Assembly: GCA_013176395.1 (NCBI GenBank)
Contig: JABMLP010000015.1
Location: 930,001 to 994,000, forward strand
Length of the DNA stretch: 64,000 nucleotides
From: Venturia oleaginea
Lineage: Eukaryota > Ascomycota > Dothideomycetes > Venturiales > Venturiaceae
Reading direction: 5' to 3'
In this document: positions 1 through 64,000 of the stretch, piece after piece
How positions within the stretch are numbered: the first letter of the stretch is position 1
How the letters are laid out: each line of letters opens with the position of its first letter
Program-made: the position numbers and the translations under genes
Notes under the pieces: model-generated
Told to the model about the DNA's origin: nothing
The model's database searches: none
What the model saw: the letters and a program-made list of their open reading frames with translations, nothing else

Positions 1-801
1 AACGCCCTGATTAGCGTAATCGGTCTTGCTACGCTTCAGGAAAATAGAGACCCCGTAAGGCTGATGGCTAGGCGTATGACGATGGAAGGCGATATCGCTC
101 CGTAAGACGTGAGTATAGGAGAACAGCGGGTGCTCCCTATCTCTTCTAGTGTAAGCCAGCTCGCCAAGGCGGAAGAAACCAGCATAGGCCACCTTGAAGA
201 GAGTGTCGAGATTGAGGTCGGCTCCGGTGGTCGGTTCCACAGCCGTCAGTCCCTCAAGGATGCGTACAGTAATAGGGAGCCTATTCTTGCGCTTCGGAGG
301 CCTGAGGTTGAGAGCCCCCTGTCTTGCGCGTAGGAGCATCGGATCAGCGAACGCGCTGATAGGGTATCCCAGGTCGATATGCTTTGAACGTACTGCGGAG
401 AGGTAGCTGGCCGCTGTAGCGCCGGAAATGATGCCTTTCGCTCCTCCAGTAATGACACGCCTTGCCATCCATTCGCCGAGATTGAGGGGTTCTGCGGGAT
501 AGTCTACACAGCCCTCCAGCGTACAGAACCTCTCCCAGCTCTTGATACCCGCGCCGTACGTGTTGCGCGTGTTCTGGGCCAAGCCGTACCATAAGAGGGT
601 AATATACTCATCAGAGAGGCCAAGGTTTCGCTCGCGAAGGGTACGGAGGAAGAACCTATGAACTGTAGGGAGGAGCTCGCTATCGTAGGAAGTATACTCG
701 AGGCTAGGTGCTGGACGAAGCACGTTAGCAAGCTTTGTACGAGTACCGGAGTCCGACCAGGGTATCTGCCGAACGTCGGCGATAGCAGAGTAGCATGGCG
801 C
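1..801 (-). CDS. DIRS-type tyrosine recombinase, 3' end beyond window
   Basis: On the minus strand one frame is open from an upstream TAA at 802-804 to the window edge. It reads as a phage-integrase-like tyrosine recombinase of the kind carried by DIRS retrotransposons. The N-terminal SAM-like part has the segments TLLWYGLAQNTRNTYG and KSWERFC (about 600-500). Further on come VAYAGFFRLGELAYTR and the start of the catalytic fold, IFLKRSKTDY. The catalytic R-H-R-Y region lies mostly outside the window. In DIRS elements this enzyme integrates circular cDNA without an integrase. It follows the RT-RNase H frame in the same orientation, which is the DIRS gene order. No clear ATG start was assigned; the frame may be reached from the upstream tandem array or by frameshifting. 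Confidence 0.75.
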
Positions 802-875
802 TTAAGCCGATGAGCCTGCAAAGAACGGCTGCCACGAACAGCGCGCCAAGCCCAAAGTTGCAATCCCCGGGATAG

Positions 876-2991
876 CAAGAATTCAACGGAACTGTAAGGA
901 CGATAGCGGAGAGCCCCATCGGAGGCAGAGCCAGACGATACGATCGAAACTAGACTCGCGAGGGCGTCGGCCAGATGTACCTATAGAGATGGTCCCCAAC
1001 GGAGGAATGCAACGGCAACGGCAACGGCCTCCATCTCTTAGGGTTGATAAACGCCGAACGATCGGACGGCTCAACAATAGTTCAACGGAACTGTAAGATC
1101 GAAAGCGGTGAGCCCCATCGGAGGCAGAGCCAGACGATACGATCGAAACTAGACTCGCGAGGGCGTCGGCCAGATGTACCTATAGAGATGGTCCCCAACG
1201 GAGGAATGCAACGGCAACGGCAACGGCCTCCATCTCTTAGGGTTGATAAACGCCGAACGATCGGACGGCTCAACAATAGTTCAACGGAACTGTAAGATCG
1301 AAAGCGGTGAGCCCCATCGGAGGCAGAGCCAGACGATACGATCGAAACTAGACTCGCGAGAGCGTCGGCCAGATGTACCTATAGAGATGGTCCCCAACGG
1401 AGGAATGCAACGGCAACGGCAACGGCCTCCATCTCTTTAGGGTTGATAAACGCCGAACGATCGGACGGTTCACCAATAGTTCAGCGGAACTGTGAGATCG
1501 AAAACGGTGAGCCCCATCGGAGGCAGAGCTAGACGATACGATCGAAACTAGACTCGAGAGAGGGCGTCGGCCGGATGTACCTATAGAGATGGTCCCCAAC
1601 GGAGGAATGCAACGGCAACGGCAACGGCCTCCATCTCTTTAGGGTTGATAAACGCCGAACGATCGGACAATTCACCAATAGTTCAGCGGAACTGTGAGAT
1701 CGAAAACGGTGAGCCCCATCGGAGGCAGAGCTAGACGATACGATCGAAACTAGACTCGCGAGAGCGTCGGCCAGATGTACCTATAGAGATGGTCCCCAAC
1801 GGAGGAATGCAACGGCAACGGCAACGGCCTCCATCTCTTTAGGGTTGATAAACGCCGAACGATCGGACGGTTCACCAATAGTTCAGCGGAACTGTGAGAT
1901 CGAAAACGGTGAGCCCCATCGGAGGCAGAGCTAGACGATACGATCGAAACTAGACTCGCGAGGGCGTCGGCCAGATGTACCTATAGAGATGGTCCCCAAC
2001 GGAGGAATGCAACGGCAACGGCAACGGCCTCCATCTCTTTAGGGTTGATAAACGCCGAACGATCGGACGGTTCACCAATAGTTCAGCGGAACTGTGAGAT
2101 CGAAAACGGTGAGCCCCATCGGAGGCAGAGCTAGACGATACGATCGAAACTAGACTCGAGAGAGGGCGTCGGCCGGATGTACCTATAGAGATGGTCCCCA
2201 ACGGAGGAATGCAACGGCAACGGCAACGGCCTCCATCTCTTTAGGGTTGATAAACGCCGAACGATCGGACGGTTCACCAATAGTTCAACGGAACTATAAG
2301 ATCGAAAGCGGTGAGCCCCATCGGAGGCAGAGCTAGACGATACGATCGAAACTAGACTCGCGAGGGCGTCGGCCAGATGTACCTATAGAGATGGTCCCCA
2401 ACGGAGGAATGCAACGGCAACGGCAACGGCCTCCATCTCTTTAGGGTTGATAAACGCCGAACGATCGGACGGTTCACCAATAGTTCAACGGAACTGTAAG
2501 ATCGAAAGCGGTGAGCCTCATCGGAGGCAGAGCTAGACGATAAGATCGAAACTAGACTCGAGAGAGGGCGTCGGCCGGATGTACCTATAGAGATGGTCCC
2601 CAACGGAGGAATGCAACGGCAACGGCAACGGCCTCCATCTCTTTAGGGTTGATAAACGCCGAACGATCGGACGGTTCACCAATAGTTCAGCGGAACTGAG
2701 ATCGAAAAAGGTGAGCCCCATCGGAGGCAGCTAGACGATACGATCGAAAACTAGACTCGAGAGAGGGCGTCGGCCGGATATGCCTATAGAGATGGTCCCC
2801 AACGGAGGAATGCAACGGCAACGGCAACGGCCTCCATCTCTTTAGGGTTAATAAAGGCCGAACGATCGGACGGTTCAACAATAGTTCAGCGGAACTGTGA
2901 GATCGAAAGCGGTGAGTCCCATTGGGGGCAGAGCCAGGCGATACGATCAAACTGGACTCGAGAGAGGGCATCGGCCAGGCCGTTAGCCGTA
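876..2991. repeat. Tandem array, ten units of 198-202 bp derived from RNase H
   Basis: The landmark GGTCCCCAACGGAGG recurs at 991, 1190, 1389, 1591, 1791, 1991, 2193, 2393, 2595 and 2793, a spacing of 198-202 bp. It next occurs at 3157, inside the RNase H coding region, 364 bp from the last repeat. Read on the minus strand each unit contains two blocks of the RNase H end fused together: NPKEMEAVAVAFLRWGPSL, then LADAL and the C-terminal stretch ending SQFR. About 160 bp of RNase H coding sequence between these blocks is missing from every unit. Units also carry an expanded GGCAAC hexamer. Longer (202 bp, GAGAGAGGGCG) and shorter (GCGAGGGCG) unit types are mixed. The array lies between the RT-RNase H and recombinase frames. 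Confidence 0.9.
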
Positions 2992-4415
2992 GATGGAAGC
3001 CAGCGGGCTTCGATAACAATATCGCAGGCAGCGGCCTGAGTAACAATAGTGCGGAGATGGGTGTTGCTCTCACCACGAACAGCCTCCTTCGTCAACCCGG
3101 CCACGGCCGTAGAGTTGTCACAGTGGATAACGACCCGATTATGTGCCCAGAGAGACGGTCCCCAACGGAGGAATGCGACGGCAACAGCCTCCATCTCCTT
3201 AGGGTTGATAAACGCCGAACGATTGGACGGTTCAGCAATAAAAGCATGCTCGATTGCGATACTATTGGTGTAATCCCCCCAAGAGACATCGGTCTCAGAG
3301 GACTCGAAAAAGAAGCCGCCGAGGCTTTGTTGTCCGGAGGCATCAGTGAAAAGGTGGAAACAACGGCGCTTTCGATAATCGAAGAAGTAGACCCCGTTGG
3401 TTAGCTCGAGCGCATGGAGCCACCAGAGAAGGTCGTCTCGTACACCGCTAGTCAGGGCTCGGCGAAAGTGCCGATTGACTTCTCCGTATGCTCCGCTCAG
3501 GTAGTCCCAGATCGATCGAGTGTAAACCCGGCCAAGGCGGATGACGGCACTGGCCCAACTGAGCCGCCCGGCGAGGGACTTCGTATCCCGGAGCCGCGGC
3601 CTTGTCTCGGAGAGGTGATCACGGATAGCCTGGATCAAAGAATCTCTCTTCTCGTCGGAGAGACGCAGTTCCAAGCGTACCGTATCAACCAGAAGACCTA
3701 ATATCTCGACGGCCGTGCCGACCACGTCTTTGGCATCCTTGCGAGGAATCCCAAGTCGATCGGTGGTCTTGATCCAGAGTTCCGAAACGCGGTCCGAAAT
3801 TTCTTGAGACGTACACACAAACATAAAATCATCAAGGTAGTGCTCGATCGCGGTAGGGATACTGCGCGTGCCGGCCTGCTCGTCGAGAGCCCAATGGAGA
3901 CCTTCCGCAAAGAGATTGAAGATAAATGGCGCAGTCCTGAGACCGAAAGGGAGGCAGAGTTCTTGATAATTGACGCCGTTGAGGCAAAACCCAAGATACC
4001 GGGACGAAATGAGATCCACAGGGATGTTGCGAAAAGCGTGCGCAATGTCGCGTTTCATCAGAAGACAGCCCCGGCCTGTACGAAGGACGTGCTGAACAAT
4101 TCTGTCGACTCTGGTGTACTGTAGCTTGCCAAACACGCGTGGAATGGCGTCGTTGACTGAAGTTTGGGGCGGCCAAGAGAGGTCGTGGATCCGGCGTAAG
4201 GTTCCGTCTTGTTTTGGGACCATCCCAAGAGGAGCGATAAACAGGCCCGGGTCTGTAGAGATAGCCAATCGGCCGGCGGCCAGCTCCTTCGCAACGTAGC
4301 CCGTAGCTTCGGCTACGGTCGCCTCGTCGGAGAAGTAGTTGTTCGAAACGCCGCGTACGCGAATCGTATGAGGCTCGCGGATCCCGATGGAGGCGCCGTA
4401 CGTGAGTCCGTACTG
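2886..4415 (-). CDS. DIRS-type reverse transcriptase-RNase H
   Basis: The frame is open from a TAA at 4416-4418 down to 2886. The first recognisable residues are LTYGASIGIREPHTIRV, so translation does not have to begin at the internal TTG (4268). RT motifs include FIAPLGMVPKQDGTLR, MKRDIAHAFRNIPV, LPFGLRTAPFIFN and the active site YLDDFMFV. RNase H follows with all expected acidic residues: FTDASG, NPKEMEAVAVA, HCDNSTAV and NGLADALSR. It has no integrase and no aspartic protease, and a tyrosine recombinase lies downstream, so it is DIRS-like and not Gypsy or Copia. The last 30 or so codons are those copied in the adjacent tandem array. The motifs are intact, so the enzyme may still be functional. 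Its 5' end overlaps the preceding frame (see 4313-4760). Confidence 0.8.
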   Translation of the reverse strand, partial: QYGLTYGASIGIREPHTIRVRGVSNNYFSDEATVAEATGYVAKELAAGRLAISTDPGLFIAPLGMVPKQDGTLRRIHDLSWPPQTSVNDAIPRVFGKLQYTRVDRIVQHVLRTGRGCLLMKRDIAHAFRNIPVDLISSRYLGFCLNGVNYQELCLPFGLRTAPFIFNLFAEGLHWALDEQAGTRSIPTAIEHYLDDFMFVCTSQEISDRVSELWIKTTDRLGIPRKDAKDVVGTAVEILGLLVDTVRLELRLSDEKRDSLIQAIRDHLSETRPRLRDTKSLAGRLSWASAVIRLGRVYTRSIWDYLSGAYGEVNRHFRRALTSGVRDDLLWWLHALELTNGVYFFDYRKRRCFHLFTDASGQQSLGGFFFESSETDVSWGDYTNSIAIEHAFIAEPSNRSAFINPKEMEAVAVAFLRWGPSLWAHNRVVIHCDNSTAVAGLTKEAVRGESNTHLRTIVTQAAACDIVIEARWLPSTANGLADALSRVQFDRIAWLCPQWDSPLSISQFR

Positions 4416-4760
4416 TTATCCGGCTCAGTCGCCCCCGGACGACTGGTGCCATGCGGTAGTTCTAGTAAAGAGCCCTCCCTAATTTTTGCAAGGCGCGCCG
4501 CCGCTTCTTCGCGTTTGACCTGCATCTGGAGGTCGCGCTCCTCCTTTTCGCGGTCCATCCTTAGCCTGTGAGCCTCTACGGCGCGAGCCTCAGCGGCCTG
4601 GGCATTGTTGATCGCGACCGTGAAGATGACCTCTGGGTCTCGAAGACAATAGAGGGGGATCGGGTACGAGAGGAGCGAGTAGAGTGACCCGGTGGTAGGG
4701 ATAAGTTGATAGGAACCGACGCGGTGATATCCTTCTTCGGAGGCATAAAGAAAGCGGTAT
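4313..4760 (-). CDS. DIRS ORF1/gag-like fragment
   Basis: An open frame after a TAG near 4764 gives a polar protein of about 145 codons. It has a charged, probably coiled-coil middle (MDREKEERDLQMQVKREEA) and a Ser/Thr/Pro-rich end. It overlaps the RT frame by about 100 bp in a different phase, as gag-like ORF1 and pol frames often do in DIRS elements. I see no zinc knuckle. The assignment rests on position and orientation; the sequence itself is not diagnostic. It may be only the C-terminal part of the original ORF1. Confidence 0.4.
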
Positions 4761-4765
4761 AACTA

Positions 4766-5915
4766 TTTAAAATCGTTAGCAGGTCAGCTCTGTTAATAAG
4801 TACAGAGCCCTAGAGATGCCAAGGAGCTCTTTGGAAGGGATTTCTGATGCTGGTGCAATATAACGATGCCCAAGACGTCGTCGAGGCCAGCGGTGTACTT
4901 GAAAAGTCTGTCGAGAAGCGGTGAACGGCTAAGCGCGGCGCGCGCAGCGGCGGGAAAGACTCGTAGGACGATAAGGAGAATATCGGGATGAAGGACGAGT
5001 CCTACAACAACAATCTAGATACAAGACGAGCCTCAGAGGGCTCAGAAGTCGTGCGATATGCGAGATCGCCATGTTGTTGTTGTCGCTTGGTCGGACGAGG
5101 CCCTTGCTCCACCAGATAGACACTAGCAATATATCATCATAAGAATCCAAAACCCAGATGGTAGGAACACTCCACTTGAAGAATCTATATAACCCATCAA
5201 GCGACAGCCACCAGAGTCTAAAGCATCGAAGAATCCAGCGTCAACATACCGCGCACCAGACCATCAAAAACCTTGGAAAACCCGACTACCAACCATATAC
5301 ATACGTCCAGCTCTGAATATCAGTACCGCGCGATAGCCTCACCATACCCCTTAAAGAAGCGCGATGGAAGGAAAGTAACAAAATCCCAAGACACGAGAGA
5401 AATACACGCTCGCCGCAGTCCATGCAGCTCGATACCCCATAGTAACAGTAAGTCCAGGTACCTCAAGGCCTGTGAAAATACCCTCAATATAATTAACAAT
5501 ACTTAACCCCCAAGATCAGCATCGATAAATGTCTGGCAATCGGGTTGTAAGAACAGGCTAGAAATGGTATCAATAGCAATCCCAAATTAGGAGCCCTTTC
5601 CTAGATATCCAGATCTACAAGTTTAATAAGAGCGGGAAAAGGGATACCAATCAAAGACTAGTGTTGGGGTAGGGTTAAGGACCCACCATGGAACGACATG
5701 CGAATTCAAGCTCGAATTTTACTACCTGCTACAAAATAGAGAATTAGGGAAGAAAACCAATGACCTACTACTCATACATAACCTCAACTACACCGTGACT
5801 GGCCACACATCTCCGCCTCCAGGGGTATAAATAAAACAGACACAACCAAAAGCCCAGCGATTCTCCTCCTCTGCGACGGCCTTGCACAATTTTCCACGTT
5901 CCTGATACACACGCA
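4766..5915. other. Intergenic, no gene seen
   Basis: There is no convincing coding frame in 4766-5915. The first part may belong to the DIRS element 5' region. The part next to 5916 is the 3' flank of the PhoD-like gene. Confidence 0.5.
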
Positions 5916-8354
5916 CTACCAAGCCGAGCCTTGAGCGGCATATTGTTTGCAGTCCAACCCAGGAATAGTTAACCCATACCCTTCCGTGTTCCCCGCACAA
6001 TCCTTGTTTGAGATTTCAACACGGATGGTAACGTCCAGTCCGTGCTCACCACCGAGTCCAGTTCTCTTCAACCCACTGGCAGCTGGATGAAGCGTACCCG
6101 CGTGCTCTTCACCACGGTGAAGAGGTAACCTAGGGTTCGAAGGGATCTTGAAACCCATATCCTCGTTGAAACCGGGCCCAGAGTGGGCGGCGCCATCCAC
6201 CTGAGCGGAAGCAACATCGTCTGCTACAGCTGGAGCGGCACCGTTGCCGTTCGTCGCCGATGCGCCGCCATGATGAATCGGCGATGGGACAGGACCACTC
6301 CAGTCACGCGACTCAGCGATGATAGCGTAGTTGCGACTGGGCATGGTGGCATGGTTGCTATCTGCGCTCTTCTTGCTTGGTCCCTTCTCCCCAGTTTTGG
6401 TGCGCTCCTGAATAAGTTCCTTGTGCATGCCTGGGTCGCGATCGAACATTTCGAGAAGCGTCTCGTCTGTCTCGTGATCCAGATGGTGCACCTTGTTTCT
6501 CCTGGCTAGCAGGTTGGCCACAGCTGTTGGTGGTGGTTTGTTTGTGATTGCTGAAGAGATGATATTGGCCATGTATCGCCAGTCGCTCTCAGCTGGAATG
6601 CCCAGCTTGGGGTTCGAGTAGAAACGTCCCATTGCTGCTAGATGAACATCACCACCAAGGATAGTGACACGCACGGAATGGGCCTTGGCAAGTGCTTGGA
6701 GACGTTCGACAAACTCCTTGCGCTCGCGTTTGTGGTGGTGAGCGGTGTAGTGGTCATCGAGATCGTCCAGCAAATCAATCTGGCCGTCAAAGGAGTTGAA
6801 AAAATTGCCACCGAACCCGAATCGCTTGTTCAGAATGCGCAATGGCGCGATCAAAGGACTCGAGAAGATATTCTCTAGCCACTGCAGACGAGGGTAGGCG
6901 ATTGGTACACCGAGCAGCAGGATCAAGTGCTTGATGTCATGGTTTGCGCCCAACTCCTTTTCAAGTCGCGAGAATAGAAGGTTATAAGTCTCTGGATAGT
7001 TGACTTGGTGCCGAGTGCGTTCTGTGCGCGCGTCAAGACCGACAAACGCCATGCGCTTTCCCAATTGGCAGTACATGTTGCGACTGCGCTCCTCGACGTA
7101 GGGACCAGGCTTAGAGCCAATGATGTAGGATGGGTCCTCGACATCGCCAGTCAAGACCCATGATTGTGCCAGTTGTGCGGGATCGGCAGCCGTGGAGATA
7201 CCTTCAACATGGGTGGTCTTTGGCGCATCAGTAGTGAAAGTGGACTTGGGAGGAGCAAGATGATGTTGGAAGAGGAGGTAGTATCTACGATTGTTAGCGA
7301 GGATTGAGTACAGTTCGATTAGAGAAACTCACTTGTGGGCAACTCCTCCAATACCACGGAAAACGGCACATCGCATGAATCTATCAGTGTAAGATCCAAA
7401 TCCATCGATAATGTCATGATCATCCCAGATGTTAAGTTGTGGAATTGCGCAATTGGCAGTCTTAAACGGCTCCTGTCCGTACCATCGTACATAGTTCTTG
7501 AAGTAGTACTCATCGCAGTCGGCGCGCATCTGTTCGCCGAATGGAAACTCTCGTCGCTTGTGAGGGTTGCTGATGTCTGTCCATGGCTTCAATGGTCCGT
7601 CCACTCGTACTCCGTCATTGTAGATCTGGTCGCCACCACCGATCATGACGTGGAAAGGTTGCTCCCCATGCATGCGCAGGACATCGTTCCACAAGGCTGG
7701 ACCGCTCCACGCGTCCACGTCTGTTCCGACAGAGAAGCCGTTGCAGGAATGGAACATGATGCGCATAGACTGGGACTTTGATTGTACGACGAAGGTCTTG
7801 TTCGAGATGCTACCAGCCGCAACCGGGCTGATTGAGTATTCCCACTTCGCTTCGAACGCTTGGATGGGAAGATCGATTGTGAACCTCCAGAATGCCTTGA
7901 TTGGATCTTCGTACAACTTCTGGCTTCCAAAAGTGCGAGCTTGGGTATTGAATTGACCTCCTGGGTTGTGAGGATACGCAGGTCCTACACAAACCAATTG
8001 AAGTTCTGGAGCTGGTCCTCCTGGAGACGCGACAATCAAAACGGAGCCGTGCCATGTTGGAGTCTCCGTCTTTTCACCACTCATACGTCTGTAATTGAGA
8101 AGGGGACCGCAAATGACATCGACTTCATTGAGGTTTCGGGGGACTTGAGGAGCGTGTCCGACGCCAGTGTTCCCGTTCTGAGTGGAGGTGGGAATTGTAG
8201 GTTGCTGCTGCGATGCGCCGGGTGCGACTGAGAGTCCATTGTGGGTGTCGGGTTGGCGGTACTTGATAGCATTGCCATTAAGGCCATTGGCAGCACCGTC
8301 GAGATTGTTTTGGGGTTGCGCTGGCACCGTGTAGTCCGAATGGACACCGTTCAT
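5916..8354 (-). CDS. PhoD-like metallophosphatase domain protein
   Basis: Two exons, 7333-8354 and 5916-7284, are separated by a 48-bp intron (7285-7332, GTGAGT...GTAG), giving about 796 residues. The start is the ATG at 8354; the longer frame above it begins with GTG. An unstructured Gln/Asn-rich N-terminus is followed by the PhoD-like phosphatase core. Metal-binding motifs are IGGGDQIYNDGV, IWDDHDIIDGFGSY and LGGDVHLAAMGRF. The C-terminal 180 residues are low-complexity. This family (alkaline phosphatase D type, Pfam PhoD) hydrolyses phosphomonoesters or phosphodiesters. The large cytoplasmic fungal members have no signal peptide, and none is seen here. The true substrate is unknown. Confidence 0.85.
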
Positions 8355-9003
8355 GGTGAAGGATGAAGCTTTGAGAGGAAGCTCCACGAGTGGAAAGGCT
8401 GAATCGAGGCGGACGTTTCAGGGGATCGCGCAACAACAACAACAAAAGCGTGTGCTTGGAAGTCCTCGGCGAGTGAAGACAAATGTATAGCTCGAGTAAG
8501 ATAGGGGATGAGATGAGGAGAGTGTATTGTGGAACTCGAGTCAATGGCACGCCTCGCGTTGCCTCAGCTGCGCCACTTGCACGCGAAATAATCTCACGAT
8601 TGTCGCTGATCCTGCGTCAGCCAAGCGAAGCCAAGTCCACCGCCAAGTCAATTACAGCTTGTCTACGATACCTTCAACACACTCAACTCTTCCACTCACA
8701 CCTTTCTTTGGTCGATATATATTGGTAGTCCCCTCTTGAGAAAATCAAGATTTTGCTCCTCCATAACTGAAATGTACCAGCAATACAGTCGTGCCGTCCA
8801 TTAGAATCCTTTTATCCACAATGGGATCCACAAATCCAGCCGCCTCATACTCGCCAATCCACAGAATTGCCAGGAAATTAGCCATGTCCATCTTGATCTG
8901 GATGTGACCTGGGTCTTGGCCTAAGGTGTCAAAGGGAAGCAGGTAATCTGCAGATACTGTATAACAGCAGGGATACTCGATATTCAGCAGAAAAATGGTT
9001 CAC
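8355..9003. other. Intergenic between two minus-strand genes
   Basis: This is the 5' flank of the PhoD-like gene, with an ACAACAACAACAACAA run at 8430-8445 and pyrimidine tracts near 8480. No coding frame is supported. Confidence 0.5.
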
Positions 9004-9575
9004 TCAATGTTCGTGGTAGGATTCAAAGGCAGAATCTATCAATTCCATCTCGATTTTTCCTTCTTCCTTCAGTTTCTTCATCTCGCGCTTGATCATGAAC
9101 CCCTTTCTTCTGATCCTAGGAAACTTCAATTCCTCGTTGCTGTCATAATCATCGTCTCGCTTCAAAACCAAACCCTTGTTACCATCACTAAGTCTTTCCT
9201 CCGACCGCTCCCTCTTCTTTTCCAACATGCTAACCCCAAATTCGCTAGGCTCTGTGTCTCTGTACGGTTGTGAACTGGATCACCCGTTGCTGTCAAATGG
9301 TTGGAATAGATCGAAAGGCATACCGAGATTATGCTCTCCTGGCTCAAACATGTCCAAGTGGGACTTATGTGCGTTCAGCCCATGCTCCAAGAAGTCGTGC
9401 TTCTGTTGAAAATCCTTGTCACAAGTGGAGCACTTGTAAACTGGGACAAAGTGCGCTTCTTGGTGGTGCTGCGTGAGGTCTTTCATCCCGGGGAAGGTTT
9501 GGCCGCAGCATGGGATCGTGTTGCCGGTAGCGGAGACAAGGTAAGGGCATGAGTGGTACAGCCGATTTCATAAGC
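9004..9575 (-). pseudogene. C2H2 zinc-finger-like gene with in-frame stop
   Basis: One minus-strand frame runs from about 9575 to 9004, interrupted once by a TGA at 9280-9282. The upstream part has cysteine/histidine pairs typical of degenerate C2H2 fingers: SCPYLV...IPCCGQTF...HHQEAH, then YKCSTCDKDF...HGLNAHKSH. After the TGA the same frame stays open for about 90 codons and encodes a Lys/Arg/Glu-rich tail ending SAFESYHEH. A GT-AG intron that removes the TGA in frame would be only 33 bp, which is unlikely. The first ATG in frame is at 9486, inside the first finger, so the 5' end is missing or on an unseen exon. A pseudogene or a shorter protein ending at DSNG are both possible. Confidence 0.45.
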
Positions 9576-10133
9576 GCAGAGAGCGTGGTGGTTTGTAGCC
9601 GAGAAGCTTCGTCTACCAAGTTCTCACCCTGATGCGCTTGTCCTCTAGCGCCGCTGCACGTCTTCTAGTGTGCAAGCTTATTGTACAAGTGTGTGAACTT
9701 CTCTTCGCATTGGGAACGAGAGTACTTGTAAAGCCGCACACCATGCTTTAACTTATAATCTTGTTCAAGATTTGGGCCCTTGCAATGACGAGCTGCACAG
9801 CCTGTGAACATGCACGTCCAGATACCGCCTTCACTAAGCGATGGCGTTGGACCTTCGCGGGCACAGCCTGGTGCCGCGATCCTCTGAGTGGCTTCTACTA
9901 CGCCTTCTAGACTTTTCCGTGGCTGACCCTGATCTCTTGGGTAGCCGACTCTTTCTCCAGGTTTAGACAGTCCAGGTAGGCTCTTCTCGTGCCGATCCTC
10001 GATATATCGACGAGCTTTGTCGACGGGAAACTCCTACAACTCATGCGACCCGGCCTGGAAACCTGAGACTTGCCCGGCGTTAGGTTCTTCTCGATCAACA
10101 TTTTCGTCGTTTGAAGTAGTCTCCGACAGAGAC
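9576..10133. other. Intergenic, no gene seen
   Basis: No frame in this stretch has supportable coding character. The palindrome CGATATATCG lies near 10000. Confidence 0.4.
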
Positions 10134-11518
10134 TCAGCACCGCGAAGCTGTTCTTGTTCTTTTCGAAAGCTGTTGTTGAAAACACGATTGCCCAATCCTG
10201 CCTGGCCTAAATTCTATTGGGACTGGGCTTACTATCTTCGATAAACCTCCTTGATCTTCAGGACTCGTCTCTGCAGGACTCATCTCTATAGGACATTTCT
10301 CCGGGGTGCGGTTCTTCAAAATGCTGTTTCCCAGGCCTGGTAGTAGCCCTGTGTCCATTGAAAGCACCCTTTTCTCCTCTACTTTCGAATAGCAAGCTGA
10401 GGAACTTAGAACCCGGGAATAACAAAAAAGATCAAAGTTCTCGAGCAAACTTTTATCGAGTTTCAACACGACTGTGAGGGGTAGATTCTCTGCAACACTT
10501 AGTCGGTCCTCGTTAGAGGTAATACCGTACTCAGACATGACATGAATCTCGCGCTGAGTATACCTCTTCCTAGGTGCTGGCGGCGGACTTGGAATCTTCT
10601 TCTGCTGTCGGCTTGGTGGTGGTGTCTGAAACCGTGGCTCATCCCGTTCAGATTCCGATTCCGAAAAGCGATCAAGATGCGATCTTGCATTATCCGATGA
10701 TACCGTACTCGGGCTCGGACTATAGCCGATCCGACCTGGCGATCTAAAAACTGATCGGTCTTGCTGGTCTTCCCCGAGGATGAGATCAGTCGTTGTAAGT
10801 ATTTTGTGATCAGTCGTATATCGCGAAGGGTCATCCGCAAAGTCGAGAACTGGCTGTAAGTATCCGAACCCTTTGAGAATAGTGTCACAAGGACGGATGT
10901 CGGGTGACGCAGGCGGGGATGGCGAAGTGAAATCTAGGATATTGAAGTCGTTCATGGATTCCTGCATTTCTGAGATTGGGAAGAAAGGCTCGCCGTTCCG
11001 TAGTGAAATAAATTTGTCTCCTCGAAACGCTCTCAGCAACGCAGCCGCTCTATCGGTCTTAGACTGGCAACGAAGGGCAGACGACATGTTGTTGTTGTAA
11101 GAATGAGGGATTACGGAGACTGCATCTGTATCCGAGTCTAAGTTGGAGGTTAGTGTATAATGTAGAGTGTACGTGGGAGACGCAGACGCAGGCGGACTCA
11201 CCTGAACTGATATCGACCACTCCACCATTTAACACCCTCCAGCCACCTAACTACAGCTTGACTGCGAAGATCCTGCGAAGTCACTTCCAGGTTGCTCTCC
11301 TCGTTATACAGGTACTCATTTCCACTACTATACTTATCCACCTCTTCTTCCATGTATTCTTCATCGCCATCATATTCCTCTCCTTCGCTATTCTGCGAAA
11401 GAACCACAGATCTTTTTCTTTGTCGGTCAACAAGCTCGGTAACCTCTTCTTCTTGAATGATCTCATCCTCAGTCCACAGAGAGACGATTTCAACCCTCCG
11501 ATTCGGCGTATCACTCAC
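10134..11518 (-). CDS. Unrecognised low-complexity protein, multi-exon
   Basis: The main exon (10134-11137) has good coding character and contains KPFFP-like and proline/serine-rich blocks, RFSESESERDEPRF, and LTVVLKLDKSLLENFD. A canonical 64-bp intron (11138-11201, GTGAGT, branch CACTAAC, TTAG) joins it in frame to exon 11202-11250 (LGGWRVLNGGVVDIS). That exon is preceded by an acceptor CTGTAG at 11251-11256. A plausible first exon starts at the ATG at 11518 (MSDTPNRRVEIVSL, very acidic). The donor linking it is uncertain; 11341 GTGGAT would keep frame. No domain was recognised. A shorter model starting at an internal ATG near 11085 is also possible. I infer a nuclear or disordered regulatory protein only from composition. 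Confidence 0.5.
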
Positions 11519-12331
11519 CTGTATCGCTTCTTCGGCTCTCTTTTCCCCCTCTTAGGTCCATACTAAGAGCTTAGACTGTATCTGGAATTCGAGCGGGTTC
11601 TTGGTGGTTAGGTCTAGGAAGTTTTGATATCTTTGAGGGTCGTTGCCTATGATACTCTATGAGGGGTAAGTGGAATAGGGTTATCGGAAGAGTAGTGGAG
11701 ATGTCCATTGTTAAGGTAATTCAGGGTTGAGAATACAATCGTGATCGTGGAGAGCCGAGCCGTGTGATGGGGTACTGCTGATTCCTTGTTAGACATTCAC
11801 AGACTTGGACGTTTATGAACGGAAAGCTGAGGATGCTTAATGTTTCGATATCTGCTATGGGAATTCCTTTACTACCTACCCACGGATAGAAAGAATCCAC
11901 AGACTGCAAACCATATAAATGGCAAATCATAGAGGTTGAGCTGTGGCCGATGGGACGAGTGATCCAAGTCCGATTGAAGTTTCGTCCCTGTTTCGAATCG
12001 AGAGATATACACACTCGTTTCAGGATAATCTTACACGATTAACAACACTTGTCTAAGAAGCGAAAAATGTGAGGAGTTTGTTGGACAGATGAAAGAGAGG
12101 AGGGTTGTGATGGCAAAGATGAGGGGTGGAATCTCGAGGGAAGGTACTGGTGGTTGTACCTTCCCCCATTCTCTGTCCTTCCCTCCCCGCTTCCTTCCCT
12201 ATATGACGCCATTATCATTAGATTTCGAACCTTAGAATGAAGTTAAGCAACCTCCGTCACCTCTTATTACCATGCCTCCAACACCACCATTAACAAGGCT
12301 AGAATGCGCGCTGCTCTGGTCGAGAGTCTCG
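11519..12331. other. Intergenic, no gene seen
   Basis: No coding frame is supported. A polypyrimidine-rich stretch lies at 12150-12200. Confidence 0.4.
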
Positions 12332-14220
12332 TCAGATCCACTGTCGCAAACTAAGTCCAATACTACCCAACCATTCACATCGTCCCCTATGGACACTGCT
12401 CACATCCTCCATCGCCGTAACATTGGTCTGAAACATAAGCCTCTGCCACAAATCCCGACTCCACACCTCCCAGACAGGCGAACCCTCCACTCTGAAAGCG
12501 TTAGGATCCAACGTCTTCACAAAACTGGTCAACATCCCTGAATAACAGATATGATCTCTGCGTTGATACCATCTGGTAAGTAGGATTGGGGCGCGCCACC
12601 ACCAAAAATGTTCTCGGGTCCCCAAATCTCATTTACCTCGACCGTTTACGGGACACCCAATCCATCGGCCACTTGTGTTGGATCCTCGACGTTGTAGCGG
12701 TAATTCCAAGATGACAAGGAGGCTTTTGTGTAGGTGTCTGAGCAGATGAGCCCAGGACACAGGTAACGGATGCCTTGGTAGGCGTTACTGAGTTGGCGCC
12801 AGTAAGTGCCAGAGTTTGGAAAGGTGTCGTTGGTCTTTGGGTAAAGTGTGTTTATTTTCTGAAGTTGGGCTAGGGTGAAAGCTGGAAATTGGTCTTTGAG
12901 TAAGGTGTCGGACTGGGATATATTGGAGGTATTCCGCGGTGTAAGAACCGTGCCACCATTTGTACCGTCGCGTGGTGAAGGTCTTAGTACTGAATGTAAA
13001 CCTAATTTTTCAAGTTGGATCAATAACGCTGAATTTCTGCCAATTTATCTTTGATGATTCGCCAAATTGTCCTCGATGGCGATCCTGAAGTGAAGGACTG
13101 TGTTTAGGAAGGGATCATTTACTCTTCCAAAGAGAGAGTGTGTGTATGTTCTGAAAGGACGACCCAATTGTGGAGATAAGGTTAAGTGGGGAGAGATCAG
13201 CATACCGAATATTGTATGAACCTTAATGAACTTTCCTTCCGCGAACGATTTATACGTGTAGTCTTGGATCAAATCTCCATCAATCGTAGGCCCATACATG
13301 TACAATGGTGCATCCTGTGAACCTGGGAATGGCGAATTGAAATTGACCGTTTGAATCGCCTCCGCGCTCAGATTCCGAAGACAAGCCATGGTGTCGTCAA
13401 CCACATATTCCGTTCTGATGACCGGATTTTCATACATCCACTGACTCTCTGCAACAGCCCATTGCGTCGCAAAGGATTGGGATTCAGCAGCCCTCCCAAC
13501 GAAGAGCTTATCATCTCGACCTCCATAGGCTGTCAACAGGAATGTGACAGAAGCTGCACCAGCAGAATCGCCGCCAACAACATGATCGGGGTCTCCTCCA
13601 AATTGGGAGATGTACTTTTGGACCTACTGAAGTGCCTTTATCTGTTCTTTGAGGCCATTATTGATGCTTCTACCGGACTGAACTTCCTTGCTCGCGAGGA
13701 ATCCCCAGGGCCCAACACGATAATTGAAGTTGACAACTACCATATCCATATCGGCCGCACAAATCAATCCTGACCCATTCAGGTTTGGATTTGAGTCGGT
13801 ATTGAATCCTCCGCCTTGTATAAAGAAGAAAACCGGCAATCTGGAATTCGTAGTTGCATTGGTAGGTGCATATACATCCAAGAAAAGGCAATCCTCGGAT
13901 GTGGTGTTGCTGGTTGGACTACCGCCAGTCGCCAGACAGATCAAACCATGCTAACAGCAATGTTGTTGTATATCTTGCACATATCGGTTCCTACTCACCT
14001 TTTTTGCCTGCTGGATTGTGCTGTTTTGGACAGGATCCTGGGAAGCCGCGAACCTTAGATTGCTCAATGGTGCTGCCGCATATCTGACGCCGAGCCATTG
14101 ACTTCTACCATTTGCTAAAGCAGTGCCATTGTATGAGGTGTAGTCGAGGTTGGCTAGGCTCTCCACAGCGAAGACAATATGTACCGCTGACACTTGGAGC
14201 AGTAAATAGAAACAGATCAT
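12332..14220 (-). pseudogene. Secreted carboxylesterase/lipase (type B) pseudogene
   Basis: The ATG at 14220 begins a signal peptide (MICFYLLLQVSAVHIVFA) followed by LGVRYAAAPLSNLRF. An intron at 13951-13998 is intact. The next exon has EDCLFLDVYAP, FFFIQGGGFN and VVVNFNYRVGPWGFL. The nucleophile elbow GGDSAGAASV and the late blocks YRVEGSPVWE-like, MFQTN and RCEWLGSIGLSLRQ are all there, so this was a full-length alpha/beta-hydrolase. It is broken by TAG at 13624-13626, replacing the tryptophan normally found before QKYISQFGGDP. It is also broken by frame changes near 12640-12650 (GVP to EVNEIWG) and near 12545 (IQG to LTSFVKTLDP). A long intron or insertion may lie at about 13020-13200. The neighbours give no pathway. 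Confidence 0.8.
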
Positions 14221-14677
14221 AGTGAGCGATGAAATATAGTGTTTGATTGTTTCATCGATGTTAAGAACTCAACGGTTTGCAAGATTAGTCTCTACAGTAA
14301 GGGCTCCCCGCTTTTGTTCATTGTGCGGAGAAGGTGGTCCTGGATCTGCATTCCGGGAGATTCTATCCAGGCGAATCGTCATGTTTGAGGCGGCAACGAA
14401 TTGTGAAAACATACTGACTTTAGCTCGGAAAGAGCAGCTGAGATGGAAACGGGGTCCTTTGATATGGAAAATGCAGAGAGACGCAAATTGGCTTTCAATT
14501 GAAGGAGGATTTGAGGCGCGGGTAGTTGGCGACACCGAAAGCAGTCCACAAGATGGATTCTCTCTGCGAGGTGGTGGCTGCAGAGTTCCATTGTTAGCTG
14601 GGAGATGAAGTCAGCGGCTGTCAATGACCCGAGAGATGGCCGGGCACGTGAGCACGAGGACCTTAAGAGCACTGGCA
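14221..14677. other. Upstream region of esterase pseudogene
   Basis: No convincing gene. Several short overlapping frames exist on both strands, but none shows a domain or splice logic. Confidence 0.4.
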
Positions 14678-14853
14678 CTGGCAGCCTGAGGTCCTTTGAC
14701 CACCCACCTGGCAGCCTGAGAGCCTGCTTACCCACCTAGAAGCCTGAGGTCCTTTGCTCACCCACCTGGCAGCCTGAGGTCCTTTGATTACCCACTTGGC
14801 AGCCTGAGAGCCTGCTTACCCACCTGGCAGCCTGAGGTCCTTTGATCACCCAC
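14678..14853. repeat. Minisatellite, six units of 28-30 bp
   Basis: Six tandem units start CTGGCAGCCTGAG. They come in two types, one continuing GTCCTTTG and one continuing AGCCTGCTT, each ending ACCCAC. The order is A-B-A-A-B-A. Confidence 0.85.
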
Positions 14854-15424
14854 GAGTAGCGGCTTTCAACGACTAGGCTGTAACTGGCTGTTCGCGAAAT
14901 CTAAATATGGAAATCGGGTTTCCAGGATGATGGTGGCCAAACACGATCGATATACTCGAATAAACGAAGCCAAGTTCTTCGCATTCCAGGTGCAGGTTTC
15001 CGACCAAGTTCAATTGTTCAACACTTTCGAAAAAGGTGCAGCGTGCGTGATATAGATGAGCCGCGTAATTCTGGTCGACATGGAAGTGCTAAGCGTTCAT
15101 GGCTGCTGCAAGTCACCAGGACCAGGACCAGGATTGGGAGCATGATGGGAGCCATTTGCAGGGTAAGTCGTTCCAAATTGTCGAAGCCAAGCGGACAAGC
15201 GTCCACCGGGAAGCAATTGTGCTGCATGCCAGCAAGCAAGCGAGGATTGGCTTCAGCCGCGAAGAGAGAGCTGATGGTGGGTACCGTGCAACCTCAAGCT
15301 CAGGCTTAGCACACGACTGGGCAGTAGGAGGAGGATAGTTCTACAGCCCGGGTCCGGGTCAAGCAAGCGTCAAGCGTCCATGTCGGTGCAGCAAGCCACA
15401 GTATGTCTGTCACGGGAGCTACGA

Positions 15425-15475
15425 GTAGTGTCTACCTGCGCCTGTCTGTCTGCGCCTGTCTGTCTGCGCCTGTCC
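15425..15475. repeat. TGTCTGCGCC short tandem repeat
   Basis: GCCTGTCTGTCT/GCGCCTGTC repeats in tandem about three times with small variation. Confidence 0.6.
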
Positions 15476-15514
15476 GCTCTCATCGAGTCTTTCCTTCTTC
15501 CTCTCCTTTTCCAT

Positions 15515-15616
15515 ACCGAGTATCAAAATCGTGAGATATTGCCATCTGACCGAGTATCAAGATCGTGAGTATTGCCATCCGACCGAGTATCAAGATCGTG
15601 AGATATTGCCATCCGC
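15515..15616. repeat. Tandem repeat, three units of about 34 bp
   Basis: Three near-identical units start ACCGAGTATCAAGATCGTGA and continue GATATTGCCATC. The middle unit lacks one GA. Confidence 0.8.
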
Positions 15617-16454
15617 GCGACTATCCTGTCACTCCTGTATCAAGGCTCGGATCGTTCGCGTCCACCAGCCTCAACCCATTTCGACTGCGTCATATCGTCC
15701 TCGGCCATATTGTGTCTGGAGGCCCTCCTGCCGCTTAGTGACTACGCAATAATAAGGCCGACGTCCATTCTTCGAGCCCGTTGTTTTCATTGACTGAGAC
15801 TAAGAGACATTTCTGCCCTACGACTGTCAGCGGTGGCCTTGTTTCGCCCTCTTGCGCCTCACCAAAGACCAGGAATTGATCCCCGACGACAAATAAGCCT
15901 CTCTCACCCGCCACTCTCACTCCAACATCCTTCGCCTTGTCCAACTCAATTCTCACGCGCAAAGTTGCGCGTCGCACAGGCTCAATATTCTCCGGTTGGT
16001 ACCCACTGTGAAAGCCAGTCCCAACCAAAATCCGGTGCTCTCGCTCGGTCCCCGCCAACCACCAAAGTTGCATTGCACACCAGCTTCAGCCACTCCATTC
16101 AAAGCCACAGAAGTTACAGCCTCGTGTTCAAGCGGATGGGACCTGGAATCATGACAACGGCTTGACAATTATCCACCTGCCACATACTGGATTTCCTGCC
16201 GCTGAATTAGAGCCAAGCGCCCCGAGCTACGGTCCGGTCGACACTCTGGCAAACCCCGGATTGACTTGGCAGGAAGAAAGACCTCATACCATCCGTATCC
16301 TCTTCTCCAGTATCTGTACGAGTACGTGCTGTTTGTACTTGTAATCCCTTTCAAACAAGTAAGTCATGGTTTTCGTTGCGGCAATGTCGTCGGCGTTGAG
16401 CGCATGTCGATGCCAAGTCTTCGCGATGCAGGAAAGGAGCACCAATGACTGACA

Positions 16455-18278
16455 ATGGACACAGAAGGCGCTCAATCGGTCCCTCAAATTGATACAACGC
16501 CCTCAGTGGCCTATACACCATACAAGAAACGCATATCCACGCTCATGGCTGCTACGACACGCGCCTTGACCCCAATCCCTCGCGCCGGTCCATTCCCTAC
16601 AGCCGACACCTCCTCCACCCTTCTGCAGCCTGCCAGCACAAACACCCTCGCCCCAGCTTTCGCTTCAGCTGCTTCAAATCTTAGAGCGTCGGCCTCGCCT
16701 CGATCACAAAAATCGAATCTCTCGCCACGACCTTCCCCCCTACCACTTACCGGAGCTGCTGCTTTAGCAGATGAGCGGCGTCTAAAGCAGGCAAGAATCA
16801 AGTCAGAAAGCGAGCAGACTTCCCAAAACCCGGCCTACAGTGCCTTAAACAGCCTCATGCGGCAAGGCCAAAGCAGCGCGAAAAGCGCGTCGTCCAAAGC
16901 AAGCGAAGTAATTGCACAAATGGCGATATCGATACCGGAAGGAGGTCAAAATGACAACCTCCAAACCAGCCCAGTCTCCATGTCAAGTGTGGCCTCGATA
17001 GACGGAACAACCGCGGCGACGGCGCCAACAACGACGTCTGGGCCATTGGAAACCCCCTACTTGCCATCAGATCCAAGTCTACAACGTCCAGTCGTAGACC
17101 CAGGCATTGCTGGTCAAGTAGATAGTCGCGCATTTACATTTCCGCCTCCGCCTGCAGACGATCCGCGCAATCAACAGAGAAATATGAGTCTTCCAAATGC
17201 AGGTTATAGCATAAATTCGCCGAAATCGTCAGGTGCGAAAAAACACAAGTGCCCATACTGTTCGACTGTTTTTACCCGTCATCATAATCTCAAAAGTCAT
17301 CTCCTAACCCACAGCCAAGAGAAGCCATACGAATGCCAGCAATGCCAATCCCGCTTCCGAAGGCTGCACGACTTGAAACGTCATACCAAACTTCATACCG
17401 GAGAACGTCCTCACGAGTGCCCAAGATGTGGCCGAAAGTTTGCACGTGGCGACGCGTTAGCCCGCCACAATAAAGGTCAAGGCGGCTGTGCGGGTCGAAG
17501 GTCCAGCATAGACTTTAACGACGACGGTGAAGGTCGGGAGCACATGGATGGAGTGGAATATACAGAGGAGCCCGAGCATATGGGAGAGGACGATGAAGAC
17601 CTTGAGAGACGTGAAATGAGTCATTCGTCCCGCGGTCGTCAAGACACGTATCGTGCACAAGGATCAAGCACATATCCTCCCGTCGGCGGACATCTCGTGG
17701 GTGCAAACAGGGTTGCGACCATGTACCCGCCTGTCTCACGTGACCCAGCGAGCGATGGCCTCTCTACGATCCAACATTTCAACGGCCCGAGCCAGGCCTT
17801 TGGTCAGGTCATGGAAAGCCCAAAGCCACTTTCACCTGGCCAGCCAGACTCTCAAAGAGGTAGTGCGTCAGGCCCCTCAGTTGGCAGGTTTCAGCATTTT
17901 ACGGGTGGTCGCGGTTCTGGACCTGGGCCTCAGTTACCTCCGCTTGCGCAAAATATGCCAATGCCGCCTCCCGGTGTTGGCTCTCTTCCTGGGAGCATTT
18001 CAAGCCACAGTGGAAGCGGCGCTAGTTCGCGCGAGCTATTCCCCCCTCAACAGCAACAACAACAGAGTACTGATTGGAGTAGCTGGATCCGAACCCTTCA
18101 AGAAGAAAAGGTCAAAATGGCCGAAGACCATCAGGTGGAAATGGCGCGTTTGAGCAGCGAACACGCACGTCGCGAGAAAGATCTACAAGACAGAATTGCG
18201 CAAATGGAGGCGGATAACACCCGGCTGGCTGAAGAGTTGCGGTCGCTCAGAGGAGGTGACGAGTCTGTCAGACGCTGA
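16455..18278 (+). CDS. Three-finger C2H2 transcription factor
   Basis: A single exon of 607 residues begins at the ATG at 16455. Residues 1-255 are Ser/Pro/Ala-rich and disordered. Three C2H2 fingers span about residues 263-346: KCPYCSTVF...H...H, then YECQQCQSRF...RHTKLH, then HECPRCGRKFARGDALARH ending in CAGRR. Canonical TGEKP-like linkers (SQEKP, TGERP) join them. The region after the fingers is acidic and then Gly/Pro-rich with a short poly-Q. The last 60 residues (WIRTLQEEKVKMAEDH onward) form a predicted coiled coil. It is a sequence-specific nuclear regulator. I do not recognise a named ortholog, and it is not PacC, Crz1 or Msn2 by finger spacing. Confidence 0.85.
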   Translation: MDTEGAQSVPQIDTTPSVAYTPYKKRISTLMAATTRALTPIPRAGPFPTADTSSTLLQPASTNTLAPAFASAASNLRASASPRSQKSNLSPRPSPLPLTGAAALADERRLKQARIKSESEQTSQNPAYSALNSLMRQGQSSAKSASSKASEVIAQMAISIPEGGQNDNLQTSPVSMSSVASIDGTTAATAPTTTSGPLETPYLPSDPSLQRPVVDPGIAGQVDSRAFTFPPPPADDPRNQQRNMSLPNAGYSINSPKSSGAKKHKCPYCSTVFTRHHNLKSHLLTHSQEKPYECQQCQSRFRRLHDLKRHTKLHTGERPHECPRCGRKFARGDALARHNKGQGGCAGRRSSIDFNDDGEGREHMDGVEYTEEPEHMGEDDEDLERREMSHSSRGRQDTYRAQGSSTYPPVGGHLVGANRVATMYPPVSRDPASDGLSTIQHFNGPSQAFGQVMESPKPLSPGQPDSQRGSASGPSVGRFQHFTGGRGSGPGPQLPPLAQNMPMPPPGVGSLPGSISSHSGSGASSRELFPPQQQQQQSTDWSSWIRTLQEEKVKMAEDHQVEMARLSSEHARREKDLQDRIAQMEADNTRLAEELRSLRGGDESVRR

Positions 18279-19128
18279 TTGTGTCCATGTTTTCAATGTC
18301 CTTACGATTCTCTTCTTTCGTTGTATGAACGCACTTATGATGGCATGTATTTGCACGGAGATGCAAGGCGTTGTCATTGATGCAAGTCCAGTACACGATA
18401 GCGACTTTGCGGAGAAGGCATGGGGATTATCGAAGCATGATTTGTGGAAACTGGAGTTTTGCTTTCGCATGGATTATGGATTGATCGGACCTGTCGGCTC
18501 TTCGGGATGGGGTTCTTGGAGACAGACCTGATTTTTTGCGGTTATTCACCCTTTGCGCACGGTAGTCATTTGTACGATTATGGGACTCGTTTGTGGAAAG
18601 ATTTGGGACAAGGTATGGATGGTTTTGGGCAGAGGAGGTATTTTTAGGCACGTATTCCTACTCTCCAGCCTCGACATGACGGCCATGGAGGATGATCTAG
18701 ATTGTTTAATTTTACCAATTCACTGTTCGGTCTTGGAATCCCCAGCTCCTGCGCTTTTCGAGACAAGGCAAATGATTTTACTAGGTCCTATTCGCCTCAT
18801 CGAAAATAAGAGCACTGCTGAGCGTGAACTAATGAACAGAACCCGTCGCCCGGATTTGACTTCCAGTGATCCAAGTACACACCATCGGTATTGGAACACT
18901 TGAATTGGCTTGCACACACCTGTGGCGGAAGAATAGGTTACGTATACCCGATTCAGATACCGCATTTCTAAGTCAAGACAACATTGCTATCCGGTAAGAC
19001 ATGCAGTGACTCATCAAAAAGGGATACTTGGAAGGAAGCCACGCAGGACCACCTGTAGGTAGGAAGAACATTCCAAGTGCAAACCAAACGAGCAAGCACA
19101 TTGGGAACTCAAACCACACATAAAACCT
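18279..19128. other. 3' flank and intergenic, no gene seen
   Basis: No supported coding region. Confidence 0.4.
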
Positions 19129-19200
19129 CATCAAAACATCCATCAAAACATCCATCAAAATATCCATCAAAATATCCATCAAAATATCCATCAAAACATC
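19129..19200. repeat. 12-bp tandem repeat, six units
   Basis: Six perfect-length units of CATCAAAA(C/T)ATC are followed by CATCATCAAAG. The array ends 57 bp before the ATG of the NADAR-domain gene, so it lies in that gene's promoter or 5' UTR. Confidence 0.85.
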
Positions 19201-19256
19201 CATCATCAAAGAACCCGTGAGACATCGACCCTCGAAAAGCACGCGCCGAAGCCGCC

Positions 19257-20228
19257 ATGGCTTTGAAAAACACCACTGGCACGCAACGAGATGATGATGC
19301 CGACCCTAGCATGCCGATATTTTTCTACATGCCTCACGAACATTCCTAAGGTATATTCTGCCAATGGCAAAATAGCTACTTTACCGTTCCCAAATCCTCT
19401 TTCTCCTCTCTGGATCGTATTGTCCCAGGAAAACCCTCACTACCGGGCGTGGAGAAACTATCACAGAAACTTGCGTCGACGAGTTTGACCGGATCCTCAG
19501 CCTCACCCACTGCGCAGAAGCAAAAAGAAGGAACGATGACGTTCGGGTGTTGCGAACAATACATGATGTATCGCAAAGCCCTCTTCTTCAAAGATGCCGC
19601 ATCAGCAGCTCGAATTTTATCCACCTCGAACCCAAGGGACCAAAAAGTCATTGAGCGGAAAGTGAAAGGGTTCAATGATCATGAGTGGAGCCTCATACGT
19701 CAAAAGGTAGGCGAAGAAGGCAACTACGCCAAGTTCACCCAGGTCGAACAAATGAAGAATCTCCTTTTGGGGACGGGATCGAGGATGATTTGTGAAGCGG
19801 CAAGACGCGATGATATTTCGGGGATTGGGATGGATGAAGCTACCGCTATTACTACGTGGAATGCTCTTGGTGCAGAGGCGGAGGAGCACTGGGGGCGGAA
19901 TCTTTTGGGGAAGGCGATTATGGCTGTGAGAGAGAGGATTCTGCGAGAGATGGGTAGGGATATGGGACAGACGGGGGGGTTGGGACAGACGGGAAACGAG
20001 GCACAGACGGGAGACAAGGCACAGACGGGAGAAGAGATGGTTGTGGAAAACCTGAAAACGGAGAGGAAGAAGAAGGTTAGGGGTCTGAGGAAGAGGTTGA
20101 GGGATATTGGGGTATTGAAGGGGAAGAGAGATATGGGGGAGAGTTTGGAGACGACTCAGATTGAGAAGATCGGGAGGGAGGAGGCTTTGAAGAGGGAGTT
20201 GGAGGAGTTGAATGGTGAGGCAGTTTGA
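19257..20228 (+). pseudogene. NADAR-domain (YbiA-like) gene with in-frame TAA
   Basis: The ATG at 19257 sits in a perfect GCCGCCATGG context. It is followed by MALKNTTGT...MPIFFYMPHEHS, then TAA at 19347-19349, then GIFCQW and an unbroken frame to 20228. After the stop come the NADAR hallmarks TFGCCEQYMMYRKALFF, KVKGFNDHEWSLIR, EGNYAKFTQ, LLLGTGSRMICEAA and WGRNLLGKAIM. The family acts on ADP-ribose derivatives or riboflavin precursors. The stop occupies the place of the conserved aromatic residue in the YG-F motif near the N-terminus. A C-terminal QTG repeat and basic tail follow. No other lesion is seen in 323 codons. A recent nonsense mutation, readthrough, or a base-call error would each fit. 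Confidence 0.7.
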
Positions 20229-21147
20229 TTATGGAGTTGTTTTGGAGGGGTTTGAGAGGGTCTGGTGGATGAGATTCGTTTGACTTTTGGGTGGGGTGTG
20301 AGTAGTGACAAGGTCACAGTCGTTCATTAATTCTGTTCTATCTCAGAGAAATTCAATGACTCGTTTGGTTTGGATACTTCAAGATAGGATATCATCTTGA
20401 CCTTCAGATCGCATTGCTCGGTCTCATTGTCAGATTCGTTATCTTGTAATGCTGGATGTACCGGAATTTGGAACCGCCGGAGATGTGGAATAACAAATTC
20501 GAATCAGACAGAAGCTCCATTTCGGATTGCAAACTCCACATCTGGAAAGCGAAGGATATGAGTTATGACTTGGCTGTGATACGAAGAGAAACCGAGATTA
20601 ATAGTAGATTCGTAACGTAGGTTAATAACAAGTCAACAAAATTCGTACCTGATGTTGTACGGAGTGTATAACTACCTCGAACTCTCATCTTGGTTCTCCT
20701 CCTTTCTCTTCTTCGTCAATTTTCACCGCTCTACCTTTCAACTAACCTCCGGCGTTGAATGGGTCGAATCGCTATAACGTCGTGGCCCGTACTTGCGGAT
20801 CAGAGGTGAGATTCCTGGCTGTAGTAATGCCGCAATTACTTATGGCTGCAAATTATGTGTACTTGAAGGTTTACGTCAGGATTCATTGCGAAGATGTTTC
20901 TAGCGAGTCCGTTATTGCAAATTACTGAATGAAAGACCATTCATATCGATTTCATTGTGCCCGACGGAATCTTTCAAGAGAGTTCCTGCTCGTCACTTGT
21001 TATACAATCCCCCACTCCAAGATTAGCACGGTAGTCCGCACCTCTCCAGACCAAACAACGTCTCGAGAAATTCTCGTTTTTCCAAATTTCAACATTGAAT
21101 ATATTTACTCACCGAATATTCCACAACCCAGGCATTATCATTCCAGC
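20229..21147. other. Intergenic, no gene seen
   Basis: AT-richer DNA without a supported frame. It lies between the converging ends of the NADAR gene and the cysteine-rich membrane-protein gene. Confidence 0.4.
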
Positions 21148-22088
21148 TCACCTCCCACCCGCAGCATCCAACTCGTATCTCGCCTCTACCCCACCCACTC
21201 CCACTTCTCCAACAGAACTCTGCCTAACTTTCTTATACCCAACTCCCTCCCCAACCAACTCATGCTTCTGTTGTTCCGTACTCTCCATCTCAGATAGCCT
21301 CGGCCGTTGGGACTGTTGCACCACACCACCATCATCAGCAGGCTTACTCTTCCTTCTCTTCAAAAAGAACCAAAGCGCACCTAATATAAGTAGCAAGCCT
21401 ACTACACCACCAACGACACCGCCCGCAATGGCCCCAGTATTACTAGAGGATTTGGACGGTTGCGAAGACGCAGTAGAGGAAGTGGTAGAGGTCGTGGACG
21501 AGGAGGATGAAGTCGACGTCGAGGAAGGTTTCGAGGTCGTAACCTGGCCATTTACAATGAAGGAGCCTTGACTCTGCGAACAACAATTCGTATTATTGTT
21601 TCCACAGCAAAAACTGCCATCCTGACATTCCGTAATGGGAACATGCGAGTTCCTCAAGGGCGTTCCATTGGGCCTACAAAAAAATAATCTTTAGCATCTC
21701 TCTCTCTCTCTCTCTCTCTCTCCACACCATTTTAAAGCCCCCACCCAACCACAAGGAAACAAAGAACTCACCAATTCGGATTGCCCGTATTAATCCCTGT
21801 CGTCGCGACACAAAGCTGCAAACACGCGCTTCCCCAAGATTGATCCGTACAACTCTCCCTCCAAAGAGTCGGCGCAATATCATTATGACAAAGCCCCTGA
21901 CTCGTACACGTATCCGGACTCGTATCATTCAAGCGACAACACATGCCCCCATTATTGTTACACGGTAACCAGCGGTCATACGGAACATTGCCCAGTCGCA
22001 ATCGATTGATATCCGTGCCGTTAGGTAAGAAACAGGCTGCGTATGTCGATGTTAGGAAGGTGGCAAGGAAGAGGTGTATTCGAGTCAT
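21148..22088 (-). CDS. Secreted Cys-rich, Ser/Thr-rich single-pass membrane protein
   Basis: Exons 21772-22088 and 21148-21673 join across a 98-bp intron (21674-21771), giving about 280 residues. It has a signal peptide (MTRIHLFLATFLTSTYA) and a cysteine-rich ectodomain (NNGGMCCRLN, TSQGLCHND, GSFCCGNNNTNCC). A Ser/Thr mucin-like stalk follows, then one transmembrane helix (GAIAGGVVGGVVGLLLILGA), the basic stop KRRKSK and a short cytosolic tail. This layout matches fungal cell-wall-associated or sensor-like proteins. No named family was recognised. The intron contains a 27-bp GA/CT microsatellite. Confidence 0.8.
21695..21721. repeat. (CT)n microsatellite in intron
   Basis: About thirteen CT dinucleotides lie in the single intron of the cysteine-rich membrane protein gene. 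Confidence 0.9.
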
Positions 22089-22735
22089 TGCGAGGGATGG
22101 GAATCACCAAGGATTGTAGATGAAGAGAGGGTCGAGAAGAGAAGAAATGAAGATCGAGGTGAGGTTGCAAAGTCAGCTTCGCCCACTTCCAAGTTTAGCA
22201 ACGTTTAATAAGTGTTAGTCGGCCCTTTCCAAGACGGGCCGCGTAGATCAAGCTTTCGAGGCCACCCAATCTCATTGGACATATCCCTGGCTAGACCGAG
22301 CCTGGTGTGACTTAGCGTACTCGCATCTGTTAATGAGGTTAGACGGATGCGCGCCATGTGAGTACTGTAATTATAGATATAGCAACCCTTGATGTACCGG
22401 GCTGTGCGTGAAATTCTGTATTGCGCCTTCCTAACGATGTCGTCTTTCTTTGCATCATTATGTGTCGAGCATCGCATGAAGCCGAAGATGAAATGTCTGG
22501 TGGAAAAGGGGCGATGCAGGCCCTGGTCCACAACGGAGACGGGTCGGAGATAACTTGAAGAAGGAAGATGGGAGAAACCAAGCAAGAACAGACAGACCTT
22601 GCGTGATGATACTTGGATGATCCGAAGTCAGAGATCAGAGATTGAACGGTGTAAACATTAATCTCGCCTAGAGGAATGGAAGAAGTAGATAGGTATTAGA
22701 AGTAATAATCCAAAAGAGAAGAGTCGGGTCTAACA
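22089..22735. other. Intergenic, no gene seen
   Basis: No supported frame. This covers the promoter of the upstream minus-strand gene and the 3' flank of the ArfGAP gene. Confidence 0.4.
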
Positions 22736-23875
22736 TCACCGCAACCTCGCGCTCAATCCTGCAAAAGCATCGGGACTGTGTCGTCCGTTCATCATCATAT
22801 CTGCCCCAAATTGGACACTTTCGTTGCTGACGTGCCTGTACCCATTTGTAGGCGCTTGAGATAACACTGTCGACATCCCCTTCATTCCATTAACATTACC
22901 AACTCCGCCTCGACTATCGTTCGTTGTACCATTAGGCGCAAATGGATTAATGTTTCCTCCCGAGACCATCGAGCTCACGGGCATGGTCACCGAACGCTTT
23001 TGCCCATGGACAGTCACCGGTGCCTGAACCTGTGCGCTCTCATGCGTCCCACTCATGCTTGCAGGCGGAAGGGTCGCCTGTGGGAAATTGTACAAAGCCA
23101 GTATCGAGTTCTTATCTTGCCGAGGCGGTGGATATATCGCTTGATGCTGCTGCGGCTGAGGAGGATTAAAAGAAGATGGCTGAAATAATTGTTGCTGCTG
23201 TGAAGGCGCTGATGCTGGGGACGCAGATGGCAAGAACGGCATAGTACTGCTGTGCTGCAATGCTTGTGGTTCTTGGTACATTACTTGCTGCTGTGATTGC
23301 GAAGCATTCATCGACTGAAATGGGGATGAGTTTTGGGTTTGTTGGAAAAACGGCGCACTGGTCTGAACTGGTTGATATTGCTGCTGTTGAGATTGTTGGG
23401 ACTGGTTGGCTTGGAATGGATTGTAGTTGGTTTGGGGCTGAGGCGCGGCCATTTGCACAGGCTGTTGTTGCTGCTGCTGTTGTGCTATGTTATGAGCAGG
23501 AGTCTGCTGGGTATTCTTTACACCAAACGGAGAAGATTGATCGAAGCTGTTGGTAGGTTTGAAGATTTGAGATCTTGATGTTCTCAAGAATGGATTCGCC
23601 TGCCCCGTTGCCTGTTGCTGATTATAGTTTGGTTGTTGTTGCGGCGGCTGGAACGGACTTGGCTGGGTAAATTGCTGGTACTGGGTTGGCATTTGCGGCA
23701 TTGGAGGAGGTGTGTAAGTTTGTAAAAAGGGGTTGGTTTGCGGCTGATTTGCATTGTAACCTCCAGTCGTGTTGGGGAATAGCTGTGGGTTTGCGGCTTG
23801 CTGTTGAGATTGTTGGAACTGCTGTGAGTTTAGCGGGTTTTGGAAAGACTGATCCTGTGGTATTTGAGGCTGTTG

Positions 23876-23930
<55 letters not shown>

Positions 23931-25186
23931 GAGATGTGCATATTTTGAAATGATTGGTCAAGCGCAGTTTGTTGGGTTTGTTGTCCCGATTGAAGGAAAG
24001 GGTTCGATGAGACTGTAGGAGACACAGTTCGCTCCATGAAAACTCCACGCGCACCAGTCTGGCCTTGGGCCGGAGGTGGAGGGAGAGATTTGTGGACATT
24101 GATGTCAAACGGATTGTTGGACTTGTCACCTCGGGGCGTGATCCGGGTCTTGTCCACGGTGAGGCCGTTCGTGAAGCCATTCGTGAAACCAATGTCTGCC
24201 AGCGGACCCGGAGGAAGAGGACTATGCCCGCGCGACAAGGTCTTGCTACCCTCTCCTAATTTTACCAGCGTCTCCACTGATTTCTCCACATTACCATCTA
24301 GACCTCGAAGCACTTGCATGTTTCTCCTCTCATCCGGGAATCCCATCTCTTTCAAATAAGCCAATTTCGTTTCGAATCCATCATCTCGACTGCCTCCAAC
24401 CTCGGCACCCAGAAACTTGGCAGGTTTCTTGTCTTTTGGAGGCGACGGGTCGCGACCAAATCCACTCAATCCTGGAGAGGTAGGAGGGCTCAGTGTGTTG
24501 GATCGGACGGGGAATGTCGATGATGCGGCGCGTAAGCTCGGGAAATGGAACCTCTTGCTTGGCTTTGGTGGAAGAGGAGGAGGCCGTTCGTCGGAGCTTG
24601 TACTGCCAGTGTTTTGACGAGACCCCGGCGCAGAGTCGACGGCAAACGCTCTATGTTCGTATTTTTGCCTGATGAAGCGTTCCATCACTCCTTTCATTTC
24701 GTCGGCGTCGATGGGTATGGATGGCTTGGTATTGCGAGGGTTGTAGGTATGGTTGGAGTTGACATTTCCAATGCGCTTCATGTTCTGGACTTTATCAGCA
24801 TGCATGTTGGCACTGTCTCGGCACGAGGTCCCTTACCTCGACTTGATCATTAGTCCAGCTGTCCATACTAAGGGATTTGACCTTTGAAATGTGGGTGCCG
24901 AGCTTGCGGTGCAGCGCAGCACATCGTATGCAGAGGAATATCCCCAACTAGAGGAATCGTAAGCTCGCGTGTCGAGGGATCAGACACTGACATCTCGTCT
25001 TACACTCCAGCTTGCCCATCCTATACAGCAGTAGTTAGCAAGGAGAAAGCCCGTCTATGAAGATGCATGCATACCTGGATTCCTGGTGGCACAATCGGCA
25101 CAGCGGTCGTTGCCCGGGACTGTCTTGATCAACTCCTGCAAACCGCGCTCATTGCGCACCTGCTGGCGCTTGTTGATGCTGGCCAT
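22736..25186 (-). CDS. ArfGAP with UBA-like region and Q-rich tail (Gts1-type)
   Basis: Four exons: 25075-25186, a 17-bp microexon 25004-25020, 24837-24947 and 22736-24784. All introns are GT-AG. The start ATG at 25186 gives [20 protein letters not shown]. The Arf-GAP zinc finger CADC...CIRC is assembled only after splicing, followed by the arginine finger region ([19 protein letters not shown]). A UBA-like segment ([19 protein letters not shown]) comes near residue 230. The rest is Gln/Pro-rich, with a pure polyQ tract encoded at 23868-23931. The domain order matches yeast Gts1 and its filamentous homologs, which stimulate GTP hydrolysis on Arf and act in trafficking and transcriptional aggregation. 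The ArfGAP call is strong; orthology to Gts1 is inferred. Confidence 0.88.
23868..23931. repeat. CAG/CTG trinucleotide repeat (polyQ)
   Basis: About 20 uninterrupted CTG triplets on the plus strand encode polyglutamine in the ArfGAP protein on the minus strand. Confidence 0.95.
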
Positions 25187-26637
25187 GTTTGTCCGGTTGG
25201 AGTGAAACTGTTCACGCAGTTCGTTGAGAGGATTACAGGAGTGCCTATGGTAGTCGGTGGTGGACGCGGCAGGTCGTTGGAGTCTGGATGTACCAAGGAT
25301 CAGGGGTTGAGTGGAATGCCGAGTCGTTTGGTCGTGTGTTCGGGACGCGATCAATGAAGCAACAAGACTGGGGCAATAATTGAAGTAGAGGACGGAGTTG
25401 GGGGGACAGCACTCGACATTGCTCGTACACAGTCGTAGAGATGGAAAAGAGGTGGGTGGAGGAGTGGGTTCAATCTTGTATCATAATCATACTAGTCAAC
25501 TAGCAGCAGAAGGTGAGGTTCGGAGTACCGAGTACCGCGAAGAAACACGCAATCCCAATAGCTATCAATGCCAATCCACAGGCGGGCCCTATTCTTTTTC
25601 TTTTCCTGCCTATGCCTTCCCCGGATCCACTGGCAGTGACTGGGTAGCTGTTCAAGGTGCGGGTATTTGCAACGCCCTTGAATGTACCAGTCTGTATATT
25701 CGATCAATTCTTAATAGATCTTGAAAGGTTGTTGAGAGTTGCTGACCTATAGCAAACCCATTCAACACAAGGGAGCTCGGGACAGCAATAGAAAGGCAAC
25801 ATATTGATATACATAAGGCAACTCAGGCACCCTTTCTAGCGCCGGCGAAATTCCTCTCTCTAGCCGAAAGACTTGGCACCCAGGTAAAACTCTGAACTTC
25901 GTCTTTCAGAACACTTTCTCTCTTCAACATACAAACGCTAAAAATTCACACACGCAACAAAAGCATTGTCAATTGAGGGCACCGTCCTAGGATGTGAGCT
26001 ACCATGAGAACGACAACCGTCATGCGGAGTGGAGAACAAACACAGCAGATCGATTATGGGTGCGGTGTCTTCCTGTTCGCAAGGACTGTGGGAGGGACCG
26101 CAATGATTGGTCGCACATCTCTTTTGTGCAAATGGTGACTTTTGACGATGGCTACTTCTTTCGGGAATGCAGCAATCGCTGATGATAAGCTTGTCCTCTA
26201 TATCCCTCCAACTCCAAGTGATCTTATGATGTTAGTCTGGGATGGATGTTGATATGATTCTCTTGATTGATTTGCCGGATATTCAGCGAGATTCTTTTGA
26301 TTGACTAGCCAGACATCCAACGATACTTTCTGAAATATGCCTTTGGCTCTAAGCTCAAACTAAAGTAAGAGATGTGATTTTCTAATCGAGTTGGGATATT
26401 AATTGTCCACAGAAACCTCAATGTCAGGCTAGGTCAACACGACGCCCTCCTTGCTCAGTGCGAATGAAATGTAACAGATCGCTATTACGTCACATGCTGA
26501 TATAGACAAATTCCACACTTGTGCTTCGGTGACCTGAACCCCGCCGCGTCCTTTGTTCTTATCTTCCTCTCACCGCCAACCTGAATACTCAACTACACCA
26601 CAACCACAGCTACAACGCGTCGACTGCTCACGCCGGC
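25187..26637. other. Divergent intergenic region
   Basis: No supported gene. It separates the divergent ArfGAP and 26638 genes, so it holds both promoters. Short frames at 25398-25724 and 25994-26182 show no coding evidence. Confidence 0.4.
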
Positions 26638-27906
26638 ATGTCGTACCGTCGCCCATATCGCCGTGGAGGCGGAGGAAATCGGGCTTCCAGAGCCAATCGC
26701 GCCAATGACAATAACGCCGTTGAAGAATATGACAGCGAAAAATTCAGCATTCGAGATATTCAGCACCACTTCTGGAAGAGCGATAGTAGTGACGGAATGA
26801 CTGGCTTCGGCGAACACGCAACTCTTAACAATTCGGCCAGCCACAAACTTGGCCTGGCCTATGTTCTCCTCTTCCGCGGTGCTAACCCACGATGGAAGTC
26901 GGACAACATCATCTTCGTCAAATCTAATCTCGACCTTCTGCCAGACTACTATGAGCGCACGGATGAATGGCTTGAAAAGTATCCACGCGATATCATCGAA
27001 AAGAACGTCGCTCCTGAGCCTGCGCCAACCACCTCGCGTATGATGACTCGTGATATCCGCTTGGAGCTGGAAGAAGAACAAATGGTCAAGACTGCCGCTC
27101 CCGCAGAAGCCATCGAGCAGCCGGAGAAGCCCTCGAAGCCGTCCCTCACTGAGCTCGCACCAATTCCTCCACTCGATTATACTCCGTCCGTGAAAACACC
27201 CATCGCTGTCTTCGAGCAGATTGGTGGTAGACAGAGTGGCGAGAGCTTCAAGTTCACAGGTTGGTTCGAGCTTCAGCATGTTGCAATCATCGCGCCTTAC
27301 TCGGCACCTTTGAAGAAATTGCTCGCACAGAAGTGGCAATCCGATGTGGATAAGAACGGGGAGGTCATCATAAGGCCTCGCGATGAGAATCGGTGGAGGG
27401 AGAGTTTCGAGCAAGAATGGGCTGTTGTGAAGTTCTATCCTCTGAAAGAGGGTGATGACGCACCTCCTCAGCTTGTTGTTGAGAAAGCGCCTCCCAGAAA
27501 GTCCGTGAACGATCTGCTTGCGGAAATGAGACTCGGCAAGGAGAACAGCAATGGCAACGCTGGAGCTACCAACGAAGTAGGAAAGGAGGTGGACAGCGAG
27601 AAGAAGCAAAAGGCTCTCGAGGAGAAGAAGAAGGTTGATGAGGAGAAAGCGGCACAAGAAGCAGCAAAAATTGGGAAGTGGACTGCATTCGGAGAAGGTG
27701 GACACAAGGAACATGACGAAGATCTCCTGGAGAAGAGAAGAGAGGATGACTGCATCTATGACGAGAAGAAGGCCCAAGAGAAGCATGATGCGGCCGCAAA
27801 GGCTCAAACCACATTGGACAAACCACCTGCAGGTGGCGCGGAGCAAGCCCATGATCCGGACGCACCAACTGATGCAAACTCAAAGATCGAAGAGCCTCTT
27901 GAATGA
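26638..27906 (+). CDS. Unrecognised protein with RG-rich N-terminus
   Basis: An intronless 422-residue protein starts at the ATG at 26638. The N-terminus (MSYRRPYRRGGGGNRASR) is Arg/Gly-rich as in RNA-binding proteins. A conserved-looking core follows (FSIRDIQHHFWKSD, YVLLFRGANPRWKSDNIIFV, DLLPDYYERTDEWLEKYP). A second ordered block is FKFTGWFELQHVAIIAPYS. The C-terminal third is Lys/Glu-rich and probably helical or coiled. I do not recognise a family. Codon use and length argue strongly that it is a real gene. Confidence 0.75.
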   Translation: MSYRRPYRRGGGGNRASRANRANDNNAVEEYDSEKFSIRDIQHHFWKSDSSDGMTGFGEHATLNNSASHKLGLAYVLLFRGANPRWKSDNIIFVKSNLDLLPDYYERTDEWLEKYPRDIIEKNVAPEPAPTTSRMMTRDIRLELEEEQMVKTAAPAEAIEQPEKPSKPSLTELAPIPPLDYTPSVKTPIAVFEQIGGRQSGESFKFTGWFELQHVAIIAPYSAPLKKLLAQKWQSDVDKNGEVIIRPRDENRWRESFEQEWAVVKFYPLKEGDDAPPQLVVEKAPPRKSVNDLLAEMRLGKENSNGNAGATNEVGKEVDSEKKQKALEEKKKVDEEKAAQEAAKIGKWTAFGEGGHKEHDEDLLEKRREDDCIYDEKKAQEKHDAAAKAQTTLDKPPAGGAEQAHDPDAPTDANSKIEEPLE

Positions 27907-28824
27907 AATTGACCTCTCTGCACGCAGACACAGTAGGTGGACGTCCCAAGATGACTTTGAAGACCAACAGTATAAACCGAACTGACTCGCATCTAGAACA
28001 AACACAAAGGCACCTCAAAACAAGACAGCGGTGTCAACGTTCCATGGATGTACGAAAGTGGCGAAATGATATCAACGAACTGGTGCGCAAACAATATGTC
28101 ACAACTTTTCCTATCGGGACAAGCTGCTAGGAACTGCTACTAACTTTTGTCAACAGAATTCTGAACTTCTAGAAAATATCGAAGGAGCGTCTCCTAGCGT
28201 AGCAGTAGAAGATAATAGAAAAACAAAATTTGCAAAAGCGTAAACTAAGGACCAAAAACGGATTGATTGTGACAAGAGGCCTTGATTATAGTATCAACCT
28301 TTCCAAAGTAGTTGAGGTTTTGAAAAAATCCCCGGGAATTGATGAATGACTTCAAGCAGGAATATTCCGGTATTTTCTTGGTTTTCAACACGAGATACTA
28401 GATCAGCTTGACAAAGACGGTATCTGTCCGTCTTTTCCTAAACAGAGGTACCCACTCATGGGCTAAAGCTCCCATAACGAGTGGGGTTGCTTCATAATAT
28501 CTGCACTGCTCTAACAGAGGTAGGATACCCTAATTTCTCAGCCTTACATTACGAACGTTGACCCTACTTTTCACAGTCGTTCCCGATTCACACGTTAAAT
28601 ATAAGAATCTTGTATACAGCCTTGCTCCTTCTCGTTTCAGGCACATACATTTCGGGCATTAAAGCACTACACGGGTTAAGCACAGAGCCGGGTTAGAGTG
28701 CAGCAACCACCAAGAATTGATTGGCTTGCAAGGTCCGACAACGGTAGACCACAAACGAAGCACGATCTCAACAACTTGAGCCTTCCTCTCTCGATTCATT
28801 CATCGAGCTCATCAAGAGAGACAA
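27907..28824. other. Intergenic, no gene seen
   Basis: AT-rich non-coding stretch without supported frames. Confidence 0.4.
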
Positions 28825-29250
28825 ATGTCCATGTCATTGCCTATTCGAAAAGCTTTTGAGAAGCGTTGACGAGTACTTCCCGCATCGACTGCGGCAGAGG
28901 AAGCAGCCTGGACTTCTAAATTTGGCGCCGTTATGGCTGGACAAGACAAGCACTTCCAAGACATCCGCATTATCTTGTTTGAGAAGCTTGGAGTGGCTTG
29001 TTTCTGCGACGATTCCAATTTCCTGTCTGCAATCATGGCATGGAGCCGCCATCTTATCGCGTCTCTCATTACGCAGCACAACAGCAACAGGTGAGTTTTG
29101 AATACGAACAGGCTAAAACCACTAACAGCTGATTTTAGAGATATAGGACGCAGTGTCGCGCTCTCCATTGCGTTTGTCACGATTCCCAGCTTCTACCACC
29201 ATTTCTGCAAATTCTGCCTCCTTAATACTTCTTTAGTATCCCACTTATAA
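28825..29250 (+). pseudogene. Small two-exon gene with in-frame TGA
   Basis: The frame from the ATG at 28825 (MSMSLPIRKAFEKR) meets a TGA at 28867-28869. It then stays open through AEEAAWTSKFGAVMAGQDK, FQDIRIILFEKLGVAC and MAWSRHLIASL. A canonical 48-bp intron (29091-29138; GTGAGT, branch CACTAAC, TTTTAG) joins in frame to an exon ending at TAA 29248-29250. The well-formed intron and the long frame suggest a real gene. The TGA is one transition away from CGA (Arg). No family was recognised. A later start or an upstream exon avoiding the TGA cannot be excluded. Confidence 0.4.
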
Positions 29251-29853
29251 ACCTTCAGCTACCACTAGGCTCATAGATTTTTTTCTCCCGCCCAGTCGGT
29301 TACTGCTCAGAGTGAGTGCGTCTCTGATGCCGAGGCAATGGTGTAGTATCCCACCCAATCTCTACCATCAAACATTAAGCCCACACGACACGGATGATAA
29401 TCTAGAACACTCGGATCGCGCATGGCACGCTATCTAGATTACGTAACCCAGACTACTGACATTGTCAAGATGTACTCGGATATCTGTTCCTGGCAGAAAG
29501 CTGCAAATTCACAAGTCAGCGTACCCAGTTATTCCCAACCAACAGCACTATCACCACAGAAGTATCATTACCGACATATGTATGCATTTACTAACTTCAC
29601 TTCTCTCCACCCACAGCTGCGCAACTTCCATCTGCGGAGACCTGTACCCGAGTAAAAGCGCTGGGGACATAATAGCGATTCATGTTGCAATGGAGGTGCT
29701 TTGCTTGTGCCGCCGTGGGTATCGTTGGAGCTGTTTTAGAGAAGTATTTTCATGTCAGATCTTTCCTCTAAACCATCAAAGCACAGAATCTTTTCCCTGG
29801 TTTCCATTGTGATTTCCCTCCTTGACCCCTCTTACATCTAGGCCAGCTACAAT
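29251..29853. other. Intergenic, no gene seen
   Basis: No supported coding frame. Confidence 0.4.
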
Positions 29854-30413
29854 TCACATACTGCTGCCAGCCACTTCCAATGACCAATGACAAATCGAAT
29901 AAAACCCCGCCATCATCCCCTGATTTTTCTTTGGTGATAGTAGTCTTCCCCATTTGGCCCAGTTATACTCCTCCACATGCTCCAAGGACTGCTGTCCATT
30001 CCTCCAATAAGCAATTTTAGCAGTCTTAACGACACCGAAGTCAGGATCACCACCCATATTGTCGTTGGTGATCTGGAATTGAGTTTCTTTGATAAACGCG
30101 TCGTATGCAGTAGCAAATGCCAATTGATCGGTAACGTTTTTGTTGCCGTAAACGATCCACGAGATGTCCGTTCCGAAGGTGATCACATCGCCCTGCATGG
30201 CGAAGCGTGAGCACCAGATTTTGGGATCGTCGAAAAGAGGGTGTAATAGTTCATTGCGGCCTTGGGAGTGCCCTAGAGGTGATCGCCGCCCATGGTTGCG
30301 TCGGTCACTTTGAAGTCTTGGTGGGTGTCGATGGCGTTGGCGACAGTATCTAGGACGGTTGAGTTGGTGATCTGGCAGGGGCCGTAGAAGAGAGTGATTG
30401 TGTTTCGCGACAT
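29854..30413 (-). pseudogene. Conserved-looking small gene, stop plus frameshift
   Basis: From the ATG at 30413 the frame reads MSRNTITLFYGPCQITN and DATMGGDHL, then TAG at 30273-30275, then continues GTPKAAMNYYTLF. After about ten codons the sense continues in another frame (DDPKIWCSRFAMQGD, TDISWIVYGNKN, TDQLAFATAYDAFI) to 29854. So there is one nonsense change and one frameshift near 30240 in an otherwise sensible protein of about 185 residues. I cannot name the family. The alternating polar/hydrophobic pattern suggests a small beta-rich fold. Confidence 0.5.
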
Positions 30414-30899
30414 TGTGGGCAGACTGGGTGTGTGTACTTTGTTTGTTAGGAAATTGCAAGGGGCTTCTGACAAGAGAAAAACGGTTGCTTGATGCTGATG
30501 TGCGCTTGTTGTGACATCGATGGTGCTTAGTCGATGAGGCAGATGCCTCATTATATAGAGTTCTAGGTGTGAGAATGGATAGTCACATAAGGTGTAATTC
30601 CGTATGCAAACAGATTCTTGTGGTGAATGGTTACACAGGCCTGAGACGCAACACCACCACCGGATTCTCCTACCTCAATCCAAGATGGATTTGCAGATTC
30701 TCTGGTGACGAAAGTCCAAAAAGTGCCAGAAATTTATCGACATCGACATCGGGTTGAGAAATTTCATTTGCAGAAATGACTTCCGACGATTGAACACTCG
30801 AAGGTGGAAGGGTAGGAGGGGATGTGAAATGCCAGCCTCTCCGTGCCACCGATGCGAAAAGTATCCGACATGCTTTTTCGTTAATCATAGGCTTATGGA

Positions 30900-31579
30900 T
30901 CAGAAATAAGTCTTTGCGGCCTCATAAAAGTCTTTCTTCTTGGACTTGGCCTTCTCCTTCTCCAGTCTAACCACACTGTCTTGAATCAGTTCAACCAATC
31001 TCTGTTGAATCGTGGGACTGCTTATGAGATCTCCCACATGCTTTCCAGCTCCCCAACCAAATGGAACGACAAGTCTTCTCCTACCGGCTGTATCTAAAAT
31101 GACAATTGCATCTAAAGGGCGTTGGCCTCCCCCAAGTGGATGTAGCAACCCTAGTTTGAGAAAATGATTGGCAGGATTCCCTTTTGCTTCCACGATTGGA
31201 AAAGAGAAAGCAGAAGAAACCAATACGGAGGACAATGCGGTTGGTGATGGAGCAGGGACAAGAGCTTGCAGATTTGGCGAAATTTGTAGCAAAGATGGAA
31301 GCGCGTTACTGATTTATTACTGATGAAATCATATAGCTTCAAGCAAACTACGTACTGTAAGACTGCCAACGGAAGTGTCAGATTTCCCAAGACACAAAGG
31401 ATAAACAGAGACTCATTGGGATCATAGTTTTTGAAATTGTTACCATCAAATTGTGTCGGATTTGGAGTGGCTATAGTGGTAGGTGAATCAAATAGCTCTT
31501 CGGTAATAAAGTTCCATGCTTCTTCTTGTGGTATCAGTCCTATGTCTGCAATGTCGTCCTGATCTTTGACTCGCTTCAT
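30900..31579 (-). CDS. Unrecognised 210-residue protein, two exons
   Basis: Exons 31356-31579 and 30900-31308 are joined over a 47-bp intron (31309-31355, GTACGT...ATCAG), with frame restored into NALPSLLQISPNLQALVP. The start is the ATG at 31579 (MKRVKDQDDIADIGLIP). A hydrophobic stretch (LFILCVLGNLTLPLAVL) crosses the splice region. The C-terminus is basic (EKEKAKSKKKDFYEAAK). LDAIVILDTAGRRRLVVPFG looks like an ordered beta core. No family was recognised. Mariner copy 1 lies about 200 bp upstream of the start. Confidence 0.65.
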
Positions 31580-31780
31580 TGGGTCAGCATCATCGTCGGC
31601 GTACCTTCATCTCCGGGCGAGCTCGAGTAGGGCAAGGGGCTTTTGCGAGAGCTATCCATCTCCTCGGTAGGTGTTTAGAGCAAAAGATGTTCTCCATGGT
31701 GATGAGGAGACAGGTATTGTTGTAGCAAGGGAAACCTGGTGAAAGGATGAGTATAGAGGATGAATAAGCCGGGTTTGGAG

Positions 31781-33195
31781 CACAGGGTTCCTCAAATCTG
31801 ACTGCGCAGGGCGCTCGGACCCACCATCCCATCTCAATTTCCACGTATACACCAACTTATCGCTCAATTTACCACCACCATGGCGCCTAGAACACCCAAA
31901 AGAAAGACTGCATGGCGAGAATATGACACCACGAAGAGAATGCGGTTTTTCAGGCCTGGGATTGCAAGAATGAGGCCGACGGCGTCGGTACAATCGCATA
32001 CCTCCCTGAAATCAATATACCAACTTCTACCGCAGGTAGTTGGCTTAAACTACGAGAACTTATTGGTGATGCAGCATTCAGATCACAGAGAAAGAGCAGT
32101 TGCATCATAGGGCGGCCTACCAAAGTATCTGCTTCAGATCTTACCCGCCTTACGAACCAAGATGACCCATACACGAAAAAGGCTGGCAGGAACAAGCCAA
32201 TTCCTGCCCCGGCAAGCCTTCCGCAAAGACATTACAGCGTCACGTATACAATGCAGGGGCTAGGCGATTCAAGAAGCGTTATCAGAAGCAGATATCCCAG
32301 GCAAATCGGCCAAAGAGGGTTGAATACGGTAAAGAACACGAGAAAAAGACCATACTAGGCTTCTGGGGTTGGATTTGGTTCACAGATGAAGCCCATTTTC
32401 AGTCAAAAGAACTCGCTAATGCACCTGAATATGAGCTACGCTTTCCAGGGCAAGAGAGAGGTGTCAATGAGGAGCTAGAAGGCGTTTTGGATGTTGCTAT
32501 TCACGTCGCCGGCGGCATCTTATACAACAAGAAAGGAAACCTCATATTCTACAAGGATCCGGCTGAGCCATCAGAGAAGGTCCGTAGGCAAGTCAAGCAG
32601 CCTAAACAACTCAAATACGAGCTGGATTCAGTGTACCAAGCCCGGCTGAAAGTCTGGCAAGACCTTAAGGCAAAGGAGGACGAAACACCAAAAGGAAACT
32701 GCATGGCACAGGTTTTCTACGCCAAAAAGATACTGCCGCAACACATTGAAGCTATTCAGGCCTTGGAGAAGCGTCACTAGCGCAAATACTGGCTTCAAGA
32801 GGATAGTGATCCTTCTCACGGAATCAAGTCACCTAACAGTGACCCTGCAGTCATAAAAAGAGAAGCAGACCTTCTATTACTTATTCACCCTCCTCAATCA
32901 TGTGATCTCAATCCCATTGAGTCTTGTTGGAACATCATTAAGTCCAGATTAGCTGGCAGGGGGTGGTCGTCGGTGGCTCATTTCAAGGCTGAAATCCAGG
33001 CAGAATGGGACAAGATAACGCTCACAATGATACGGAAAAGGATCAGAGAGATGCCAGAGAGATTTAAGATGATTCAGCAAAAACCAGAGATCCATTGCAA
33101 GTCAAACGTGTGGTAAATAGCATAATACATTCAAGTTCAAAAGATGGGATGGTGGGTCCGAGCGCCCTGCGCAGTCAGATTTGAGGAACCCTGTG
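31781..33195 (+). mobile_element. mariner-like DNA transposon, copy 1 (1415 bp)
   Basis: The terminal inverted repeats are about 54 bp and near-perfect, starting CACAGGGTTCCTCAAATCTG at 31781 and mirrored at 33142-33195. The element is flanked by GAG on both sides (31778-31780 and 33196-33198), which looks like a 3-bp target duplication, not the TA expected for mariner. It has the same 1415-bp length as copy 2 without its insertion. Confidence 0.9.
31880..33116 (+). pseudogene. DDE transposase of mariner copy 1, defective
   Basis: The ATG at 31880 gives MAPRTPKRKTAWREYDTTKR. The sense then shifts frame near 31945 and again near 32235, as in copy 2. The catalytic part (FTDEAHF; EDSDPSHG; LNPIESCWNIIKS) is that of a Tc1/mariner DDE_3-type transposase. 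A TAG at 32778-32780 replaces the CAG found in copy 2. The shared frameshifts mean both copies come from a defective ancestor, or that splicing I have not resolved is needed. Confidence 0.8.
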
Positions 33196-33335
33196 GAGGG
33201 ACGATTTTGGAACGCGAGATGCATCCGCAAGCCAACAAACAGCTGGAGTCACGACCGAGCCGACGTTTGCCTTTTGATAGAATAACATGAACTGATCCAG
33301 GTTCTTCTCACCATGATCACTACCAACCACTGGCC

Positions 33336-34473
33336 ATGACTACGAAGGACCTGCGTCCGCTCCAAGCCAAAGTCTGGGAAGGCTGCGTTCCGCTTGAGAT
33401 CCGCCTAGCAAGCAATGAGTGCAAGACTTACGACCAGTCTGATGCCTTTCTGGTATGAACAGTGTGCTTCTGATTCACATGGAAGACGCTTTCTAACAGA
33501 GCATACACAGATTCTAGTCCCTCGCCAGTCCTACATCCCACTTCTCCTGCCCAAACTCCACGCCTTCTTCCACGACGCACTCATAAACGAACAAGCAAAC
33601 TCTTGGAATGGCTGGCTCTCATACCAACATGTGCCCATGAAATGGCACTTGCCTATCGGTTTACTCTACGACCTCTACTCAGGCGCCAGTGAGCAGCTTC
33701 GCGATACCCACGATGATCGGCCAGATTCCTCGGATGACCCAGGTGCTACACAAGGGCCACGAGCGTGGAAGCTGACACTGCACTTCCAAGACTGGCCAAA
33801 AGAGGCGCTTGCACAGTTGGACAGTGAAGGCAAAGTGATGCAGGATGCTTTCACGAACAGTGTCAAAGAGGTGGGCAGTCTGTTCACAGTGCGTATAAGA
33901 GGCCAAGCTGACGTATCACGCAGTCAAGTTTCGTCCGCCATGGTTCGGCCAAGGTCGTGATGGCCCTAAGTAAAGACGATTCGACTCAGCTGTGGGATGC
34001 CGTCGAAAAGCGTACGTTTGAAACACATTGTTGTATGGACAACTCATTGATAGGAACAGACGACTTCTCCCGTTTCAGTGCAGTGAACCAAAAGCTACTC
34101 TACCATCCAGGGGCCGCGTTGAAAAACATCCCCATCAAGGTTTACCTGCCTGCTGCCTCGAGCAGCGACGATACTGCAGGACATCTACGCATGGTCCAGT
34201 CTCTAGTCACTCCCTCAATATCCGCCCGTAAGATTTCCTCAAACAAGGTCATACATAAACAGCTGACGTCTCATTGCAACAGGTCATCCTCAGACACTTG
34301 GAACAGCGTTGAACTCCATGCTGCCATCGCTTTTTCCCAGCCGGAGAAACTGTCTCATAGCGTTGCCAGTTTTGCACGGCTCTATTGTGCCACTGGGCGT
34401 TAGCATTGAGACACTGGCAGAAGTAGCGGCTTATGCTGATGGTTTCCTTCGTATCACAATCGTCATGGGATGA
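33336..34473 (+). CDS. atg5: Autophagy protein Atg5
   Basis: Five exons: 33336-33452, 33511-33870, 33924-34011, 34060-34227 and 34283-34473. All introns are GT-AG of 48-58 bp, and the protein is 307 residues. Atg5 signatures follow in order: LQAKVWEGCVPLEIRLASNE, TYDQSDAFL, SYIPLLLPKLHAFFHD, MKWHLPIGLLYDLYSG, WKLTLHFQDWP, GKVMQDAFTNSVKE, VVMALSKDDSTQLWDAVEK, VNQKLL, IPIKVYLPA and PQTLGTALNSMLPSLFPSRR. The C-terminus is AYADGFLRITIV. Atg5 is conjugated to Atg12 and, with Atg16, acts as the E3-like complex that lipidates Atg8 on the phagophore. The acceptor lysine region is present. A 9-codon upstream ORF begins at 33313. Confidence 0.95.
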
Positions 34474-35344
34474 TGGTGGAATATGGTCACGAAGTAGATA
34501 AACTTTTAGCATAATGATGCAATACACGGAACCTGCAATGTTCCTCCGTTCGATAGCCAACAACGGTACGTTATCTCTATCACTGATCGACATCGATAAG
34601 CTTCTAGCCATCTTCAATAATAACACCGCGAAATTGTTACGGACATCGAGTTCCGAGGGTTTCTTGCGCAAGATAGAACCCCAGCTTCACTTCCAGAGAC
34701 TGGGAGGTGACAGGCATCAACGGTCCCGTTGCGCCCCCGTGGATACTTGTGGTACAAACCCTCAGAGCTCTGGGGATTCTTAAGGCAGGTGAGGACGAGA
34801 AAATCTTGTCCACAAGACCCATGGTCTAGTTTACATGTGAGTTGATTTAACGGTCTTGAATTTGCTCGAGTGGAGATGAAGCTGCTCGACTTGAGGAGGG
34901 TAAGCATCACATTCACCATGCAACTTCACCTCGTCGCCTTGATTGCAGCTCTGCTGGCGCTTGAAGCTGGAGTTTATCCGATTTGATACAGATGGGAAGT
35001 TTGATGGATGTCTTTGGGGGCACGAGAGGCTTGGTAACATGCGCTTTTCCCATTGAGCATTTCTCTCAAGTTTGGAAACTTCGAAGTTCGAAATCACGGT
35101 CGCTATATTTCTGACGATGCTCTTTCTCTTGTCATCTTGCTTTGTGAAGTATGAATGCAGTGACGCAATGAATCACCCGACTCGCTATGGGATCATGGTT
35201 GGTTCAGCATCTTTGTGGACTCTCGATTTCCTTTTCTGTGGTTTGTTTGTTTCTATTTTCTATCTTGACTATTTGTGGCCTCCTCTCCTACCCAGACATG
35301 ACTCGATCACTTCCTGAACCTACATTTTCAGTTCCTTCGAAACG
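34474..35344. other. Intergenic with possible gene remnants
   Basis: No complete gene. A minus-strand frame at 34614-34919 has spaced cysteines (HGSCGQDFLVLTCLKN, VDACHLPVSG). A plus-strand ATG at 34918 gives a short hydrophobic leader and then a stop. Neither can be called a gene from sequence alone. Confidence 0.3.
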
Positions 35345-35986
35345 TCAGAGTCCATTACCATGCTTTGGACGGCACATACCATGCTCGTCATCTTTGATGT
35401 TTCGGACTGTTCTATCTCTTCTGTCAGTAAAGGTTTCGGAATATATCCTGCCCAGTGGGAAAAACTTACCTTCTAACCTGTGTTCCTTAACTGCCTCGAA
35501 GACGACCATTGTTTGTACTGATGTCTCTTTCATTTTGTCCTTGGTGATTTTGATGGTGGAGGCAATGTAAAGTTTGCATTCTGTGATGAGCTCGTGGATA
35601 TCTGCTGATGCGATTTTTGGTTCGCTGTTCGCGGATGAGGAGTTACTCTCACCGCCCAGCTTTGCGTTTGAAGCACTCGATTTCTCTTCCTTCACGCTTT
35701 GGCACCCTCGATTTATTGCCTTGTCCTCTTTGTCTGCCACTCTTCTCGTTATGAGTTTGCCCTTGACAGTTTTGACGAGATTGAACAGTTTAGCAGCCTT
35801 CTTGACACCCTCTTCAAGTGTGTCCTCAACATTTCCAGCAATAGTCGGAGATCGTATCAACATAACAGTATGAGGTTCAAGCGTCACCATCGACAACGTT
35901 TTCAATCTCAAATAGCGCAGTCGCTCTGCCTTCTCTGGTCTGCAGCATCCCAGGGTCTCTCTTCCGCGATAGGAGGGAGTGAGCAT
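35345..35986 (-). CDS. Hypothetical protein, lysine-rich
   Basis: The ATG at 35986 opens a 213-residue frame with LEEGVKKAAKLFNLVKTVKG, a Ser/Lys-rich middle and IHELITECKLYIASTIKITK. No family was recognised. A second minus-strand frame (35908-36183, from an ATG at 36183) overlaps its 5' end in another phase and may be an upstream exon. A GTATGC donor at 35985 lies next to it, but I could not build a clean junction. Confidence 0.4.
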   Translation of the reverse strand: MLTPSYRGRETLGCCRPEKAERLRYLRLKTLSMVTLEPHTVMLIRSPTIAGNVEDTLEEGVKKAAKLFNLVKTVKGKLITRRVADKEDKAINRGCQSVKEEKSSASNAKLGGESNSSSANSEPKIASADIHELITECKLYIASTIKITKDKMKETSVQTMVVFEAVKEHRLEGKFFPLGRIYSETFTDRRDRTVRNIKDDEHGMCRPKHGNGL

Positions 35987-36183
35987 ACAGGTCGTTGGCC
36001 TTTGAAACTGAAGCGAGGACGTGGATGTTGGCTTAGCGGATTGACAGATAGCGCTGGTCTAGGAACTAACTCGCCAGGCTCGTTCTTATGCAAGACCTCA
36101 GCTGTCGGCTCCTCTGGCACGCCCTCGGTAACGACCTTGCTTTCACCAGTAGCTTGCAGAAGAAGACGAGAATAAATCCTCAT

Positions 36184-36535
36184 TTTTCTCGCTACCTACT
36201 ATTTAACCGTCCCTTATCTATACTATAAGTTAATACTCCTATCTTTATCGCCCGTTATTAACGGAGCCTTAGTAGCGGTATCGATTACTTTACCGTTCTT
36301 TAGTATTTCTTCTTCGCCTAGGGCTTCGTTATTTATAGGTTCCTTACGATTAGCCTCTTTTAAAAGCGCTTCTATAGCAGTTATTCCTTCGCCTAGGGCG
36401 TTATTACGAGACTACTCGTTAGTAAGCTATTCCTATCTATCAACTATCGTCCTTACTAATATACGTTCTTCTTCTTTAGCTCCTAGGCGCTCTTCCCGCT
36501 TTACCGTATTCCTGTCCTCCCCTATACCCTCTTTA
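36184..36535. other. RIP-like island, CA/TG-depleted
   Basis: In about 350 bp I count only about three CA or TG dinucleotides, while TA is very frequent. CG is not especially depleted. Read on the minus strand one frame looks coding (NNALGEGITAIEALLKEANR, NNEALGEEEILKNGKVIDT) but is broken by TAG/TAA codons, each one transition from CAG/CAA. The flanks on both sides have normal composition. The frame upstream (36433-36786, minus) runs into this island and contains a GDGDGDGDG stretch. Confidence 0.6.
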
Positions 36536-36565
36536 ATAGTCTTCTTCTTACCTACTACCTCATCT

Positions 36566-36600
36566 ACCCCATCCCCATCCCCATCCCCATCCCCATCCCC
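36566..36600. repeat. CCATCC hexamer repeat
   Basis: About five tandem CCATCC units, read as GDGDGD on the minus strand, lie next to the CA/TG-poor island. Confidence 0.8.
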
Positions 36601-37442
36601 CCTCTCCATCACAACAACAAATCTATCAGGCCCCCTCATCAACAAAGCAGGCACCACATCCTCCTCCATGGTACTCCAACAAATACCCCCACGCGTCTCA
36701 CCAGAACGAACAGAGTCAACACTCCCCCTCATCAAAAAAAGGAAAATCCACTTCTCAGTGCAGAGGCGTGCCCGATTCTTCCACAATCAGTGGCAACCCT
36801 TCAACAGCCCGTCAACCTCTAAGAAGACCTCTGAAGCGAGAGTGCCAAGGTAGTGAACAAGAGCGATTCAAAAAGTCAAAAGGCCCCTTCATAGAGATGG
36901 CAAACGGGATTGTGTCATCGCGGGAGGGAGAAGAGGTTGAGAGGATCTCCTGGCTGTGATGATGGCATCGTATTCTCGCTCATCTAGGTGTGTCTATTGT
37001 ATCGTTAAAGAAACGTTTCAAGAAAGCTGCCGGACTCCATGCTTGCTGTGAGTAAAGAATGTTATCATCCTCTTTGACAAGACAGCCACCAGCTGAGATA
37101 ACATGAATCTCCCAGACAACCTTTCTACTTCACTACCACAGCATTTAGTAACGAGCGTGGTTATGACCGGATCTAATCACACACATTACCAGAACGCACA
37201 AAAAGAGTCAAACATCAACGCCCTGATCATTACTCACAGTCCTAATAAATATATCTATTACAACATGACAGTAGACCTCCCTTCTCTTTCCTTTTCCAGA
37301 CCTAACTCGCGTGGATATCTACAATTGAGATCATTTTGGAAAATCTAAAAGCGAAAATCCGAAAAACTCCGAAATAGACATGTGACCACAACAACTTTTT
37401 GGTATCCTGTCCGAACCGAAGAAGCCCAGTTGTATCCATCTC
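36601..37442. other. Intergenic, no gene seen
   Basis: There is no supported gene apart from the end of the broken minus-strand frame that reaches 36786. Confidence 0.35.
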
Positions 37443-39147
37443 TTACAACAACTTGGCCTGCTTGCCCTGGGCGGCAGCCAATGCGCCAGAGAGAGCGTAT
37501 TGAGATTTAATGCCCTCGACACGGTGGGTGGAGTTGATGTTCTTGACGAGAGTGATTTGGTAGCATGTCGCGGTACCTTGGCGGGAGGCAATGGTGGAAA
37601 AGGCAAGGAAGTATTCCCAAATCTGTCCTTCTGTATTAGTAATTGCCACGTATCACAATGGAATGAGGGAGAAACTCACTCTGAACCACCTTTTGCCGTA
37701 TTTAGCAACAACCTTATCCTGATTGCCCATCCAGTTCCTGTACCATTTCCAAAGAGTAGCGGAATAGTGAACACCAATAGTATCGATTTGCTTGATCTCA
37801 AAGCCAGCACCCTCGAGCTTGTCGACGAAGAACCCTAGAGGAGTGGAAGCATCGGCACCTGGGAATACGTATTTGTTCATGAAAAGACCCCACGTGAAGT
37901 CCTCGTATTGCCATGGCTTGCGGAGACCAGCGATTTGTAGGAAGAAAATACCATCGTCCTCAAGCATGTCGTTGACTTGCTGGCAGAAAGAACCAAACTT
38001 GCGGACACCGACGTGCTCAGCCATCTCGAGACAAGTAATTTTGTTGTATTTGCCTTCTGGGACAGGGATATCGCGGTAGTCCATGCATAGAATTCTGGAT
38101 TTCTCCTTGCTGATGCCGTTTCTTTCAAGACCGTTGTTGCCCCATGCAGTCTGATTGCGGCCGAGGGTAATACCAGTGACGCTTGCGCCATAGTTAACCG
38201 AAGCGTACTTGGTGAGGGTGCCCCATCCACAGCCAATGTCGAGCATGCGCTCGTCTTTCTTGAGTTCGATCTTCTCGCAAACAACAGCGAGCTTGTTGTC
38301 CTGGAGCTGCTCGAGAGACTCCTCCTTGTTGATGTCTGAGATAATGCCGGAGGTGTAAATCATGCGTGGGCCGAGGAACCAGCCGTAGAAGTCGTCACCG
38401 CGGTCGTAATGGTCTCGGACTTGTTCCTCATCTGGCTACAATTTAGCAGGTGTTTGCGAAATCGGACTCGAGTAAACCAACCTTGAGAGCGCGAGTGCAA
38501 AATAACCTCCGGAATCATACCAGTCACAAAGAACCACATGAGACTGATGGTGAACCTGAAGCTAGACCAATCGTGCCTATATTCCAAAACCTCGAGAGCA
38601 TCACCCTTGAAGTCGACCTCACCAGCGAAGTACTTCTCGTGGAAAGTCTCCATTGGGATCTTGTTGCGTCCATAGTATTTCTCCTTGTCCTCCTCTTTGT
38701 GGAATGTGAGGTAGTGTTCAATTGGCTTGCCAGGGAGCTTGGCCTTCTCGTTCTTGCGAGGGGAGAAGCTGGATGTGCACATCCAGAAGGTAGCCAGGAC
38801 AGGGAGACCGGTAAGGAGGAAGAAGAAGAGCCACGTCTTCCAGCCTCCGCCTACCATGCGCTTGAGGTACCAAGGAACACCAGCAAGAAGGGCGACGAGC
38901 GCATAGTTGTTGAAATGGTCGCCGCCAGGACCGTCGGCTGGGAGGGGAGCATTCTTTATGGCTGCGTACTATTACATAGTTGATTAGCTTAGCGGTTCCT
39001 CGATTGAAGTATACAAGTCGAGGGGAGAGAGCATACCTTTGTAGTTCGCACACCGCAATCTTCAACTGGGACCTGTTCAGGTCTGGCTGCCGGCGTCTTG
39101 ATGTACTCGAACGACTCCTCAGAGATGACCGATTGCTTCTCGGCCAT
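37443..39147 (-). CDS. Sphingolipid C9-methyltransferase
   Basis: Four exons: 39037-39147, 38482-38968, 37680-38431 and 37443-37622; total 1530 nt and 509 residues. The start ATG at 39147 gives MAEKQSVISEESFEYIK. Two hydrophobic helices lie near the N-terminus (TWLFFFLLTGLPVLATF, FTISLMWFFVTGMIPEV). A CFA-synthase-type SAM methyltransferase domain follows: RDHYDRGDDFY, GPRMIYTSGI, LDIGCGWGTL, GASVTGITL, MDYRDIPV, CLEMAEHVG and FFLQIAGLR. The end is ATCYQITLVKN. This matches the fungal family (Mts1 in Fusarium) that methylates C9 of the sphingoid base in glucosylceramide at the ER. All exon junctions keep frame. Confidence 0.93.
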
Positions 39148-39349
39148 AGTGTGTAAATGCAATTCGGAGACAGGTAATATTGAATGTGGAAGCAGAAAGT
39201 CAACGTCCAGCCACTTTGACATGCGTGGATTTCAGCGCGAATCAGGGTCCAACAAAATTGTGCTGCTAGCTGCATTGGGTGGCATAAGAAAGAAAGCCAT
39301 TCTCTGCTTCCTTGAACTGTTGAAATGTGTCTTGATTCAATGAAGATTC

Positions 39350-40342
39350 TCATCTCTCGCTTTCTACCAGGAGGTTGTGCCTCACGCGTGCCTGAATGTC
39401 CTTGTCCACTCCTGCATGCTCCAGGTACCCCTCGATCGACCCGTATCGAGTCCGTATGTGCTCATCCATAGTCTTCACCAGATCGGGGTCACAGTCGGCA
39501 AAACTATCTGGCAACCCGATTGAATTGATCTCTTTTAACCTCTCTGATCTCTCACTGACTAGCTCCCCTTGACTGAGCATATAATCGTACTGCGCCGCCC
39601 GGAGATCAATATGCAGGAGCATCAATGTGAAGAGCACCGTCAAGCCTGTTCGATCTTTCCCTTGCGTGCAGTGAATTATGACTGGAAGTTGGCTGGCGTC
39701 TGCTAGAACAGTGAAGAATTGCAGGACTTCCTTGGTCGAGGCATCTGTTGAGTCGATTGCGAGTCCTACCTAAGCAGCACCATCAGCATATCATCACTTC
39801 TTCTTGAATGAGTGACTCTACCAGCCCCCTTCCAGTCATCACATTCTCTCCCAATACCCTAATCCCCTCCGTCCTATGTCCAACCGCCATCCGACCAATC
39901 AATCTAAATGTATTTGCCCACGATAATTGGCTAATGAGCATTCTCGAGTAGGCACTTCCATTGAAATTAATATTGTGATAGGTCACTCCAGCTATCTGCA
40001 CCGCTTCTGCAACGGCATCATTCCACTGTGTCATCGCTTCCGATTTGGCAACAGTGGCTTTTCGTTTCTCGGCATTCTGAATGTGTTCTGTCTTCGTCCT
40101 GAGGTCGATGATGGATTTGATCTTGTATTCGGAAACCATCTTTTGTCGATCCTCGGTGGACGCATCATCTGCCATATGCGTAAGTTGCTTTATTTCCTCG
40201 AACCTGCCGGATCCTGTAATTACTACTGACCTGGACGAGCAGAGCGATAGAGTTTTCCTGTTTGCATAACCTTGCTCTTCGCCTGTTCATTGATCGTTTC
40301 GCCGACATCGCGGAAATTGAGAACCGTTGGAAGGGGTGACAT
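39350..40342 (-). CDS. Tyrosine-phosphatase-family protein
   Basis: Three exons: 40231-40342, 39822-40168 and 39350-39769; total 879 nt and 292 residues. Introns are GTCAGT...GGCAG and GTAGAG...CTTAG. It starts MSPLPTVLNFRDVGETIN with LYRSARP, as in the fungal Y_phosphatase3 family (FRDVG, YRS motifs). The CX5R catalytic loop HCTQGKDRTG is intact at about residue 185. SIIDLRTKTEH matches the family's D-loop region. Such proteins are cytosolic dual-specificity or inositol-phosphate phosphatases; the substrate is unknown. Its start lies 377 bp from the next minus-strand gene. Confidence 0.88.
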
Positions 40343-40718
40343 GTTTGTTATCGGAATTCCTAGTTCTTAGTTGCAATTGTCTTGTCAGACTTCTTGGAAG
40401 TTATAAAGTTTGTTGAATGCAGGAACATTTCAGACAACAGGGCAAGAGAGGCCAAACAGTACGTCATCGTTGAATCAGGGAAGTCCATGAAACTCGAATC
40501 CCGCAGCACTCGATAGTTCGGTCCATGGTGTATGATCTGACATACTCGGATGCCGCAGTGCACTCGGTACTTCATCGAATCGTTATACCAAAGCCGATTA
40601 CTAAAAGTCATACAACGCTAATTTTCGCTAATCCCCTTTACATACTCTCACAGCGCTTCCGACACACAGTCTCCTCCCCTCCCCTTCCCTCCCCTTCCCC
40701 TCCTTTCCTCCATCTCTC

Positions 40719-41100
40719 TCACTTACTCGCCGGCATCTCATAAGCTTCATTAACCACCGGCGCAATCTCTCTCCCCACCTGTCCTGACTAGCCCGATACC
40801 CAAAAGGACTAACCTGCTACGCCTGATTACCCCCTGTCCAAACCCCCCATTACTCCCCACAGCATCACTAGTGAGAATAGGCGTCTTGTACTCCTGCGGA
40901 TAAACAGGTGGTGGACTCCCCGCCGGCACCATAGACTTACAGCCCCCGAATGCGCTGGCATATCCAATGAAATTTGGTGAGGTCGATGTAGCCCGCACCT
41001 CCAAACGAGCGGGAGCCGTGATCCGGGGGTTGGGAGGTGAGGCGAGGACCAGCGGGATTAGAGCAACAATCGTCGAGAATACCAGGTGACGGGCGACCAT
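40719..41100 (-). CDS. Small secreted protein, 109 residues
   Basis: Exons 40831-41100 and 40719-40778 join over a 52-bp intron (GTAATC...GACAG) to restore GQGVGREIAPVVNEAYEM. A clear signal peptide (MVARHLVFSTIVALIPLVLA) is followed by a Pro-rich segment, a single cysteine and a short C-terminus (PASK). No domain was recognised. Size, leader and intron fit a candidate effector or wall protein, but with one cysteine it is not a typical disulphide-rich effector. Confidence 0.7.
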
Positions 41101-42432
41101 ACTGAATCCCTTGTCAATCTTGTTTTGAGCAGAAATAGAGAGGAAGAAAGGACCGAAGTGGGAAATCGGAATCCGAAAAGAATAGGATCAAAAATCTATG
41201 ACTTTCTCTCGACTCGCCGGGGAGAAGAAGAAGAGAGCACTTCATGTCTTTCACCTTTGTCACACCCATGTACAACGTGGGCTGGCTCACGGGCCAGCAT
41301 CATGGGAATTGGGCATGGGGCGAGGCTGTGCCCAGGGTGGTAGACGAGGCCAAGATCGAGATACGATACGCCTGTCAAGCCACGACGAGAGAGACATCCG
41401 ATGGCTACAAGAACAGAAGTCACTGCTCTGATGTCGATATAGCCCATGTTCAGCCGAACAGACTGTAAGATAGATACATACGTCTGGATTTATATGAGGT
41501 ACTTGAAAGTCTTTGATCCATCTCAGGCGTGTGGGAGACTTCTTGGCTGCAGGGAGTAGAGCGGGAACTGCGGGACGAGGCGTAATACTTGGGATATCAA
41601 AAGCTTGTCCGTTCCTTTGTCAGGGTCAAACAGTGTGATCCAAGCTCATCATGAGAGCCTTGAAAAAGGTTCGGAGCGATCAAAAGTTTGAACAAGGCTG
41701 AAAGACGGTTCCGGGGTCCAAAAACCATCTCCGAACAGGCCCAGAAAGAATAGACTGTACTGCTTTGCGTTCGAGGCGCCGATCATCAATCTCTCCGGTG
41801 TTTATGTGCGAATCCAAACCTCTCAATTTTATGGTCTGTGACTCCTCACAAGAGCTCGAGAAAAAAAGATTGTAGCTATCTTGGTTTGTCCGTGCTTGTA
41901 TTATCTTGTGGCTGTTGGTTGGGCGCCTCCACTCTTGGTCCTGCACGACAGAGATACACGCACACGAGAATTATATGTTTTGGAACAGACGTACAACTCT
42001 TCCACCTAGCTCAGACATGTTCCTAGACGGAACTTCAGGCCAGGAGATGCAATGCAGAAGGTGGCTGTGGGTGTTGGAGAGGTGCTGATGAGACTTCACC
42101 AATTGTAAGTTCCGACACGAGGCTGGGACGGGAGGCAAAAGTTCCTTCGCGTAGTCTTCAGCCGTGACTAACATATCAGGCGACTAATCAAATGCAGGCG
42201 TTCAAACAGCGGAACAAGCCTAGAATGGATCATGAATATCCATTATGTGGTGTGACATCAATCTATATATGGACATATGGAGATCTAGATTCCTCGAAGA
42301 ACCAGAGATTGGGTATACAGATGCCACAAATACGCCAGCCAAGGGTTCAAGTTAAGGAAATGTCGGCATCGTGGACTTCGATGGCCTTCCCAAGGTGTGA
42401 GCTAGCCTGGCTTTTGTCCGTAGCATATTGAT
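41101..42432. other. Intergenic, no gene seen
   Basis: No supported gene in 1.3 kb between the small secreted protein and the LaeA-like gene. Confidence 0.4.
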
Positions 42433-43646
42433 CTAGTTATCCTTTTTAGCAATGATCCATGTTATGTCTGCTGACATGAAACAGCCAGATCTTGCTGCTT
42501 CAAAGATGAAGGGAGCCATGATTGGGGCAGTAACATACATCGTCTGGAATGCGTGGATCTTAGGATTGCGTAATTCTTTTCGGACTCTTGCCAGTAATAC
42601 ATCCACTTCCTCTTTCTTCCACTATGTTTCATCAGTCTCGTTCGGAAGATGCGGAAGCAAAGGAACACCTTACGCCGAGATAATTGGTGAACAAATACAT
42701 TGCCCAGCCTTCCATACCATCTTCCCATGCCATACGATTGTATGCCCCAAGTTGTTTGAGGCCTGGATCTTTCGGCCATGGTCCTATGGGCCATTTGAAG
42801 GTCTGGTTCTTGACGTTGACAAATCCGGACTTGTTCATAAATTCTTCCAAATGTTCAGCGATGCCGAACGACTTTCCAAATACGTTCCCACACTCCAAAG
42901 CCATGGGTCCCCATTGTTCCAGATAAGCCCCAGCAATAGAACCATCATCACTTTTTGGATGTACGCTGATCTCCACCTGCTCAAAGTATGCGCCTGGCTT
43001 CAAGGCCTTGTATATTTCGGCGTATAAGGTGTCGTAGTCGGCAACGCAGCCATATATACATCGTGCGTGTATGAAGTCAAAAGAGGCCGGTGTGAATGTC
43101 CATTCTGACGTGAAGTCATCGATGAAGAATTCGAGGTTTGGAGGAACGAGGTCAGGTTGGATTGGTGACAAGTCTGTTGCAGACACGGCTGCTGAAGGAA
43201 ACTGATCGGCGAAATCAATTCTGAACCAATCAGCAAAGGTACCTAAGGGCTCGTATTCCCATAGGTTTATATAGCTTACGCCCAGATTCCTGTACCAGTA
43301 CCTGCGCATGTGAGATGACGATATGCAACGAATATGGAACGCAGTAGATCATACCTATGTCAAGCACTCTTTGAGGATCAGGTCCTATGGGCGCGAGAAA
43401 TAGTCGCCCTTCGAGAGAGAGATTGAATATATGGTGGAGAAGGTCGAGGTTATCCTGGGCTTTATCGTCATTTGGACCCCAATAGCTGCCAGCTCTATAG
43501 CTGTGGTATCGTCTCCCATTCTCATAGATGTAGCTGAGCACAGCCGAGCGTAAAGACGATGTCTCGGACGCAGCATCGCAGTCCCCATAGGAAGAATCGC
43601 GATCTGAATCGATCAGGATGGATCCGGTCTGGTCGTTATCTGCCAT
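42433..43646 (-). CDS. LaeA-like SAM-dependent methyltransferase
   Basis: Four exons: 43355-43646, a 22-bp microexon 43280-43301, 42674-43220 and 42433-42621; total 1050 nt and 349 residues. The start ATG is at 43646 (MADNDQTGSILIDSD). Motifs: YENGRRYHSYRAGSYWGPND, LDLLHHIFNLSL, then the SAM-binding motif I LDIG-TGTGIWAIDFA, which is split over three exons. ATDLSPIQPDLVPPN (motif II region), FDFIHARCIYG and LKPGAYFEQVEI follow, with the C-terminal WKKEEVDVLLARVRKEL. This is the TAM/LaeA family found as regulators of, or enzymes in, secondary metabolism. No biosynthetic backbone gene lies next to it here. It is probably one of many LaeA-like paralogs, not LaeA itself. Confidence 0.92.
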
Positions 43647-44245
43647 GCGAATAATGAAGCAGCAGAGGCTTTTGGGGAGAAGACATTATCGCAGCTGCGG
43701 GTGGGTCTAGGGTCTTACTATGTTACTGAAATCCGGGGATGGGGAAGAGAAATACGGGTAACGGACAGAATCCCACGTCTGTCGTCGAGTAATAGTGGTG
43801 GGATCATCTCGCAAGCATGGGCTCCCCAACTTCGGATACGCACGAACTTATTTTTGCTTTTCAGGGTAGATTGCCTCGATCTGGACTTGGAGGCATCCAT
43901 GTCTCTTCCTTTGCTGTACCTAGTAGAACCCGACGTTGTGACGATGGAACGCTCACGAAAAGACTGGTCAGTAGGAGATGAATGGCGGCCTAAGCTGACA
44001 AAGGAGACGGCTCCTAAGAGAACAAGCAGCAGAGGCAGACAATTGAAGTTTTGGTATCTACTATCTTTACATCAAGTCGGTGAGATGGATGCTTCTTTTG
44101 CCAGCTTTTATCGGCAAATCCCAAGACAGTGCCAATGCCGAGGCAGCGGGCTCTGGGCAGTAGATGGGCCACTCATAATCGCCGTCTCTGCTTTCGCTCT
44201 TCAACCCTGCCGAGTTCTTACTCAGTAATCCTCCAGCACCAGCAG
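43647..44245. other. Promoter side of LaeA-like gene, no other gene seen
   Basis: No supported coding frame up to the first transposon end. A short (CAG)n run lies at 44240-44248 and was the insertion target. Confidence 0.4.
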
Positions 44246-44537
44246 CAGCACGGGTGTGTCAGAATTGACTGCGCAGGCGCTGGACCCTCTCCCTCATCTA
44301 AAATCCCAACTTCACGATAGAATATCTCGGTAACCGGAGATTCGATTAACTTATTGTTTAAATTCTAGATAGATTTAAGGATTCTTAATAAGATCCTAGG
44401 ATCTATATCCGAGAAGTAAAGGTTTAGATAAAGAAACTTAGGAGGGAAGTTTTTCTCTAAGAAAATACATTTTAAACCGGACTCCTAAGGATACCTCCCT
44501 CTCTAAAGCGGTCTCTCTATAGTTTTTTCTAGATATA

Positions 44538-46386
44538 ACGTGTTCCACCACCGAGCTGGTCAGCCCACCGAGCTGGTCAAAAAGGCTTGGCACGACCAAC
44601 TCATGTTACGACTCTTCAATTTAATCGCTATTGACAATAGATTCTAAGTCCGTCGTGCTGCTATCTGATTCAGATGATATCTCGATATCTTTTTTACAAG
44701 TTCGCGCATTATGCCCAGTTGCGCCGCAGTTCCTACAGCGCCGTTGAGTTGGTCGGGCTATTTCTTGACCACCACTACCACGAGCCTTCTTTGATCCCTG
44801 AGGCGCGACAGACGCCTCGGCAGATACCTGCGCTGCTACAGTCCCATACTCTATAGTGCCACCTTGCTGGATCCACTTCCTTTTGCGCCATTTTCGCTTT
44901 GTCATTACTGCCAATTGCTCTTCAAGCTCGCGGTTGCGCGCAACAAGTAGAGCGTTTTGGTGTAGCATCAATTCAGCGCCCTTGACAAGCTGGGAAAAGC
45001 CTGCCTGCGCAGTAACTGGTGACCGAGTAAAGGACTCGCTTACGAGCTTGGATTGGGATCCAAATTCAAGAGTATTGCTTGGAGTCTTCGACTGCCACGG
45101 CGTCTCCTGCGGTGGGGGTGCTGGTGGGGTACGTAGCCGTACTTCAAGGCGATCCAATACCACCTCCGCGTTGATAGGGACTAGCCCTACCATCTCAAAA
45201 GCCTTTCGACCGTTCTCTTCTGTAAACACGTCGAAAAACGCGTCTTTGAAGGCTGGGAGGAAGCCTTCTTTGTTGATATGGTAGACGCGTCGGCATGCCA
45301 AGTCTCGAACTCGTTGAGAGTACTTGCACTTCAACGGCGAGAAGCAGACTACATCAAGCGGCTGGAGGATATGCGATGAATGAGGTGGCATACAGAGCGT
45401 TATGATCTTATGTTCGAGGCAGTAGTCCTTGAAATCCTGGTTGAGATGGCACTCATGGCCGTCCAAGATGAGCAGCCTATACCTCCCCACTTGACGCGCC
45501 TTTGTATACGCGTCAAAGTGCTTCAACCACTCAAGATCAAGCGCGTTGTTTGTCCAGCCGTTCTCAGAGACCGAGAGCTTCCAATTCCGTGGTATATCTG
45601 CCTCCTCATACCACGCAGAGATGTGAACGCGTCCTTTGTAGATAATGAATGGCGGGGTCGCATACCCAGCGGCGCAGATGCTCTGGATAACTGTAACCCA
45701 CTCGCGATCGCCTGGCTGGATCAAATTAGGCCGTGTACGTCTTTCAGAAGCTGTGACGACCTTCATTGACCCAATAACGCCCATCTGGAAGCCAATCTCG
45801 TCAAAGTTGTGCGTATCCTCGTCGTGGATGCCGTACTTTGCCTTAGTGTCTGCAACGAGCTTGAACCACGCGCCAATAATCTCTGGATCTTCCTGTAGTA
45901 TCCTCTGCCTATCCTTAGCTCGATTGAAGGCCATCTTGAGCTCATCTGAGCGCGTTATAAACCTCTCGGCCCAGTTTTTCCCTACTAGCTCTCCAACGCG
46001 TACACCTAGTAGTTTATCCGCCATATCTGCCACCTCACACAGCCGGGGCGCGAATCCTCGCGAATCGAGGTCGAGGATGTATTGGACAATTGTCTGCTCT
46101 TCAGTCGTAGTGACCTTGTGCTGGGCGTTGCGAGTATCTAGGCGATACGTGATTCCGTTGTATCGGCTAGTCAATGTTGAAGGAGGTACATCAAACGCTT
46201 CAGCAGCGCGCCAGAGGCTTCGGAATTGGTGGGTGTTATAGGCAGAAAGGGCAAGCAGAATTCTGCCTTCTCTGTTAGATAATTGCGCATTTTGTTGTTG
46301 AGACATATCGTGTTAATGAGGGAGTTGGTCGTCTTGGCAGAAACTGACCAGCTCGGTGGGTTGACCAGCTCAGTGGTGGAACACGT
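44538..46386 (-). mobile_element. Fot1/pogo-type DNA transposon
   Basis: It is 1849 bp with TA on both sides (44536-44537 and 46387-46388). The inverted ends begin ACGTGTTCCACCACCGAGCT and run about 42 bp with two mismatches. Each end contains two copies of CACCGAGCTGGTCA or its variant, a likely transposase-binding subrepeat. It contains one intact transposase gene. Confidence 0.9.
44621..46306 (-). CDS. Fot1/pogo transposase, intact
   Basis: An uninterrupted 561-residue frame starts at the ATG at 46306 (MSQQQNAQLSNREGRILLA). An N-terminal psq-type helix-turn-helix is followed by a CENP-B-type HTH (TEEQTIVQYILDLDSRG, NWAERFITR). The DDE_1 catalytic core has NFDEIGFQMG, LLILDGHECHLN and HSSHILQPLDVVCFSPLK. 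A CCHC zinc knuckle (RCRNCGATGHNARTC) sits near the C-terminus. No stops or frameshifts were seen, so this copy may be autonomous. It lies inside the older 44249-46783 element. Confidence 0.9.
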   Translation of the reverse strand: MSQQQNAQLSNREGRILLALSAYNTHQFRSLWRAAEAFDVPPSTLTSRYNGITYRLDTRNAQHKVTTTEEQTIVQYILDLDSRGFAPRLCEVADMADKLLGVRVGELVGKNWAERFITRSDELKMAFNRAKDRQRILQEDPEIIGAWFKLVADTKAKYGIHDEDTHNFDEIGFQMGVIGSMKVVTASERRTRPNLIQPGDREWVTVIQSICAAGYATPPFIIYKGRVHISAWYEEADIPRNWKLSVSENGWTNNALDLEWLKHFDAYTKARQVGRYRLLILDGHECHLNQDFKDYCLEHKIITLCMPPHSSHILQPLDVVCFSPLKCKYSQRVRDLACRRVYHINKEGFLPAFKDAFFDVFTEENGRKAFEMVGLVPINAEVVLDRLEVRLRTPPAPPPQETPWQSKTPSNTLEFGSQSKLVSESFTRSPVTAQAGFSQLVKGAELMLHQNALLVARNRELEEQLAVMTKRKWRKRKWIQQGGTIEYGTVAAQVSAEASVAPQGSKKARGSGGQEIARPTQRRCRNCGATGHNARTCKKDIEISSESDSSTTDLESIVNSD

Positions 46387-47387
46387 TATCTATATAAATA
46401 TTAAGCAAATCCTTAGATTTCTTTTTTCTAAAAGAGCTACGGTATGTCACAGGCTATGGCCTAGATTGTGGTTCTCGGCTATGCCCTCAACCTTTGGAAA
46501 CTTCTGGAAGATTCCACAGCCCCACCACCACTGATTATAAAACCATGTATTCTAGTCTTTCTCTCTTTTCTTCAAGTTTGTAATACTCGTCGATCAGGAT
46601 AGTCAATTGAAAAACATATCAACCACGCCTCTCACGCGGTATTCCCCTACCTACTCCTTCTAAAATTATTAAAATCGGTCAAGGATTGAGGTCGTGGTGT
46701 GGCCGTAAAGAAGACGACATTTGGTGAGGAATCGCGAAAAAGTGCTTTCCGGCCCCTGCGCAGTCAATTCTAACACACCCGTGCAGCACAGGGTTCCTCA
46801 AATCTGACTGCGCAGGGCGCTCGGACCCACCATCCCATCTCAATTTCCACGTATACACCAACTTATCGCTCAATTTACCACCACCATGGCGCCTAGAACA
46901 CCCAAAAGAAAGACTGCATGGCGAGAATATGACACCACGAAGAGAATGCGGTTTTTCAGGCCTGGGATTGCAAGAATGAGGCCGACGGCATCGGTACAAT
47001 CGCATACCTCCCTGAAATCAATATACCAACTTCTACCGCAGGTAGTTGGCTTAAACTACGAGAACTTATTGGTGATGCAGCATTCAGATCACAGAGAAAG
47101 AGCAGTTGCATCATAGGGCGGCCTACCAAAGTATCTGCTTCAGATCTTACCCGCCTTACGAACCAAGATGACCCATACACGAAAAAGGCTGGCAGGAACA
47201 AGCCAATTCCTGCCCCGGCAAGCCTTCCGCAAAGACATTACAGCGTCACGTGTACAATGCAGGGGCTAGGCGATTCAAGAAGCGTTATCAGAAGCAGATA
47301 TCCCAGGCAAATCGGCCAAAGAGGGTTGAATACGGTAAAGAACACGAGAAAAAGACCATACTAGGCTTCTGGAGTTGGATTTGGTTC

Positions 47388-47630
47388 TCTATAAATGAAT
47401 GCAGAGTCAAATGGATAATGATAGATGGAATGAAGTAGTAAGTTGGATGCATACTCCTCCATGCTGAGGTATAATGCCTGACTATATACACATAGATAGA
47501 GAAGATTCCAGAAGAGAATGTATGAGATCATTGTCGATCCTAGGTATTGAGTATATGAACTTCACATGATATCAAGACGTTCCCAACCCAAGATGTTTCA
47601 ACAGGACAAATGCCGAAGCCTTCATACACA
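47388..47630 (-). repeat. Left LTR, inverted orientation
   Basis: It is the reverse complement of the right LTR, placing the LTR 3' end at the outer left boundary. It joins inward to an inverted 41-bp gag segment. Confidence 0.88.
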
Positions 47631-47764
47631 CCCTTTTCTTATGATCAGCGATGGACTTATCCACATAGGCCGGCCTGGAGTGCAGAAAAAAGTAGATGAG
47701 GCACTCAAAGATCCAAAGGTTAAGGCCTATGTGTATAAGTCCATCGCTGATCATAAGAAAAGGG
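47631..47764. repeat. 41-bp foldback of gag sequence with 52-nt loop
   Basis: 47631-47671 and 47724-47764 are reverse complements with one mismatch. The right arm is in-frame gag (YKSIADHKKR). The left arm is its inverted copy and is fused directly to the inverted LTR. The fusion point lies at AAAGGG, a sequence present both in gag (47759-47764) and at the polypurine tract (52126-52131). Confidence 0.9.
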
Positions 47765-50700
47765 TGGAAGAAAGAGAAAAGCAGTCGGAATCTCATGATC
47801 AGGATGAATCAAAAGAATCCTCGATGAATAACGTCTACTTTACTACAATACACGAAAAATTACCCAAGCCGACTACAGAGAGTCGTACTAGGCCCGATTC
47901 AGACAATGTATCGAAATCTTTTATCGCTGCAAACGACGAATTTCGATGTGCCGAAATCCTTGAGCCGGTGCCAAACGCGAAACACACACGGTCAATCACG
48001 AAACTGACGCCAGAATTCACCACCTCCCACCAAACAGAATCCGAGAAAGTATCCACATTCAACATATCGGAAGAACCAGAACCCTATTACTTTACAAATG
48101 CATGGGTTCTTGACGGTGGCAGCGAGCGTCATGTATGCAACTCCCCTCTCCGCAATCAATTCACAAAAACTCGTGATGCAGGAAACGGCTCCTATGTACA
48201 GTGCGGCCTCACAAAATACTACATCGAATCGTACGGCAACTGCATCCTCAACGTCAAGCTGCCAGGCGGTGGTACCACGTCATCACTATTACTGATGTTG
48301 CCTTGTGTCCTTACTTCAGGACAAACCTCCTATCCACAGCTAAACTGGAGGCGAAAGGACTTCATCTTATTACCCTTAATGGAGGGTACATGTGCCCTGC
48401 TACGGATGTGACGAAGAAGCTGTACATTCCTACCATGCATAGATCCTATTGGTGCCTTGAATTTAGCCCTCCGACTCATCACAAGTACGTCAAGGATCCA
48501 CGAGAATCCACATACAGTTTCTATACGGAGAAGGAACCTACCAAAAAGGAGATTGCACTCGAAAAGAGACTGACATCCAAGGCCTCAGACGATAGATGGC
48601 ACCTACGCCTTGGCCATCCAGGACCAGAGACCCTCAAGTACCTACCAAAAGCAATACAAGGTGACATTACCGTGTCCTATACACCAACCACTAAGGAATG
48701 CGAAGTCTGTACCATCTCCAAGGCCCAGCAAAAGATCAGCCGTTCGGAGTTCAAGGAACATCCCTCCACAAGGCCTTTTCAACGCCTACATTTCGATCTT
48801 ATTCCTATGCCAGTGGCCTACAATGGCCACAAGTATATCTCTCATTTTTCGTGCGACTTCTGCGACTTCATCTTCAACTTCACACACAAAAGAAAGAGCG
48901 AATGTGTGCAATGCTTCATTTACGTCATAAACCTCATTAAAACTCAGTGGGGCCTTGACGTTCAATTCTTTCATTCAGACGGAGAAACCTCTTTCGGTAA
49001 AGAAGATACACAAAACAACATATTCTGGGAGACTGTGCACATATGAGGCATTATTGTAGAGACCTCTGCACCTCGTACACAGGCTCAGAATGGTGGTTCC
49101 GAAATCATTGGGCGATGGGTTGTCGCTAAAATGCGAACACTCCGTACTCAATCCGGCCAGCCTCAAAAGTGTTTGGCCGGAAAGAGCCCTTGCAGTTGCA
49201 GCCATCAGCAATAGGATCCCTATCCTCAAAAATGGCTGGAAGTCACCATACGAGGTAGTCTGGCAAGCCAAACCAGTCATCTTTCATCTCGTCGTCTACG
49301 GAGCCAAGGCATGCCCCCTGAACAAGTCAATTCCAAAGCTGGATCGAGAGAATCCTCGTGCATTCATTGGCTACATGGTGGGCTATGAAGGCACAGGAAT
49401 TTACAGGGTTTGGATACCCTCACAGAGTAAGGTGATTCGTACTCGAGATGTCGTCCTTGACGAGGATGACCATGTGTATGACCCAGCTGAAATTGACGCC
49501 GCAATCATGTTTCCTGAACATATTGAGACACATTTAGTCATCAAGCCACTACCCCAGGTGCAATACGACTGGATATGTCCGCAATTGAGCTCTCCGACAA
49601 CACAGCAGACACAGCAGAAATGATAATTCAGTCTCCTACCCTCGAATCTACTGAATTCAGTAATGACGACTTTGCAACACTAAGGCGAGGCTCTACTGCC
49701 TCCACCGAAGAAGATGAGGAGGATTCCTCATCAAAGGGTGGAGATACGGTGATCGGCAGCCTCATACAGTCTCATCCTACGGAATATACGCCATCTGCAA
49801 TGTCACCAACTCCTCAAAGGGTGACAAAGCCACCAAGAGCACCCCCAGGGGCGGCCTCAAGGACAGCATCAAGAGCCACATCAGCAACATCCTCTCGATT
49901 GTCGTCAGCCCCAGCATCCACAGCCTCATCCGCATCCGGTAAAGCCAAGGCTAAGGTAAAGCCTAGCTACTCATACACCAAAGAGGCTCCTAAAAAGGAA
50001 ATCTCCAGCGAAAACGTACCAGTTTACGAGGGTCGCACACGAGGTGATAGGAAGAAACAGGGTCCGGCTGGATCTAGCCTATACACCACATTTGAGGATG
50101 CATCTGATTGGAACTCCGCATTCAGTGCTTTCATCACATCAGTCAAACAGCATCGTGATAACCTTCCACCGGTACCAGAATCCTACGAGGAAGCCAAACT
50201 CCATCCTCTGTGGCCACAGTGGCTAGAAGCTATGCTCACCGAGATCCAGCATTGCAAAAAGAAAGGTGTTTTCAAGGAAGTCTCCCATATCAAGAATATG
50301 ACTCCCAGACCCCTACCTTTGAAGTGGGTTTACACGTACAAATTCGACGGCAATGGCTACCTCATTCGACTCAAAGCACGACTGTGTGTGCGAGGAGACA
50401 AACAACCACTCAATAGCATGGATACCTATGCTGCAACCCTGGCATCAGAAGTTATGCGATTCTTACTCGCTATGGCAGCACACTTTGACCTTGAAATGAC
50501 TCAATACGATGCCGTCACCGCATTCCTGAACGCTCACCTTGACGAGACGGTCTACACATAATTACCACCAGGTTTCGGCAAGAAAGGACAACTTTGGCTC
50601 CTAATGATGGCCCTATACGGTCTCCGAAGATCGCCACATCTCTGGCACAACGAATTCTCATCATTTCTGCAATCCTTAGGACTCATGCCTATTCCAGGAG

Positions 50701-51989
50701 TCAATTGTCTCTACCATAATGAATGGCTCATCGTCTTCTTCTTTGTAGATGACATCATATGCCTCTACCGCAGCAAAGATGAGTTCCAATTCAAACAATT
50801 TGAGGCTAGATTATCGGCTAAATACGAGCTACGCTTCATGGGAAGACCAGAGTACTTTCTGGGCATCAGGATCACTCGAAATCGAGAGAAGCAAACCATC
50901 ACGCTGTGCCAAGACGCCTACATCGACAAGATGGTCAAGAAGTTTCAATCCTCTATGCTACCACATAAGGTATTCACTCCTCTTCCACCAGGGAAGCTTG
51001 CATTATACGAGGGCCAGGCCTCAGATTCTCAAATCCGAGAGATGCAAGAGAAAGTCGGCCATTTAGGTCATGCCGCACACATTACTAGGCCCGATATCGC
51101 CTACGCAACCTCTCATTTGGCAGAATTTCAGAAGAATCTCTTGAATGATACACAGTGAAAAGATGAGGAGGATTAAGGATTGCATGAGGTTCATAATGAA
51201 CCGGTGACCGAGCGATAGTTATACAGATGTGATTGCTTTGAAATCAAAAGACGGGTACATGATTCCGACGGCTGTATGCCACCGATATTCACTTCGCGGC
51301 TAACTGAAATTGTGGTATCATCCAACAGCGGCTGTATCATCTAACAGAATCCGTCCCCTGCCCACTTGAATGCCGTCAACCACTGCATGTCCTACCTTAG
51401 GGACCACAAGAATCTCGCTATTCAGTACTCAGGGCCAGGTCTCTTAACCCCCGACTGCCACCTATCTCATGTCTCCACTGATGCATCATTTGTGGACGAC
51501 CTCAACACCAGAAAGTCTCGCCAAGGCTTCCTGTTGATGCTCGCCGGCGGCCCAATTGCATGGAAGGCCATAAAGCAAAAAACTGTTACGACATCCAGCA
51601 CAGAAGCCGAGTTGCTGGCGGCCTCATACTGCGGCAAGGAAGTCATCTGGTGGAAGAGATTCTTCGCTGCAATCGGATTCCACCTGTGAAAGGATCTCAC
51701 TATCAAGTGCGATAACCAGATGAATATCAGGTTATTAACATCAGAAACGCCCGAACTCACCACCAAACTGCGCCATGTGGACATACATCACCACTTCCTA
51801 CGCCAAGAAATCCTTGCCAAGAGACTCACCAATGAGAATCTACCCACTCAAATCATGCCAGCTGATGGCCTCACAAAAGGATTCACACGTCAACAACAAG
51901 AGAATTTCATTCTACTTCTCAGTTTGGTCAAAATCGAACTTAAAACTAGCCAGGGCGCGGCACCATTGGAGGTACAATCGGAGGATTGA
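47672..51989 (+). pseudogene. copia gag-pol remnants
   Basis: Gag C-terminus and protease region (WVLDGGSERHVCN, with DGG in place of the usual DSGA) run from 47672 to 48320. Integrase follows in another frame: the GAG-pre-integrase motif RWHLRLGHPG, the zinc-binding CEVCTISK, FHSDGETSF, and an in-frame TGA at 49044-49046. Frame breaks occur near 49140. RT has LPLKWVYTYKFDG, FDLEMTQYDAVTAFLNA, a TAA at 50560-50562 (in CAA position before LPPGFGKKG), and the active site FFFVDDIICL. RNase H has DASFVDDLNTRKSRQGF and KTVTTSSTEAELLA, with a TGA near 51687. An LTR-like insertion separates RT from RNase H. The element cannot encode a complete polyprotein. Confidence 0.85.
51156..51347 (-). repeat. 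Solo-LTR-like insertion in copia pol
   Basis: 192 bp separate the in-frame codons of the RT end (LLNDTQ) and the RNase H start (NPSPAHLNAVNHC). On the minus strand it begins TGTTAGATGATACAGCCGCT and ends TCTTTTCA, so it has TG...CA ends like an LTR. Flanks CACAG (left) and AACAG (right) may be an imperfect 5-bp duplication; exact borders are ambiguous. Confidence 0.55.
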
Positions 51990-52131
51990 ACGGAAGCGAT
52001 TGGTACCATAATCGCGAAAGTACATTATCCCAAGTGGGGCTAGCTCCCCTGCATATGGTCTTTCTTTTCACACTCATTTAAAGCCTCAGTTACCAGTTTC
52101 TTCACTCATTATCGCTCAAAAACCGAAAGGG

Positions 52132-52374
52132 TGTGTATGAAGGCTTCGGCATTTGTCCTGTTGAAACATCTTGGGTTGGGAACGTCTTGATATCATGTGA
52201 AGTTCATATACTCAATACCTAGGATCGACAATGATCTCATACATTCTCTTCTGGAATCTTCTCTATCTATGTGTATATAGTCAGGCATTATACCTCAGCA
52301 TGGAGGAGTATGCATCCAACTTACTACTTCATTCCATCTATCATTATCCATTTGACTCTGCGTTCATTTATAGA
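52132..52374 (+). repeat. Right LTR of copia element
   Basis: It starts TGTGTATGAAGG after a purine tract and ends ATTTATAGA next to target duplication GGTTC. It is 243 bp, the same length as the inverted left LTR. Confidence 0.85.
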
Positions 52375-53196
52375 GGTTCACAGATGAAGCCCATTTTCAG
52401 TCAAAAGAGCTCGCCAATGCTCCTGAATATGAGCTACGCTTTCCAGGGCAAGAGAGAGGTGTCAATGAGGAGCTAGAAGGCGTTTTGGATGTTGCTATTC
52501 ACGTCGCCGGCGGCATCTCATACAACAGGAAAGGAGACCTCATATTCTACAAGGATCCGGCTGAGCCATCAGAGAAGGTCCGTAGGCAAGTCAAGCAGCC
52601 TAAACAACTCAAATACGAGCTGGATTCAGTGTACCAAGCCCGGCTGAAAGTCTGGCAAGACCTTAAGGCAAAGGAGGACGAAACACCAAAAGGAAACTGC
52701 ATGGCACAGGTTTTCTACGCCAAAAAGATACTGCCGCAACACATCGAAGCTATTCAGGCCTTGGAGAAGCGTCACCAGCGCAAATACTGGCCTCAAGAGG
52801 ATGGTGATCCTTCTCACGGAATCAAGTCACCTAACAGTGACCCTGCAGTCATAAAAAGAGAAGCAGACTTTCTATTACTTATTCACCCTCCTCAATCATG
52901 TGATCTCAATCCCATTGAGTCTTGTTGGAACATCATTAAGTCCAGATTAGCTGGCAGGAGGTGGTCGTCGGTGGCTCATTTCAAGGCTGAAATCCAGGCA
53001 GAATGGGACAAGATCACGCTCACAATGATACGGAAAAGGATCAGAGAGATGCCAGAGAGATTTAAGATGATTCAGCAAAAACCAAAGATCCATTGCGAGT
53101 CAAACGTGTGGTAAATAGCATAATACATTCAAGTTCAAAAAATGGGATGGTGGGTCCGAGCGCCCTGCGCAGTCAGATTTCAGGAACCCTGTGCAG

Positions 53197-53590
53197 CAGG
53201 ACGTTGCTTAGTAAGATACCTCCTATAAGATCTAGACTCTGGCGATGCGGAGAGTAACCTTTGCTCTTCGACCACCTCCATGACCCACCAGTCACACAAA
53301 CGGAGTCACACAAACGGATCTATCTGGATGTCGTCTGCGGCTTTACCTGGCAGCAGTTATCGCTTTCTGACCACAACCATGTGATCATGTTTGGTGGTGT
53401 TGCCGACGTAGTGTTGAGACTTGACTTCGAACTTCTTCTTCGCGATTCCAGCACCACTATTCAACATCAACACCTGCATTCTTTCTGTTACCCACCTCAA
53501 TACTTCATCCGATTCTCTTGCCGTTACTGAATCCGTCAATATGACAAGAACTCAGCTTTAGGTAAGGCTAATAGTAGCTCCAGTTTCTAG
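53197..53590. other. Intergenic, no gene seen
   Basis: DNA between the transposon nest and the first coiled-coil gene. No supported frame. Confidence 0.4.
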
Positions 53591-54511
53591 ACCATCGCTG
53601 ACAGTACGCAGAGTGTTGAGGATGGCCAATCTCGCACCCAAGAGACCACGCAAGAGCGGCTCGCCCGTATACGAGACCAGCTTCAGGGCCATGGAGGTCC
53701 TACTCTCGCCACTATGGTCACTGAGCTGAAGAAGGACATGGCTGCTATCAAAGAAGAGTCTGCTGCCCAGAAACAAGAAATTCAAGCTCTTCAAAGCCAA
53801 GTCAACACTCTCCAGGATAAGAATACCATTCTCAAATCCAAGGTGGTAGCGCAAGAACAAGAGCACGCCTTAATTAGTGATGGCTTCTATAGCGACGCTG
53901 AGGAGACGAGTTCCACTGACGACCACGAGCCTTTCCGCCAGTGTCAATTCGTGATCTTCAACGACCGCATTGAGAGAGTCGAGAACGAGGTTCATGTTGC
54001 CATTGCCGATAACAACGACTATATTATGACGGAGTTACAGAAGAAATTGGATGCCGCCGCAAGTGACCTGGCAGAGCATGTTGCCCAGATCGCAGAGTTG
54101 AAAGAGTCAGGTGACCTTGTCAGTGTCCAGGACCTTGGACAGAGGATCCACGTTCTCTGGGAGGCGGTAAAAGACGGACCGCAACCCGACCTCGGCCTGA
54201 GCGAGAAATACACCCAAGAGAATACTCGGTCCGCCAATATGGACAAGCTCATCATGGCCGGCGACTTCATAGCTCTCAAGCAAGAGATGCATGACAATTT
54301 CAAGCTGTTCGCTGGAGAGGTCGACAAGGAGCTCAAGCGTATGAACGTGAAGATCGGAGGTCTCTCTGTCACTCCTGCGAAATATGAAGAGATAGAAGCG
54401 TACCTTGCACACGTTGAGACCAAAATGGAGAACGTTCAGCATTGGGTCGCGACCATCAACCAGAAGTTGGTGGATAGTGGCAAGGCCAACTTGGTGGGCC
54501 CTCACGCCTGA
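53591..54511 (+). CDS. Coiled-coil protein, paralog of 55168 gene
   Basis: The frame opens after an acceptor-like TTTCTAG (53584-53590) with TIADSTQSVEDG. The first in-frame ATG is at 53714 (MVTELKKDMAAIKEES). Heptad-rich coiled coil covers about residues 1-50 and 90-140 from that ATG. The end VQHWVATINQKLVDSGK resembles LQWVQSMNSKLVDMSGK of the next gene, so the two are probably tandem paralogs. The 5' exon is uncertain: an ATG at 53541 leads quickly to a stop. After the TGA at 54509 the same frame stays open for 24 codons to a GTGAGT donor, so the stop may be recent. No known function. Confidence 0.6.
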   Translation, partial: TIADSTQSVEDGQSRTQETTQERLARIRDQLQGHGGPTLATMVTELKKDMAAIKEESAAQKQEIQALQSQVNTLQDKNTILKSKVVAQEQEHALISDGFYSDAEETSSTDDHEPFRQCQFVIFNDRIERVENEVHVAIADNNDYIMTELQKKLDAAASDLAEHVAQIAELKESGDLVSVQDLGQRIHVLWEAVKDGPQPDLGLSEKYTQENTRSANMDKLIMAGDFIALKQEMHDNFKLFAGEVDKELKRMNVKIGGLSVTPAKYEEIEAYLAHVETKMENVQHWVATINQKLVDSGKANLVGPHA

Positions 54512-55167
54512 ACATCGCCTTCACCTTCGGCTCAGTCTGGTGTTGAAGTCCCTCCATTCGAGATCGATATGACTAGATTCTGGTGAGTTTGAAAAAGCTA
54601 ATTGCCAGAAACTTGCTAACACTGGTCTGGAGGTGAACAAGTTTAATGCCAAGGCTAGCTTTGTCCGTCGCGAAGCTGTTAGGACCCGAAAGATGTATGT
54701 ACTGGAGATTGGAGCTTGAATTGAAACTGAATGGTGTGGATGGTGATGACGGGCTGGACTTTAGCTTAGCGTCATCAGTAGACGTGACTTGACCTCTGAC
54801 CTTCAATCCCACCTCCAGTAGATTCCTCCTTCTGTGATGTTCAAACTGACCTTTCGGTGATACTTTCTTTTCCCCGTATGCGCAGGCGATAGAGCCAACT
54901 TAAAGTGAGGATGTCCAATTCACTCATTCTTCATCTCTAACGATAATAAGCTTACCCATACCTCTCCGGGCCCCGGTTCGGTATCGATGTCGATAGATTC
55001 CTGGCCACCCTCATAACATGGATTGCCAGAAATATATCGATAGTGATCTTGGATTGCAGATGGGAGACTGCTAGCCCATCAATTGTTCAGGTATTCTGAC
55101 TTCATACTTCACTCTTTTGACTCTCCCCCAACACCAACTTCACATTTCACTTCCATCACCAATCAAG
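54512..55167. other. Region between the coiled-coil genes
   Basis: No separate gene. It contains the possible extension of the upstream frame (to about 54586) and an ATCGAT-rich foldback motif at 54978-55045. Confidence 0.4.
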
Positions 55168-57139
55168 ATGGCGGAATCAGAGGTAGAGCATCATCCTCTT
55201 GTGTTCACAATGAATGCTGACAAAGACACAGCTCCTCCTCCGAGCGAGGTTGAGAGAGGTCGAGAAGGAGCTTGCGGCCGTCAAGATTGAATGCCAGAGG
55301 CTGAAAAAGGTCGAAGACGAACTCATAGCCATCAGAAACGACTTCACCTCCATCAAAACTGAGCACGCCAACCTCAAAGTCGACGGCAAAGACATCAAGG
55401 ACCAGGTAGATTCCGTCGACCGCTACCTCAGCGACTGTCTCGATATCGTCGACACCACAGCTAAGAAGGTTCAGAAAATCGAGGAGAGCGTGTCGGATCT
55501 GCAAGAGAGGGACTTTAGCAGCATTGTTGGAACTTCATCGGAGGCCACTGCCGGAGCTCGCGATGGGGCATCCAATCCCGCAGGGTTTATCGACTTCGGA
55601 GCTGCCTTCTTCCAGAGGATGGATGAGATACAAGCTGAGTTCTTGAAGAAGACAGACGAGACCAATGGCGCGGTCCTGAAGAGATTGGACACTATCGAGG
55701 CCGCTGTTCAGCTGAAGTTCGATCGGCTCGCAAGGGAAGAGGAGGACCGTCAGGATTTGCTCGCTATCGAAGCGACGGTTAACACACTAAGTCAAAACCA
55801 GACACTTGAGTCTAGACACAAGGTTGATGCCGAGATGGTGGTAGGCATTGCAAAGCAGATGGAGGATGTGCTTGAGCACAGTATGGCAGTGGTCTCATGT
55901 GAGACCAAGCTAGAGAATCTGGAGAGAATGATCAGCCAGTCGAGGAACGCCGAAGGAGTGGCAGGCATCATTAACAGACTTAACGCCAAGTTTGATGGTC
56001 TGGAGCAGCGCATTGTTGCTCTCGGCGATCAGAACGCCCAAGAATTCATCGACATCGATCAGAAGTTCAACTCCATCATGCGACAAGGAGGTATTCATGG
56101 CCTCGACAACCTCCTCAAAGTAGTCTCCAAGCTTGGAACTACAATGGAAGCTTTCGACAAGACTCTTCGTAATACCTCAATCTCTGAAACCTCTCTGCAG
56201 AACATCCTGCAGTGGGTTCAGAGCATGAACAGCAAACTTGTTGATATGAGTGGCAAGATTGAGGCTCTTTCACGCCGAGGCAAGGGCGCGGACTCGATCC
56301 AAAAGGCAATTGACGGTCTGGCAACCAAAGCAGATCTTCAGTTTATGGCGGCCATCTTCCAGAATGGCACATCCGGCACAAACAATTCAAAGCTCTGGGC
56401 CATAGCTGCAGCCGGGCCGGGTAAGCCAAAAGCTCCTGCTAAAGTGCCGGTCACTGTCTCGGACAAACCAAAGCCAAAGTCAAAGCTCGCTACTACTCTA
56501 GGACTATCACTGAACTCCCCAGTCAAGCACCCCACAGGAGCACCTGTGCCTTCTCCAACTATTTTGAGCCAAGCAAAGAGCGCCCCTCTAGTTGTACCAA
56601 GTCAGGCAAAGAGCGTTCAAATTGAGATGACGCCAGAAAAGATGTACGAAATCCATTCTGCTGAGTCAGGTAAACAACGAGCAGAGCACCTAGCTGCTTA
56701 CAAGAAGCGAGTGGCAGAGGAGGAAGCTGCAAAGATAATGGCAGAAGCAGCGAAGGCTGATGAGAAAGTTCGTAAGGCTCACGCGGAGGTGGAGTCAAGT
56801 GAAGCCGATGTGTCAGAGACCGACTCTGAAGATAACGCTTTGCTCGTCAGATTCGCAGAAATGAAGAAGAGCATGAAGCCTAGTACGCCAATTCCTTCGA
56901 CAAATGGACCCAGCCATGGACCGACGGGATTCTCCAACAATGAGAATGCTTCAATCTCAAGAACATCGTCATTGTCACCAGCATCCAGCTTGAATGCCCA
57001 AGCCGCAGACTTCACGGTGCCACATTCGTTTTCTTGGGGCAGCCAGTCACCATTGGACAAATGGGAGGACAAGACGCTGCCGAAGATGGCGCGCAAGGAA
57101 AAGGCCAACTCTTCGCTGAGATTTGCCGACAGTTATTGA
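55168..57139 (+). CDS. Large coiled-coil protein
   Basis: Exon 1 is only 15 nt (55168-55182, MAESE) and is spliced over 49 bp (GTAGAG...ACACAG) to 55232-57139, giving 640 residues. An unspliced start at ATG 55214 keeps the same frame. Heptad repeats dominate residues 5-110, 150-300 and 480-540 (LLLRARLREVEKELAAVKIE; KKVQKIEESVSDLQERD). The middle has LQWVQSMNSKLVDMSGK, shared with the upstream gene. The C-terminus is Ser/Pro-rich with FAEMKKSMKPS. There is no enzyme motif. A structural or tethering role is inferred from composition only. Confidence 0.75.
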
Positions 57140-58720
57140 GTAGAAACAAAGTGATCAGTCTGATGTCGTGGGTGGTGTCGTATGTCGAAGAAACAGACCG
57201 GTGAGGATTCATGGAGCCAGTTTGATTCAGCATGCCAATCCTACTACAACAATAACACTTTGAGAATGATAATTGCCAGGAAGTATTCGAGATCATTACC
57301 GTGTTCAAATAGCCTTGCTCCGGAGGCTGTACCGTGAATATCTCATCTTGACACTGCCAAAGACTAAGCTTCTTCTCAGTACCAGAAGCAGCCGCGCCGT
57401 TGTGACATTTTTTCTTCAAAATTGAACACTCTTCGGACAACCAAAATCCATGCAACTCGATGAATTCCCTATCCATTGATAGATGCCTGGTAATCTTCGG
57501 AAAATATTTGGCCAGAAAATTGGCAATATCGTTGTGAGATCTGGGGACTGCAATATATTATCTAGTTCCTTGATTTCCGCATGCAAGGCAGGCGCACCTG
57601 GATCCTGAATTGACCAAGCTCTTTACTGGAGGCTTTCCGAAAGCACATCATCGACTTCGCGGATTACTGGTGACGATAGACTGGGAGATTTTGAGGATGT
57701 TTCCATGATTGATTCTGAAATAATACTCCTCACTCAGCATGGGACTTGAGCAGAGTGTCGTTCGTTGGTCCATATCGTCGCAGTAAAGATGTGGTCTAAC
57801 TCGCAGGAGAGTTGGCATCTCTCATAAGCCAGGGCAAAAAGGATAATGCAAAGTGTGCAGCCCGGGTCGAACCCACGACATGGCAAAGAGCAAAAACAAA
57901 TTGAGGCTTGTCCGCTTACAAGCTCCTGTGTCCGAAGACACATAGTGAACCCAGGTTCGTTGCAACGACGTCAGTAAGTTAATGCCTATGGCTTTCAGAG
58001 TAGATCGTCTACCCAATTTTGTGATTGATGTTAGGGTATAACAAAGATATGTCTATCGTTTTCGACGCTTTGACGGAAAATGATCGCGCGGGAGGTGTTT
58101 GGGCGGTGTGTACGACGTTACACAAGGACCAGGTTGGTGTAGGAGCACTGTTTGCAGTCTTGTCGGGATTCTTGCGAACAGCGTTTGTGAGAGGCGTGAT
58201 ATACCAGGATCTGAATGAACGATTTCGGTGTCAATGCAAGCGTCCGCTGGCCATTACTCTTCCCGCCTTCGAACTGGTATGACTGCAGTCATCTTACTGG
58301 AGGCTTTAAACTGACAACTCGATAGTGACTGATCATCATACACTCAGATGGGGTGTACGCAGAGCCTCAAACAATCCGAACCCACTTTTCACCGAGAGAA
58401 GTCCTTCATGCTTTTGGACCCAGGATGAACTGCGACACTCCGTGCGGGAGAAGATGGCGGTCAGCTTGAGCCCGTCCAAGTTACAATGCTCGTGAGGCTA
58501 AATCATGTATGCTTCCTGAACCCGAGGCTGTCTGGAGGGTGGTTGAGGAGATTCAGTTGCGATTTCGGTACTCAATTTGATGGACCTTTCCTCTCCTGTT
58601 TTCATCTCTTGCGCTCACGATATCTCGTCTATTGTTTCACTCTTCCTCTTTTTCATCTCGTCTTCCTCCGAACAGTCCAATCGATGCGCCCAGATTCATC
58701 TTCTCTTCTTTGTCAATCAT
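57140..58720. other. Intergenic, no gene seen
   Basis: No supported coding frame. A tRNA-like B-box (GGTTCGACCC, minus strand, 57861-57880) was inspected and rejected. Confidence 0.4.
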
Positions 58721-59367
58721 GATACCAAATTCCCGAAACGATGTCTCGGAGCACCGACCCTATGGCTTGCACCAACAGCTCAAAATAAATGAAGCCGATA
58801 CGGCAAAGCTTCGAAGAAATGTAGCCTCTTCCTTGCTTGCTAATCAGTGCCGACCCATATTGACCTTGTCCATAGATTCATTGTCTGAACATCCAACTCA
58901 AAATCCTCGCAATCGAGATCAAAATTTGCGACTGCAAGAAGACTTCCCGGGCAGTGCTGCGGAATGTGATGACCGCGGTACGACGAGGTAGCTCATGCGA
59001 TTTCGGAGATCAACGAGCGCACTCGCCAACAGAAAAGGTCGCACTTCTACACGAGCAGACTCGCCCAAGCAAACGATACGCAAGCCAAGTAGAGAAACAC
59101 AGCGAGTCAAAGAGATCCAAACTGGCACAGCTAGCGCGCAAGCATGACCATTGCGCAGACATGCTGATCAGAATGGAGGAAGAGAGCAACATTATCAGGA
59201 ACGACATTGCCAGATATCGCAGAGTCGGACCTTATCAGAAGGCTGTGCCACCGATTTCTGATCGAGCTGGTTCCCCACTTCTCCAATCTTTCATCAAGAA
59301 TTATATGAACCCTTCTGAGATCATCGAGCTTTATGAGGGTGAATGTTTGGATCGGAGGCGGGTGTAA
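58721..59367 (+). pseudogene. Possible broken coiled-coil gene
   Basis: Coding-like sense moves through three frames. The first is MIPNSRNDVSEHRPYG...LRLQEDFPGSAAE from the ATG at 58721. Then comes YDEVAHAISEINERTRQQKR near 58985-59080. The last is KRSKLAQLARKHDHCADML...NPSEIIELYEGEC, ending at 59367. The gaps between frames are too short for introns, which suggests two frameshifts. The last part alone could be a short real gene (58954-59367). No family was recognised. Confidence 0.35.
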
Positions 59368-62300
59368 GGCTAATTGTGGCGAGTGGAGCAAGTACCGGAT
59401 GTACAGAGCTTGGTGGTGCGATGGGAAGCTGTGGATGGCGATATGAATGTAAGGATTGTATGGGTGATATTGTCGTTGATGCGGAATTTTTTGTCGTCGA
59501 GGATCTGATGGGGCGGAGCAGACCGTGACCTATTCTAGAGCCCAGATGGCTTCCTGGCACCTTCACCTTACCCAACACTCGCAAGGAATCAGATGCCCGC
59601 TTTCATCGAGATCGGTGTATTTACAGATCTCCAAATGCTTTACAGACAGAACACAATCGTTTCGTTTGTGCATTAAAGCTATCCTTAATATTTTCCAACA
59701 AAGCCTCAGGTCCTTAACCAAGATCATAGGATAATGGGAGGGTGCTTTTTACCTTGTCTCTACCTCTTACTCCTATAGGTTGGTGGGTGCCTGTGCGCTA
59801 CGCTACCATTGCAATGAAAAATCACGGACCAGTCAAGGGGAATCTTTGACCGAGACACCATAGTAAAAGAATATCATTGGAAACGAGGCTGGAACATAAG
59901 TACTATATACCGTAGTAGGTACTTTGCGCGGAACTTGTGGAGTCCCGCGATCCTTTTAGTCCACAAATCGCGACATCATTATAATTATTTATTTTATTGA
60001 TATCAATCTCTACTATAGTACTCTAATTCTTGAATTGTTTCAGCCTTCCTCAAGCGTATATGGACTACCCATCGATGATCTTCCCTTTCTCCAAGAACCA
60101 AGTTGCTAGTTGTGGTGGAGGAAAAGCAAGTTGCAAAGTTCAGCCTTGTCCTCCACACTTGCATGTATCAACAGCTTAGTCAGATAATGTCCGTCCCAGG
60201 CACCAATAATGACCCGACTTGGGCTGAGAATGTACGACACGCTTGGGTATAGCTGGGGAAATGGTCTGCTGGGATTTATAGCACTGGCAATGGTGCCTGT
60301 CATGCCGTTGTTTGCAAAGAAAGGGAAATGGTTGCGAGAGAACCCACGGCTCAAAGTGAACTTGTGAGCTCAATGCATGGGCGTTCAATGGGATTTAGAG
60401 GATCACTGAAGAAGCAAGGTTGAACAAGGGTTGACGAAGAGTCTAGAAGCGCAAGGAAGCATCGGTATCAACAAGATTTTTAGGCTCAAATATGCTGCCA
60501 CCGTAATAAGACGAGAAAAAGGAATCAGTGGACTGTAGGCAAACCTAATCATGAACAATGCCTCGTCACCAAATTTATCCGCAATGCGACGGTCTCCATG
60601 GCTGGATTGTCTCGCGTGACGGATATGGTGCTAGTCTTCATCGTGGCACTGTTTTGCTGGGCCGCTACGGCAATGACCTTCATTATGGCATTCTGGCGCT
60701 GATTGCAGCCAACGCGCTCGAGGTTTATGCAATTCTGAAGTTTAATAGCAAGGTGCTCCTCGTATTTTTTAGGCAAGGACATGATCCTCAATGTTGTCTC
60801 GAACTGCATTCGAGGCCAACCTAGCGTCCTTGAGTATGGAGACTTGCCAGCAGCCTGGGGAATTTCTGAGATTCTTCCGCATCAGCCATTGCCATTCATC
60901 GCCACGAGACTTCATACGCACAGAAAATAACAATCGCCCAAAAATTTCAGGGAATGGCACAGGCTTTCGAATATCAGCAAAAGACGAAAGTAGAGCAATC
61001 TAGACATACGCCACGAAGCCAATTCTCTAGGTCTCCGTTGTCTTCCTTCTTCACGATTCCATTTGTTAACCGGAAACCCCGTGTATCCTGGAAATCGGTA
61101 GTATTTGGTTTGGGACTGATATGTGTGGTTGCAAGCTACCGACCTTGTACATGAAGCTATTGATTTTTTAGGAGTGTGCCTCGTCCGTTTCCTACCGCCT
61201 TGTCCTGATCCTGTCGCAGAACGGAGAACAAGCCCGGATCTTTTGCCAGTGAAAAATATTGTAAATAACCATATTTGCGAAGGCATAGAAGACATGTGAG
61301 GTCTCAACCTGATAGGAAAAGGCGGAGCACCTTCAGCTCCTGCATTTCTTGTCGGTGAGGCCATGCAGTTGGCAATTACGCCTCCGGCTTATCATGGTAA
61401 CATGTTTTCAGCTGGACGCCTTCGTTCCTAGAAATGGTATAGCGTGACTGCATCTACGAGAGCATAACAGCTTCGATTTTATCGCACACCCAAATGCAGT
61501 TGCTGTAAGGGGGAAGTAGGTGATGGTACTTGGTTATAGGGACTTGGCGGCATACATGGAAACAGGCAACAGGCCTAACAAAAACAACAACAACCACCTA
61601 CCATAGTCCGATATTACTTCTTTGATCTCTGAAACAGTTCTGGGCCTTAGAACAACTACCTCCTTTTTGCCGTACAATTAACTGAATTACTTCTGGCCTC
61701 CTATCCTTTCCTGCAGTTGGGCGGTGGAGGTTGACATCAATCCGAAGTCATATTACCACACTCATCACACCTACATTATTCCTCGTGGTTTTATCGTTGA
61801 GCCAGGAGTTCATGTCCCCTTCTATCCTCTCAAATATCGAAGCTACATCTCAAAAGAAAGACACTCAATCTAAGATCGATATCGATAGTATTCTGGCTAT
61901 TTCGTCTTGCATGCTTGCCAGATACTTATCGATATCTATTTCAGGTTGCATGTGATGAGCTGCTTTCCCAAATGGACCGTCGAAAGGAAGGGCATTAAAT
62001 GGGAGCCTGGCGTGGCTTGTCAAAGGCTTTGCGAAAGCAAGCAATTCATTACTGCCTGCACGCGCTGTGTCCAGAATTGACAGTCGATGCCGCGATTCCT
62101 TCGACAGTGCCCACCCGTGGAGCGTACTCTCATCATCTATACGCCTTCGCACGCCTCTTGTCTCTTCATAGCCCACCAAACCCATCTATGGTACATCGTC
62201 ATTCGTTCGAGTGGAGAAGACTTCAAGTTAATACAATGCCGGAAATAAGCCAAAGGACTATGCACCGCCACCCAGTATCGCTTGTATGCCAAAATTTAGC

Positions 62301-62390
62301 ACTAAAAACGCGAATGAAAAGACCGCGGGGAGTGTCTATTTTAGAGGTTGGGGAGGTAGAGCGCTGTAGATCGAATGTGGGTTCCATTTA
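59368..62390. other. 3 kb gene-poor stretch
   Basis: No gene is supported in 59368-62390. An inverted ATCGATATCGAT motif lies at 61875-61940 (see findings). Several short frames on both strands lack domains and splice logic. Confidence 0.4.
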
Positions 62391-63213
62391 TCACGTTAGA
62401 ACTTTGCGAGCCACCTGTAATATAGTTAGTAGATGGTGCGCGGCTTTTTGGCCTAGTATTGAAAAACTTACTGCCCATGCTCCTGCTGCGCTGGCTACGA
62501 TGCCTCCGCTAATCATCATCGGTTTTACACCCTTCGTACTCTTGAAAATCATACCGCTCAAAGCTCCTGCTACAATGCTGTTTGTTGCGTCATCTGTTGG
62601 CCAACTGTCAGTTTCTGCGCCATGCCCAAGTATGCTGCTCTTCACGTAGAAGGTATGCACTCACGTTTTCCACGCGCATAGCCAATATAGCTGTTTATTC
62701 CATTGTAGACCATCGCTACCACACCCGCCGAATTGCCCAAAAACGGTCCTCTTCGTGTGACAGCATTCAGAACAGCGTTGAGCCTGATCTTAGGCGGTGC
62801 TCCTGGAGCCGTCCTTCTCAATCCTTCAATCATGCCCCAAGCACCTCCAACTCCGAGCGCTCCCAAGTATGTGCATCCTGTTCCGTAACACAAATCGTCA
62901 CTCCAGCCTCTTGATGGGAGGGCCGATCGCGCGCCGGGTAGATCAGTCAAGACACTGTCTTCCAAAGTTAAATAGTCGAGTGAATCTCTTGATAAATTTG
63001 CGAGCGGATGTAGTTGTGAGGTGTCAGGAATGATAAACGAAGATACATCGTGTGCAGTAGTAGGATCGAATGAGTCGGAGACGAAGTTTGTGGGAGTAGC
63101 GGGAGTATCAGAAGGTGGAGGAGCGGCGGCCTTGCGACCTGTGAGGGAATCCCATCTGTGGCATGTTAACTTGAGAAAATTGAGTCCTCGAAAGAGACTT
63201 CATACATGGTCAT
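62391..63213 (-). CDS. tim23: Mitochondrial import translocase subunit Tim23
   Basis: Four exons: an 8-nt first exon 63206-63213, then 62665-63155, 62472-62593 and 62391-62414; total 645 nt and 214 residues. The start MTIWDSLTGRKAAAPPP is assembled across the 50-bp first intron. The Tim17/22/23 domain has CYGTGCTYLGALGVGGAWG, IRLNAVLNAVTRRGPFLGNS, GVVAMVYNGINSYIG, then NSIVAGALSGMIFKSTKG and the C-terminal helix SGGIVASAAGAWAVARKVLT. Four membrane helices and the GxxxG motifs are as expected. Tim23 forms the presequence translocase channel in the inner mitochondrial membrane. The N-terminal receptor segment (residues 1-95) is present. Confidence 0.95.
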
Positions 63214-64000
63214 ATTGAGTAAAGTGTGGGAGGTTTGGGAGATTGGGTACGAGTCCAAACGGTGATGTCAATGTCGTCGTCGAAAAAGTTGTTAAAGAAA
63301 AATGCCCGAGCGACGACCGCAAAACGTGACCCTCATATAAGCATCTTCGAGGTTTTTCTCAACCCTCTTCCTGACATCCTCACACAACTCCATACTCCTG
63401 CTCAGGACAGTCGTTTCTAGACTTTAAGAGCAGGTAGTTGGCATCTTTTCGGCGACATTTTGAGCAAGAAGATAGCAGGCGTCGAGGATTGTCAGAGGAA
63501 GCTGATCGAAATCTCGATGGAAATCTCAAGGTTCAGCTCCTATTCTATTTCAACAAGATATCGAACCGATATGGGGCCTTGGTCGCTGCGGTCTTTGCGG
63601 GTGGCTCAAGTAACACAGACGCCTTGTTCGTTGGATGTACGGCCACCACAAAGGATTTTTCAACCTATGGGATCGCAATCACGCACACACACCACACAGT
63701 ACCATATAATTAAAAGCTTGGAATATTTATCCTAACAATAGGCGTCTGGTTCAATCAAGTGGGTCAGGCCAATGGTCAGGATAAGCTCAACCGACAACGC
63801 TATACGCACCTAGTTGGGTTGGGGGTCGCTGTAGTCCAATTGTCCCAAGTTTTCTCCGTGTACTGTGGTTTATTGGGCGTTAGCAATTGGGACGATGACG
63901 TGTTAGGAGTAACCACTACTTTCCTTTTTGCCATTTTATTTGATGGTGAGGTTTTGGTGTCGACGATGAGGGAGTTTGGGAGGAGAGCAAGTCGATTTTT
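63214..64000. other. Upstream of tim23, no gene seen
   Basis: Promoter region of tim23 and further DNA to the window end. No supported coding frame. Confidence 0.4.

Follow-up and report, generated by a model that had tools for sequence, protein, structure and literature searches.

A Copia-derived insertion with inverted LTRs and a 5-bp target-site duplication in Venturia oleaginea

How can a Copia-derived element lie between two inverted LTRs, with the same LTR end at both of its termini, and carry the target-site duplication of a single integration? This question is raised by a 4,987-bp insertion (47388–52374) in the window, the 64,000-nucleotide stretch of V. oleaginea contig JABMLP010000015.1 analysed here. 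The insertion is flanked on both sides by GGTTC and interrupts the second of two mariner copies.

The insertion, its target site and its coding content

The outer structure of the locus comprises the following features (strand in brackets, a dot where none applies):

32377–32381 (.): GGTTC, occurring once at the empty, uninterrupted site of mariner copy 1, which runs from 31776 onward
46782–53198 (+): Tc1/mariner-type DNA transposon copy 2, host of the insertion, with 57-nt terminal inverted repeats
47383–47387 (.): left target-site duplication GGTTC, from flank reading and alignment
47388–47628 (−): inverted 241-bp LTR with its U5 end outermost
47672–52125 (+): internal region, gag minus its 5' part followed by pol in Copia order
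52134–52374 (+): sense 241-bp LTR, again with its U5 end outermost
52375–52379 (.): right target-site duplication GGTTC, from flank reading and alignment

The host copy matched the DDE_3 domain just below the cut-off (E 2.3e-6, 28.0 bits; cut-off 28.6). Once joined, the flanks of the insertion aligned without a gap across the site to mariner copy 1. The limits 47388–52374 given in a preliminary description of this DNA were exact, and the gapless alignment agrees with its claim of a perfect GGTTC duplication with the empty site in copy 1. The duplication and the empty site together indicate that the whole unit entered in one integration event, and one matching pair of duplications plus the empty site rules out recombination between two elements.

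A repeat search placed the inverted arms at 47387–47636 and 52126–52375. The two LTRs had been described as inverted and 243 bp long; the inversion holds, whereas their length is 241 bp, and they differ at one mismatch (52362). As also described, the same LTR end lies at both termini, the U5 end TCTATAAATGAA being outermost on the left and on the right. The 241-bp limits can be taken as true because they are independently fixed by sister copies: the 11 other near-full copies of this LTR listed in the genome are all solo LTRs with 5-bp target-site duplications (nine perfect, two matching at 4/5), and both outer edges of the insertion coincide with their U5 edge. These solo LTRs start with TGTATG (10/11; TATATG in one) and end with TATAGA (10/11; TACAGA in one). 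Among the copies listed, the inverted one is thus the only member of the family with both LTR and interior. Read by eye, the right LTR alone is flanked by GGGTG on its left and GGTTC on its right, and the left LTR alone by GGTTC on its left and CACCC on its right. Neither has a target-site duplication of its own, which rules out either as a separate later insertion, including the case of an unrelated right LTR that the preliminary description had itself raised.

Within the internal region we identified these features:

48537–48722 (+): GAG-pre-integrase domain PF13976, E 2.9e-6, 27.4 bits, below the cut-off of 28.4
49267–49473 (+): retroviral polymerase SH3-like domain PF25597 (SH3_retrovirus), E 1.4e-13
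50283–50948 (+): Copia-type reverse transcriptase RVT_2 PF07727, two matching pieces with a stop between them
51139–51346 (−): nested later solo LTR of another family, 208 bp, with target-site duplication GAATC by eye; strand assigned from primer-site positions

The pol frames are interrupted by frameshifts, stops and the nested LTR, and no match to the integrase core (rve) was listed among the broken element pieces. As in Ty1/Copia elements, the integrase region precedes the reverse transcriptase, with gag_pre-integrs and SH3_retrovirus before RVT_2 on the + strand, and the duplication is of 5 bp in the insertion and in the listed sister solo LTRs. The insertion has neither the direct LTRs nor the primer site beside a 5' LTR found in that group. 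Because its LTRs are not direct, we class it as rearranged, derived from a Copia element but no longer of the standard form. The relatives elsewhere in the genome agree: in C30 the LTRs are direct, the flanks match (CGATT) and the 5' LTR is followed immediately by a primer site, which recurs in C59 together with LTR pieces on the same strand. The window copy is therefore the rearranged one. The matches at C34:20614 and C8:50970 (93–94%) and at C56:1025775 (97%) consist of gag or pol fragments, and the stretches examined there contain no copy of this LTR.

Fold-back in gag and the proposed origin

The inner junctions of the insertion are composed as follows:

47629–47671 (−): inverted 43-nt piece of gag, abutting the inverted LTR at its U3 edge
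47672–47723 (+): 52-nt spacer, sense gag that separates the two 43-mers (putative fold-back loop)
47724–47766 (+): the same 43-nt piece in sense orientation
52126–52133 (+): AAAGGGTG, end of the polypurine tract adjoining U3; the same word lies in gag at 47759–47766

The segment 47629–47671 is the reverse complement of 47724–47766 with one mismatch. The 43-mer ends with AAAGGGTG (47759–47766), where gag switches to LTR, and this 8-nt homology is common to gag and to the boundary of the polypurine tract (PPT) and LTR. The preliminary description had mentioned neither the inverted 43-mer nor this homology, nor the nested solo LTR at 51139–51346. Counting the real position, 4 of 4,327 internal sense positions show homology of at least 8 nt to this acceptor, as does 1 of 4,327 antisense positions; random junctions within the window reach 8 nt at a rate of 1e-4. 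The arms differ at 1/241 (LTR) and 1/43 (gag), together 2/284, as would be expected for copies from one round. Little homology is proven at the fold-back apex, where GGCC is present on both sides, twice in a row, and the overlap is 0 to 4 nt depending on the parent gag; a parent gag with GGCCGGCC at the apex would mean that the fold-back was templated. The insertion is missing a 5' LTR, the primer site and 5' gag, and the gag of C30 and C59 extends upstream of its turn-around point. The LTR pair and the gag 43-mer are the only repeats of at least 25 nt inside the element.

These junctions make it very probable that a Copia reverse transcript became rearranged first and afterwards integrated by the normal route. 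Minus-strand synthesis would have proceeded from the 3' LTR across pol as far as gag, where the 3' end of the strand would have folded back, primed itself and copied 43 nt of gag. The new strand would then have used the 8-nt homology to switch to a minus strand, either its own 5' part or a co-packaged sister, at the PPT/U3 boundary, and synthesis would have run through U3-R-U5 to the end. Made double-stranded, the molecule would carry a U5 end at each terminus, and integrase would have joined the two U5 ends to the mariner copy with the usual 5-bp stagger. The end structure, target-site duplication, empty site, inverted gag piece and switch homology are directly visible in the DNA; from them we infer the order of the steps, the strand copied, the use of one molecule as against two, second-strand synthesis and the part played by integrase. 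That a Copia integrase used two U5 ends is likewise deduced from the junctions. Every junction fits the origin first suggested for this locus, a snap-back cDNA that had been rearranged and was integrated in one piece by its two U5 ends.

The same junctions bear on other possible origins. Two truncated cDNAs, one of gag-pol-LTR and the other a short gag-LTR deletion product, might have been end-joined head to head before integration. The repeated GGCC at the apex, with no proven long homology, would suit such a joint, and joining of the cDNA ends of LTR elements has been described for circles (PMC9694575). We consider this unlikely, since it requires two separate defective molecules with broken ends only 52 nt apart in gag, whereas a fold-back yields the 52-nt spacing without further assumption; a second copy (C5, below) has a comparable anatomy with a 245-nt spacer. 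The direct LTRs of relatives (clear in C30, by LTR pieces in C59) would also accord with a direct-LTR copy that integrated first and had its left end inverted or replaced later by inversion, gene conversion or break repair. We rejected this as very improbable: the break would have to fall exactly between the target-site duplication and the LTR, the U5 edge being flush with GGTTC, and the event would also have to remove 5' gag together with the primer site and bring in an inverted 43-nt gag segment with the 8-nt switch homology.

Autointegration, in which the cDNA ends attacked their own gag to give the inverted-LTR form, we regarded as scarcely credible and rejected. After an inverting autointegration, 5-bp internal repeats should mark the LTR/internal junctions, and no pair of U5 ends should remain free. 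No 5-bp internal duplication is present at the LTR/gag junction in the junctions read; what lies there is a word of 8 nt, common to gag and the PPT/U3 edge, with the inverted 43-nt copy next to it. Autointegration of LTR elements has been reported in a fungus, where the products were circles (PMC9694575). There is very little chance that the structure is a chimeric inversion produced in assembly or library preparation. Inverted repeats are typical products of chimeras and the structure was read from the assembly, but the duplication and empty site at the outer ends, the unbroken mariner copy outside and the single mismatch in each pair of arms argue against an artefact.

Other inverted-LTR copies and their meaning

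A second inverted-LTR Copia copy was identified in the same genome at C5:231956-233807. It shows a fold-back in a related family, a primer site is present, and its flanks match at 4/5 (CTTAC/CTTAA). A candidate at C9:828993-832848 was read in part; by eye, with TG assumed as the LTR start, its outer edges (TATAT/GTTTC) carry no target-site duplication. For another, on C1, the reading covered 121 bp per side, over which a C13 copy is also 100% identical. Inward-facing primer-site pairs, the screen applied here, offer an easy means of finding such copies. Among the first 100 of 174 sites, neighbours within 4 kb were inward-facing in three cases, outward-facing in none and on the same strand in two; few pairs underlie this comparison.

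Three other inverted LTR pairs, noticed from their coordinates, were not counted as inverted elements, and in each the second LTR is incomplete. The pair C30:46120/46791 and its near-identical twin C6:56490/57161 each include a full solo LTR with its own duplication CTGCT, and in C34:38766/49083 (10.3 kb apart) the right-side solo LTR is flanked by TGTAT/TGTAT, by eye. Inverted repeats were also listed around L007, L012 and L052.

All 27 candidate matches to the gag/inverted-LTR junction were scored, and the junction was found once, with no other genomic match crossing it. The idea that the inverted form is itself a mobile palindrome-ended element is thus unsupported for this copy. Under the proposed origin, the locus would provide evidence, in a chromosome, that a reverse transcript bearing the same U5 end at both termini can integrate and generate an ordinary target duplication. 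For integrase in this Copia group a single kind of LTR end would then suffice, and an LTR retrotransposon could become an inverted-repeat-ended insertion in one step. Loss through LTR–LTR recombination cannot act on inverted-LTR copies, which suggests that they might persist. It is possible, if somewhat short of probable, that palindromic snap-back cDNAs are a regular, still-integrable product of several Copia families here and not a freak. Inverted LTRs cannot recombine to a solo LTR, so on this tentative reading such copies would outlast ordinary ones, hence the solo state of the 11 other listed members. Searches that expect direct LTRs would overlook this class.

Comparison with known systems

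Complex Copia insertions of grasses consist of two fused genomes with three LTRs and two cores (Sabot & Schulman, 2007; PMC1950507). The window element resembles them in pointing to aberrant template switching during reverse transcription, integration as one unit and a 5-bp duplication, and differs in its two inverted LTRs, single core, two U5 ends and gag fold-back; words beginning with "invert" number 0 in that text. In DIRS-1 a coding region also lies between inverted terminal LTRs, with a tyrosine recombinase, an internal complementary region and a cycle thought to use circles (PMC5633606). Here we identified Copia domains, a 5-bp duplication and no internal LTR complement of at least 25 nt. 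No tyrosine recombinase family matched at E up to 0.001 in the seven element pieces scanned, three of which had no match of any kind. DIRS-like elements are not known to make target-site duplications. The duplication found here, with no recombinase match and no internal complementary region, led us to reject DIRS membership.

Autointegration and 2-LTR circles are known among LTR elements (PMC9694575, which cites Garfinkel et al., 2006). Like such products, the window copy would derive from an abnormal cDNA of the same replication cycle; those are extrachromosomal circles, whereas this one is a chromosomal insertion with a target-site duplication. The proposed origin has a further counterpart among retroviruses. 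No LTR retrotransposon that sits in a chromosome with two U5 ends and a target-site duplication is known to us, nor did a limited literature search yield one. Retroviral DNA with self-primed hairpins and proviruses with internal inversions are known, and the window copy would resemble them in that a nascent strand folds back and synthesis resumes.

Structure and insertion site of the window element

The Copia-derived insertion at 47388–52374 lies inside the second Tc1/mariner copy (46782–53198) and carries the following features.

47388–47628, LTR, inverted relative to its partner, 241 bp
52134–52374, LTR, inverted relative to its partner, 241 bp
51139–51346, nested solo LTR of another family, a later insertion with GAATC at either side

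The two 241-bp LTRs differ by one mismatch and the element is bordered on both sides by GGTTC. When its flanks are joined, they give the unbroken sequence of mariner copy 1, which starts at 31776 and has a single GGTTC (32377–32381). This agrees with the preliminary description of an insertion with inverted LTRs, a GGTTC duplication and an empty site in mariner copy 1; the inverted arrangement of the LTR pair stands, but the LTR length of 243 bp is corrected to 241 bp. The domains identified were, in order, GAG-pre-integrase (a match slightly below the cut-off), an SH3-like domain and RVT_2. This succession is the Copia order, and the reading frames are broken.

The nested solo LTR (208 bp) is 97–100% like at least 36 other copies among the matches listed. 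Six same-strand pairs of this family, 1.67–1.97 kb apart and several of them adjoining the primer binding site GTTATGAGCCCGG, suggest a short non-autonomous element. Elsewhere in the window, a 563-aa open frame beside a mariner copy (44621–46312, minus strand) resembles, on inspection by eye, a pogo/Fot1-type transposase, and a repeat array with a spacing of about 200 bp occupies 839–3240.

LTR limits and related copies

We searched the genome (46.1 Mb, 61 contigs) with the window LTR and scored the best 40 of 58 candidates, so that counts are lower bounds. Two matches were the window's own, 11 were near-full and 27 were partial matches to related LTRs. The near-full sister copies (at least 11, 91–97% identity) were all solo with matching 5-bp flanks, nine perfect and two with 4/5. 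Within this set (L003–L013), the TGTATG start and the TATAGA end were each found in 10 of 11, and all 11 terminate in GA instead of the usual CA. Based on these flanks and common ends, the outer edge of the window element is the true U5 edge on both sides, which bears out the earlier claim of an identical LTR end at both termini. Direct LTR pairs can recombine to leave solo LTRs and inverted pairs cannot. Among the matches listed for this family, only the inverted copy combines LTR and interior, all 11 others being solo LTRs; as one case, this fits the survivorship of inverted pairs.

In a relative on contig C30 (L035), the LTRs are in direct orientation (97% over 182 bp) between matching CGATT flanks, and the primer site GTTATGAGCCCGG comes directly behind the 5' LTR. 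The relative on C59 (L041) carries the same primer site. Two LTR pieces lie on one strand there, of which the left is truncated and 7 kb away from the coding part. This primer site, with 174 occurrences in the genome and 0 in the reversed control, presumably corresponds to the anticodon arm of initiator tRNA-Met, in the manner of the half-tRNA priming known from copia and Ty5. Gag pieces 93–94% like the window element occur at L082 (C34:19114–22825) and L083 (C8:49470–53181), which have common surrounding sequence on the two contigs (98% over 3.5 kb). Loci L029 (C30:44719–47855) and L030 (C6:55089–58225) share 99.97% identity across 3,137 bp, which marks a recent duplication between contigs.

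The gag fold and a proposed origin

At the left end, the 43 nt adjoining the inverted LTR are the reverse complement of gag 47724–47766 with one mismatch, spaced 52 nt from the sense copy. Gag of both L035 and L041 extends upstream of this turnaround, so that the 5' LTR, the primer site and the 5' part of gag are missing from the window copy. The sequence AAAGGGTG, common to gag and the boundary between polypurine tract (PPT) and U3, lies at the gag-to-LTR switch. Homology of at least 8 nt with the PPT/U3 acceptor was found at 4 of 4,327 internal sense positions, the real one included, and at 1 of 4,327 antisense positions; random junctions have 8 nt at a rate of 1e-4. The apex of the fold reads GGCC, then GGCC again; an overlap of 0 to 4 nt can be claimed, depending on the parent gag sequence at this point.

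The simplest account of the observed end structure, target-site duplication, empty site, inverted gag and homology is self-primed reverse transcription with a homology-guided switch and two-U5 integration. The reverse transcript would have primed on itself, the strand would have switched to U3 guided by homology, and the product would have integrated normally via two U5 ends. The succession of these steps, the synthesis of the second strand and integrase as the enzyme at work are inferred.

Other inverted-LTR structures and known systems

No other genomic match crosses the gag/inverted-LTR junction (27 of 27 candidates scored). A different, second inverted-LTR Copia copy is found at C5:231956–233807 (L020, L019). 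Its aligned arms (764 nt, 99.6%) contain LTR, primer site and gag and are separated by a spacer of 245 nt. An inverted stretch of U5, 81 nt long, lies at the left edge, so that the element ends in U5 on one side and in U3 on the other. The flanks are CTTAC/CTTAA (4/5 match), the interior is matched elsewhere only at 83–87%, and comparison by eye with the native relative C9:999490 gives 2 nt of strict homology at the point of folding.

Two further loci are candidates. C9:828993–832848 (L096, L097), of another Copia LTR family, has identical inverted arms of at least 508 bp with U3 edges outward. Among the best 40 of 235 candidates, the next best copy of its LTR is 96% and no further copy lies between the arms; no target-site duplication was seen at the outer edges. 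C1:517140–518541 (L098, L099) contains a pair of primer sites that face inward, 1.3 kb from each other, and whose 121-bp surroundings are identical; its family includes four same-strand pairs by coordinates (C18, C13, C60 and C1:1556769/1562045). Primer-site neighbours within 4 kb numbered three inward, none outward and two same-strand for the first 100 of 174 sites. Among all 91 sites that have a leading G, inspected by eye, the inward pairs within 4 kb were C5 and C9 and there was no outward pair. By match coordinates, C16:1069653–1070110 has adjoining LTR pieces that point in opposite directions, with a primer site after them. Inverted repeats also occur near LTR copies L007, L012 and L052 (e.g., 350 nt at 99% in L012 and 463 nt at 99% in L052).

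By title and abstract, the papers found on inverted LTRs describe no comparable case; most subscription papers fell outside that scope, so this is no proof of its being unpublished. DIRS-1 (PMC5633606) has only the inverted LTRs in common with the window element. The nearest precedent found is the template-switched Copia complexes, integrated with 5-bp target-site duplications, of Sabot and Schulman, 2007 (PMC1950507); these differ in having three LTRs, and in that text no word starts with "invert".
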